Shown: in pieces, positions 1 through 37,732 of the stretch
Layout of the letters: each line of letters starts with the position of its first letter
Position numbering within the stretch: position 1 is the first letter of the stretch
Virus record (IMG/VR): IMGVR_UViG_3300029309_000115
Span: 1-37,732 of that record
From: a virus
DNA: 37,732 bases
Strand: one strand, 5' to 3'
The notes under the pieces: model-generated
Told to the model about the DNA's origin: nothing
Seen by the model: the letters and a program-made list of their open reading frames with translations, nothing else
Database searches by the model: none
Position numbers and translations under genes: made by a program

Positions 1-1
1 G

Positions 2-1135
2 CCCTACCACAATATGAATGCTACGATGGAGTTTGCATTTGACTCAAACAATAACCCATTAATGATTGGAAGTTTTATAAAATTAGCAAAAGAAAAACAA
101 ATAAAACCAAATGATTTTTTTAATTTTAAGGTGCAAGAGTATGAGGCTGAAGGTGAGTGGAAACATTATCCTCCTTGTGTACAAAAACTAATTCAAGAGG
201 GGTGGAGTGGTAATAATCGTAACAATTTTTTGTTTAATGTTTTAGTTTTAGAAATGAAAAAAAACTCTACCCTTTCTGTGCAACAGTTAGAAGAGACTGC
301 ACAAGAACGTAATGTACAAATTTTTACAACTCCATTAGGCAAGAATGAAGTATCGCAACTTGCAAAATCAGTCCACAAAGGAGGCTATGAATTTCAATGT
401 CCTCCTAAACATCCAGAATATGGGCCAATCTGTAACAAGGAATTATGTAAAACAAGAAGACTTGGCATTGGTGATGCAGTGCCAGAAATTATAGAATTTT
501 TTGATAATATAAACTATATACAAGATACAAAAAATATATGGTATGAGTTTGATTATAAAGGTCAACGCATAAGTGTTACACCAGAGGATATGAAAGATGA
601 AAAGAATTTTAGGGTGAAACTGTTAAGACATCGAGTATATTGGCTAACACTACCAAAACCTCGTAAAGGCCCAAGTCCCTTTGAATTGTTGATGAAAACA
701 ATTGTAGATAAATCTATTGAGTCTACTGACCATCAGTATAAAGACACTGTTGAAGAAGAGCGGTATTCTGTACTTAAAGACTTTTTTGAATCACACATTG
801 AACAAGATAAGTTTGAAAAATTGAAGGATGGTTATGTGGTTTTAGATTCTAAAACAAATATTTGTTATTTTAAGAAACTAACTTTGGATCGTTTCTTAAA
901 AAAAAATGCAGCTCGCACCTTTAACACTACGACAGATGCTTTACGTATGTTAGGTTGTGATAGAGCAGACTACAAAGAAGGTGAGAAAAATGTATGGTAT
1001 GTTGAGATGCCTAACTTTGTAAGTCATCAAAGTATCAAGAAAAAAGTAGAAAAAGATGAAAGTGAAATGGATGAAAGGTATCATGATAAATTCAGGAATT
1101 CAAAAACAAAAGAGTCTGCACAGAAAGACAATTAA
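2..1135 (+). CDS. DNA primase, C-terminal part (5' end cut by window)
   Basis: The reading frame is open to the left window edge, so the ATG at 14 is probably internal and the gene starts upstream. Counting from that ATG, four cysteines (C55 in YPPCVQKL, C129, C140, C145) lie in an arrangement like the iron-sulfur domain of archaeal/eukaryotic primase large subunit (PPC followed by a Cys cluster). An Arg-rich patch (GNNRNNFLFN) follows the first Cys. The last 80 residues look like a winged-helix domain. The catalytic part would be upstream and is not visible. The helicase and polymerase genes directly downstream fit a role in phage DNA priming. The Fe-S assignment is inferred from Cys spacing; a zinc site is the alternative. 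Confidence 0.6.
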   Translation, partial: PYHNMNATMEFAFDSNNNPLMIGSFIKLAKEKQIKPNDFFNFKVQEYEAEGEWKHYPPCVQKLIQEGWSGNNRNNFLFNVLVLEMKKNSTLSVQQLEETAQERNVQIFTTPLGKNEVSQLAKSVHKGGYEFQCPPKHPEYGPICNKELCKTRRLGIGDAVPEIIEFFDNINYIQDTKNIWYEFDYKGQRISVTPEDMKDEKNFRVKLLRHRVYWLTLPKPRKGPSPFELLMKTIVDKSIESTDHQYKDTVEEERYSVLKDFFESHIEQDKFEKLKDGYVVLDSKTNICYFKKLTLDRFLKKNAARTFNTTTDALRMLGCDRADYKEGEKNVWYVEMPNFVSHQSIKKKVEKDESEMDERYHDKFRNSKTKESAQKDN

Positions 1136-2699
1136 AATTTTCGGCCCTCCTGGTACGGGTAAAACACACACCCTTATTGAAAGAGTATTGAAAAAACATT
1201 TAGCAAAGGGCACTCATCCTAAAGATATTGCCTTTATATCTTTTACAAATAAAGCAGTTGATACAGCTCGTGATAGAGCCTTGTCTACATTTACACAATA
1301 TACAACAGATGATTTTCAAAGATTTAAAACGTTACATAAGTATTGTAGGAGATATTTTGAGGAAGAGGTTTTTGATCCAAAAGATTGTATGCTTGACTAT
1401 GCCTTGCAAGCTAAGATTATTAAAACTTCAGACAATCGTTTATCTGACGATAATTTTCAATATAAGGATTGGTCATTAGGTGTGTATGATAAAGCACGAA
1501 ACACGCTCCAAGAACCTCAATTGGTATATAAAAATGAAAGCTATAAACGAGATTCACTTGATATATTTTTAAGAAAAGTTGATACATATGAACACTATAA
1601 GAAAGAGTCCTTCATTGATTTTACAGATATGATTGAAAGAGCGATAGATGAAGTAGATTTCCCTCCGCTTAAAGTCTTAATTTTAGACGAAGCTCAAGAT
1701 TTTACACCCTTACAATGGTCTGTAATTTATAAAATGTCTGATAAAGTTGAACGTATATATTTAGCTGGTGATGATGATCAAGGTATTTACAAATGGAATG
1801 GTGCAGATCCAAAATATTTTACTACTTATTTTCCTGGTCGCAAAGTTATACTTCGACAAACTAGGCGTTTTGGTGAACAAATTTATAAATTTTCTCAGAT
1901 AATACGACAAGGTATTTTTGATAGTGTTCGCAAAGATTATGAATGTTTACCAAAAAAAGGTACTGTAAATAGATATTTAAAATTTAATGAAGTGCCTTTT
2001 CATAAATTAGATGGCACTTGGTATATATTGGGTAGAGTGCGTTCAACAGTCAATGAATTAAGAATGGCCGCGAAAGATGCTGGTTTATATTTTTCTGATA
2101 ATAAAGGTACAAAAAGTTTTGATTCTAAACAATGGGATGCAATCAGAGCTTGGACTGCACTCACTAATAATAAAAAAATAACTCGTGATTCAGCAGAAAA
2201 TATGTATAAATATATAAGAGAATTAAAAGATTATGATTTTAGAACAGTAAAGTTTTGGCAGACTATTCCTGAAACACAATTGTTTAGTTTAAAGGATTTA
2301 CGAGATTGGGCAGGTTTAGATATGGATGATAGTTACTTAAAAAAAACTTGGTGGGAAGTTTTAAAAAGAAATTTTAAAGATAATCAAGTCGTCTATTTTG
2401 TTCAGCTTCTCAAAAATTATGGTCATAAAAAATTATCAAGCGAACCTGATATAGTTATTGATACAATACATTCAGTAAAAGGTGGTGAGGCTAATAATGT
2501 TCTTATATACTCAAAGACTAACTATGCCTCAACTTTTGACAGAAAGAATAGAGATGAAAAATCAGATGAAAAACGAGTATATTACACTGCGGTAACTCGT
2601 GCAAAAGATACCTTGCATATCTTGTCAACAGATCATCAATTTAATTATCCTATTGGCAAAGACTATTTAATTTATTTACAGGAGTATGATTATGGATGA
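1083..2699 (+). CDS. UvrD/Rep-family superfamily 1A DNA helicase
   Basis: ATP-dependent DNA unwinding during phage replication. Superfamily 1 motifs occur in order: Walker A GPPGTGKT (residues 21-28), motif II LILDEAQDFTP (D202, E203), motif III AGDDDQGIYKW, motif V IHSVKGGEANNV and motif VI YYTAVTRAKDTL with the arginine finger. At about 538 residues it is shorter than bacterial UvrD (about 700), as is usual for phage versions. I chose the ATG at 1083 because AAAGG lies 4 bases upstream. ATGs at 1056 and 1071 are in frame but lack a clear ribosome site. It overlaps the primase gene by about 50 bases and precedes the DUF3310 and polymerase genes, forming a replication operon. Confidence 0.9.
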   Translation: MINSGIQKQKSLHRKTIKIFGPPGTGKTHTLIERVLKKHLAKGTHPKDIAFISFTNKAVDTARDRALSTFTQYTTDDFQRFKTLHKYCRRYFEEEVFDPKDCMLDYALQAKIIKTSDNRLSDDNFQYKDWSLGVYDKARNTLQEPQLVYKNESYKRDSLDIFLRKVDTYEHYKKESFIDFTDMIERAIDEVDFPPLKVLILDEAQDFTPLQWSVIYKMSDKVERIYLAGDDDQGIYKWNGADPKYFTTYFPGRKVILRQTRRFGEQIYKFSQIIRQGIFDSVRKDYECLPKKGTVNRYLKFNEVPFHKLDGTWYILGRVRSTVNELRMAAKDAGLYFSDNKGTKSFDSKQWDAIRAWTALTNNKKITRDSAENMYKYIRELKDYDFRTVKFWQTIPETQLFSLKDLRDWAGLDMDDSYLKKTWWEVLKRNFKDNQVVYFVQLLKNYGHKKLSSEPDIVIDTIHSVKGGEANNVLIYSKTNYASTFDRKNRDEKSDEKRVYYTAVTRAKDTLHILSTDHQFNYPIGKDYLIYLQEYDYG

Positions 2700-2913
2700 A
2701 GTTAACTTTCCGTCACATTATCGTAAAGGTAAAATAGAATGTATTGATGCAATTGAAGCCGCCTTGACTACAGAGGAGTTCTTGGGATATCTTAAGGGAC
2801 AGATTATAAAATACACTTGGAGAGCAAAGCATAAAGGCAAAGAGTCACAAGATTATCAAAAACTACAATGGTATTGCACTCGACTCGTAAATTTTACAAA
2901 AGATAATGACTAG
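2692..2913 (+). CDS. DUF3310 family small protein
   Basis: This 73-residue protein has the DUF3310 pattern: PSHY near the start, IECIDAIEAAL, then GYLKGQIIKYTWRAKHKG and a Trp-containing C-terminal helix. The family is common next to phage nucleotide-metabolism and replication genes, and its biochemical role is unsettled. An earlier in-frame ATG at 2686 is only 1 base from the ribosome site CAGGAG (2679-2684), whereas 2692 is 7 bases away, which decides the start. It overlaps the helicase gene by 8 bases and the polymerase gene by 8 bases, so translation is probably coupled. Confidence 0.85.
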   Translation: MDEVNFPSHYRKGKIECIDAIEAALTTEEFLGYLKGQIIKYTWRAKHKGKESQDYQKLQWYCTRLVNFTKDND

Positions 2914-4774
2914 TTTACAATTAACATTTAATTTTAAAAAGCATATGTGGAGTGCTCCTAGTGAGTACAAAGATCTTAGTGATGCGAAAGAAATTGCGAT
3001 TGATTTAGAAACCAAAGACGAAGGTATTAATCAAGGTTTAGGTGCTGGTTGGGCTACAGGTGCTGGTGAAATAATAGGTTTTGCAGTTGCTACTGAGGGG
3101 TGGCAGGCTTACTATCCTTTTGGTCATTTTGGTGGTGGTAATTTAATCAAAGAGCAAGTGTTGAAATATATGCATGACATTTGTGCTTTACCTTGTGCTA
3201 AAATTTTTCACAATGCTCAATATGATGTAGGGTGGTTGAAAGCTTATGGTATCGATGTCAAAGGTGAAATTATTGATACTATGGTTGCTGGTGCTCTAAT
3301 TGATGAGAATAGATATACTTATAAATTAAATTCTTTAGCGAAAGATTATATTGGAGAATTAAAAGCAGAAACTGATTTGGTAGAGGCCGCAAAAGCTCAC
3401 GGTGTAGATCCTAAACAAGAGATGTGGATGTTACCAGCAGAGCATGTTGGTTTTTATGCAGAGCAAGATGCACGATTAACTTACTTGTTATGGCAAAGAT
3501 TTAAACACGAGATCTATAAACAGAATTTAGAAACAATTTGGGAATTAGAAAAAAAATTATTGCCTATCTTAATTGATATGCGAAAAAGAGGGATTAGAGT
3601 AGATTTAGAAAAAGCTAATATATTACAAAAACAATTTGCAGAAAAAGAAAAACAAGTCTTATTTCGTATAAAAAAACTTGTTGGTAAAGACATTGATATT
3701 TGGGCAGCCAGGCAAATAGGTTTTGCTTTTGACAAATTAGGTATTGATTATCCAAAGACTTCTAAATCAGGTGAGCCTAGTTTCACACAAAATTGGTTAT
3801 CTAATTCTGAACACGAGATTTCAAGGTGTATTGTAAGTGCTAGAGAATTAAATAAATTTAGAAACACTTTCCTTAATTCGATACTGAAGTTTGAGAACAA
3901 AGGTAGAATACATGCAGAGATACAACAACTTCGTAATGATTCTGGAGGTACTGTTAGTGGTAGATTAAGTATGTCAAATCCTAACTTACAACAATTACCA
4001 GCTCGCAACAAAGAGTTTGGACCTATGATTAGAGGTTTGTTTTTACCAGAAGAAGGCTACAGATGGGGTAGTTTTGATTACTCACAACAAGAACCACGTT
4101 TAGTGGTTCATTATGCCTCTAGTATTGGAGAAGGCTATGAGGGGTCACAAGAATTGGTTGAGGCTTATGCCAATGCAGATGCTGATTTTCATCAGACTGT
4201 GGCAGATTTAGTTGGGATTGATCGTAAGCAAGCAAAAACAATTGGATTAGGTTTGATGTATGGTATGGGTAAAAACAAATTAGCTAATATGCTTGGCCTT
4301 GGTTTTGATGAGGCTAGTGCTTTGATTGGAAAGTTTAATAGAAGAGCACCTTTTGTAAAAATGTTATCTGATAGATGTATGAAGAAAGCTAATGAGGAGG
4401 GTGTTATAAGAACAAAATTAGGTCGTAAATGTAGGTTTGATATGTGGGAGCCAAAAGATTTTGGTATACACACACCAGAAACTTTTGAAAATGCTAGTGC
4501 TAAATATGGTCGTAACAATATAAAAAGAGCTTTTACTTACAAGGCATTGAATAGATTAATTCAAGGCTCTGCCGCAGATCAAACTAAACAAGCCTTAGTC
4601 AAATGTAATGAAATTGGTTACTTGCCTTTATTACAAATACACGATGAACTTTGTTTTAATGTGCTCGAAGAAGATGTTGATAAAATCAAAAGTGCGATGG
4701 AGGGTTGCGTGGAACTCAATGTTCCAAGTGTGGTAGATGTAGCACTTGGTTCAAACTTTGGTGAAGCTACGTAA
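2906..4774 (+). CDS. polA: DNA polymerase I, family A, with 3'-5' exonuclease
   Basis: Replicative phage polymerase of 622 residues. The proofreading domain has Exo I IDLE (D33, E35), Exo II HNAQYD (N103, D107) and Exo III YAEQD (Y184, D188). The polymerase domain has motif A DYSQQEPRL (catalytic D391), motif B RKQAKTIGLGLMYG (R440, K444, Y452) and motif C QIHDEL (H579, D580, E581). There is no 5'-3' exonuclease domain, as in T7-type polymerases. The residue matching E. coli Phe762 is Leu448. In virioplankton studies this Leu variant has been linked to slower, more accurate synthesis and proposed as a marker of a temperate or slower lifestyle. The gene converges with a small minus-strand gene and overlaps its 3' end by 8 bases. 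Confidence 0.97.
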   Translation: MTSLQLTFNFKKHMWSAPSEYKDLSDAKEIAIDLETKDEGINQGLGAGWATGAGEIIGFAVATEGWQAYYPFGHFGGGNLIKEQVLKYMHDICALPCAKIFHNAQYDVGWLKAYGIDVKGEIIDTMVAGALIDENRYTYKLNSLAKDYIGELKAETDLVEAAKAHGVDPKQEMWMLPAEHVGFYAEQDARLTYLLWQRFKHEIYKQNLETIWELEKKLLPILIDMRKRGIRVDLEKANILQKQFAEKEKQVLFRIKKLVGKDIDIWAARQIGFAFDKLGIDYPKTSKSGEPSFTQNWLSNSEHEISRCIVSARELNKFRNTFLNSILKFENKGRIHAEIQQLRNDSGGTVSGRLSMSNPNLQQLPARNKEFGPMIRGLFLPEEGYRWGSFDYSQQEPRLVVHYASSIGEGYEGSQELVEAYANADADFHQTVADLVGIDRKQAKTIGLGLMYGMGKNKLANMLGLGFDEASALIGKFNRRAPFVKMLSDRCMKKANEEGVIRTKLGRKCRFDMWEPKDFGIHTPETFENASAKYGRNNIKRAFTYKALNRLIQGSAADQTKQALVKCNEIGYLPLLQIHDELCFNVLEEDVDKIKSAMEGCVELNVPSVVDVALGSNFGEAT

Positions 4775-4940
4775 TATTTTTTGCTGAGGCTATATCTTTT
4801 AAAATCATACGTCCTTTAATCGTATCAATTTTTTTTTCGATATCTTTCATCTCAATAGAATATACTCCTGTGCTTGTATACATGAAGTTCCACTGAGCTT
4901 CTAAAGCCATTTTTTCAGCTATTAAAGTATCCATATTCAT
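4767..4940 (-). CDS. Small helical protein of unknown function
   Basis: 57 residues, not recognised. It is charged, predominantly helical and carries EIEK-type heptad-like patterning (MKDIEKKIDTIKGRM). AAGGAG lies 4 bases before the ATG at 4940, with a second ATG 6 bases further in (4934). A near-consensus promoter stands immediately upstream, which is the best evidence that this short gene is real. It is the only minus-strand gene in the first 10 kb and ends inside the polymerase gene, so its transcript would be antisense to the polA 3' end. Confidence 0.6.
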   Translation of the reverse strand: MNMDTLIAEKMALEAQWNFMYTSTGVYSIEMKDIEKKIDTIKGRMILKDIASAKNIT

Positions 4941-4955
4941 ATATCTCCTTAGTAT

Positions 4956-4984
4956 ATAATAAGTTATTTTTGATGTTTTGTCAA
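4956..4984 (-). promoter_or_regulatory. Sigma70-type promoter for the minus-strand gene at 4767-4940
   Basis: On the minus strand, TTGACA (4979-4984) is separated by exactly 17 bases from TATTAT (4956-4961). AAGGAG and the start codon follow at once, implying a very short leader. Its -35 box is back to back with the -35 of the plus-strand promoter, and the two form a perfect 6-bp inverted repeat around a 6-bp centre (4979-4996). Confidence 0.75.
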
Positions 4985-4990
4985 TTCTTC

Positions 4991-5018
4991 TTGACATATC
5001 CTATATTATCTATATCTT
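4991..5018 (+). promoter_or_regulatory. Sigma70-type promoter for the operon starting at 5049
   Basis: TTGACA (4991-4996), 16-base spacer, TATCTT (5013-5018). It is the divergent partner of the minus-strand promoter. A ribosome site AAAGGA (5038-5043) precedes the first gene. The spacer contains TATCCTATATTAT, a sequence resembling the spacers of the promoters at 13.97 and 15.49 kb. Confidence 0.6.
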
Positions 5019-5048
5019 AATATAATTAACTTAACAGAAAGGAATATT

Positions 5049-5249
5049 ATGGATCCGAATAGATGGAAATCAGTAGCTGTCAGAGTAGCTGATTATAACT
5101 TATTGAAAGGTTTAGGAAAACTAAAACACAGAGCACCTGCCTCTCAAATTGCAAAATTAGTAGATGATTACATTAAATATTTAGCAAAAAAAGAAGGTTT
5201 AAAAGTTGAAGACCTTAAAAAAAAGTTAGTGGCTACTCAAAATGGATAA
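5049..5249 (+). CDS. Small basic protein, possibly ribbon-helix-helix
   Basis: 66 residues. A short beta-like segment (WKSVAVRVADYNLLKGL) is followed by SQIAKLVDDYIKYLAKKEG and a Lys-rich helix. The pattern is loosely like ribbon-helix-helix DNA-binding proteins, but no diagnostic residues prove it. It is the first gene after a divergent promoter, a position typical for an autoregulator. It overlaps the next gene by 8 bases. Confidence 0.6.
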   Translation: MDPNRWKSVAVRVADYNLLKGLGKLKHRAPASQIAKLVDDYIKYLAKKEGLKVEDLKKKLVATQNG

Positions 5250-5514
5250 AGCAAATAACTCTCAAGAAAAACAACTTCGTTGGGCACCTTTTCTAGCTTT
5301 TGTTGATACCAAAAGATATGGCACCGGGTATTTAGATACCTCAATAGCTCACGATGATTATAAAAAAGGTATACATATTTCATTACCAGAGCACCTAGAA
5401 CTTATAATGGATAGTGAATTCGAGTATAATGGTAAGAAGATGAAAGCTTTAACTGTTCATAGATGTCCTTATTGGGACGAATCTCTTTATGTCTTTGCTA
5501 GAGAGATAGAATGA
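5242..5514 (+). CDS. Hypothetical protein
   Basis: 90 residues, not recognised. It is soluble and mixed in charge, with aromatic residues near the N-terminus (RWAPFLAFVDTKRYGTGYL) and a C-terminal VHRCPYWDESLYVFA segment. It lies second in a four-gene run (5049-5934) and its stop overlaps the next start (ATGA). No strong ribosome site is seen, so it is probably translated by coupling. Confidence 0.6.
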   Translation: MDKANNSQEKQLRWAPFLAFVDTKRYGTGYLDTSIAHDDYKKGIHISLPEHLELIMDSEFEYNGKKMKALTVHRCPYWDESLYVFAREIE

Positions 5515-5717
5515 AGTGGATTTTAATTTTATTTTTATATAGTGGTGAGGAAGTCGTATATGGTGAACTTGAAGCCTGTAATGTAGACAAAATTTGGGAT
5601 AAAGTTGAAATGTACGAGCAAGAGAATAACATAGATGTTCAAGGTTGGGGTTGTTACGATGAGAAAACATTCATCATACGACAAAAAGCCAGAGAAAGTT
5701 TAGGTATAGATGTTTGA
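5511..5717 (+). CDS. Hypothetical small protein
   Basis: 68 residues. A short hydrophobic start (MKWILILFLYSGEE) is too short and too acidic afterwards to be a clear signal peptide. The rest is acidic with a WGCYDEK segment. Compact proteins of this form (Met-hydrophobic strand, helix, W-x-C-Y strand) recur in phages without known function. It overlaps both neighbours, which supports it being a real gene. Confidence 0.6.
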   Translation: MKWILILFLYSGEEVVYGELEACNVDKIWDKVEMYEQENNIDVQGWGCYDEKTFIIRQKARESLGIDV

Positions 5718-5934
5718 TTGGTTTATTGTAACACTTTGGTTTGAGTTAAATGACAAACTTTATATGAAACATTATCCAGACCACCTCGTCAGTAATTGTG
5801 AAAATGCAATTGTTGAACTTATTGATGTGTATAAAAAAAAATACCCACTGCGAGAGTTTCGTGCAGCTAAATGTAATAAACCTTCAGTCTGGTATAATAA
5901 ATACAAATTGAATAAGTGGGACATATATAAATAA
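5710..5934 (+). CDS. Hypothetical small protein
   Basis: 74 residues. The N-terminal strand FIVTLWFELNDKLYMKHY is followed by a helix with CENAIVELIDVYKKKY and a C-terminal AAKCNKPSVWYNKYK. The overall design is like the preceding gene product (strand, helix, Cys-containing strand), so the two may be distant paralogues. It ends 3 bases before the methyltransferase start. Confidence 0.6.
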   Translation: MFDWFIVTLWFELNDKLYMKHYPDHLVSNCENAIVELIDVYKKKYPLREFRAAKCNKPSVWYNKYKLNKWDIYK

Positions 5935-5937
5935 AAA

Positions 5938-7794
5938 ATGAAACTCTTAGATTTATTTTCTGGTATTGGTGGCTTTAGTTTAGGTGCAGAATATAATAAT
6001 ATAGAAACAATAGGATTTGTAGAAAAAGATGCATTTTGTCAAAAAGTATTACGAAAACATTGGCCTAACACACCAATCATTGGAGATATAAGAGATGTCA
6101 AAAGAGAAACCTTTGAGTCAGTTGACATTGTTTCCGGAGGATTCCCCTGTCAACCCTTCTCAGTCGCAGGAAAACGAAGAGGAACAGACGATGACCGCTA
6201 TCTCTGGGATGAAACTATTAGAGTCGTGTCCCTTTACAAACCCCGATGGTTTGTTGGCGAAAATGTTGACGGACTTGTTAACATCCAAAACGGCATGGTA
6301 CTCAGACAGGTGCAAACTGATTTGGAAAAAGAGGGTTTCCAAGTCCAATGTCTTGTTATTCCAGCTAGCGGCATCGGTGCATGGCACCAAAGAAAAAGAG
6401 TCTGGATTGTGGGCCACTCCCAACACGATGGATCATCTACCTCCCAGGAGCAAGGAGGGTACAATCAAACTTCAACAAGGCCACAGGAAGGGGAGAACTC
6501 GTCCATCAAATCTGAGGGAGCAAGTAGATCCAGAGACAATGGCAATGTATCGCACACCAACGACAATGGACTCGAAGGAAGACAGTTTGAAACACGCAAC
6601 GAAGATGATGCAAGGAAAGACAACGAGAGCCTCTGGAGAAAGAGTACAAATAACATTAGCAGATCAAGTGATGATAGAGGAAATAAAACGAAACCCAGAG
6701 TTGATGAAGACATATCAAGACCACACGATGGTAACAAGGAAAAACCTACCACCACCACAGATGTTTGTGAAGTATCTCAAGAGTCAAACGACAGTGGCAC
6801 AATTGAACAAGCAAGTAGAGATAAAGAAAACAACGATAGAACATTGGTTCAGAAAAGACAAATGTTTCAGTTATCCAAGTCCAGAGGATTGGGAGATGAT
6901 AAAACCTCATCTGAAAGAAATAAAATACGACAAGGAGATGACAACACTGTATCCCATCGAGTGGACTCCAACGATGTATCCAACACCCACGACTCAAGAC
7001 TCACGAATCGGCCCCAACAACATCAAGGGAAGTCAACACAGGAAAGAGAGGGGCAACCCAGCTCTAGCCGACAAAATTTTATTTCCAAGTCCAACAGCAA
7101 CGAATGTGAACACACCTCAACCAGACAGAGTAGAAAGAACAAAATCTGGAGGTTTTATTCTGAGGAAAAAGAACAAGCCTCATATGACCTATGGAGCAAG
7201 ACTTCAAGATGCGATGATGTATCTGGAGAACAAGAAGATGTATCCAACTCCCAACACCAACGATGGAGCAACGAATCCATCAGAGGACATAGAGAATTGG
7301 GAGAAAAGAGCAGAGAAAAAGAAAAAAGAGGGAATCAATCTGCATTACGCTCTACGACATGCAGTTCAGAAAGAGGAACAGATGAAGATGTATCCAACTC
7401 CTGTAGCGAAAGACAATTGCTCAGAGAGTCTGGAAAGTTGGGAGAGAAGAGCGAAGAAACACAAGGCTCAAGGGAAAACAATACCCAAGGCTTTGAGAAT
7501 ACAAGTGCAAGAGGAAAGCAAGATGTTTCCTACACCAACACAAAGAGATTACAAGGACACAACAGTAAGCCAAGGTTATCAGAGGAGGAACTCAGATTCA
7601 CTTCCGGTAAAGATGATGAAAAACAATACACCTGGTGGGAAACTCAATCCAACATTTGTGGAGTTCCTGATGGGGTATCCTATGGATTGGACAAAGGTAG
7701 AGTAGGTAGGATTAAGTCTTTGGGTAACTCAATAGTTCCCCAGATAGCTTATCAAATTTTTAAGTCAATTAAACAAGCAGAGGAGGTAAAATGA
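5938..7794 (+). CDS. dcm: C5-cytosine DNA methyltransferase
   Basis: Transfers a methyl group from SAM to cytosine C5 in DNA. Motif I DLFSGIGGFSLG (5-16), motif IV GGFPCQPFS with catalytic C71, motif VI ENV (108-110), motif VIII QRKRVWIV (151-158) and motif X SLGNSIVPQ (594-602) are all present. The protein is 618 residues, far longer than a standard Dcm (320-450). Residues from about 163 to 560 are Ser/Asn/Asp/Arg-rich and nearly free of hydrophobic residues, with degenerate VSNTxxxR repeats. This is an improbable globular target-recognition domain. The same stretch is open in the +1 frame as a more protein-like sequence (see 6095-7705). The mature enzyme could therefore be this frame alone, or a frameshifted composite. 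The last bases overlap the next start (ATGA). Confidence 0.85.
   Translation: MKLLDLFSGIGGFSLGAEYNNIETIGFVEKDAFCQKVLRKHWPNTPIIGDIRDVKRETFESVDIVSGGFPCQPFSVAGKRRGTDDDRYLWDETIRVVSLYKPRWFVGENVDGLVNIQNGMVLRQVQTDLEKEGFQVQCLVIPASGIGAWHQRKRVWIVGHSQHDGSSTSQEQGGYNQTSTRPQEGENSSIKSEGASRSRDNGNVSHTNDNGLEGRQFETRNEDDARKDNESLWRKSTNNISRSSDDRGNKTKPRVDEDISRPHDGNKEKPTTTTDVCEVSQESNDSGTIEQASRDKENNDRTLVQKRQMFQLSKSRGLGDDKTSSERNKIRQGDDNTVSHRVDSNDVSNTHDSRLTNRPQQHQGKSTQEREGQPSSSRQNFISKSNSNECEHTSTRQSRKNKIWRFYSEEKEQASYDLWSKTSRCDDVSGEQEDVSNSQHQRWSNESIRGHRELGEKSREKEKRGNQSALRSTTCSSERGTDEDVSNSCSERQLLRESGKLGEKSEETQGSRENNTQGFENTSARGKQDVSYTNTKRLQGHNSKPRLSEEELRFTSGKDDEKQYTWWETQSNICGVPDGVSYGLDKGRVGRIKSLGNSIVPQIAYQIFKSIKQAEEVK
6095..7705 (+). 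CDS. Second long reading frame inside the methyltransferase gene (Dcm C-terminal-like)
   Basis: 536 codons, wholly inside the methyltransferase gene in the +1 frame. GGAG lies 9 bases before the ATG. The central part is globular in composition. Residues 222-272 contain a helix-turn-helix-like KKTTIEHWFRKDKCFSYPS segment of a kind I associate with phage DNA methylases. Seven copies of a (M/L/W)-aromatic-x-(T/S)-P motif occur (106, 151, 294, 329, 382, 432, 477). The end carries KLNPTFVEFLMGYPMDW (516-532), which resembles the C-terminal region of a Dcm family that has it in frame with the catalytic motifs. It may be an independent overprinted protein, or the true target-recognition region reached by frameshifting. 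The first 100 residues could simply be a shadow of conserved Dcm motifs. Confidence 0.6.
   Translation: MSKEKPLSQLTLFPEDSPVNPSQSQENEEEQTMTAISGMKLLESCPFTNPDGLLAKMLTDLLTSKTAWYSDRCKLIWKKRVSKSNVLLFQLAASVHGTKEKESGLWATPNTMDHLPPRSKEGTIKLQQGHRKGRTRPSNLREQVDPETMAMYRTPTTMDSKEDSLKHATKMMQGKTTRASGERVQITLADQVMIEEIKRNPELMKTYQDHTMVTRKNLPPPQMFVKYLKSQTTVAQLNKQVEIKKTTIEHWFRKDKCFSYPSPEDWEMIKPHLKEIKYDKEMTTLYPIEWTPTMYPTPTTQDSRIGPNNIKGSQHRKERGNPALADKILFPSPTATNVNTPQPDRVERTKSGGFILRKKNKPHMTYGARLQDAMMYLENKKMYPTPNTNDGATNPSEDIENWEKRAEKKKKEGINLHYALRHAVQKEEQMKMYPTPVAKDNCSESLESWERRAKKHKAQGKTIPKALRIQVQEESKMFPTPTQRDYKDTTVSQGYQRRNSDSLPVKMMKNNTPGGKLNPTFVEFLMGYPMDWTKVE
7238..7522 (+). repeat. Tandem 45-50-codon repeat in the second methyltransferase frame
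   Basis: Two adjacent units (7238-7387 and 7388-7522) each begin with an M-Y-P-T-P motif and carry W-E-x-R-A-x-K followed by Lys-rich residues and V-Q-x-E. A third MFPTP motif follows at 7523. Similarity is easier to see in the +1 frame than in the dcm frame, where only LGEKS and VSN/VSY are shared. This suggests duplication of a unit that is meaningful in the +1 frame. Confidence 0.6.
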
Positions 7795-7967
7795 CTAAAA
7801 ATAAAAATATGATATGTGAAGAATGTAACGGTAATGGATATGTTCGCACAGATCAAAACAAACCAATAGCCGCAGATAACACACATATCTGTTCAGTATG
7901 TCAAGGCGAGGGAACAGTTGGTGATGCAATAAGGTTTGAGGACAATGAAGTACAATATTGGTGTTAG
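7791..7967 (+). CDS. DnaJ-type CxxCxGxG zinc-finger protein
   Basis: 58 residues with two CxxCxGxG motifs, CEECNGNG (9-16) and CSVCQGEG (34-41), about 25 residues apart. This is one complete zinc site of the DnaJ cysteine-rich type without J or substrate domains. AGAGGAGG lies just upstream of the ATG at 7791. The start overlaps the dcm stop, and the end overlaps the sulfotransferase start region. Likely zinc-binding; the partner is unknown. DnaJ-like fingers occur as free-standing or embedded modules in several marine phages. Confidence 0.8.
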   Translation: MTKNKNMICEECNGNGYVRTDQNKPIAADNTHICSVCQGEGTVGDAIRFEDNEVQYWC

Positions 7968-8676
7968 TGGCCTTCCTAATTTTTTAGTTGTAGGCACTCA
8001 AAAGGGTGGTACTACAAGTTTGTATCATCTGTTGCGTAGACATTCAGGAATGTTTCTTAGCACACCAAAAGAGACGCATTATTTTAGTAAAAACTATGAT
8101 AAACCTTTATCTTGGTATCAAGAACATTTTTTACAAGCACACCCTTCACAGTTGCGAGGTGAAGTAACACCTTTTTACCTATTTCATAAACACGCACCAG
8201 AAAGAATATATGATAATGTACCCAATGCACGGCTCATTGTCCTCTTACGAGATCCTGTGGAGCGAGCTATCTCACAGTATTTTCACGCAAAAAATAAAGG
8301 TTACGAGACTTTAGGTATTGAAGATGCTTTTGCTGCAGAACCACATAGAATAAATCGATCTGACTACAGCTACCAAAAACATTCTTATTTAAGTAGAAGT
8401 AGATACGATGAGCAATTAAAAAGATATAAGAAATTCTTTTCTGATAAACAAATTTTAATTATGCGAAGTGAAGATTTGTTTACAGATACATTAAATTGTT
8501 GGAAGAAATTGTTGCATTTTATTGGTGTAAGTCCTATTGACTTACCTTGTCCTTTGCCTTTTTATAACAAAGGTAAAAAAGACACAGTGCCAAAAACATT
8601 ATGTAACAAACTAAAAGACGAGTTGATTAATACTTATAATTGGCTTGAAGATAAATATAAAATAAATTGGAGTTAA
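7945..8676 (+). CDS. Sulfotransferase (heparan sulfate/NodH-like, Sulfotransfer_1 type)
   Basis: Predicted to move sulfate from PAPS to a sugar or other hydroxyl/amine acceptor. The PAPS 5'-phosphosulfate loop is VGTQKGGTTSLYHLL (K20), followed by PKETHYF (41-47). The 3'-phosphate strand is RLIVLLRDPVERAISQYFH (R102, S110). The 243-residue length is normal for a single-domain enzyme. I place the start at ATG 7945 with GAGG 3 bases before it; a TTG at 7936 is in frame but has no usable ribosome site. It is cytosolic, with no signal peptide. It is followed by a DUF2061 membrane protein and an oxygenase, forming a small modification cassette. The acceptor is unknown. Confidence 0.9.
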   Translation: MKYNIGVSGLPNFLVVGTQKGGTTSLYHLLRRHSGMFLSTPKETHYFSKNYDKPLSWYQEHFLQAHPSQLRGEVTPFYLFHKHAPERIYDNVPNARLIVLLRDPVERAISQYFHAKNKGYETLGIEDAFAAEPHRINRSDYSYQKHSYLSRSRYDEQLKRYKKFFSDKQILIMRSEDLFTDTLNCWKKLLHFIGVSPIDLPCPLPFYNKGKKDTVPKTLCNKLKDELINTYNWLEDKYKINWS

Positions 8677-8678
8677 TT

Positions 8679-8900
8679 ATGACTGAATTTCAACAAGGCA
8701 TATTCAAACTAGTAGCAACAACATCGTTAGGTAGAGCAATTGTTTACACTTTAGGACACATTATAATATCAATGTGTGTTGTGTATTCTCTTACAGGTGC
8801 TTCTATTTTTGAGGCAGGTTTAGTAGCTGTTATTGAACCACTCATAAATGGTTGTTGGTATTTAATATTGGACAAGTTTTTTGTAAAGTTCAATGATTAA
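8679..8900 (+). CDS. DUF2061-like small membrane protein
   Basis: 73 residues with two hydrophobic segments (about 21-40 and 42-62), a T-S-x-G-R-A-I-V-Y-T-L-G entry, LTGAS in the turn and a VIEPLINGCWYLILDKFF second half. This matches the DUF2061 layout (two membrane helices with an acidic residue and Tyr before the C-terminal helix). GGAG lies 6 bases before ATG 8679, which favours it over the TTG at 8667. It sits between a sulfotransferase and an oxygenase; its function is unknown. Confidence 0.7.
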   Translation: MTEFQQGIFKLVATTSLGRAIVYTLGHIIISMCVVYSLTGASIFEAGLVAVIEPLINGCWYLILDKFFVKFND

Positions 8901-9408
8901 TAAGGTAGAAACAGAAATACCTTTTACTACTAATAACAGAATAATAGATTTGTTATACTTATCTACATCTTGGGGATTTGGTAGTGATGTTGGTTTGTCA
9001 AAAAGCAAAAATAAAATGGATAGTGGTTTTGTTGTTACTTCTTTTAGTGACGGCAACCCCTCATTTCAAATAGACAGTTTGAATATTTATGCAAACGTAA
9101 TATTAGATGCAATAAGTCATAATGCATTTTTAAAATACAACAGAGTGAGAAGAGTGTATTGGAATTGGTATCATTCAAACAGTCAAACTGAATTTCATCA
9201 AGATAATGTAGCCGACAATCAAGTATCAATAATATATAATTTACACGACAATGATGGAGGCACTGAGTTTCAGATAGGCGATAAGATAGAATTTTTTAAA
9301 TCAGAACCTTCACAAGCTCTGATATTTCCAAGTAAAATTTTTCATAGAGGTATAGCACCGAAAGAAAAATGTAATAGATTTTGTTTAAATATACTTACAG
9401 AGATATAA
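8893..9408 (+). CDS. 2-oxoglutarate/Fe(II)-dependent oxygenase
   Basis: 171 residues with the double-stranded beta-helix signature. FHQDN supplies H102 and D104, FHRGIAP supplies H151, and R162 is placed to bind 2-oxoglutarate. The acidic strand GGTEFQIGDK and LIFPSKIFH are typical of the core. Members hydroxylate proteins, nucleobases or small molecules. This one could act on the same target as the neighbouring sulfotransferase, but that is inference. It overlaps the preceding gene by 8 bases. Confidence 0.8.
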   Translation: MINKVETEIPFTTNNRIIDLLYLSTSWGFGSDVGLSKSKNKMDSGFVVTSFSDGNPSFQIDSLNIYANVILDAISHNAFLKYNRVRRVYWNWYHSNSQTEFHQDNVADNQVSIIYNLHDNDGGTEFQIGDKIEFFKSEPSQALIFPSKIFHRGIAPKEKCNRFCLNILTEI

Positions 9409-9413
9409 AAAAT

Positions 9414-9542
9414 ATGGATACAGAAGAAAAAATTTTATTAGCTTGTATAAAAAACACAGCTTATCCCGTTGAAAGATTAACTGCAAAGTATGGTTACACT
9501 ATGCTTGACTTACAGAAAATTAAAAATGCCTCGTCCAAATAA
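9414..9542 (+). CDS. Hypothetical 42-residue protein
   Basis: A short acidic-to-basic helical sequence starting MDTEEKILLACIKNTAYPVERL, with a possible small helix-turn-helix (AYPVERLTAKYG then MLDLQKIK). There is only a weak ribosome site. It fills the gap between the oxygenase and the ribbon-helix-helix gene and overlaps the latter's start by 17 bases. Plausible but unproven. Confidence 0.45.
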   Translation: MDTEEKILLACIKNTAYPVERLTAKYGYTMLDLQKIKNASSK

Positions 9543-9696
9543 ATTAAAAGTACCTTACACAACTTTCAATATTGTTTTACCAATCAAGACAAAAGAAATA
9601 TTATCTAAACTAGCTCATCAAAGAAGTAGAGAGCAAGGTATTCAAGTTTCTATTTCTGACATAATAAGGGAGAGCATCAATGCCAAGATATTATAA
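9526..9696 (+). CDS. Ribbon-helix-helix DNA-binding protein
   Basis: 56 residues beginning MPRPNKLKVPYTTFN. A beta strand (TTFNIVLP), helix 1 (KTKEILSKLAHQRSREQG) and helix 2 opening VSISDIIRESI reproduce the CopG/Arc ribbon-helix-helix order. It probably dimerises and binds operator DNA. ATG 9526 is preferred because upstream residues from 9490 do not fit the fold. It is followed, with overlap, by an HNH nuclease gene. Confidence 0.7.
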   Translation: MPRPNKLKVPYTTFNIVLPIKTKEILSKLAHQRSREQGIQVSISDIIRESINAKIL

Positions 9697-10048
9697 ATCT
9701 GCCAATCAACATAGTAGTGTTTCATCAAAAGAGCTTTTTGTAAAAGATTCGAAGTATAGGAATAGACATAGATTAAAGACAAGAGTCATCAAAACTGGCC
9801 AAGTACCTTATGAGTGTTTTAAGTGTAAAAATCCTGGTGAATGGCAAGGAAAAAAATTAACACTTGTGCTTGACCACATAAATGGTGTAAAACTAGATCA
9901 TAGGCTATCGAATCTCAGATTTGTTTGTCCGAATTGCGATAGTCAGCTTCCAACGTACAAGAGTAGAAACATAAAGTATCAAAAGGACAAAACAGAGCGT
10001 TTCAATCTTTCAGGTTACGATCCAAACATATATAAAAGCAACGAGTGA
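9680..10048 (+). CDS. HNH endonuclease
   Basis: 122 residues. Zinc-ribbon cysteines C46/C49 and C83/C86 flank LDHINGVKLDHRLSNLRFVC, the HNH core (H66, N68, D73, N78). SQLPTYKSRN after the second Cys pair is typical of small phage HNH enzymes. AAGGGAG is 7 bases before the ATG. It could be a free-standing homing-type nuclease or could assist packaging (HNH proteins often work with terminase); it lies 1.5 kb upstream of the small terminase. DNA cleavage is family knowledge, not shown here. Confidence 0.88.
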   Translation: MPRYYKSANQHSSVSSKELFVKDSKYRNRHRLKTRVIKTGQVPYECFKCKNPGEWQGKKLTLVLDHINGVKLDHRLSNLRFVCPNCDSQLPTYKSRNIKYQKDKTERFNLSGYDPNIYKSNE

Positions 10049-10091
10049 CACGAACCACGACCCAAGAACCTAAATTTTACTTGGAGTTGTT

Positions 10092-10316
10092 ATGGATAAA
10101 AAAGAAAAATTAACAAAATTACTTAATTTGTTGTCGTTTAAACTCAAACATAAGGATTATGTCGCGGCATTTAGTTTAATTTACGATCTAAAGTTAGGTA
10201 ATATGTCAAAAGAACAAACCATTGAAATATTTAAAGAAGTCGCTCAATTTGAGCACGAGTTTCAGAATTATAAAAAATTCTCTGTCATACAAGGTAGCAA
10301 AAAAGATGAAGACTAG
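10092..10316 (+). CDS. Hypothetical helical protein
   Basis: 74 residues, not recognised. Lys-rich and helical throughout (KLTKLLNLLSFKLKHKDYV; YDLKLGNMSKEQTIEIF), possibly a helical hairpin. TTGGAG precedes the ATG. The stop overlaps the next start by 11 bases. Confidence 0.6.
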   Translation: MDKKEKLTKLLNLLSFKLKHKDYVAAFSLIYDLKLGNMSKEQTIEIFKEVAQFEHEFQNYKKFSVIQGSKKDED

Positions 10317-10554
10317 TTACACTGAAAGTATGAAGAAAAAAATTGACCTAAATGACCTTTTTGACTTTGATATAAGCGAAGATGAACCTTTAGTATTGAA
10401 TGTCGAAGAGATGGACTTTGAGGAAAGAAATTTATTGTTTGATAAATTATATCAAGACTACATCATTCTTCTTGGAGAAAAGAAACCTATAACGAGAGTA
10501 ATTAATAACTATAAAAGATTATTGAAAGAAATATCTGTTAACTATTTCAACTGA
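10306..10554 (+). CDS. Hypothetical acidic protein
   Basis: 82 residues from the ATG at 10306. The middle is very acidic (DLFDFDISEDEPLV, EEMDFEERNL), with a helical basic C-terminus. No domain is recognised. It overlaps the preceding gene and shares TGATG with the following one, consistent with a three-gene operon (10092-11021). A start at 10330 is possible. Confidence 0.55.
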   Translation: MKTSYTESMKKKIDLNDLFDFDISEDEPLVLNVEEMDFEERNLLFDKLYQDYIILLGEKKPITRVINNYKRLLKEISVNYFN

Positions 10555-11021
10555 TGGTAGCATCTCCAGACTTACTAAGAAAAATTGGACTCAAGTTTGC
10601 TCGTTCTGTACTCGATAAAAATTTAGATCCAGAACAAAAACTTTGGCGAGAGGTTGTTGTCAATGCCTTCGATGAAACATTGATATCAAGCTCAGACCGC
10701 AAACCATCGCTTATAAAAATATCTGCTCATAACTGGCTACTCAGTGAATCTGATGATTTTAGAAAAGTATGTGAGTGGGGTACTCTCGACCCAGAAGATA
10801 TGAGAGAGTGCTACAAAAGAGCCTTGATGCGAAAAACTATTACCTTCACACAACGACAAGTAGCCTGGAAAAAATATGATACTTTATACAGAGATATGAT
10901 TCGTGAACCATTAAAAGAGATGAAAAGAATGAAAAGAAGAAAAGTTGATAGATATCGTGACGAAATTAAACAAGTGCCTACTTCCTTAATCTCAACCATT
11001 GTTTTATCAATCCTTGTTTAG
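10554..11021 (+). CDS. Conserved phage protein of unknown function
   Basis: 155 residues. The N-terminal half has LDPEQKLWREVVVNAFDET, a Trp/Leu stretch AHNWLLSESDDFRKVCEW and then LDPEDMRECYKRAL. This is a layout I know from small phage proteins (L-W-x-x-V-I, then D-F-x-x-V-C-x-x-x-x-L-D-P) with no assigned role. The C-terminus is highly basic (KEMKRMKRRKVDRYRDEIK). Its 3' end overlaps the convergent minus-strand membrane gene by about 44 bases. Confidence 0.65.
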   Translation: MVASPDLLRKIGLKFARSVLDKNLDPEQKLWREVVVNAFDETLISSSDRKPSLIKISAHNWLLSESDDFRKVCEWGTLDPEDMRECYKRALMRKTITFTQRQVAWKKYDTLYRDMIREPLKEMKRMKRRKVDRYRDEIKQVPTSLISTIVLSILV

Positions 11022-11229
11022 TATCCATCTTCTTAATGTTGCGTATATGAACTATAATCATAGCTATACATAATGCCATCATAGACCAAGAACCACTGAC
11101 CACGACCCACGAAACCCAGATTATTTGTGAAAACAGACCAAAAATAGGTGCATACCAAGATTTGTTACCATAAATCATAATTGATGCTATTGCTGACAAG
11201 CTGGCTAGAATCTCAAATAAAAGTAACAT
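10978..11229 (-). CDS. Small three-helix membrane protein
   Basis: 83 residues from ATG 11229. Three hydrophobic segments are separated by GNKSWYAPIFGL and SGSWSMM, with a basic C-terminal tail (RNIKKMDTKQGLIKQWLRLRK). The spacing is loosely like one half of PnuC-type transporters and of small membrane proteins in other marine phages. No ribosome site is evident at 11229 or at the alternative start 11247, and a perfect hairpin (11237-11273) covers the upstream region. It is convergent with and overlaps the preceding plus-strand gene. Confidence 0.55.
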   Translation of the reverse strand: MLLLFEILASLSAIASIMIYGNKSWYAPIFGLFSQIIWVSWVVVSGSWSMMALCIAMIIVHIRNIKKMDTKQGLIKQWLRLRK

Positions 11230-11236
11230 AATAGAA

Positions 11237-11273
11237 AAATAGCACATAAATCATATAAATCTATGTGCTATTT
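11237..11273. repeat. Perfect 12-bp inverted repeat (hairpin)
   Basis: AAATAGCACATA (11237-11248) and its exact complement TATGTGCTATTT (11262-11273) enclose a 13-base loop that contains AATCATAT. It overlaps the 5' end of the minus-strand membrane gene and precedes a TATAAACGAAAGG leader. There is no U-run on either side, so an operator or RNA leader structure is more likely than a terminator. Confidence 0.7.
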
Positions 11274-11597
11274 GAACATATAAACGAAAGGAAGAGGAAT
11301 TATCCTCTTACATCATATTTATAACATTTCTGTCATTTAACTACAAGATATATCTTTTTCTATTTTACTATAAAGAGCTTCCTTACAAATAAAAATAAAA
11401 ATAAAAAGGTAAAATAGAGTAATATTTTGGGAAAACCAGGAAAACAAGCAGAAAACAAGGAAAAAAGACAAAAAGTTTTAGGAAAGTTTTAGGAAAAATT
11501 CCTAAAGTTTAGGAAAAAAGTAAAATCTTGAGGCTAATTATGCAATTTTTTTTTATTTTTTTTATTTCTAGTAAACTATATTATGATATTATAAATT
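11248..11597. other. 350-base non-coding region before the terminase small subunit
   Basis: No gene seen. From left to right it holds the right arm of the 12-bp hairpin, then a leader-like TATAAACGAAAGG (11279-11291) whose ribosome site leads to no ORF. Next come a short hairpin AAGAGGA/TCCTCTT, a purine-rich stretch with repeated GGAAAAC/GAAAAC, the 11-bp tandem repeats at 11475-11516, and two long T-tracts (11546-11567). Repeats, strand-biased purines and T-tracts next to terS suggest a replication origin or packaging site; this is inference. Confidence 0.5.
11475..11516 (+). repeat. 11-bp tandem repeats with an inverted copy (iteron-like)
   Basis: GTTTTAGGAAA occurs twice in direct tandem (11475-11485, 11486-11496). 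An inverted TTCCTAAA (11499-11506) and a third direct copy lacking one T (11507-11516) follow. The second copy and the inverted copy form an 8-bp stem with a 2-3 base loop. The 11-bp period places copies on one DNA face, as in protein-binding arrays. Confidence 0.75.
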
Positions 11598-12116
11598 ATG
11601 CCAAAACCAAAAAAACATTTAATTCCAACTGATAAATTGCAAGAACAACAAAAAAAGTTTGTTGATATTATGGTTGAGAATTGGGGAAACATATCAAAAG
11701 TCGATGCGGCGATCAAAGCTGGCTATAAATCTGAAGGCAAAAGTGGGAAACCATATGACCAAGCGAGTAGATTATTGAACCCAGACTTAAATCCTCATAT
11801 TTGCAGATATTTAGAAAAACGACTGTCTGAAGAACAAGAAAAGTATGAAAAAGATAAATTAAGAAGATATAAAACTTTTGAAAGATTAAGAAATGGTGCA
11901 GAGATGAAAGGTCAATATACAGGAGCTATAAATGCAGAGTTTCGTGCAGGACAAATGGCAGGAATGTTTGTTGATAAGAAAGAAATTACTCATAATACTT
12001 TAGAAGGTATGAGTAGAGAACAACTTGAGGAAAGGTTGCAGCAACTTGAGAAAAAGATTGGGGATTCATCTGCAATCATAGATGTAACCCCTAATCATAT
12101 CAAAGAAGTCACCTAA
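11598..12116 (+). CDS. terS: Terminase small subunit
   Basis: 172 residues. The N-terminal DNA-binding part (LQEQQKKFVDIMVENWG, VDAAIKAGYKSEGKSG, then ASRLLNPDLNPHI) follows the small terminase pattern Q-x-x-F-V ... AAxxAGY ... LLxxP. The C-terminal helix GMSREQLEERLQQLEKKIG suits oligomerisation. It recognises phage DNA and recruits the large subunit. Unusually, the large subunit gene is 5 kb downstream with an island between. The last codons contain CCTAATCATATC, one of the repeated motifs of the island. No clear ribosome site is seen. Confidence 0.85.
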   Translation: MPKPKKHLIPTDKLQEQQKKFVDIMVENWGNISKVDAAIKAGYKSEGKSGKPYDQASRLLNPDLNPHICRYLEKRLSEEQEKYEKDKLRRYKTFERLRNGAEMKGQYTGAINAEFRAGQMAGMFVDKKEITHNTLEGMSREQLEERLQQLEKKIGDSSAIIDVTPNHIKEVT

Positions 12117-12147
12117 TCATATCTATTTCAATTGTTCAAAATAAAAA

Positions 12148-12167
12148 ATGATTAGGCCAATAATCAT
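12148..12167. terminator. Weak terminator-like hairpin between terS and the minus-strand operon
   Basis: ATGATTA (12148-12154) pairs with TAATCAT (12161-12167) around GGCCAA. It is AT-only and lacks a good U-run, so termination would be weak. It lies in the only gap between two convergent transcription units, and the arms are themselves copies of the island motif AATCAT. Confidence 0.4.
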
Positions 12168-12187
12168 ATATAATAAAATTAATTCCA

Positions 12188-12367
12188 TTATTTTTCTTCG
12201 TAAATTTTTTCTATTTGACAAATATCTAAATATTTCTCTTTTAAAAAAGCATCTATTTTCACAATTAAATCTCGCAAATCAGAAGCTTGTAAATCATAAA
12301 TATGTAAGGTTTGACCAAAATTTGTATCTCTGTGATAACGAAGTGTGAATTTTCTTTTTTTAGTCAT
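12188..12367 (-). CDS. Hypothetical small protein (MTKK family)
   Basis: 59 residues starting MTKKRKFTLRYHRDTNFG, not recognised; a mixed strand/helix protein. AAGGGGG is 7 bases before ATG 12367. It is the last gene of the minus-strand operon (13930 to 12188). The MTKK start and strand pattern resemble the gene upstream, so the two may be diverged duplicates. Confidence 0.6.
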   Translation of the reverse strand: MTKKRKFTLRYHRDTNFGQTLHIYDLQASDLRDLIVKIDAFLKEKYLDICQIEKIYEEK

Positions 12368-12368
12368 T

Positions 12369-12560
12369 TCAAACCCCCTTTTCTTCAAATTCATCAACTT
12401 GTTCATCAATTATGTCAATTGGTAAACCTTTATTCAACTCTTTATAATTACCATCAAACCATTTTTCTTCTGCATCTTGATGGTCATATGCTTTTACTTC
12501 GAATTGCCATTTTGCAACTGCTCTTGTGGTTAAAATAAATGTTTTTAATTTTTTAGTCAT
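12369..12560 (-). CDS. Hypothetical small protein (MTKK family)
   Basis: 63 residues, MTKKLKTFILTTRAVAKWQF then an aromatic strand and an acidic C-terminus (IIDEQVDEFEEKGV). AAAGGA is 7 bases before the ATG. AKWQFEVKAYDHQDAEEKWFDG suggests a small alpha/beta fold. Function unknown; part of the minus-strand operon. Confidence 0.65.
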   Translation of the reverse strand: MTKKLKTFILTTRAVAKWQFEVKAYDHQDAEEKWFDGNYKELNKGLPIDIIDEQVDEFEEKGV

Positions 12561-12691
12561 TTTGTAATCCTTTCTAATTTTACTTGGTCATATCCTTTAG
12601 CAATCCATTCATCATAATCTCTTTTTGCATCTGAATATTTTTTATAGTAGTCATCAACACCACCTACCCATACAATATATTTCCAATTCAT
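12557..12691 (-). CDS. Hypothetical 44-residue protein
   Basis: Starts MNWKYIVWVGGVDDYYKKYSD with GGAGG 5 bases upstream (ATG 12691), which decides against the longer frame reaching 12793. An aromatic N-terminal strand is followed by an amphipathic helix (DAKRDYDEWIAKGY), a layout typical of small plasmid/phage YxxxxxxA-x-x-x-Y-D-x-W-I-x-x-G-Y proteins. It overlaps both neighbours by 4 bases. Confidence 0.6.
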   Translation of the reverse strand: MNWKYIVWVGGVDDYYKKYSDAKRDYDEWIAKGYDQVKLERITK

Positions 12692-12876
12692 TTTTCCTCC
12701 ATTCTTAACATTATTTTTAGTTCTCTTAATCTTTCGCAATTGAAACCAACATCTTCTTTGTCCATTTCTTTTGCACCAACCATATCTTCCCACTCTACAA
12801 CCATATCCTTAATACAATCAATAAAGTGTTGCTCATTGTTAAAACAAGAGTGTTTGAATAATTTTACAGATAACAT
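12688..12876 (-). CDS. Hypothetical small acidic protein
   Basis: 62 residues starting MLSVKLFKHSCFNNEQHFID. AAAGGA is 6 bases before ATG 12876, and a GC-rich hairpin abuts that ribosome site. The sequence is helical and acidic (DMVVEWEDMVGAKEMDKEDVG) with no recognised domain. Part of the minus-strand operon. Confidence 0.6.
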   Translation of the reverse strand: MLSVKLFKHSCFNNEQHFIDCIKDMVVEWEDMVGAKEMDKEDVGFNCERLRELKIMLRMEEK

Positions 12877-12889
12877 TTTAAATCCTTTC

Positions 12890-12911
12890 TCCCACCCAAT
12901 AAAGGGTGGGA
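12890..12911 (-). repeat. GC-rich intercistronic hairpin
   Basis: A perfect 8-bp stem, TCCCACCC/GGGTGGGA, encloses a 6-base loop in otherwise AT-rich DNA. On the minus strand it ends directly before GAAAGGAT, the ribosome site of the gene at 12688-12876. No U-run follows. It could set mRNA stability or translation level between cistrons. Confidence 0.6.
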
Positions 12912-12922
12912 TATTGTTTATA

Positions 12923-13354
12923 TTACTTTTTTGTAATTCCACACATTTTAAGTTGTGTTGGAGAAATGCCCATTTTGTAAAAAAGATTTTTGTTTGTTAA
13001 ATCTTTTCTTAACAATCTTGCTTGAGTAAACCAACTGATAGGAATTGGACACACTCCATCATCACCACCAAATATTTCTCTTTTTCGTTCCCAAGCATCT
13101 TCGTGAACATTTGGGTTACATTCTTCACAATAAACAACAACATTACTTTTTTTGTCTTTTGTTTTGTTCATTTTTTTAGAATGATTCATAAGGTAAACAC
13201 CACTATCTCCCACCAAAACTAAAGAGGGTTCAATCCCTTTAGGTTCATTTTTATCCATATATTGTGCATAAGGGTGTTCATAATCGTGACCATTACCTTG
13301 TTGCCACAGAATCAAATCATCTGTGGTTTGCTTATCAAAAAGAATATATTCCAT
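12923..13354 (-). CDS. DUF3085-like protein
   Basis: 143 residues. LVLVGDSGVYLMNHSKKM followed later by VVVYCEECNP is the signature I associate with DUF3085 (LVGDxGVYLMSNG ... YAxExNP). An N-terminal TDDLILWQQGNGHDYEHPYA block and GGDDGVCPIP occur in phage members. GGAG is 7 bases before ATG 13354. DUF3085 proteins are found on plasmids and phages with unknown function. Longest but one gene of the minus-strand region. Confidence 0.7.
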   Translation of the reverse strand: MEYILFDKQTTDDLILWQQGNGHDYEHPYAQYMDKNEPKGIEPSLVLVGDSGVYLMNHSKKMNKTKDKKSNVVVYCEECNPNVHEDAWERKREIFGGDDGVCPIPISWFTQARLLRKDLTNKNLFYKMGISPTQLKMCGITKK

Positions 13355-13355
13355 T

Positions 13356-13550
13356 TTAACACTCCTCATTTTTTTGTGAATATAAAGTTATTCCAAAGTC
13401 ATAACCTTGATTGTACCAATGATACCAATTAGGCTTATAATCATCTGCTCTTAAATTTCTTTGACCCACATTTAAGGCATCTGCAACTCCATCTTTAAAT
13501 GCAGATAAAATTGGACTATTAATTTTATACTGTTTAAGTTCTTTAGTCAT
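13356..13550 (-). CDS. Hypothetical small protein
   Basis: 64 residues starting MTKELKQYKINSPILSAFKDG. Trp/Tyr-rich towards the end (PNWYHWYNQGYDFGITLY). TGGAG precedes ATG 13550 by 6 bases. G-x-x-D-A-L-N and W-Y-x-W-Y-x-x-G-Y-x-x-G suggest a conserved small fold, but I cannot name it. Minus-strand operon. Confidence 0.6.
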   Translation of the reverse strand: MTKELKQYKINSPILSAFKDGVADALNVGQRNLRADDYKPNWYHWYNQGYDFGITLYSQKNEEC

Positions 13551-13552
13551 TT

Positions 13553-13930
13553 TTAACTCCATATCTTTTCACAATTAATATCAATCACAAAGTGACCATT
13601 ATCAGAATTATCACCATCATTTATATCTTTACCTAAATATATTGAATGAGTGATTCTTTCTTTATTGGTATAATCTGCAAATCGTCTATCTTTTTGCAAA
13701 TCTGCAATAAACAAAACCATAACATTTTGAGGGTCTAACCTTGTATATGGTGTTGATATATTATTTCGTCTTTGTAACACTTCTCTCTTAAGTTTTTTAA
13801 CCCAATTGAGTGCATATTGAGGAAACTCTTTACCTCCCCAATGATTGAAAAGAGGAACACTTTCCTCTCTTCTTTTATCGTGAAAATAATCTATTTCATT
13901 CACAAAGCTTATTGATACTCTATCTCCCAT
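13553..13930 (-). CDS. Conserved phage/plasmid protein starting MGDR
   Basis: 125 residues. It starts MGDRVSISFVN, with FNHWGGKEFP in the first third, a basic helix and a C-terminal acidic GDNSDNGHFVIDIN strand. The MGDR start, H-W-G-G and late G-D-N-x-D-x-x-H are shared by a family of small phage and plasmid proteins of unknown role. It is the first gene of the minus-strand operon, with AAAGGAG 5 bases before ATG 13930. Confidence 0.65.
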   Translation of the reverse strand: MGDRVSISFVNEIDYFHDKRREESVPLFNHWGGKEFPQYALNWVKKLKREVLQRRNNISTPYTRLDPQNVMVLFIADLQKDRRFADYTNKERITHSIYLGKDINDGDNSDNGHFVIDINCEKIWS

Positions 13931-13961
13931 TTTTTCTCCTTTCGTAGATAGTTCAATTACA

Positions 13962-13989
13962 ATATTATATGTATAGGATATTATGTCAA
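13962..13989 (-). promoter_or_regulatory. Sigma70-type promoter of the minus-strand operon
   Basis: On the minus strand TTGACA (13984-13989), 16-base spacer containing ATATCCTATA, then TAATAT (13962-13967). A leader with ACGAAAGGAG leads to the gene at 13930. It is divergent from the promoter at 14006. Confidence 0.65.
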
Positions 13990-14005
13990 GTATTATATTA
14001 AATCC

Positions 14006-14034
14006 TTGACAAAGTTTTCTTTAAGGCCTAATAT
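14006..14034 (+). promoter_or_regulatory. Sigma70-type promoter of the 14.06 kb plus-strand operon
   Basis: TTGACA (14006-14011), exactly 17 bases, TAATAT (14029-14034). The leader contains TATAAACAAAGGAG (14045-14058), the shared island leader with its ribosome site, 5 bases before the ATG at 14064. Confidence 0.75.
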
Positions 14035-14063
14035 ATTTATATAATATAAACAAAGGAGTTATT

Positions 14064-14273
14064 ATGAAAACTAAAGAATATTACTATGAACAAGAGTGTA
14101 GAGATATCTGTGAGGCCATTCAAGATATTGATTTTGGAGATGAGGACTTCCAACCAACTATGAATGAGATGGTTACTTCAGTACAACAAAAGATTGGATA
14201 TCCTATTTTTCACACTTATGATGAGATAGAAGATATGATTCGTGATTATTGTGATGAAAAGAGAGGTGGATAA
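14064..14273 (+). CDS. Hypothetical acidic small protein
   Basis: 69 residues, strongly acidic (QDIDFGDEDFQPT; DEIEDMIRDYCDEK), helical, no recognised domain. An acidic DNA-mimic or inhibitor is possible but unsupported. It has a good ribosome site and promoter and overlaps the next start by 1 base. Confidence 0.65.
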   Translation: MKTKEYYYEQECRDICEAIQDIDFGDEDFQPTMNEMVTSVQQKIGYPIFHTYDEIEDMIRDYCDEKRGG

Positions 14274-14743
14274 TGCAATTTGTTGTTTCAAAAGCAAAAG
14301 ATATGCTTGTGACTTTTAATGAGTTTGCTAGTATTAGTGAGCCAAAGGCTTATTCAATTACTGTGACAAATATTTCTAAAGATACTGTTATACTTGTAAC
14401 TGATTCACTTGATGAAGTAGTTGAACTTGTAAATGAATATGATAAACACACTTATTATGACCTACCTTTTTTTGATAGATGTTTATTTGATATCAAAAAC
14501 TTAATACCTAAAGAGTGGGAAGATGTATCTTATGGTAATGATACTTGTCCTAGTTTTGAGGTTAAGGGGTTTCAAATATTTATTGATAATCCCAACCCAA
14601 AAGAAAGAGAGTACCAAGATGAGTATGGTGAAGAATCAAAAAGATTTCACATCATCAAATCAAAAAATTATGGTATGGGATATAAACCTTTATTAGAAAC
14701 TAACAATTTTTATGAAGTTTTGGAGTTTGTAAATGACAATTAA
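14273..14743 (+). CDS. Hypothetical protein
   Basis: 156 residues. Beta-rich N-terminus (ITVTNISKDTVILVTDSLDE), then FEVKGFQIFIDNPNPKEREY and a C-terminal LLETNNFYEVLEFVND. G-F-x-I-x-I-D-x-x-x-P-x-x-R-E near an L-L-E-T-x-x-x-x-E-V-L end is found in small plasmid/phage proteins of unknown role. Second gene of the operon; it overlaps the third by 11 bases. Confidence 0.6.
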   Translation: MQFVVSKAKDMLVTFNEFASISEPKAYSITVTNISKDTVILVTDSLDEVVELVNEYDKHTYYDLPFFDRCLFDIKNLIPKEWEDVSYGNDTCPSFEVKGFQIFIDNPNPKEREYQDEYGEESKRFHIIKSKNYGMGYKPLLETNNFYEVLEFVNDN

Positions 14744-14939
14744 TTTACTGAATAAACTATATATTGCTTGGTGCAAAAGAGAACAATTTGATGAGATTTT
14801 AAGTGCAGATGAAATGCTTTTTAGTGGTCAAGTTCAAATGCCTTATCAATCTTATTGGTTGAAAAGATTCATTGAAATATGGAACAAGGTTGAGGATATG
14901 GAACACCAAAGGTGGTTGAAAGAGAAAGGTAAAAATTGA
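14733..14939 (+). CDS. Hypothetical small protein
   Basis: 68 residues, helical, Trp-rich (YIAWCKREQFDEI; SYWLKRFIEIWNKVEDMEHQRW). No domain recognised. Its last codon overlaps the TTG start of a 21-residue lipoprotein-like frame, and AAAGG lies inside its 3' end. Confidence 0.6.
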   Translation: MTINLLNKLYIAWCKREQFDEILSADEMLFSGQVQMPYQSYWLKRFIEIWNKVEDMEHQRWLKEKGKN

Positions 14940-15001
14940 TAAAATTATTTTTAATCTTGCTAGTTATACTTTTTTTATTTACAACTTGTGGTAGTGAATG
15001 A
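14936..15001 (+). CDS. Possible 21-residue micro-lipoprotein
   Basis: A TTG start, with AAAGG (14925-14929) 6 bases upstream, opens a frame of a Lys, a run of 13 hydrophobic residues and the lipobox-like FTTC followed by GSE and a stop. If processed it would leave a lipidated C-G-S-E peptide, smaller than any Rz1-type spanin I know. It overlaps the genes on both sides by a few bases. Length alone cannot exclude chance. Confidence 0.4.
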   Translation: MIKLFLILLVILFLFTTCGSE

Positions 15002-15443
15002 AAGTTATCTTTGGAAAAAAATTAATGCCCTACAAAAAAAGCAACGATTGTGGCACTTTACAAGAATTGAGAGTGCCACCATCAGAGGTATTGCAGATGT
15101 AAATTGTTTGATGAATGGTTTTGAGTTTTGGATTGAGTTGAAGGGGAATGTTGGCAAGAATTTAGGACTTTCTGATTATCAAATCAATTGGCATTACAAA
15201 CATTTCAAATGTGGTGGTTTTGTTTTTATCTTGCTACCTTGTGTCAAGCAGAAGGTGTTCAAACTTTTCAGACTCGTGGGACTTGGTTCTTGTGACCATA
15301 TCCCCAATCATATCCCCAATCATATCCCCAATCATATCACAAGGGACTTGAATCAAGAACCAATATTTCAGTTAATCATATCCAACAGCTGTTTAGAAAA
15401 ATTATTTTTGAAGCTACAAAATTATTTTCGATCGAAATTATAA
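14988..15443 (+). CDS. PD-(D/E)XK (VRR-NUC-like) nuclease
   Basis: 151 residues with a GTG start. RIESATIRGIADVNCLMNGF supplies E28 and D37, FWIELKG supplies E50 and K52, and SDYQINWH supplies Q65, the PD-(D/E)XK order seen in small phage nucleases of the VRR-NUC/Holliday-resolvase-like group (GxxDV then WIELK). The C-terminal extension holds HIPNHIPNHIPNHI, encoded by 12-bp tandem DNA repeats, then a basic tail. Expected to cut branched or single-strand-containing DNA; the exact role is unknown. The last codons contain the palindrome TTTCGATCGAAA. Confidence 0.75.
   Translation: MVVNESYLWKKINALQKKQRLWHFTRIESATIRGIADVNCLMNGFEFWIELKGNVGKNLGLSDYQINWHYKHFKCGGFVFILLPCVKQKVFKLFRLVGLGSCDHIPNHIPNHIPNHITRDLNQEPIFQLIISNSCLEKLFLKLQNYFRSKL
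15302..15337 (+). repeat. Three 12-bp tandem repeats CCCCAATCATAT
   Basis: Perfect copies at 15302-15313, 15314-15325 and 15326-15337, with a partial copy (CCATAT) before and AATCATAT again at 15374. They lie inside the nuclease gene, giving the peptide I-P-N-H repeats. The identical 12-mer recurs in non-coding DNA at 15982-15993, so selection may act on the DNA rather than the peptide. Confidence 0.85.
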
Positions 15444-15483
15444 ATCCAGGTTTTTTAGCTGCCGTTTTTTTTTAAAAAAGGCC

Positions 15484-15512
15484 TTGCATTATTTCCTATA
15501 ATATCCTATACT
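15484..15512 (+). promoter_or_regulatory. Promoter for the gene at 15543
   Basis: TTGCAT (15484-15489), 17-base spacer with TTCCTATAATATCC, TATACT (15507-15512). The leader TATAAACGAAGGAG (15521-15534) matches those of other island units and provides the ribosome site. Confidence 0.65.
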
Positions 15513-15542
15513 ATATATAATATAAACGAAGGAGAAAAAAAA

Positions 15543-15950
15543 ATGCAAACTAAAGAAAAAAAATGCAGCGACCTTGTTGAAAATAATTATAATTATATTT
15601 TTGATAAATTCAAAAAAGCTTATGAATATTTAAATCAAGATAAAGAACTAAGAAAGCCTAATGATGAATTAGAGCACTTCGAAGACTTCACCCAATTTAT
15701 ATGTGAATATGGATTATGCTTTGATAAAGTTGAGCCTAACACATTTCAAAATCAAAAGCTTGGCTATTGGAGATGGCAACTATCTTGGGGGGGACCTTCT
15801 GACGAGTTCAGAATCTATTTAGATGAAGATAAAAACATTTATAAAATTGAATACTGGTATTTAGACTGGGGCGATGGTGCCAGTATCATAGTTGAAGATA
15901 GTTTAATTTATCATATTATTGAAGAATATTTCATTAATAATATATATTAA
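15543..15950 (+). CDS. Conserved accessory (plasmid/phage-type) protein
   Basis: 135 residues. LSWGGPSDEFRIYLDEDKN followed by YWYLDWGDGASI matches a pattern I know from small plasmid, integrative-element and phage proteins (LSxGGPSDxF ... DWxDGA), whose function is unassigned. The N-terminus is helical. It is a single-gene unit with its own promoter and terminator, typical of accessory cargo. Confidence 0.65.
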   Translation: MQTKEKKCSDLVENNYNYIFDKFKKAYEYLNQDKELRKPNDELEHFEDFTQFICEYGLCFDKVEPNTFQNQKLGYWRWQLSWGGPSDEFRIYLDEDKNIYKIEYWYLDWGDGASIIVEDSLIYHIIEEYFINNIY

Positions 15951-15956
15951 TCCAAC

Positions 15957-16013
15957 AATCATATTGGGGGCAACCATAAGCCCCCAATCATATTTAATCA
16001 TATTCAATCATAT
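15957..16013 (+). repeat. Four AATCATAT copies in non-coding DNA
   Basis: Copies at 15957, 15986, 15996 and 16006; the last three are at an exact 10-bp period. The first two flank the terminator hairpin stem. The 190-base gap 15951-16141 holds these repeats and two terminators and no gene. Confidence 0.8.
15963..15988 (+). terminator. GC-rich terminator-like hairpin after the 15.5 kb gene
   Basis: A perfect 9-bp stem ATTGGGGGC/GCCCCCAAT has an 8-base loop, 12 bases after the stop codon. The downstream tract is AT-rich but not a pure U-run, so it is Rho-independent-like rather than canonical. Confidence 0.65.
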
Positions 16014-16092
16014 TTAAAATGCTATTAATAATTAAACTAATTATTCTCTTTTACCTAATAACCAGGTATTTTTCGATCAAAATTTAAAGAAA

Positions 16093-16126
16093 AAAAAACG
16101 AAGCTAAATATTTAGCTTCGTTTTTT
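16093..16126. terminator. Bidirectional intrinsic terminator
   Basis: A perfect 34-base palindrome (core ACGAAGCTAAATATTTAGCT) is flanked by an A-run on the left and a T-run on the right, so it terminates on either strand. It separates the convergent genes at 15543 (+) and 16142 (-). Confidence 0.9.
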
Positions 16127-16141
16127 CAAGGAAGGAACTTT

Positions 16142-16453
16142 CTATTTATAGTTAATAGTATAATAATCAATTGTTTTTACACACTCTTTGTAAATATCTG
16201 GATACTTCTCTTCAAGTATACCAACATCAATTATCTTTCTTTTGGTTTTAGTTTTCCAGATTTTGTGAGTATTATTTTTAGTTTTTACAATAACCTCACC
16301 ATTGTATTTATCTAGAATAGTGTGTTGTCTCTGAGTATTGTCTTTATCTTCTTTGACAACTTTCTTTTTTAAATCTCTTCCAGAAATAAATTCAATAGAG
16401 TGTATTTGCTCCATTGATAGATTTCTTAGAAGTTTTGTTTTTGTTTGAGCCAT
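16142..16453 (-). CDS. Hypothetical basic protein
   Basis: 103 residues, very basic (RDLKKKVVKEDKDN; KIWKTKTKRKIIDVG), no recognised domain. The Lys content and its place opposite a divergent gene behind a palindromic operator-like region make a DNA-binding regulator possible. No helix-turn-helix is evident. AGAGGAT precedes ATG 16453; own promoter and terminator. Confidence 0.6.
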   Translation of the reverse strand: MAQTKTKLLRNLSMEQIHSIEFISGRDLKKKVVKEDKDNTQRQHTILDKYNGEVIVKTKNNTHKIWKTKTKRKIIDVGILEEKYPDIYKECVKTIDYYTINYK

Positions 16454-16498
16454 TGTGATTATCCTCTCGTTTATAGTTAATATTAATGTCTCTTATAT

Positions 16499-16527
16499 AA
16501 TATAGGAAATGATAAGAGAGAAGTCAA
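16499..16527 (-). promoter_or_regulatory. Promoter for the minus-strand gene at 16142-16453
   Basis: Minus strand TTGACT (16522-16527), 17 bases, TATATT (16499-16504). An inverted repeat TCTCTTAT (16489-16496)/ATAAGAGA (16512-16519) brackets the -10 box and could be an operator. The leader has TATAAACGAGAGG (16463-16475). Confidence 0.7.
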
Positions 16528-16550
16528 TAGAAAAAAAATAAAAAAAGTTA

Positions 16551-16579
16551 TTGACAACTATGCCATCTTATATTATCTT
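16551..16579 (+). promoter_or_regulatory. Promoter for the gene at 16628
   Basis: TTGACA (16551-16556), 17 bases, TATCTT (16574-16579). The leader TATAAACGAAAGG (16608-16620) supplies the ribosome site. It is divergent from the promoter at 16499-16527. Confidence 0.7.
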
Positions 16580-16594
16580 ATATATATAAGATAA
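16573..16594. promoter_or_regulatory. 22-bp palindrome over the -10 box, operator candidate
   Basis: TTATCTTATAT followed immediately by its exact complement covers the -10 and probable start point of the 16551 promoter. ATCTTATA recurs as direct copies at 16565 and 16603. Binding here would block this promoter; similar arms bracket the divergent promoter. It is AT-only, so chance palindromy must be considered. Confidence 0.55.
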
Positions 16595-16627
16595 CAATTA
16601 TGTATCTTATAAACGAAAGGGCAGCTT

Positions 16628-16945
16628 ATGCTAAAATTAGATAAACATTTAAAATACCAGGTGAATCACTTTCATGGTTCATTCTTTGATTTCATTTATA
16701 AATGCCACGAGGTACTTGAGCACAACCAAGTGATTAACAGCTTTTATAAAGATGCTTGTGAAATAAGTTCAATTTGGAAAAACGACCCAGAAGTTAAAGA
16801 TAGAAAACTTTATCGTATTGCCAAGCAAACTGTTAAGATGATTGATAGACACGACATAGACTTAGCAGAGCATTTAGACCTATGGCTTACTCGCCTTGCA
16901 GACTTAAACAAAGTAAGACTGTGGCACAAGGTAGCTTCTAGATAA
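16628..16945 (+). CDS. Hypothetical helical protein
   Basis: 105 residues, helical and His/Asp-rich (HFHGSFFDFIYKCHEVLEHN; IDRHDIDLAEHLDLWLTRLAD). No domain recognised. It has its own promoter, leader and terminator, and is the last island gene before the large terminase. Confidence 0.6.
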   Translation: MLKLDKHLKYQVNHFHGSFFDFIYKCHEVLEHNQVINSFYKDACEISSIWKNDPEVKDRKLYRIAKQTVKMIDRHDIDLAEHLDLWLTRLADLNKVRLWHKVASR

Positions 16946-16950
16946 TCATA

Positions 16951-16980
16951 AATAAGGCAGAGCTTGTGCTCTGCCTTATT
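16951..16980 (+). terminator. Terminator-like hairpin after the 16.6 kb gene
   Basis: A perfect 13-bp stem AATAAGGCAGAGC/GCTCTGCCTTATT has a TTGT loop, 5 bases after the stop codon. The U-tract is short (TTATT), but the stem is very stable. It isolates the island from the late genes. Confidence 0.8.
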
Positions 16981-16999
16981 CCCCTAACAATAGAAGGCT

Positions 17000-17090
17000 C
17001 ATATCACATTCCATATCACATCGACACCTGCAAAAGTGCGACAGGGTCGAGGGGGCGGCTTTATATAGCAACACCCTATAGGCTATGTTA
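17000..17090. other. GC-rich non-coding element just before the large terminase gene
   Basis: The gap 16981-17139 has no gene. CATATCACAT occurs twice at a 12-base period (17000, 17012). Then comes a stretch unusually rich in G and C for this genome (about 17022-17060, including a GGGTCGAGGGGGCGGC run), a CGAC-AGG-GTCG mini-hairpin and the palindrome CCTATAGG. Position beside terL and base composition make it a candidate cos/pac site; this is inference. Confidence 0.4.
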
Positions 17091-17139
17091 GATATATGTA
17101 AACATTTGCATTTTCGTATGGCTCGAATATACTAAGGCA

Positions 17140-18615
17140 ATGAAAAGTGATTTACTCACGACAGATAAACTGAGGCTCAAAGTAGAATCATTATGGATCC
17201 AACATGTAAAATTGTGTCAAGATCATTTTCTATATTTTGTACAAGAGGTCTGGCCAGATTTTATATGTCGTAAAGAAAAAGATAAAAGTAAGTGGGGCCA
17301 TCATCAGATTATTGCTCACGAGTTTACTGATATAGCTAAAGATAAAAAAGGGAGGCTCGTAATAAATATGCCTCCTAGGCATACTAAATCTGAATTTGCA
17401 TCTGTGTATTTTCCTGCTTGGGTTATTGGTAAGTATCCCAAAATGAAAATTATGCAGGTTTCTCACAACACAGAACTTGCAGTAAGGTTTGGTTCTAAGG
17501 TTCGAAACATAATTGATTCCCCAGAATATAAACAAATCTTTGGCGATGTGAAACTTCGTGAGGACTCCAAAGCCAAAGGTCGTTGGGAAACTAATCAAGG
17601 TGGTGAGTATTATGCAGCAGGAGTTGGAGCATCAATCACGGGTCGTGGTGCGGACTTGTTGATTATTGATGACCCACACACAGAACAAGACTCTATGTCT
17701 GACACTGCAATGGAAAGAGCTTATGAGTGGTATACTTCTGGTCCACGACAAAGGTTACAACCAGGAGGTAGTATCTTGGTTGTAATGACAAGATGGGCAG
17801 AAGATGATTTGACAGGTAGATTATTGAAGGCTCAAGCTGAACCTAAAGCAGATAAGTGGAGACAGATTTCATTTCCCGCGATCCTCGACTCAGGGAACCC
17901 AGTATGGCCAGAGTATTGGGAGTTAGAAGAATTAGAAAAGATTAAGTCAAGTATACCTATTCGTAACTGGTCAGCTCAGTATATGCAAAACCCAACGAGT
18001 GAAGAGGGTGCAATTTTAAAACGAGAATGGTGGCAAGCTTGGAAAGGACACATACCAAATTTAATGCATGTTATACAAAGTTATGATACTGCTTTTAGTA
18101 AAAAAGAAACAGCAGATTATTCTGCGATTACGACTTGGGGTATTTTTTTTCCAGAAGAAGGTGGGTCACCACATATGATTTTGTTAGATGCTATCAAAGG
18201 TAAATTTGATTTTCCAGAACTTAAAGCAGTGGCTTTAGAGCAAAACAAATATTGGGAACCAGAGACAACAATCATTGAACAAAAAGCAAGTGGTGAACCT
18301 TTGACTCAAGAGTTTAGACGTATGGGTATACCTGTCGTTCCCTTTGTACCTAGTCGTGGTAATGACAAACATACTCGTGTAAATGCGTGTGCCCCTGTTT
18401 TTGAAAGTGGTCAGGTATGGTATCCGTTTGGTGAGAAGTTTGCTGACGATGTGATAGATGAATGTGCCGCTTTTCCAAATGGTGCAAATGATGATTATGT
18501 TGATTCAACCACCCAAGCTGTGTTAAGGTATAGGCAAGGCAACTTTATTGAGTTATACTCAGATTATGTAGATTTAGAAGAATTACCCCCAAAGGAATAT
18601 AAATATTATGAGTAG
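17140..18615 (+). CDS. terL: Terminase large subunit
   Basis: 491 residues; ATP-driven DNA packaging motor with headful or cos nuclease. Walker A MPPRHTKSE (77-85), Walker B LLIIDD (173-178), and a coupling segment VVMTRWAEDDLTGRL. The RNase H-like nuclease has SYDTAFSKKETADYS (D316, D326) and NDDYVDSTTQA (D455). AAGG lies shortly before the ATG. Its product acts with the small subunit at 11598 and the portal at 18970. Confidence 0.96.
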   Translation: MKSDLLTTDKLRLKVESLWIQHVKLCQDHFLYFVQEVWPDFICRKEKDKSKWGHHQIIAHEFTDIAKDKKGRLVINMPPRHTKSEFASVYFPAWVIGKYPKMKIMQVSHNTELAVRFGSKVRNIIDSPEYKQIFGDVKLREDSKAKGRWETNQGGEYYAAGVGASITGRGADLLIIDDPHTEQDSMSDTAMERAYEWYTSGPRQRLQPGGSILVVMTRWAEDDLTGRLLKAQAEPKADKWRQISFPAILDSGNPVWPEYWELEELEKIKSSIPIRNWSAQYMQNPTSEEGAILKREWWQAWKGHIPNLMHVIQSYDTAFSKKETADYSAITTWGIFFPEEGGSPHMILLDAIKGKFDFPELKAVALEQNKYWEPETTIIEQKASGEPLTQEFRRMGIPVVPFVPSRGNDKHTRVNACAPVFESGQVWYPFGEKFADDVIDECAAFPNGANDDYVDSTTQAVLRYRQGNFIELYSDYVDLEELPPKEYKYYE

Positions 18616-18970
18616 CGAAACTGAAGAAGAATTAAAACGAGCTAAAAAATTTAAATTGTTAAGTAAAGCATTTGGTACCCCTGGGTCATTAGAGGATCTT
18701 GTCGCAGGAGCTTTTAGACAACCAAGAAGATCTAAACAAAAAATATTACCTATATTTAGACAAAAACGAATTGATCCTAGACCAAGTAAGAAACAATATG
18801 ATATTGTTGGTCGAAAAGTTCCAGACATAGAATCAATAACTGAATCAATAGTAGAAGATGAGTTTACACCAAAGGTAATTGTACCTGATATTAGACGAGT
18901 TAAACAAGGTGATTTTATTCAAAGTCGCGGGTGTAAGTTAGCTCGTAAAAAGAAAACAAGGATAACATAA
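18608..18970 (+). CDS. Hypothetical basic protein between terL and portal
   Basis: 120 residues. N-terminal acidic helix, basic Pro/Arg-rich middle (RQPRRSKQKILPIFRQKR) and C-terminus with GCKLARKKKTR. Similar short Arg/Lys-tailed proteins with a G-C/G-x-A-R motif sit among marine phage head genes. Probably a virion or assembly protein; function unknown. It overlaps terL by 8 bases and shares its stop with the portal start. Confidence 0.6.
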   Translation: MSSETEEELKRAKKFKLLSKAFGTPGSLEDLVAGAFRQPRRSKQKILPIFRQKRIDPRPSKKQYDIVGRKVPDIESITESIVEDEFTPKVIVPDIRRVKQGDFIQSRGCKLARKKKTRIT

Positions 18971-21300
18971 TGGATGAAGAAGAAAATTTAGAAGAACAGG
19001 TTGAACCTGTAGACGTGGCTGTTGAAGAGCCAACTGACGAACCAATGGAAGAGGAGGCTCCTCCTCAAGAAGAAAATTTCTACAAAAACTTAGCAGAAGA
19101 TATGGACGATTCTGTACTAACATCCATATCGTCTGACCTTATCTCTGAATTTAAAAAAGATAAAGAGTCCCGTGGTGATTGGGAGAAGTCTTATATTTCT
19201 GGATTAGATTTACTAGGGTTTAAGTATAGAGATGAAGGGCAACCGTTCAGAGGAGCGAGTGGCGTGACCCATCCCCTTTTATCCGAGGCTGTTACTCAAT
19301 TTCAAGCACAAGCTTACAAAGAGTTACTACCACCTGATGGTCCTGTAAGAACACAAGTGGTGGGTGATATGTCAAAAGAAAAAGAGGATCAAGCTTCTCG
19401 TGTAAAAGAATTTATGAACTATATGCTTATGGACAAGATGGAGGAGTACACTCCAGAGTTTGACCAACTGTTATTTTATTTACCTTTAGCAGGTAGTGCT
19501 TTCAAAAAAATCTATTACGATGAAACTCGTGCCAGAGCAGTAAGTAAGTTTGTTCCTGCTGAGGATTTAGTTGTACCTTACTATGCGAGTGATCTGATGG
19601 ACTGTGAACGAATCACGCATGTAATTAAGATGACAGAGAATGATGTATTAAAAAAACAAAAAGGTGGTTTTTATCGTGATGTAGAGTTGATGCCTACACA
19701 AGAAGAGAATGAGGTTGATGAAAAATACAATGAAATGGAAGGAATCACGAGCCAAGGACCAAGGGACTATCAGTTCAATATTCTTGAGATGCATGTTGAT
19801 TTAGATTTAGAAGAGTATGAGAAACCTAATGCAGATAAGAATGTAAAAGTTCCATACATTGTAACTATCGATGAAGGTTCACAAGAGGTTTTAAGCATCT
19901 ATCGCAACTTTAAACCTGACGATGAGATGTTAAATAGAAACGAATACTTCGTTCATTACAAATTTTTACCAGGTTTAGGCTTTTATGGCTTTGGTTTGAT
20001 ACATATGATTGGTGGTTTGAGTAAAACTGCCACCTCTGCACTAAGACAATTGCTTGATGCAGGTACTTTAAGTAACTTACCCGCTGGTTTTAAGTCAAGA
20101 GGTATACGAATTAGGGATGATGAGCAACCTTTTCAACCCGGTGAGTTCAGAGATGTTGATGCTCCGGGTGGAAATATCAAAGATCAGTTCCAAATTTTGC
20201 CTTTTAAAGAGCCAAGTAATGTACTTTTTCAACTTTTAGGCTTTGTTGTACAAGCAGGACAACGATTTGCTGCAATTGCTGATATGGCAGTAGGAAATGA
20301 TGCTCAAAATAGAGCTGTTGGCACTACAATTGCTCTCTTGGAACGTGGTTCTAGGGTAATGAGTGCTATTCATAAGCGTTGTTACTATGCAATGCGACAA
20401 GAATTTAGACTTTTGGCTAAAGTTTTTGGTACTTACCTACCACCAGTCTATCCATACTCAGTTTATGGGGGAAATAGGCTGATAAAAATTGCAGATTTTA
20501 GTGATGAAGTTGATGTTATACCTGTAGCAGACCCAAATATATTTTCTATGGCACAAAGAGTGACTTTAGCTCAGACTCAATTGCAAATTGCTCAAAGTGC
20601 ACCTCAATTACACAATATTAGAGAGGCTTTTCGTAGAGTTTACGAGTCATTAGGTACAAAACAGGTGGATAATCTGCTTAAACCAGAAAAACCACCAATT
20701 CCTAAAGATCCAGCGATTGAAAATGCAGAAGCTCTACGTATGGAAGTGCCTACTGCCTTTCCTCAACAGAATCACGATGCCCATATTATTTCGCATGCCG
20801 CCTTTATCAAAACAAGAATGGTGCAAATTAATCCTATGGTATATGCTTTGTTACAAGCTCACATTTCTGAACACATTTCAATGAAAGCAAGAGCACAAGT
20901 TGTAGCAACAATAGGAGAAGAGCGTCCTGATTTGCTTAAATTACAAAAAACGAACCCTGCCGCATTTCAAATTGAATTTGATTCAATGGTTTCTTTGAGA
21001 GTTATGGCTTTAACTCAAGAATTACAACAAGCAGAAGAAATGACTGAAAAAGGTGATCCACTTGTAGCACTTAAACAAAGAGAACTTGATTTACGTGCTA
21101 TGGATATGCAAAGAAAATCAGGAGAATTTATGACAGAAGAACAACGAAAAGCAAATGAATTTGAACAACGTATTGATCTTGACAAAATGAAAAGAGAAGA
21201 TGCTGAAGAAGCTTCAAAAGAAAGAATACGAGTTGCAGATGATAAGCTTGGTTTAAATGCAGTAAAATTAGGTTTACAGGATTTAAAAAATGAAGGGTAA
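18970..21300 (+). CDS. Portal protein
   Basis: 776 residues. Forms the dodecameric ring through which DNA enters, with terminase docking on it. After an acidic N-terminus, residues about 75-130 have the GQPFRGASGVTHPLLSEAV and FQAQAYKELLPPDGPV blocks seen in marine podoviral portals. The stem/crown region is followed by a long coiled, Glu/Lys/Arg-rich C-terminus (about 680-776), which could form a barrel as in P22. The large size is within the podoviral range (700 or more). Identity rests on these blocks and on gene order (terL, portal, scaffold, capsid). Confidence 0.85.
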   Translation: MDEEENLEEQVEPVDVAVEEPTDEPMEEEAPPQEENFYKNLAEDMDDSVLTSISSDLISEFKKDKESRGDWEKSYISGLDLLGFKYRDEGQPFRGASGVTHPLLSEAVTQFQAQAYKELLPPDGPVRTQVVGDMSKEKEDQASRVKEFMNYMLMDKMEEYTPEFDQLLFYLPLAGSAFKKIYYDETRARAVSKFVPAEDLVVPYYASDLMDCERITHVIKMTENDVLKKQKGGFYRDVELMPTQEENEVDEKYNEMEGITSQGPRDYQFNILEMHVDLDLEEYEKPNADKNVKVPYIVTIDEGSQEVLSIYRNFKPDDEMLNRNEYFVHYKFLPGLGFYGFGLIHMIGGLSKTATSALRQLLDAGTLSNLPAGFKSRGIRIRDDEQPFQPGEFRDVDAPGGNIKDQFQILPFKEPSNVLFQLLGFVVQAGQRFAAIADMAVGNDAQNRAVGTTIALLERGSRVMSAIHKRCYYAMRQEFRLLAKVFGTYLPPVYPYSVYGGNRLIKIADFSDEVDVIPVADPNIFSMAQRVTLAQTQLQIAQSAPQLHNIREAFRRVYESLGTKQVDNLLKPEKPPIPKDPAIENAEALRMEVPTAFPQQNHDAHIISHAAFIKTRMVQINPMVYALLQAHISEHISMKARAQVVATIGEERPDLLKLQKTNPAAFQIEFDSMVSLRVMALTQELQQAEEMTEKGDPLVALKQRELDLRAMDMQRKSGEFMTEEQRKANEFEQRIDLDKMKREDAEEASKERIRVADDKLGLNAVKLGLQDLKNEG

Positions 21301-21457
21301 AGCTTTTGGCCCTCCACCAGAGAGAGGCCCACAACCGCAAGGTATGAAAGATGGTGATTTTATTGGTTGCCCTCATAGAGAAAATGGTGTAAAAAGCGAT
21401 ATAAAGGGTATAAAAGATATCCAAGTAAAAGGTAAAAAATTTATAGGAATTAAGTGA
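21290..21457 (+). CDS. Small conserved phage protein after the portal
   Basis: 55 residues. Starts MKGKAFGPPPERGPQPQG; the second half has IGCPHRENGVKSDIKGIKDI and ends KGKKFIGIK. I know this C-P-H-R-E-x-G ... I-K-G-x-K-x-I-Q-V-K-G-x-K-F pattern from marine phage gene neighbourhoods next to portal genes; no function is assigned. It overlaps the portal end by 11 bases and the methyltransferase start by 4. Confidence 0.65.
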   Translation: MKGKAFGPPPERGPQPQGMKDGDFIGCPHRENGVKSDIKGIKDIQVKGKKFIGIK

Positions 21458-22053
21458 TAAAAGGCGATTCGTCAGAATACCATCTGATTACAAAACATAT
21501 AGGAAACTTAAAAATTGATAGAGCCACGTTAACTTGTGAGATAGGTTTACGAGAAGGGTTAGGTTCTAAAATTATTATGGATGCAGTTCGTGAGCATAAA
21601 CCTAATCTTTATAAGCATGTTGCAATTGATCCATACAATAATTTAAATTATCAACATTACGACAAATCAGACTCGTATACAGCAGATTATACTGAAGATA
21701 TGAAACAGAAGACGGTATCTTATCTCTATCAGAACTATCAAGAATTTGATTTTTATCATATGACTGACGAATATTATTTTGAAACTATGGGTGATGGTCA
21801 TCAGTTTTCAATTGAGGGTAATGTTATGTTGTATGGTTTATACAAAGTGGTACATCTTGATGGCCCACATACAACATATGCAGTGCTTGAAGAACTAAAA
21901 TTTTTTATCCCACGAATGGATGAAGAAGGTCTAATAATCATTGATGATTACCAACACCTTGAGATGGGTATTGTCGAAATGCTCCTAAAGACTTATAATT
22001 TTAATGTTGCTGAGAAAGGTGACAATAAAATTATTTTTAAAAAGGAGATATAA
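21454..22053 (+). CDS. Class I SAM-dependent methyltransferase (Methyltransf_24-like)
   Basis: 199 residues with a GTG start and AGGA 5 bases upstream. Motif I is CEIGLREGLGS (28-38), the acidic end of strand 2 is AIDPY (57-61), VHLDGPHTTYAVLEEL is at about 133-148, and GLIIIDDYQHLE follows. This H-x-D-x-x-H ... E-x-G-x-I-I-I-D-D layout is that of Methyltransf_24 O-methyltransferases that act on sugars and small molecules. It is inserted between portal and holin genes without its own promoter, i.e. moron-like cargo in a late operon. Confidence 0.8.
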   Translation: MIKGDSSEYHLITKHIGNLKIDRATLTCEIGLREGLGSKIIMDAVREHKPNLYKHVAIDPYNNLNYQHYDKSDSYTADYTEDMKQKTVSYLYQNYQEFDFYHMTDEYYFETMGDGHQFSIEGNVMLYGLYKVVHLDGPHTTYAVLEELKFFIPRMDEEGLIIIDDYQHLEMGIVEMLLKTYNFNVAEKGDNKIIFKKEI

Positions 22054-22421
22054 TGTTTCAAGCCATATTAGGTCCTGTAGCCAAGTTAGCTTCAACTTGG
22101 ATAGAAGGTCGTACAAAAAAAGCTGAATTAAAATCAAAAGTTGAGCTTACAAAATTAGAAGCAACCAAGACTAGAATTGAGAAGGAAGGAACTTGGGACG
22201 AAAAACAAGCAGATGCAGCATCAGAAAGCTGGAAAGACGAAGCTTGGACCCTTGCCTTCATTGGCATAATTTTCGCCAGCTTTGTACCTGCTTTACAACC
22301 TTATATGAAAGAGGGTTTTGTTTTTTTAAAACAAGATTGTCCCGATTGGCTAAGTTGGGGCATTTTAGCGTCGATCGCGGGATCGTTCGGACTAAAGAGT
22401 ATTGCCAAGTTTAAAAAATAA
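22053..22421 (+). CDS. Holin-like protein (GTA_holin_3TM type)
   Basis: 122 residues. An N-terminal helical, charged region is followed by ESWKDEAWTLAFIGIIFASF, PALQPYMKEGF and a second hydrophobic helix (WLSWGILASIAGSFGLKSI). W-K-D-E-x-W-T-L, P-x-L-Q-P-Y and C-terminal S-F-G are typical of the 3TM holin family of gene transfer agents and phages. It would form the membrane lesion for lysis. AAGGAG sits shortly before the ATG. It lies far from the M15 peptidase locus (29150), so two lysis-related loci exist. Confidence 0.75.
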   Translation: MFQAILGPVAKLASTWIEGRTKKAELKSKVELTKLEATKTRIEKEGTWDEKQADAASESWKDEAWTLAFIGIIFASFVPALQPYMKEGFVFLKQDCPDWLSWGILASIAGSFGLKSIAKFKK

Positions 22422-22430
22422 CAGTAAAAT

Positions 22431-22538
22431 ATGACTAAGATATTGTGGTTTGTATTACAAATCCTATTTTCGTTTATGTGGGGTTTGTTTTTATTTTTAA
22501 CTTTATATTTTATTGGAGGAAATTATGCTACTAACTAA
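22431..22538 (+). CDS. 35-residue membrane peptide
   Basis: One long hydrophobic segment (LWFVLQILFSFMWGLFLFLT) follows MTKI, with a short G-N-Y-A-T-N tail. It is directly after the holin and could modulate it. No ribosome site is seen; the next gene overlaps its end. Confidence 0.45.
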   Translation: MTKILWFVLQILFSFMWGLFLFLTLYFIGGNYATN

Positions 22539-22647
22539 AAATGTTATCAAATTTAACAACATCCTAGTTAAGATACCAAATCAAACAAAACGTATTTGGG
22601 ATTTATCTGAAAACAGATGGGGTTATAAAGTTGTCAGAAATTTTTAG
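22525..22647 (+). CDS. 40-residue hypothetical protein
   Basis: Starts MLLTKNVIKFNNILVKIP and ends ENRWGYKVVRNF. It is basic and beta-like. The strong ribosome site GGAGG 5 bases before ATG 22525 is the main support. Function unknown. Confidence 0.55.
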   Translation: MLLTKNVIKFNNILVKIPNQTKRIWDLSENRWGYKVVRNF

Positions 22648-22738
22648 GATTAAAGACTGTACAGGATCAAAGTTTCCAAGAAAAAGACGCATCTTGGAGT
22701 ATGTATCTCCAGTTAAATTCTATGGCAAGAAAAAATGA
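22631..22738 (+). CDS. 35-residue hypothetical protein
   Basis: TTG start, overlapping the previous gene by 17 bases and the next by 4 (ATGA). It reads MSEIFRIKDCTGSKFPRKRR and ends KFYGKKK; basic, with no domain. The open frame fills an otherwise empty gap and couples to the glycosyltransferase start. Tentative because of the TTG start and lack of a good ribosome site. Confidence 0.4.
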   Translation: MSEIFRIKDCTGSKFPRKRRILEYVSPVKFYGKKK

Positions 22739-23412
22739 AAATAATCTGTGTTAGGATTGGAGACTTGTATGGTCCTCAATACGAGGAATATATAGAGTCT
22801 AAACTTTCAGAGTATGAGATTATTTGGGTGAGAGAGCCTATACAACCAAACATAAATTTACAATGGAATAAAATGTTTGGTATGACATTAGATACAGATG
22901 AGCCAGTCTGTGTGATGGATATTGATGTTCTCTTAGTAAATGATTACAAAAAAATCTTTGAATATCCAATAGAACACGGACAATTTCTTGCAGCACCTGG
23001 GTGGTGGAGAGAACCACCTCCAGAGGCTAAAGGTAGATTTACTATCAATGGTGGTTTTCAAAAATACTATCCAAAAGAGGCTAAATATATTTACGAAAAA
23101 TTTATGAAACAACCAGAATATTGGCAGACTAAGTATGTCAAAGATGGTTATGCATCTCCACCATTTTATGGAGAGCAACACTACATTGAAGATTCTGTAA
23201 ATGAAAAATTACAATTAGTAAAACTACCAAACTCTTGGGTAACAAGATTTGATGAAAATTTATTATATCATTTTACTTTGAAATACACACAAGCTTGTGG
23301 CAATCTGTATCTGATCAACGATGATGGTTTTCACAAAGATTTAAAGTTTGTGCATTTTGCATCTAAGGGTAATTTTCCACACAAGTGGGACAAATATGAC
23401 AAATTCAAATAA
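22735..23412 (+). CDS. Glycosyltransferase-like protein
   Basis: 225 residues. VCVMDIDVLLVNDY contains a DxD metal/nucleotide-sugar motif (D62, D64) after a Rossmann-like start. FTINGGFQKYYPKEAKYIY and a late HFASKG follow the order of GT-A fold enzymes resembling GT8/stellar-type transferases. The donor sugar is unknown. It stands immediately before a sulfotransferase with a 17-base overlap, suggesting that a sugar is added and then sulfated; that link is inference. Confidence 0.65.
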   Translation: MKIICVRIGDLYGPQYEEYIESKLSEYEIIWVREPIQPNINLQWNKMFGMTLDTDEPVCVMDIDVLLVNDYKKIFEYPIEHGQFLAAPGWWREPPPEAKGRFTINGGFQKYYPKEAKYIYEKFMKQPEYWQTKYVKDGYASPPFYGEQHYIEDSVNEKLQLVKLPNSWVTRFDENLLYHFTLKYTQACGNLYLINDDGFHKDLKFVHFASKGNFPHKWDKYDKFK

Positions 23413-24055
23413 TTTTTTTTGGATTCACATAAAAAAATCAGCAGGTCAATCTTTAAGGCAATTACTACAACCTCACTATTTACTTACAGATAGGAAAAAA
23501 GGTTCAGAGGGATTCACAGAATCTAATTACAAATTTTGGAATGATATTTTGAATAACTATAGGACACCTCTAGGTGATTTACAATATAAGCGAGCTTTGT
23601 TTGCAGCACGACATTTATATCCAGATAAGTGGTCTAAGTTATTCTCGTTTGCTTTTGTAAGAGAGCCAGTATCTAGATGTTTGAGTATGTATAGATATTT
23701 TCAAAGTGAAATAAAAGACGAAGAGGAAAAATTTAGTACGTTTCTTAAACTTATCAAAGAACCTTATGATTTAAGGTTTGCAACACATACTAATCCAACT
23801 TGGAATGATGTCACTGATGATAATGATGAACTGTGTGTAAGCAAAGTATATCGTTTAGATGATATGATGCCTGCTTTACAAGAGGTTTACGAAAAATGTA
23901 ATTTAAGTTTTAAAAAAAAAGAAATATTTGTAAATACAACAAAAGAACAAAAAATTCATAAAGATTTGGCTGTTGCTTTTGAATCAGAAATACAAAAAAT
24001 TTATGAAAAGGACTTTATACTTTATTATCAGCTTTACAGTAAAGTTTCCAAATGA
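23396..24055 (+). CDS. Sulfotransferase (Sulfotransfer_2-like)
   Basis: 219 residues from ATG 23396. FWIHIKKSAGQSLRQLL (9-25) is the PAPS loop of the carbohydrate-sulfotransferase type (H-x-x-K-x-A-G-x-S). FSFAFVREPVSRCLSMYRYF (83-102) is the 3'-phosphate site (R89, S93). It is a different subfamily from those at 7945 and 30350. It is preceded by a glycosyltransferase, so a sugar acceptor is likely. Its start lies inside the preceding gene. No signal peptide, hence cytosolic. Confidence 0.85.
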   Translation: MTNSNNFFWIHIKKSAGQSLRQLLQPHYLLTDRKKGSEGFTESNYKFWNDILNNYRTPLGDLQYKRALFAARHLYPDKWSKLFSFAFVREPVSRCLSMYRYFQSEIKDEEEKFSTFLKLIKEPYDLRFATHTNPTWNDVTDDNDELCVSKVYRLDDMMPALQEVYEKCNLSFKKKEIFVNTTKEQKIHKDLAVAFESEIQKIYEKDFILYYQLYSKVSK

Positions 24056-24067
24056 TACAACAAATAC

Positions 24068-24274
24068 ATGCTAGATATCGATACAGTACAGCAAATTCGT
24101 CATTATATCAGAAAAGAAATTGAGAAAACTAAAGACCATATCTGCTATGGTATAGACAAGACTGATCAACTCTATTATGCTAAAGGCAAGCTCAACGGAT
24201 TAGAATCGTTGCTTCAGGATCTTAAAGACCTGCAAAATAGAGAGGATAGTATTGATGACATTGATCAAACCTGA
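24068..24274 (+). CDS. Hypothetical helical protein
   Basis: 68 residues forming two amphipathic helices (TVQQIRHYIRKEIEKTKDH; GKLNGLESLLQDLKDL). Similar short coiled proteins I-R-x-x-I-x-x-x-K-D-H ... G-x-x-x-G-L lie in front of head genes in other marine phages. It may assist head assembly. It overlaps the GroES-like gene by 20 bases. Confidence 0.6.
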   Translation: MLDIDTVQQIRHYIRKEIEKTKDHICYGIDKTDQLYYAKGKLNGLESLLQDLKDLQNREDSIDDIDQT

Positions 24275-24686
24275 TACTAAATTAGTCACTCCAAATATGG
24301 ATGATGACGAACCCTTAGTTCCAAAGGGTGCTAAAGAAACGGAACAATATCTAAAATTGTTACCAAAACCAGTAGGATACAGACTTTTAATTAGGCCTTA
24401 TCAACCTAAGGCTAAAACTAAAGGTGGTCTTTACTTAACAGAAAAAACTCTTGAGACACAACAAATGACAACGGTAGTTGGACTTGTCGTGAAAATGGGT
24501 GATTTGTGTTACCAAGATAAAGAAAAGTTTCCAACAGGTCCTTGGTGCAAAGAGGGACAGTTTATTGTCTATGGACGATATGCTGGAGCTAGATTTAAAA
24601 CAAAATATGGTGAGCATCGAATTTTAAATGACGATGAAATCATAGGAACTATTAATAAACCCGAGGACATCCTCGCATTATTCTAA
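24255..24686 (+). CDS. GroES-like co-chaperonin (Cpn10 fold)
   Basis: 143 residues. LPKPVGYRLLIRPYQPKAKT opens the beta-barrel; a mobile-loop-like GGLYLTEKTLETQQMTTVVG, then VVKMGDLCY, GQFIVYGRYAG and a C-terminal RILNDDEIIGTI strand follow Cpn10 order. It has an extra N-terminal 35 residues and an insertion (KFPTGPWCKEG) compared with the usual 97-residue GroES. Phage versions replace host GroES in folding the capsid protein. AGAGGA lies 8 bases before ATG 24255. Position upstream of scaffold and capsid fits. Confidence 0.75.
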   Translation: MTLIKPDTKLVTPNMDDDEPLVPKGAKETEQYLKLLPKPVGYRLLIRPYQPKAKTKGGLYLTEKTLETQQMTTVVGLVVKMGDLCYQDKEKFPTGPWCKEGQFIVYGRYAGARFKTKYGEHRILNDDEIIGTINKPEDILALF

Positions 24687-24695
24687 GGAGTAATT

Positions 24696-25640
24696 ATGGC
24701 TGAAGAAAATAAAGTCGAACTTGATACTGATGATGTTAATGAAGAAAGCATCGAGGTAGCACAAGAAGAAAAAGAAGAAAAAGTAGAACGTCCTGAAGTT
24801 GATTTAGGATATACTGACCCAATAAAAAAAGAAACAAAAAGTGAAGTAATAGAAGAAGAAAAACCAAAAGAAGAGAAACCAAAAGAAGACAATCTACAAG
24901 ATTTATCTGAAAATGTTCAAAAAAGAATTGATAAACTAACAAGAAAATACAGAGAAGCTGAAAGAAGAGAAAAGGCCGCTCTTGATTTTGCTAAAGGTTT
25001 ACAAAAAAAATATGAAAACACAGATAAAAAATTATCTGATGTTGATACAAATTATTTTAAAGAATTTGAGGCTCGTGTAGATGCTCAAAGAGAACAAGTC
25101 AAAAATGTTCTTAAGACAGCTATTGAATCAAATGATACAGACAAAATTATGGAGGCTAATGATAGGCTTACACAATTAGCTGTTGAAAAAGAAAAAGCAC
25201 GAATTCACACTCAACAAAAAAAAGAACAAGAAGAACAACAATCAAAAGAAAAAGAACAACCACAAACATTACAAGAAGCACCTACTCAACAAACACAACA
25301 AAGCCAACCCGCAAGTCCTCGTGCTCAGGAATGGGCAAAAGACAATGAATGGTTTGGCACTGACAAAGTTATGACCAGTGCAGCTTTTGGCATCCATCAA
25401 GATTTAGTGGAGCAAGGGTTTGACTCAGAGTCAGATGAATACTACAATGAAATAAACAAAAAGATGAGGGATTATTTCCCTCAGAAGTTTGCTAGTGAAA
25501 AAAAACCTGTCCAAACTGTTGCCTCTGCGGGGCGTAAACAAGAAGGACGCAGAACTGTGAAACTCACTCGTTCACAGGTGGCTATTGCCAAAAAACTAGG
25601 AGTGCCACTAGAAGAATACGCAAAACACGTAAAGGGATAA
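24696..25640 (+). CDS. Scaffolding protein
   Basis: 314 residues, highly charged. An acidic N-terminus (DTDDVNEESIEVAQEEKEEK) is followed by coiled-coil Lys/Glu stretches, a Gln-rich linker (about 165-210) and a compact basic C-terminus (TVKLTRSQVAIAKKLGVP) that probably binds capsid protein. AAGGAG lies 6 bases upstream. It guides procapsid assembly and is then lost or cleaved. Called from composition and position before the capsid gene. Confidence 0.75.
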   Translation: MAEENKVELDTDDVNEESIEVAQEEKEEKVERPEVDLGYTDPIKKETKSEVIEEEKPKEEKPKEDNLQDLSENVQKRIDKLTRKYREAERREKAALDFAKGLQKKYENTDKKLSDVDTNYFKEFEARVDAQREQVKNVLKTAIESNDTDKIMEANDRLTQLAVEKEKARIHTQQKKEQEEQQSKEKEQPQTLQEAPTQQTQQSQPASPRAQEWAKDNEWFGTDKVMTSAAFGIHQDLVEQGFDSESDEYYNEINKKMRDYFPQKFASEKKPVQTVASAGRKQEGRRTVKLTRSQVAIAKKLGVPLEEYAKHVKG

Positions 25641-25644
25641 AAAT

Positions 25645-26115
25645 ATGAATGATATTAAAAGAACTTCACGCGGTTCAGGTGAAAGACAAGAAGTCAGAAA
25701 TAAGCCTTGGACTCCTCCATCAAGTTTAGACGCACCTACTGCACCTAAAGGATTTGTACATAGATGGATAAGAACAGAACTTATGGGTCAAGAGGATACA
25801 GGTAATGTATCTAAAAAACTCAGAGAGGGATGGGAATTTGTGAGAGCTGAAGAGATTAAAAATCAAGTTGGTGATCACAGTTATCCAGTAATACAAAAAG
25901 GGCAATATCAGGGGTTAGTTGGGGTTGGTGGCCTTGTGTTGGCAAGGATACCTGAAGAAACAGTCGAACAACGCAAGCAGTATTTCCAAAACATTACTGC
26001 TGATCAAGTTAAAGCCGTTGATCAAGACATTCTTAGGGAGCAACGACCAGAGATGCCTGTTAACATTAACAGACAATCTCGTGTAACTTTTGGTGGTGGT
26101 CGTAAATCAGAATAG
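25645..26115 (+). CDS. Conserved head-region protein
   Basis: 156 residues. GFVHRWIRTELMGQEDTGNV, LREGWEFVRAEEI and GVGGLVLARIPEETVEQR form a pattern I recognise from marine phage genomes between scaffold and capsid genes. A scaffold- or capsid-associated role is likely but unproven. It ends with a Gly/Arg tail. It starts 4 bases after the scaffold stop. Confidence 0.65.
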   Translation: MNDIKRTSRGSGERQEVRNKPWTPPSSLDAPTAPKGFVHRWIRTELMGQEDTGNVSKKLREGWEFVRAEEIKNQVGDHSYPVIQKGQYQGLVGVGGLVLARIPEETVEQRKQYFQNITADQVKAVDQDILREQRPEMPVNINRQSRVTFGGGRKSE

Positions 26116-26169
26116 TTTTTTGATAAAAGCCATCGCTGTAATATTAATGCTTATTTAAGGAGAATCTAA

Positions 26170-26769
26170 ATGGCAAATGTAAGTGAAAAGTTTGGTCTTA
26201 GACCTTATAAATCTCTTAATGGTGCTCCATGGAACAATGCTCAGAATAGGTATACTATTGCAGCCAACTACGGAACAGCAATCTTCCAAGGTGACTTGGT
26301 AGTTCCAACTGCTGCAGGAAACATCGAAAGATATGATGTAACTGCAAGTTCAGGAGCTGTAAAACCTATTGGTGTGTTTAATGGTGTATTTTATACTGAC
26401 CCAACTACGAGCAAACCAACATTTAGTAATCACTATCCTGGTAGTATAAATGCTAGTGATATTGTTGCTAATGTAATTGATGACCCTAATACGTTATTCT
26501 TAATCGATTCAGACGATGCTTTCACAAGAGCAGGTTTGTTTACTGGTTATAAAACTACTAACGTAACAGGAAACACAGTAACCGGCATATCAAAAGTACA
26601 ACTTGATACAAGTACAGCAGACTCAACGAATGCTATACCACTTCAAGCTGTTGATATATGTCAAGATGTTAACAATGAGGACACATCATCTGCAAACACA
26701 AATGTTGTTGTCCGTATTCAAAACCACTTTCTGAATCCACCAGCTGCTGCTGGGGATACAGGGGTATAA
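26170..26769 (+). CDS. Capsid decoration-like structural protein
   Basis: 199 residues, Ala/Thr/Asn-rich beta sandwich composition. It starts MANVSEKFGLRPYKSLNGAP; IFQGDLVVPTAAGNI, IGVFNGVFYT and LIDSDDAFTRAGLF follow the order found in phage proteins directly upstream of the capsid gene, which I associate with head decoration. AAGGAG precedes the ATG by 8 bases. Confidence 0.65.
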   Translation: MANVSEKFGLRPYKSLNGAPWNNAQNRYTIAANYGTAIFQGDLVVPTAAGNIERYDVTASSGAVKPIGVFNGVFYTDPTTSKPTFSNHYPGSINASDIVANVIDDPNTLFLIDSDDAFTRAGLFTGYKTTNVTGNTVTGISKVQLDTSTADSTNAIPLQAVDICQDVNNEDTSSANTNVVVRIQNHFLNPPAAAGDTGV

Positions 26770-26781
26770 GGGAGATATTAT

Positions 26782-27693
26782 ATGGCTATTTCAAGATCAC
26801 AATTGGTCAAAGAGCTAGAGCCTGGTCTTAATGCTCTCTTTGGCTTAGAATATAATCGTTATGAAAACCAACATGCAGAAATCTTTGTATCAGAGGCATC
26901 AGATAGAGCTTTCGAAGAAGAAGTAATGCTAACAGGTTTCGGTAGTGCTCCAGTAAAAGAAGAAGGTAGCTCGGTCACTTTTGATCAAGCAACTGAATCT
27001 TTCACTGCTAGATACACTCACGAAACAATTGCAATGGCATTTGCTATCACTGAAGAAGCTATTGAAGATAATCTATACGACAGACTAGCTGCAAGATATA
27101 CAAGAGCATTAGCTCGTTCAATGGCAAATACTAAACAAGTAAAAGCTGCAAATGTACTTAACAATGCATTTAATTCAAGCTTTGCTGGTGGTGATGGTGT
27201 TGAACTTTGTTCTGATGTTCATCCAATCGCAACTGGTGGTACATTCAGAAATGAACTATCAACAGCAGCTGATTTATCTGAAACATCACTAGAGCAGTCT
27301 TTAATTGACATTTCTGCTTTCGTTGATGAAAGAGGACTTAAAATTGCAATGCAAGGTGTTAAACTGATTATTCCAAAAGAACTTCAGTTTACTGCTGAAA
27401 GAATTTTAAGAACACCTCAGAGAGTAGGTACTGCTGATAATGACATCAATGCTATGGCTTCTATGGGTATGATCCCACAAGGCTATAGAGTTAATCATTA
27501 TCTAACAGATACTGATGCTTTCTTCATTATGACTGATGCTCCTAATGGAATGAAACAATTCGTTAGAGCACCAATCAAAACTGCAATCGAAGGTGACTTT
27601 GATACTGGTAACGTCAGATTTAAAGCAAGAGAAAGATATTCTTTTGGTTTCTCTGATCCAAGAGGTATCTTTGGTTCACCTGGAGCTGCATAG
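26782..27693 (+). CDS. Major capsid protein
   Basis: 303 residues, probable HK97 fold. N-terminal helix (SQLVKELEPGLNALFGLEY), E-loop-like SSVTFDQATESFTARY, spine helix AITEEAIEDNLYDRLAARYT, Pro/Lys domain LIIPKELQFTAERILRTPQR and C-terminal FKARERYSFGFSDPRGIFGS. R-x-R-x-S-x-G-F at the end is common to Mu-gpT-like/HK97 capsid proteins. It is followed by a strong terminator, consistent with high expression. No N-terminal prodomain of the HK97 protease type is obvious. Confidence 0.88.
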   Translation: MAISRSQLVKELEPGLNALFGLEYNRYENQHAEIFVSEASDRAFEEEVMLTGFGSAPVKEEGSSVTFDQATESFTARYTHETIAMAFAITEEAIEDNLYDRLAARYTRALARSMANTKQVKAANVLNNAFNSSFAGGDGVELCSDVHPIATGGTFRNELSTAADLSETSLEQSLIDISAFVDERGLKIAMQGVKLIIPKELQFTAERILRTPQRVGTADNDINAMASMGMIPQGYRVNHYLTDTDAFFIMTDAPNGMKQFVRAPIKTAIEGDFDTGNVRFKARERYSFGFSDPRGIFGSPGAA

Positions 27694-27714
27694 TTTCAGT
27701 GATGAAATAAATTG

Positions 27715-27746
27715 AAAGGGGGGACTTACGAGTCCCCTTTTTTTTT
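27715..27746 (+). terminator. Intrinsic terminator after the capsid gene
   Basis: GGGGACT (27720-27726) pairs with AGTCCCC (27731-27737) around TACG, extended by AAA/TTT with a two-G bulge and followed by nine T (27738-27746). It is the only strong intrinsic terminator in the virion gene block. Confidence 0.9.
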
Positions 27747-27777
27747 GTATAATATAAAAACCAAGATAATATAAACT

Positions 27778-27819
27778 AGATATAGACTGACTTGGCAGAC
27801 ACCCTAGAGGACTATATCT
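27778..27819 (+). repeat. 5'-leader inverted repeat before the 27.8 kb gene
   Basis: AGATATAG (27778-27785) and CTATATCT (27812-27819) could pair across a 26-base loop, 20 bases before the ATG at 27839. A TATAAT (27748-27753) just after the capsid terminator may be a -10 box, but no -35 is visible. Possibly the leader of a re-initiated transcript. Confidence 0.4.
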
Positions 27820-27838
27820 TTTAACTAGGAAAAAAATT

Positions 27839-28318
27839 ATGGCAAACACAACTTTTTCAGGTCCAGTTCGTTCAGAAAATGGATTTAAAAATATAATCAA
27901 AAACAGTATTGGCACAGTCACAAGTGACATGGGTTTATCTGTTTACAGCACTTCAATTACAATTGCTGCCTCAGGCACAGATCACAAAGAAACATCAATT
28001 GGTATTCCATCTAATTTTATACCAATGGGTGTGGCAGTAACAGTTACAAGTGCGGCAGCAAACGCAGTAAACTTAGTTGACATAGGCACAGAGGCTGATG
28101 ACGATGGTTTCGTTGATGGTATTTCTGCTGCAATAAATAGCACAGGATTTAAAGGGTTCTTCCCTTGCAATGGTGTGTTAGGAATGTCAGGTGGAGCAAC
28201 TACTGCTGCAACTGAAACAGCAGACGAAGTACAAGTCGTAGTATCTGGAACTGCTGGTGCAGGTGGTGTTGTAGCACTTAAGTTTTTTGGTTTATCCTCT
28301 GATTCACCAACTACTTAA
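27839..28318 (+). CDS. Structural (head fibre-like) protein
   Basis: 159 residues, small-residue-rich and beta-structured. MANTTFSGPVRSENGF at the start is a block I know from marine phage virion proteins after the capsid gene. Ala/Val/Gly-rich repeats and a single Cys follow. Probably decorates the head. It is preceded by a leader with an inverted repeat. Confidence 0.65.
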   Translation: MANTTFSGPVRSENGFKNIIKNSIGTVTSDMGLSVYSTSITIAASGTDHKETSIGIPSNFIPMGVAVTVTSAAANAVNLVDIGTEADDDGFVDGISAAINSTGFKGFFPCNGVLGMSGGATTAATETADEVQVVVSGTAGAGGVVALKFFGLSSDSPTT

Positions 28319-28330
28319 TAGGAGAAAAAT

Positions 28331-28639
28331 ATGAACTCTGATGTAGGTGCAAAAACATTAACAGCAACAGGCACAATACAATCTGGAAGAACTAGACTAT
28401 TATCTATTTATTATGTTGGAGCATCCTCTGCGGGAACTCTTACATTTAAAGATGGAGGAGCAAGTGGTACACAAAAATTAGTTATCACTACACCAGCAGG
28501 AAGTGCTGCTGATCAATATCAGATAGATATCCCTCTAGACGGAATTGTATTTAAAACAGATATGCATTTAACAATAGCAAATGTCACATCTGTTACTGTT
28601 TTTGTTACACCAGTGACTGGTGATACTGACAATGGATAA
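28331..28639 (+). CDS. Hypothetical beta-rich structural protein
   Basis: 102 residues. TGTIQSGRTRLLSIYYVGAS, LTFKDGGASGTQKLVITTPA and a final VTSVTVFVTPV suggest a small beta sandwich of the kind found as virion surface domains. GGAGAAAAAT precedes the ATG. The next gene starts inside its 3' end. Confidence 0.6.
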   Translation: MNSDVGAKTLTATGTIQSGRTRLLSIYYVGASSAGTLTFKDGGASGTQKLVITTPAGSAADQYQIDIPLDGIVFKTDMHLTIANVTSVTVFVTPVTGDTDNG

Positions 28640-28952
28640 TAGTTACTATGATGATTTAGACCTATTTGGTTTAGCGAAAGGTGGTATGCCTGCTCGCAAC
28701 AAAAAAAACTATAGGCCTACAAAGTCAGGTGCTGGAATGACTGAAGCTGGGGTAAAAGCGTATAGACGCAAAAACCCTGGCTCCAAGTTAAAAACTGCTG
28801 TAACTGGTAAAGTAAAAAAGGGTAGCAAAGCTGCTAAACGAAGAAAGTCTTATTGTTCTAGAAGTGCAGGACAAGCAAGAATGCATAATATTAATTGTAG
28901 AAAAACACCTAACAAAAGAATTTGTCAGGCGAGAAGGAGATGGAAATGTTAG
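28632..28952 (+). CDS. Basic Cys-containing virion protein (DUF6321-like)
   Basis: 106 residues. GAGMTEAGVKAYRRKNPGSK, LKTAVTGKVKKGSKAAKRRK and SYCSRSAGQ form the conserved block I associate with DUF6321. Four cysteines near the end (YCS, NCRK, ICQ, KC-stop) could bind zinc or form disulfides. The high Lys/Arg content suggests binding to packaged DNA. ATG 28632 is preferred over a TTG further up. Function not established. Confidence 0.7.
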   Translation: MDNSYYDDLDLFGLAKGGMPARNKKNYRPTKSGAGMTEAGVKAYRRKNPGSKLKTAVTGKVKKGSKAAKRRKSYCSRSAGQARMHNINCRKTPNKRICQARRRWKC

Positions 28953-29059
28953 ACAATGTTAAAGAAAAAATCGAATTAATTAAAAACTTGTACAAGGATA
29001 ACAAAGATAGTATAGTAATTGTACTATGCGTATTGTTACTCCTATCTTGGATGTTCTAG
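28946..29059 (+). CDS. 37-residue single-span membrane protein (holin candidate)
   Basis: Charged N-terminus MLDNVKEKIELIKNLYKD then one hydrophobic helix VIVLCVLLLLSWMF ending at the stop. AAGGAG is 6 bases before the ATG. This is the first of two small membrane genes directly upstream of the M15 peptidase, which makes a holin, antiholin or signal-anchor role plausible. Confidence 0.6.
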   Translation: MLDNVKEKIELIKNLYKDNKDSIVIVLCVLLLLSWMF

Positions 29060-29178
29060 TTTTTGCAATACTAGGTATTGGAACTTTTTTATTTATTTCA
29101 ATATGGAGTCTGTGGATGCTTTTTAGTTTTCCAATAGATACATTTTACGATGCAATTATCAAAAAATTTTTCCCTTAA
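29026..29178 (+). CDS. 50-residue membrane protein (holin/antiholin candidate)
   Basis: A central span (VFAILGIGTFLFISIWSLWM) is followed by LFSFPIDTFYDAIIKKFF. It overlaps the preceding membrane gene by 34 bases in another frame and the peptidase gene by 29 bases. The start codon is an ATG with no clear ribosome site, so expression would depend on coupling. The overlapped arrangement resembles phage lysis cassettes. Confidence 0.5.
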   Translation: MRIVTPILDVLVFAILGIGTFLFISIWSLWMLFSFPIDTFYDAIIKKFFP

Positions 29179-29614
29179 CGAACTTACAAAATCACAAACA
29201 GCAACAAGACTTGGTATTGAAAACAAACCAAGCTCACAAGAAATATTACATCTCAAAAACCTTTGTGAAAATATTTTACAAAAAGTGCGAGATAGGTTTA
29301 ATGAACCTGTGATAATTAACTCAGGTTACAGGTCAATAAAATTATGTGAAGCAATAGGTAGTTCTGGCAAGTCACAACACGCAAAAGGTCAAGCAGCTGA
29401 TATTGAAGTCGCAAATTTAGATAATAAAAAGGTTGCAGAGTGGATAAAAAATAATCTAGAATATGATCAATTAATATTAGAATTTTACAAAGAGTCTGAG
29501 GGACCAAGGAGTGGGTGGATTCACGTGTCGTATATCAGTGATAATCCAAGAAAACAAGCTTTACTCGCAGATAAAGATAAAAACAACAAAACGAGGTACA
29601 TGCCATGGCTATAA
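29150..29614 (+). CDS. M15 family peptidase, probable endolysin
   Basis: 154 residues. NSGYRS (57-62), SQHAKGQAADIE (H77, D84) and GWIHVSY (H125) are the zinc and catalytic residues of Peptidase_M15_3 (D,D-/L,D-carboxypeptidase-like), with FDQLILEF-type spacing (YDQLILEF). It cuts peptide cross-links of peptidoglycan. No signal peptide, so it needs a holin; two small membrane genes precede it. It could instead be a virion-associated enzyme, since it lies among virion genes. Confidence 0.88.
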   Translation: MQLSKNFSLNELTKSQTATRLGIENKPSSQEILHLKNLCENILQKVRDRFNEPVIINSGYRSIKLCEAIGSSGKSQHAKGQAADIEVANLDNKKVAEWIKNNLEYDQLILEFYKESEGPRSGWIHVSYISDNPRKQALLADKDKNNKTRYMPWL

Positions 29615-29694
29615 GTAGAGGTAATATGACACAACAAATTAACAACCCTCCTCAAAAAAAGAAATTTAGAAAAGTCAAAAAAAAGAAAAAATGA
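29605..29694 (+). CDS. 29-residue Lys-rich peptide
   Basis: MAISRGNMTQQINNPP then a tail of Lys/Arg. The ISRG(N/Q)M start is shared by short genes in other marine phages. It overlaps the peptidase end by 10 bases and the oxygenase start by 4 (ATGA). Possibly a packaged nucleic-acid-binding peptide. Confidence 0.5.
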   Translation: MAISRGNMTQQINNPPQKKKFRKVKKKKK

Positions 29695-30353
29695 AAAAAA
29701 TAGAAATCATGCCCTCATACATTTATGAGTATGATATGCCTGAGGACTTAACAAAACAAGCTTTAGAACTTGCAGAAAATATTAAATACAAACCTACAAA
29801 TGCTAGACCAAATCAAAGTTCTTTACAGATGGATGTTGACAAACATTTACCCAAGGCAACCAAAATAGTATTGGATAAAATGTATGAAATTGTAGAACAA
29901 AACAATTTCTCCATTAAAAAACTTAAAGTAGTCAATGCTCATGCAAACAAAACGAGATGTTGGGAATATCATACTCCTCATAACCACGACAATACAGTAT
30001 TCAGTTGTATATGGTATTTGAACACTTGTGAATGCGACACTTTGTTTTACAGATTAAATGATTGGATGGATCAATGGGTAAATATCTATCCTCAACGAAT
30101 TAAGGGTGGTGGTATGGGAGGTACTTGGGTACTTAAATATCTTGATTGGTGTGATGAAGAAGGCAAAAATTTAGTTAAAAATTTTAAACCTTTTGTCATA
30201 CATAAACAACCTAGCCTTGCAGGTAAGTTAATAATTTTTCCTGCGAAAATGTTACATTTGACAAATAAAAATAAAAGTTTGCATTCTAGGTATACAATTA
30301 CGTATAATGTTTTTCCAACAGAGTTTGGTCAATCAACAATGACTGTAAAATGA
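29691..30353 (+). CDS. 2OG-Fe(II) oxygenase (2OG-FeII_Oxy_5-like)
   Basis: 220 residues. EYHTPHNHDNTVFSCIWYLN gives iron ligands H97/H99 in an H-x-H form, and GKLIIFPAKMLHLT gives the distal H189, followed by R200 in SRYTITYNVFP. This P-H-x-H ... x-W-Y-L ... L-I-I-F-P-x-x-x-x-H ... R-x-x-x-x-x-N order matches the putative 2OG-Fe(II) oxygenase family PF13759. It differs from the H-x-D enzyme at 8893, so two unrelated oxygenases are present. Immediately followed by a sulfotransferase, as the first is preceded by one. Substrate unknown. Confidence 0.75.
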   Translation: MKKIEIMPSYIYEYDMPEDLTKQALELAENIKYKPTNARPNQSSLQMDVDKHLPKATKIVLDKMYEIVEQNNFSIKKLKVVNAHANKTRCWEYHTPHNHDNTVFSCIWYLNTCECDTLFYRLNDWMDQWVNIYPQRIKGGGMGGTWVLKYLDWCDEEGKNLVKNFKPFVIHKQPSLAGKLIIFPAKMLHLTNKNKSLHSRYTITYNVFPTEFGQSTMTVK

Positions 30354-30970
30354 TTTTTTTTATATCTTATCCTAAATCTGGTAGAACTTGGTGTCGTTAC
30401 ATTTTTTATGAGTATGCCAAAAGAGCAAAAACAATAAGAAAAAATTTAATCTTTAGTCACATTACATTTGGTAATTCACCAGAAGCTGAAGACCAAGGTA
30501 AAAAATGGTTAGAAAAAGACACAGTTAGAATACTTTTAAAAAGAAATGATTTAGATGTATTAGTATCCTTGTATCACGATCAAATTCAAAGAGTTCCTGG
30601 TGTTGCAGAAAAATACAAAACGATTGATGAGTTTGTTTTAGATAAAGCAAAGCATCTTGACGAATTTACAAGGCAATCAAGACAACTGAAATACAAATAT
30701 GAAATTTGTTACGAGCTTATGTTAAGAAACCCTTACACAGCATTTTGGCCTGCAATGAAAATAGTATTTGGAGATGTTGATATTGAAAAATACAGGGAGG
30801 CAATTGAGTTTTGTGATTTTAATAATATGTATAAATTAGAGAGAGAGGGTAAAATAAACCTACGAGGAAGAGGTCTTATTTATAAAACACGAAAAGGTAA
30901 ATTAGGAAGTTATAAAGAAGAACTACAACAAGAAACCATAGAACTCTTAAGGAATAGACATAACAAATAG
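30350..30970 (+). CDS. Sulfotransferase (cytosolic SULT-like)
   Basis: 206 residues. FFISYPKSGRTWCRYIFYE (3-21) is the SULT-type PAPS loop (YPKSGxTW). FSHIT (35-39) holds the candidate catalytic His, RILLKRNDLDVLVSLYHDQ (60-78) is the 3'-phosphate region, and the end has a KTRKGKLGSYKEEL segment like the SULT R-K-G-x-x-G-D-W-K motif. It is the third sulfotransferase in the window and of a third subtype. It overlaps the oxygenase by 4 bases. Acceptor unknown. Confidence 0.85.
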   Translation: MIFFISYPKSGRTWCRYIFYEYAKRAKTIRKNLIFSHITFGNSPEAEDQGKKWLEKDTVRILLKRNDLDVLVSLYHDQIQRVPGVAEKYKTIDEFVLDKAKHLDEFTRQSRQLKYKYEICYELMLRNPYTAFWPAMKIVFGDVDIEKYREAIEFCDFNNMYKLEREGKINLRGRGLIYKTRKGKLGSYKEELQQETIELLRNRHNK

Positions 30971-31000
30971 CAAGATGTATAATACTTGAAAGGAGTAATT

Positions 31001-31513
31001 ATGACAAAATTATGTGCTAGAGGTAAAGCTGCCGCCAAAAGAAAATTTAAGGTATATCCTTCCGCCTATGCAAATGCATATGCATCAAAGATTTGTGCAG
31101 GTAAAATTAAAGACCCAAGTGGTGTAAAACGAAAAGATTTTAAAGGACCTAAACCTGCATCTGCTAATGAGGGCAAGTTTATGAATGAAATAGAAGTAGA
31201 AAGACTGGAAAGGCAACTAGACAAAGATAACAAAAGTAGAGCTTTCCAAGGAAAACCAGCAGGGGCACCAGGTCAGGGGCGTTATGTCAGAAGAAGGGAC
31301 TTGTTAAAAAAGAAAGCCAGTTTGAAAAAGCAAAAAAATTATACACCATCCAAAAGAGGACTTAATACAAGTGATGTAGAAGAACTTATGGATGCTATGC
31401 CAAAATATAATGTTGGTGGTCACAGTGTCATGGGTTCACCAGTATCTGTTGATGTTGATGGTGATACATTAGAAAATCCATCTGCTTCAGTTTATTATAA
31501 AGATATATTATAA
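31001..31513 (+). CDS. Basic virion-type protein with YYKDIL tail
   Basis: 170 residues from ATG 31001 (AAGGAG 6 bases before). LCARGKAAAKRKFKVYPSAY and ANAYASKICAGKIK form a block conserved in marine phages; the rest is Lys/Arg/Gly-rich linker. The last residues SASVYYKDIL match the end of the next gene product. Probably packaged or head-associated; function unknown. Confidence 0.65.
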   Translation: MTKLCARGKAAAKRKFKVYPSAYANAYASKICAGKIKDPSGVKRKDFKGPKPASANEGKFMNEIEVERLERQLDKDNKSRAFQGKPAGAPGQGRYVRRRDLLKKKASLKKQKNYTPSKRGLNTSDVEELMDAMPKYNVGGHSVMGSPVSVDVDGDTLENPSASVYYKDIL

Positions 31514-32136
31514 TGGGCCTCAAGAAGTGGTTTTCAGAAAATTGGGTTGACATTGGCTCGCCCAAAAAAGGTGGTAAGCACCAAAAATGTGGGCGAAAAA
31601 AAGCTGATGGTTCAAAAAGAAAATACCCAAAATGTGTACCAGCTTCAAAAGCTGCAAGAATGTCAGAATCACAAAAACGAAGTGCAGTCAAAAGAAAAAG
31701 AGCAAAAGCTCAAGGAGTTGGTGGTAAACCAACAAATGTAAAAACATTTGCTAATGAAGGAGAATTTGCAACAAAACAAAAAAAAAGAAAAACATATTCA
31801 CTAAAACCTAAATTTGATTTCAGTGAAGTAAATCTAGGCGATGTCAAAACAAGTTTTAGAAGACCTGCTGTAAAATTACAAAAAAAAAACAAAAAATTGC
31901 CTGATGTTTCAGTTGAATTATTTAAAGAATATGAAGACATAAAAACACCTTATTATGAAGATAAAAAACAATCAAAGGGTGTGACTGGCACTATTGGTGG
32001 TAAATATGGAAGAGTAAGAGGTCAACTAAAAAAAGATAACAGATCAGGTAAAATATCAAGGCAACTCAGTGTTGAAGGTAATTTTGAGTTTGCTAAAGGT
32101 GGGTTGATAAGTACCTATTATAAGGATATACTGTAG
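31513..32136 (+). CDS. Basic virion-type protein with YYKDIL tail
   Basis: 207 residues. The start GLKKWFSENWVDIGSPKKGG, HQKCGRKKADGSKRKYPKC and SAVKRKRAKAQGVGGKPTNV is a conserved block seen in many cyanophages and pelagiphages (DUF5872-like, to my recollection). The middle is basic and disordered-looking; it ends GGLISTYYKDIL. Cys/Lys pattern suggests nucleic-acid or metal binding. Start and stop overlap by 1 base with the preceding gene. Confidence 0.65.
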   Translation: MGLKKWFSENWVDIGSPKKGGKHQKCGRKKADGSKRKYPKCVPASKAARMSESQKRSAVKRKRAKAQGVGGKPTNVKTFANEGEFATKQKKRKTYSLKPKFDFSEVNLGDVKTSFRRPAVKLQKKNKKLPDVSVELFKEYEDIKTPYYEDKKQSKGVTGTIGGKYGRVRGQLKKDNRSGKISRQLSVEGNFEFAKGGLISTYYKDIL

Positions 32137-32138
32137 CT

Positions 32139-32798
32139 ATGAGTAAAAAATTTCCAGACTTAAATAAAGACGGTAAAATAACAAAGGCTGATGTTTTAAT
32201 TGGTCGTGGTGTAATTAAAGCATCAGATGGTGAATCTATAGATTTTATTAAAAAGAAAACACAAAAAAACCCAGGTATTGAAACCAAAATACTAAGAACA
32301 AAAAAAGAACTATCTAAAGAAGTACAAAAAACAAAAACAGCGAAAAAAAAGTATGGTGATAAAACAAAACCAAGATACAAAAATGTAAGTGTCACAGGAT
32401 CTAAAAAAGACATAAGTGAATTACAAAGAGCTGGTCAAAATTTTCAAAAGTCAACACAGGATTTAAAAAAATATGTAGAAGAAGTTGCTAATCCAAGACT
32501 CGAAAGAGATAGAGAAGCATTGAAAAAAGCAGTCGCTGAATATCCAGAAAAAAGAAAACAATATGAACGCATGGTGAGGCGAATAGCTAAAGAAGATGAT
32601 TTAGCTGTTAGAAAAGCTTTTAGAGCAGTAGGTAGAACTGTTCCTTTTGTTTCAAAAGCTTTAGGGGCAGTAGGATCTTTAGTACCAACTAAACTGGGTA
32701 GTGCAGAATTAAAAGATATGGAAAAGAAAAAATATGGTGGCTCCATAGGTGTCAAAATGGCAAAGGGTGGCTTTAAGAAGAAAACACCAATATATTAG
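32139..32798 (+). CDS. Protein with N-terminal EF-hand/dockerin-type calcium loop
   Basis: 219 residues. DLNKDGKITKAD (7-18) is a canonical 12-residue calcium loop (D7, N9, D11, D18). A long basic helical region (about 45-160) and a membrane-like or buried AVRKAFRAVGRTVPFVSKAL and GAVGSLVP stretch follow, then a basic tail GGSIGVKMAKGGFKKKTP. Single EF-loops of this kind are common in marine phage virion proteins. Probably internal head or tail protein. Confidence 0.65.
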   Translation: MSKKFPDLNKDGKITKADVLIGRGVIKASDGESIDFIKKKTQKNPGIETKILRTKKELSKEVQKTKTAKKKYGDKTKPRYKNVSVTGSKKDISELQRAGQNFQKSTQDLKKYVEEVANPRLERDREALKKAVAEYPEKRKQYERMVRRIAKEDDLAVRKAFRAVGRTVPFVSKALGAVGSLVPTKLGSAELKDMEKKKYGGSIGVKMAKGGFKKKTPIY

Positions 32799-32806
32799 GA
32801 TGAATT

Positions 32807-33496
32807 ATGACTACATCGGGAACCACTGCATTTGATCTTAATATCGATGATATCATTCAAGAGGCATATGAACGATGTGCGGCAAGAACTAACAGTGGGT
32901 ATGACTTAAAATCGGCAAGGCGAAGTTTAAATATTCTTTTCTCAGAATGGGGAAACCGAGGGGTTCACCTTTGGAAGGTAGCAAACCAAGAACAATTACT
33001 GACAGCCGGGACAGCGACTTACTCAGCACCGAGCAATGCGAACGACATATTAGAGGCATACATAAGCACAACTACGGGTCAATCAACCACTACGAACGAT
33101 GTTTCGCTGACAAAGATAAGTAGAAGTGAATATGCCGCTTTACCAAATAAAGGTTCAAGAGGTCAACCAAGTCAATATTATGTTGACAGATTGACAACAC
33201 CTACAATAACTTTATATCAAACTCCAGATGCCAATACATATACATATTTAAAATATTATTATTTAAAAAAAATAGAAGATTCTGGAGCATATACTAACAC
33301 TGCTGATGTTGTTTTTAGATTTATACCTTGTATGGTAGCAGGATTGGCATATTACTTGTCTATGAAGTATAATCCACAAGTAGTGCAACAAAATAAACTT
33401 ATATATGAAGATGAGCTTTCACGAGCTTTGAATGAGGATGGTCAAAGAACATCTGTATATATAACACCACAAACTTATTATCCACAGGGGTTCTAA
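32807..33496 (+). CDS. Head-tail connector protein (P22 gp4-like)
   Basis: 229 residues. LNIDDIIQEAYERCAARTNS, SARRSLNILFSEWGNRGVHLW, ISRSEYAALPNKGSRGQPSQ and VVFRFIPCMVAGLAYYLSMK make the pattern of a widespread marine phage connector, similar in layout to P22 gp4. It would seal the portal after packaging. The assignment is from pattern and position among neck genes. Confidence 0.7.
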   Translation: MTTSGTTAFDLNIDDIIQEAYERCAARTNSGYDLKSARRSLNILFSEWGNRGVHLWKVANQEQLLTAGTATYSAPSNANDILEAYISTTTGQSTTTNDVSLTKISRSEYAALPNKGSRGQPSQYYVDRLTTPTITLYQTPDANTYTYLKYYYLKKIEDSGAYTNTADVVFRFIPCMVAGLAYYLSMKYNPQVVQQNKLIYEDELSRALNEDGQRTSVYITPQTYYPQGF

Positions 33497-33497
33497 A

Positions 33498-34490
33498 ATG
33501 AAGACTATGAAAATATTTAAAAAAGCTACTGGAGGTTATCTTTCTGATTTAGAAAAATCAAAGCCAGAACTTTTCAAAACAATCAATGAGTATAGAACAA
33601 GATTAGCAGGTCTAGATAATGGAGCTGATTTACAAAGAACATTTGATAAAAGAGCAAATATTCAATATGCAGCTACAAAAAATATGCCTGAGCTTGAAAG
33701 AGATGCTTATATAAAATCAGTTGAAAAAGAGTTTGCTACTGCCACTGATAAACAATTTGAGGATCTACAAAAAGATTTGAAAAGTGAAAAAAGATTTGTT
33801 CCAACTTACAGATATGCTGCTGATCAAACTTCTTTTGGGCCAACATCTGGATATTACAGAAACTTACAAGACGAAATTGATCAAAAAAGAAAATCTTTAG
33901 AAGGTTTACAAATTACTGAAAAAAAAACAGGAACAAGAACACCTTATATTAGAGAATATAGTCGAGGTAATGTTGGTCTAGCAGGTTATCAGCCACCACC
34001 TCCTTCAAAACCTGTTTATGAATTACCAAAGGGATATAGCAAAGAATTTAGAACTGCGGGAACAGGAGCTTTTGGTCAAGGTGCAGGACGAACAGCTTTT
34101 GGACAACAAGGTCAAAATACAGGGCCTTATGGTACATATTCTCCTAGTGATTATTATGTGAAAGGTTCCCCAGAAAAATATACTTACAGTGTTACCAGAG
34201 CTCAAAAAGCTGGTGATACTGACTACGACAAAGTTATGTCAGAAATAGGAAGACTAGAAAAAAGGCACAAATACAGAAATTTATATAACACAAGCTCACC
34301 ATCAGTTTCAAGTGCAAATATATATTCTAGTATGGGTATGGGTGCAGCACAAAACCCACCACCAAGAAGAAATAAAATTGAAGCTCGAGGAGCTTTTTCA
34401 AGAATTCAACCAAGACAAATGAATAAAGGTGGCGAAATAAAAGGTAAAGGTAAAGCAATAAGAGGTTTTAAATTTGGTGGTGTTAAATAA
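33498..34490 (+). CDS. Hypothetical virion protein with Gly/Lys tail
   Basis: 330 residues. Helical charged first half; Gly/Tyr/Pro-rich second half (GYQPPPPSKPVYELPKGYS; FGQGAGRTAFGQQGQNTGPY); basic tail NKGGEIKGKGKAIRGFKF. The KGKGKAxRG ending is found on many marine phage small virion proteins. Likely an internal virion or ejection protein; no domain recognised. Confidence 0.6.
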   Translation: MKTMKIFKKATGGYLSDLEKSKPELFKTINEYRTRLAGLDNGADLQRTFDKRANIQYAATKNMPELERDAYIKSVEKEFATATDKQFEDLQKDLKSEKRFVPTYRYAADQTSFGPTSGYYRNLQDEIDQKRKSLEGLQITEKKTGTRTPYIREYSRGNVGLAGYQPPPPSKPVYELPKGYSKEFRTAGTGAFGQGAGRTAFGQQGQNTGPYGTYSPSDYYVKGSPEKYTYSVTRAQKAGDTDYDKVMSEIGRLEKRHKYRNLYNTSSPSVSSANIYSSMGMGAAQNPPPRRNKIEARGAFSRIQPRQMNKGGEIKGKGKAIRGFKFGGVK

Positions 34491-35203
34491 TGGGTTACTC
34501 AAGAGGAAAGTATGCTCAGGCTATATCAGATCGTTCAGGGATGGCTTTTCCTTACAATGAAATGGTCAAAGAATGGAATGGCTCATTTGTGCATAAATCT
34601 GAGTTTGAGGCTAAACATCCTCAGATAAGAAGAAAACATATAAAAGCTGATGCAATTGCTTTGGCTAATGCTCGACCTCAAACTTTGTCACCTACTATAG
34701 TTGATTTAAATCCTTCACTGTTCTTTAATCCAAACCCTAATTCTTTGGTGCCACCATCAACACCTGATGAACAAAATAGAAGAAGACAATTAAATATGTC
34801 TGTAGGAAGTGTTAGTACAAGTGGCTTAACAATAACTCAAACTTTTGTTGTGACTGTTGTTGGAGGTAATCCTTCAAATCACCCTTACCATAATGTTGGT
34901 TCTAGTAACAAATTTGCTATTGGTGGATCTACTGCCACTGCTGATGTTACACTTACTGTTGAAGAAGGCAAAACATATCGTTTTGACCAAAGCGATTCAT
35001 CAAATGACAATCATCCTTTGAAAATAAGTGTCACACCAAATGGTACGCATGGGGGCGGGTCTGAATACACTACTGGAGTAAGCTTTAATGGTGTGCCTGG
35101 ACAAAGTGGTGCTTACACACAAATTACTGTAGCAGTAGGAGCTCCTACATTATACTACTATTGTCAAAATCACTCTGCGATGGGGTGGACAATTAATACT
35201 TAG
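34490..35203 (+). CDS. Virion protein with C-terminal cupredoxin-like domain
   Basis: 237 residues. The N-terminal 60 (YAQAISDRSGMAFPYNEMVK, EWNGSFVHKSEFEAKHPQ) form a block known from phage tail/neck proteins, here without the Cys pairs of zinc-ribbon versions. The C-terminal 100 residues look like a type 1 copper fold: H175 in DNHPLKIS, then C225, H228 and M231 in YYYCQNHSAMG, the C-x-x-H-x-x-M copper-loop spacing. It may bind copper or keep only the fold. Neighbours are connectors and tail proteins. Confidence 0.7.
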   Translation: MGYSRGKYAQAISDRSGMAFPYNEMVKEWNGSFVHKSEFEAKHPQIRRKHIKADAIALANARPQTLSPTIVDLNPSLFFNPNPNSLVPPSTPDEQNRRRQLNMSVGSVSTSGLTITQTFVVTVVGGNPSNHPYHNVGSSNKFAIGGSTATADVTLTVEEGKTYRFDQSDSSNDNHPLKISVTPNGTHGGGSEYTTGVSFNGVPGQSGAYTQITVAVGAPTLYYYCQNHSAMGWTINT

Positions 35204-35211
35204 GAATCAAT

Positions 35212-35865
35212 ATGGCTATAACTTATTCAGATTTTTTAACTCAGGTTCGTAACTACACAGAGGTAGATTCTAATGTTTTATCTGATTCACTGTTAGATCA
35301 ATTTATCAGAAATATGGAATTAGACATTGCAGGAAAAGTTGATTTTGATGATCTAAGAAAATATGCAACATCAACTACTAACACAAATTCAAAATTTATT
35401 TTGTTACCAGACGACTTGATATATTTAAGGTCTGTCCAAACAATTATTTCAAATGTGCGAACTTTTATTGAAAAAAGAGACACTAGTTTTATATCAGAAT
35501 TTAATGGCAGTGGTGCTACAGGTGAGCCTAAATATTATGCTAATTGGAATGAAAGTACAATTATTTTAGCACCTACACCTGCTGTAGATACAATTACTGT
35601 ACAAATAAATTATATTATTGATCCTCCACATTTTACATCTACAAATACAACATATTTGTCAACTTACCAAGAGTCCTTACTTTTGAATGGAGTTTTAACA
35701 GAATGCTTTCGTTTTTTAAAAGGGCCCCCAGACCTATACAAAGTGTATTTGGAGAAGTATAATGAAGAAATACAAGCATTTGCTCTACAACAAATGGGGC
35801 AAAGAAGAAGAGGGCAATACGAAGATGGGGTACCTAGAATTCAAGTTCCTTCTCCTTCAGCTTAA
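35212..35865 (+). CDS. Phage adaptor (neck) protein
   Basis: 217 residues. ITYSDFLTQVRNYTEVDSNV, LLDQFIRNMELDIAGKVDFD, FILLPDDLIYLRSV and a C-terminal YQESLLLNGVLTECFRFLK match adaptor-type proteins that follow connectors in marine phages (DUF6682-like pattern). Helix-strand-helix layout like the 32807 product, so the two may stack in the neck. Confidence 0.65.
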   Translation: MAITYSDFLTQVRNYTEVDSNVLSDSLLDQFIRNMELDIAGKVDFDDLRKYATSTTNTNSKFILLPDDLIYLRSVQTIISNVRTFIEKRDTSFISEFNGSGATGEPKYYANWNESTIILAPTPAVDTITVQINYIIDPPHFTSTNTTYLSTYQESLLLNGVLTECFRFLKGPPDLYKVYLEKYNEEIQAFALQQMGQRRRGQYEDGVPRIQVPSPSA

Positions 35866-35890
35866 GTTAAATTAATTTAGGAGAAAAATA

Positions 35891-36331
35891 ATGGCCATTA
35901 CTACTTCTGCTATCTGTAATTCATTTAAAAAAGAATTATTAGAGGCAAAACACGATTTCACTCAAACATCTGGTGATCAATTTAAATTATCATTGTACAC
36001 AAGTTCAGCTACTTTGGGTAAATCAACTACAAGTTTTACAACTGACAATGAAGTTTCTGCGAGCGGGCAGTATACTCAAGGTGGAGGTAAACTAGCAAAA
36101 GGTTCACAAAATACTTCAGTTGCTACAAATACAGCAATTGTTGATTTTGCAGACAGATCATTCACTGGTGTTACACTTACTGCGAGAGGTGCTTTACTTT
36201 ATAACTCATCAAACAGTAATACTGCTGTTGCTGTGTTAGACTTTGGTGGTGATAAATCTGCAACATCTGGAACTTTTACAATACAGTTTCCTGCTTTTAC
36301 AACTTCAGCTGCTATTATTAGAATAGCCTAA
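35891..36331 (+). CDS. Tail-associated structural protein
   Basis: 146 residues. AICNSFKKELLEAKHDFTQT, FKLSLYTSSATLGKSTTSFT, ARGALLYNSSNSNTAVAVLD and a final AFTTSAAIIRIA are a well-conserved pattern among marine phage tail proteins; the exact role is unassigned. Ser/Thr-rich beta structure. GGAGAAAAAT lies before the ATG. Confidence 0.7.
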   Translation: MAITTSAICNSFKKELLEAKHDFTQTSGDQFKLSLYTSSATLGKSTTSFTTDNEVSASGQYTQGGGKLAKGSQNTSVATNTAIVDFADRSFTGVTLTARGALLYNSSNSNTAVAVLDFGGDKSATSGTFTIQFPAFTTSAAIIRIA

Positions 36332-36339
36332 GGTTAACA

Positions 36340-37155
36340 ATGGCTAACACTTGGGGTGCTTTATCTTGGAGCTTTGGGCCTTATGGTGAACAAGCTAATA
36401 ATTCAGTTACAGTAACTGGTGTATCAGCTTCAACTTCGGTTGGTGAAGCAATTGTAGCTTTTCCTGACCATAACCAAGTATTAACAGGTGTCTCAATGAC
36501 ATCTTCTGTAGGAACGGCCTCTGGATCGTTCTTATTTGGTTGGGGTCGTTTCGCTTGGGGTGACTTTGATTGGGGTGAAGCAAACAATGCAAGTGAAACT
36601 GTAGGTGGTTTATCTCTAACAACCTCCGCAGGTCAATTAGGGTTTCTTGGGGACACTAACATAGATGTAACTGGTCTACCTTTAACAGCTACTGTTGGAA
36701 ATGCTATACCTGTTATAAATTTAAGCTTTGCTGTATCAGGTGTATCATCAACCACTGCAATTGGTAGTGTTGAAGGTGTTGCTGGCTACACACCTGCAAG
36801 TGCGACTGCTACTACTTCCATTGGATCTGTAACACTCTTTGGTAATGCAGATGTTCCTGTTACAGGACTATCTCTTTCATCAAGTATTGGTACTGTAGAA
36901 CAAATTACTTTATATGATGTAACGGGTTTGTCTGTAGCCACATCTTTAGGCACTGTAGATCCTATCGCAAAATATCCTGTTACAGGATTATCTTTAACAA
37001 CAGGGACTGAGGATCCAGGAATAACAATCGGTGTAAGCTTTACTGTAAGTGGAGTCACTGCTCAAACAAGTGTTGGTAACACTTTTGCATTTGTATGGAG
37101 TGAAATAGATCCAAACGTAACCAATAGGTGGGACGAGGTTGAAACTGCTGCCTAA
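36340..37155 (+). CDS. Repeat-rich tail protein
   Basis: 271 residues. The N-terminal part has Trp-Gly pairs (FGWGRFAWGDFDWGEA). The whole protein carries about ten degenerate repeats V-T-G-(V/L)-S-x-(S/T)-x-S-(V/I/L)-G-(T/S/N) spaced roughly 22-30 residues, suggesting a stacked beta structure such as a fibre or adhesin shaft. Low-complexity Ser/Thr/Val composition. Followed by a fibre gene. Confidence 0.65.
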   Translation: MANTWGALSWSFGPYGEQANNSVTVTGVSASTSVGEAIVAFPDHNQVLTGVSMTSSVGTASGSFLFGWGRFAWGDFDWGEANNASETVGGLSLTTSAGQLGFLGDTNIDVTGLPLTATVGNAIPVINLSFAVSGVSSTTAIGSVEGVAGYTPASATATTSIGSVTLFGNADVPVTGLSLSSSIGTVEQITLYDVTGLSVATSLGTVDPIAKYPVTGLSLTTGTEDPGITIGVSFTVSGVTAQTSVGNTFAFVWSEIDPNVTNRWDEVETAA

Positions 37156-37187
37156 TTGATGTAAACTTATAAAAATAAGGAGAGATT

Positions 37188-37732
37188 ATGCCGAGTACAT
37201 TTTCATCGGAATTAAAAATAGAATTAATGGCTACTGGAGAAAACTCTGGTACATGGGGCACAAAGACAAATACTAATCTGGCTGTTGTTGAACAGGCAAT
37301 CGCAGGTTACCAAGAGATTGATGTAGCTTCAGGGGATGTCACTTTAGTTATGAGTGATGCAGCTATATCTAATGCAAGAAATATGACAATTAAATTTATT
37401 GGGACTCTTGCAGGTAATAGAACTGTTAATTTTCCAGCAAGTTTAGAAAAGTTTTTTAATATAATTGATGGCACTAATCACGCAAATTTTACTTTAACAT
37501 TTAAAGTAACCTCAGCTACGGGATTTCAGTTGTGTGAAGGACATCATTATATTTGTCATTCAAATGGAACCGATATTGTTAAAGATCAAGAAACAAAAGT
37601 GTGGAGAGCTCTTACAGCTGCTGAAACTGTACAACCAGGTGCTCAAGTATTTGTAGATACCTCAAGTTCAGCTATAACAGTTACATTACCAGCATCTCCT
37701 TCTCTTGGAGATGAAGTAACTTTTTCTGACCA
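37188..37732 (+). CDS. Tail fibre protein, N-terminal part (3' end cut by window)
   Basis: 181 codons visible. MPSTFSSELKIELMATGENS and GTWGTKTNTNLAVVEQAIAG are the typical start of marine phage tail fibre proteins that attach to the tail; beta-rich repeats follow. AAGGAG is 5 bases before the ATG. The receptor-binding end lies beyond the window. Confidence 0.8.
   Translation, partial: MPSTFSSELKIELMATGENSGTWGTKTNTNLAVVEQAIAGYQEIDVASGDVTLVMSDAAISNARNMTIKFIGTLAGNRTVNFPASLEKFFNIIDGTNHANFTLTFKVTSATGFQLCEGHHYICHSNGTDIVKDQETKVWRALTAAETVQPGAQVFVDTSSSAITVTLPASPSLGDEVTFSD

Follow-up and report, generated by a model that had tools for sequence, protein, structure and literature searches.

Short C-terminal tags shared by unrelated small proteins of HTVC023P-type pelagiphages as candidate docking signals in virion assembly

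Two adjacent late genes of a pelagiphage encode proteins that end in the same six residues, YYKDIL, which raises the question of what such a shared ending does on two otherwise different proteins. The genes lie in a virus record of 37,732 bases that was analysed over its full length (the window). Its phage is of the HTVC023P type, a group that is among the most abundant phage groups of the ocean according to the accessible text of PMC12753301. The capsid protein of the window matches the Pfam family Phage_capsid_4 and is 80.9% identical to the HTVC023P capsid protein, and both phages have the late-gene order terminase–portal–GroES–scaffold–capsid–P1–P2–adaptor, where P1 and P2 are the two genes in question. 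The structural context on the + strand consists of the terminase large subunit (17140..18615; phrog_38, PF17289, PF03237), the portal protein (18970..21300; phrog_1216), the major capsid protein (26782..27693; PF25209), which is also a possible tag partner, and an adaptor-family protein (32807..33496; PF24175). Two genes of the SU10_adaptor Pfam family stand near one another (32807-33496 and 35212-35865). A small Cys/Arg-rich DUF6321 protein (28620-28952) has a homologue in the late block of 8/8 mapped genomes, a Methyltransf_24 gene (21454-22053) follows the tagged gene beside the portal gene, and a 2OG-Fe(II) oxygenase gene (29691-30353) is found shortly upstream of the P1 block. Three separate sulfotransferase-like genes are present (7936-8676, 23348-24055 and 30350-30970), two of them inserted among the late genes. 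Elsewhere two long ORFs overlap on the same strand (+): a cytosine methylase ORF of 618 aa (5938-7794; PF00145 over residues 1-304) encloses, in another frame, a 536-aa ORF (6095-7705) without a Pfam match.

P1 (31001..31513, + strand) encodes a basic protein of 170 aa with a conserved N-terminal part of 53 aa (phrog_27331), a variable middle and the C-terminus ...NPSASVYYKDIL; its ORF opens at TTG 30986 and the first ATG is at 31001. P2 (31513..32136, + strand) encodes a basic protein of 207 aa, likewise with a conserved N-terminal part (80 aa, phrog_23735) and a variable middle, ending in ...GGLISTYYKDIL. The translated ORFs and a pattern scan place YYKDIL plus stop at 31493..31513 and 32116..32136 on the + strand, confirming the identical ends reported in the preliminary description; these two ends, both on the + strand, are also the only matches in the window to a degenerate YYKD[IL]-stop pattern. 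By composition, identical 6-residue tails are expected 1.7e-4 times over all pairs of the 71 window ORFs and 4.9e-6 times over adjacent ORF pairs only, and 1 of 20,000 shuffles gave any identical pair; these composition-based figures were computed after the fact. The DNA of tag and stop is identical at 17 of 21 positions and the four differences are all synonymous (AAA/AAG, TTA/CTG, TAA/TAG). Directly upstream of the tag only 2 of 18 nucleotides agree, and 31 of 90 over the longer stretch, which rules out a recent copying of the entire 3' end. A recent duplication of the 3' end was the explanation that the preliminary description had set against its own, together with absence of the tag elsewhere; the former is rejected by the unrelated DNA before the tag, and the tags proved to be widespread.

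The bodies of P1 and P2 are not significantly alike either (hhalign probability 0.5%, E 0.13; blastp E about 0.1, the weak resemblance being that of Lys-rich N-termini), as the description of the two proteins as otherwise different had implied, although these sequence comparisons leave open a very remote relation. In the AlphaFold2 models of P1 and P2 confidence is low for the whole chain (pTM 0.25 and 0.28) as well as for the tail, and the low-confidence tail regions are consistent with disorder. A PDB sequence search gave no match for the capsid, portal, P1 and P2 N-termini and only chance-level matches for the adaptor (E 0.33 or more).

The YYKDIL ends belong to one of at least three tag classes that occur in HTVC023P-type relatives on many non-homologous small proteins. 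Class A has the pattern YYx[DG][ILM][ILM], with tails such as YYKDLLK, YYKGIL, YYGGMIDV and YYKDLM; it is found in P1, P2 and other proteins and sometimes lies within a 28-residue module, for example GSYIKSEIDGKKISNKSYEKYYKGMI. Class B is described by GxAIRGxxFKGVF (as in GSGAAIRGTKFKGVF) and class C by GCKLxRxKKTRIT (as in RGCGAVMPDRRKKTRYS and KKKTRIT), and smaller tail types are D (GKNS) and E (MGLFGRR). More recurring tails, which look like additional tag types, were seen in loci L001-L080: GGLLVTPKLAKRG[YF], EGGLVVDLFKW and DDGGEVVISSNVDKDLL. The window contains six tagged genes, two per class, which end at 18970 (C), 21457 (B), 31513 and 32136 (A), 32798 (C) and 34490 (B). Besides P1 and P2 these are, all on the + strand, a 120 aa protein between terminase and portal (18608..18970; class C tail ...RGCKLARKKKTRIT), a 55 aa protein directly after the portal gene (21290..21457; class B-like tail ...IQVKGKKFIGIK), the basic 219 aa protein P3 (32139..32798; C-terminus AKGGFKKKTPIY, class C tail ...GGFKKKTPIY) and a 330 aa protein between the adaptor and tail genes (33498..34490; class B tail ...GKGKAIRGFKFGGVK). 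An early hint that Gly/Lys-type tails on the following proteins form a second tag class was thus right, as the tails of P3 and the 330 aa protein show. P1, P2, P3, the 330 aa protein and six tagged proteins from other loci have no Pfam match, and NCBIfam and PADLOC gave no match for the first four.

The comparison of C-termini across related phages that had been proposed shows that the tag classes recur widely in IMG/VR relatives. Counting those of the window, IMG/VR yielded 115 different sequences related to P1 and 132 related to P2. In both sets the N-terminus is strongly conserved and the middle variable, and many of the C-termini belong to one of a few recurring types. Tails of class A were found in 14 protein clusters (two false by eye), of class B in 7 and of class C in 13, and newly fetched loci with the strict class B pattern gave 12 clusters, one large cluster probably being joined by Lys-rich sequence; clustering was by single-linkage blastp, which makes the family counts approximate. 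Genes were called as the longest non-overlapping ORFs and tag classes were assigned by regular expressions. Among 40 class A P1-P2 pairs inspected, of 51, only the window's pair has identical tails, and the general feature is the tag class rather than exact tail identity.

The sharing is confined to the very end of the proteins. Among the 258 clusters formed by 999 genes, from the window and from loci that were picked solely for a similar portal, 29 pairs of unrelated clusters have C-terminal 5-mers in common and 24 pairs have 6-mers in common, against one cluster pair sharing 5-mers at each offset of 20, 25, 30, 35 and 40 upstream of the terminus. No cluster pair shared k-mers at any offset in the controls, which were ten phages or phage regions with 608 genes in 483 clusters. 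Of the 147 exact tag cores found in the portal- and P1/P2-selected loci, 146 lie within four residues of the C-terminus; the control phages have none. Looser regular expressions, applied to 748 ORFs of ten control phages, gave four class A-like matches, none convincing by eye. Chance as the source of the shared tails is rejected by the C-terminal k-mer sharing, the controls and the expectation from composition.

The tag could also be a DNA or RNA element, such as a promoter, a processing site or a translational-coupling signal at gene junctions. The P1 stop overlaps the P2 start in a TAATG junction, which places the tag just before the next start codon and would suit such a role. However, third codon positions vary freely while the tag residues hold: all differences between the window pair are synonymous, and in class B all four bases occur at the third position of the Gly and the Val codons. 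In locus L111, where adjacent genes have near-identical 28-residue tails, the differences fall 3, 1 and 11 times on codon positions 1, 2 and 3, which indicates purifying selection on the peptide. On this synonymous variation in the window pair, L111 and class B a signal in DNA or RNA is rejected, and we find it scarcely credible. Another proposal is that short conserved 3' ends promote copying by recombination and bring no more than an unspecific advantage, solubility for example. The near-identical L111 tails would be expected from it, and class A tails from one genome agree at 3.78 of 6 residues, compared to 3.28 in shuffles, none of 5000 of which reached the observed value; this comparison is confounded by relatedness. 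The codon-position split in L111 and the residues that hold while codons vary argue against ends that are merely carried along, and we regard this explanation as improbable.

The tags are exchanged as modules. In a set that includes loci reached through the tags themselves, 134 distinct P1 proteins comprise 71 of class A, 18 of B, 12 of C, 7 of D and 26 unclassified, and 147 distinct P2 proteins comprise 72 of A, 13 of B, 5 of C, 3 of E and 54 unclassified. P1 orthologues that are identical over the first 55 residues can have a tail of class A, B or D, and a difference in class is seen in 219 of the 608 P1 pairs with at least 95% N-terminal identity; such identical N-termini with different classes indicate that tags are swapped as modules. 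P2 is steadier and rarely swaps (0 of 53 pairs at the same identity). A genome does not keep to one class, as follows from the 118 same-genome P1-P2 pairs: 51 are A/A, and the remaining classified pairs mostly combine two classes, with 10 B/A and 9 C/B against 1 C/C.

Scans of IMG/VR with stop-anchored patterns, made independently of any gene, place the tags on contigs with structural genes: among the new loci listed this holds for 92 of 94 matches to YYKD[IL] and 64 of 68 matches to FKGVF that end called genes. The four class B exceptions include one true tag adjoining P1, and three look like chance. Among the listed matches that do not end a called gene, 17 of 23 (class A) and 23 of 43 (class B) are without a structural homologue, and most of the remaining ones end tag-like ORFs that the gene caller had dropped. 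The strict class B pattern occurs in at least 120 viral stretches of IMG/VR and in none of 84,980 prokaryote genomes (species). A structural homologue (terminase, portal, capsid, adaptor or other) is present in 66 of 67 newly fetched strict class B loci, and the remaining one has P1 and P2 only. The closing codon of the 70 matches in these loci is always TAA or TAG, although TGA and TGG would also have fitted the pattern. The preliminary description had also offered a protease or chaperone tag, and nothing in the analysis points to either. A degron or processing signal, by which the free C-terminus would expose the proteins to removal or destruction by a protease, does find a point in its favour in the typical ligands of bacterial proteases, which are free hydrophobic or basic C-terminal ends. 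But the existence of at least three unrelated classes, their restriction to the structural block of one lineage and the absence of the strict class B pattern from the prokaryote genomes make this distinctly improbable.

HTVC027P, of the same group as HTVC023P, has no clear tag in 68 ORFs, DSL-LC04 has one in 117 ORFs and 023Pt_psg01 has one real tag in 52 ORFs; the cases of HTVC027P and DSL-LC04 indicate that the tags are dispensable. Phages of the same capsid family (43-62% identity) that infect other hosts, CRP-901, Pag-Yong1, QDWS535 and GB2A, have no tags, from which it follows that the tags are one lineage's add-on and are not needed for the capsid fold. In a tblastn search of the phage collection with tags of 21-28 residues, very short queries, B and C gave no match and A two weak ones. 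The hosts of the untagged relatives, Roseobacter, Caulobacter, cyanobacteria and Alcaligenes, would agree with an action after injection, in which tagged proteins would pass into the cell and use the tag to bind a protein of the SAR11 host. Yet SAR11 phages of other groups (HTVC010P, HTVC008M, HTVC019P, HTVC106P) have no convincing tag, and we consider such an action highly improbable.

The position of the tagged genes was mapped in eight genomes or near-genomes of 12-61 kb, comprising the window, HTVC023P and six IMG/VR virus records fetched piecewise, of which G009 and G003 lack the last 1.1 and 2.2 kb, respectively. Among their 700 ORFs 34 are tagged; 34/34 are on the major strand and 34/34 lie between the terminase or portal gene and the first tail genes. 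In HTVC023P, whose host is Candidatus Pelagibacter HTCC1062, gp30, gp32, gp51, gp52 and gp53 bear tags. The usual slot of class C is between terminase and portal and that of class B follows the portal gene; class A, and also B and C, usually stands before or after the adaptor gene. Over all loci together classes are not strictly tied to slots. In some loci the P1-P2 block adjoins the portal gene, and P1 is still often tagged there. Tagged genes stand on either side of the portal, GroES and adaptor genes rather than around that of the capsid, and in none of the eight maps does a tagged gene lie between scaffold and capsid. Of the earlier proposal of a sorting signal on virion-type proteins that directs packaging into the head, the shared protein-level tail on genes of the virion module is well supported, while 'head' may be too narrow in view of this position by the portal and tail-adaptor genes. 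Tagged proteins are shorter than untagged ones and their bodies carry a net charge of +10 versus 0 per 100 aa (122 versus 780 proteins, P 2e-42); they are strongly basic and probably disordered.

The tags are thus real, act at the protein level, stand at the C-terminus, are modular, belong to one phage lineage and are encoded only in the structural gene block. For their function we hold, with little more than even confidence, that they are C-terminal peptides recognised by the phage which would recruit minor proteins during virion assembly. Each class would be a short linear motif in which a small, basic and mostly disordered protein ends, and its binder a component of the virion or of an assembly intermediate, with the portal, adaptor, scaffold or major capsid protein as candidates; we infer a phage-encoded partner. 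Unrelated and rapidly replaced minor proteins would in this way join the particle as it grows, and their basic bodies could touch packaged DNA there. Dispensability in relatives, the rarity of class swaps in P2 and the lack of tagged genes between scaffold and capsid count against such docking. A variant restricts the tags to assembly only: small basic helpers would be brought to the portal or prohead, or to phage GroES and host GroEL, and be gone before maturity. The genes around portal, GroES and adaptor and the small size and dispensability of the proteins between relatives would fit; however, no specific link between tag and GroES was found, and strongly basic bodies suit contact with DNA in a filled head, which leaves this variant rather unlikely.

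The tags were compared with known systems of terminal targeting. Bacterial sorting tags of the CTERM type consist of a motif, a transmembrane helix and a basic end, and no hydrophobic stretch of helix length is seen in the pelagiphage tails when the tail lists are read by eye. According to the accessible text of PMC9026906, the capsid-targeting sequence (CTS) of the T4 internal proteins IPI, IPII and IPIII is N-terminal, its first 10 residues suffice, and it is thought to let the phage load various proteins. The likeness lies in a short terminal peptide on several different, basic, fast-changing small phage proteins (PMC9026906). The CTS differs in being an N-terminal propeptide that gp21 cleaves and that works together with the T4 core, whereas the pelagiphage tags are C-terminal, of several classes and not known to be cleaved. 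Encapsulin cargo-loading peptides are also short and C-terminal, and in the available portions of PMC8346489 they direct cargo entry into an HK97-fold shell; capsid binding by the pelagiphage tags is only putative. Encapsulin cargo consists of enzymes or ferritin-like proteins, and the TVGSL-like motif named for some of it is absent from every tag class in the tail lists read by eye. Membership in the T4 CTS and in the encapsulin peptides fails on position and motif, respectively, and the likeness is one in principle only. In the internal protein Hdf of phage P1, which contacts DNA, the C-terminal part fastens the protein to the inside of the capsid, as far as the accessible part of PMC12810830 describes it, but this is a 69-residue helical domain of one protein, compared to tags of 6-28 residues on many. 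A literature search that included the tag strings and covered few subscription journals found no earlier account of shared C-terminal tags in these phages, and none was found described in the accessible text of PMC9599517, PMC12753301, PMC11598899 and PMC12404659.

A further step, possible but held only tentatively, is that the classes form a C-terminal address code, for which the portal-adaptor-capsid assembly would have a separate docking site per class. The phage could then swap, add or lose minor virion proteins by attaching one of few peptides, and the code, if true, would be a plug-in system for virion cargo. Most late genes of these phages are still unnamed, and a recognisable tag would place many unannotated protein families in one functional class, allow their association with the virion to be predicted and provide a handle by which foreign proteins could be loaded into these particles. 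The tags may offer a simple account of how minor virion proteins are exchanged while the particle still assembles.
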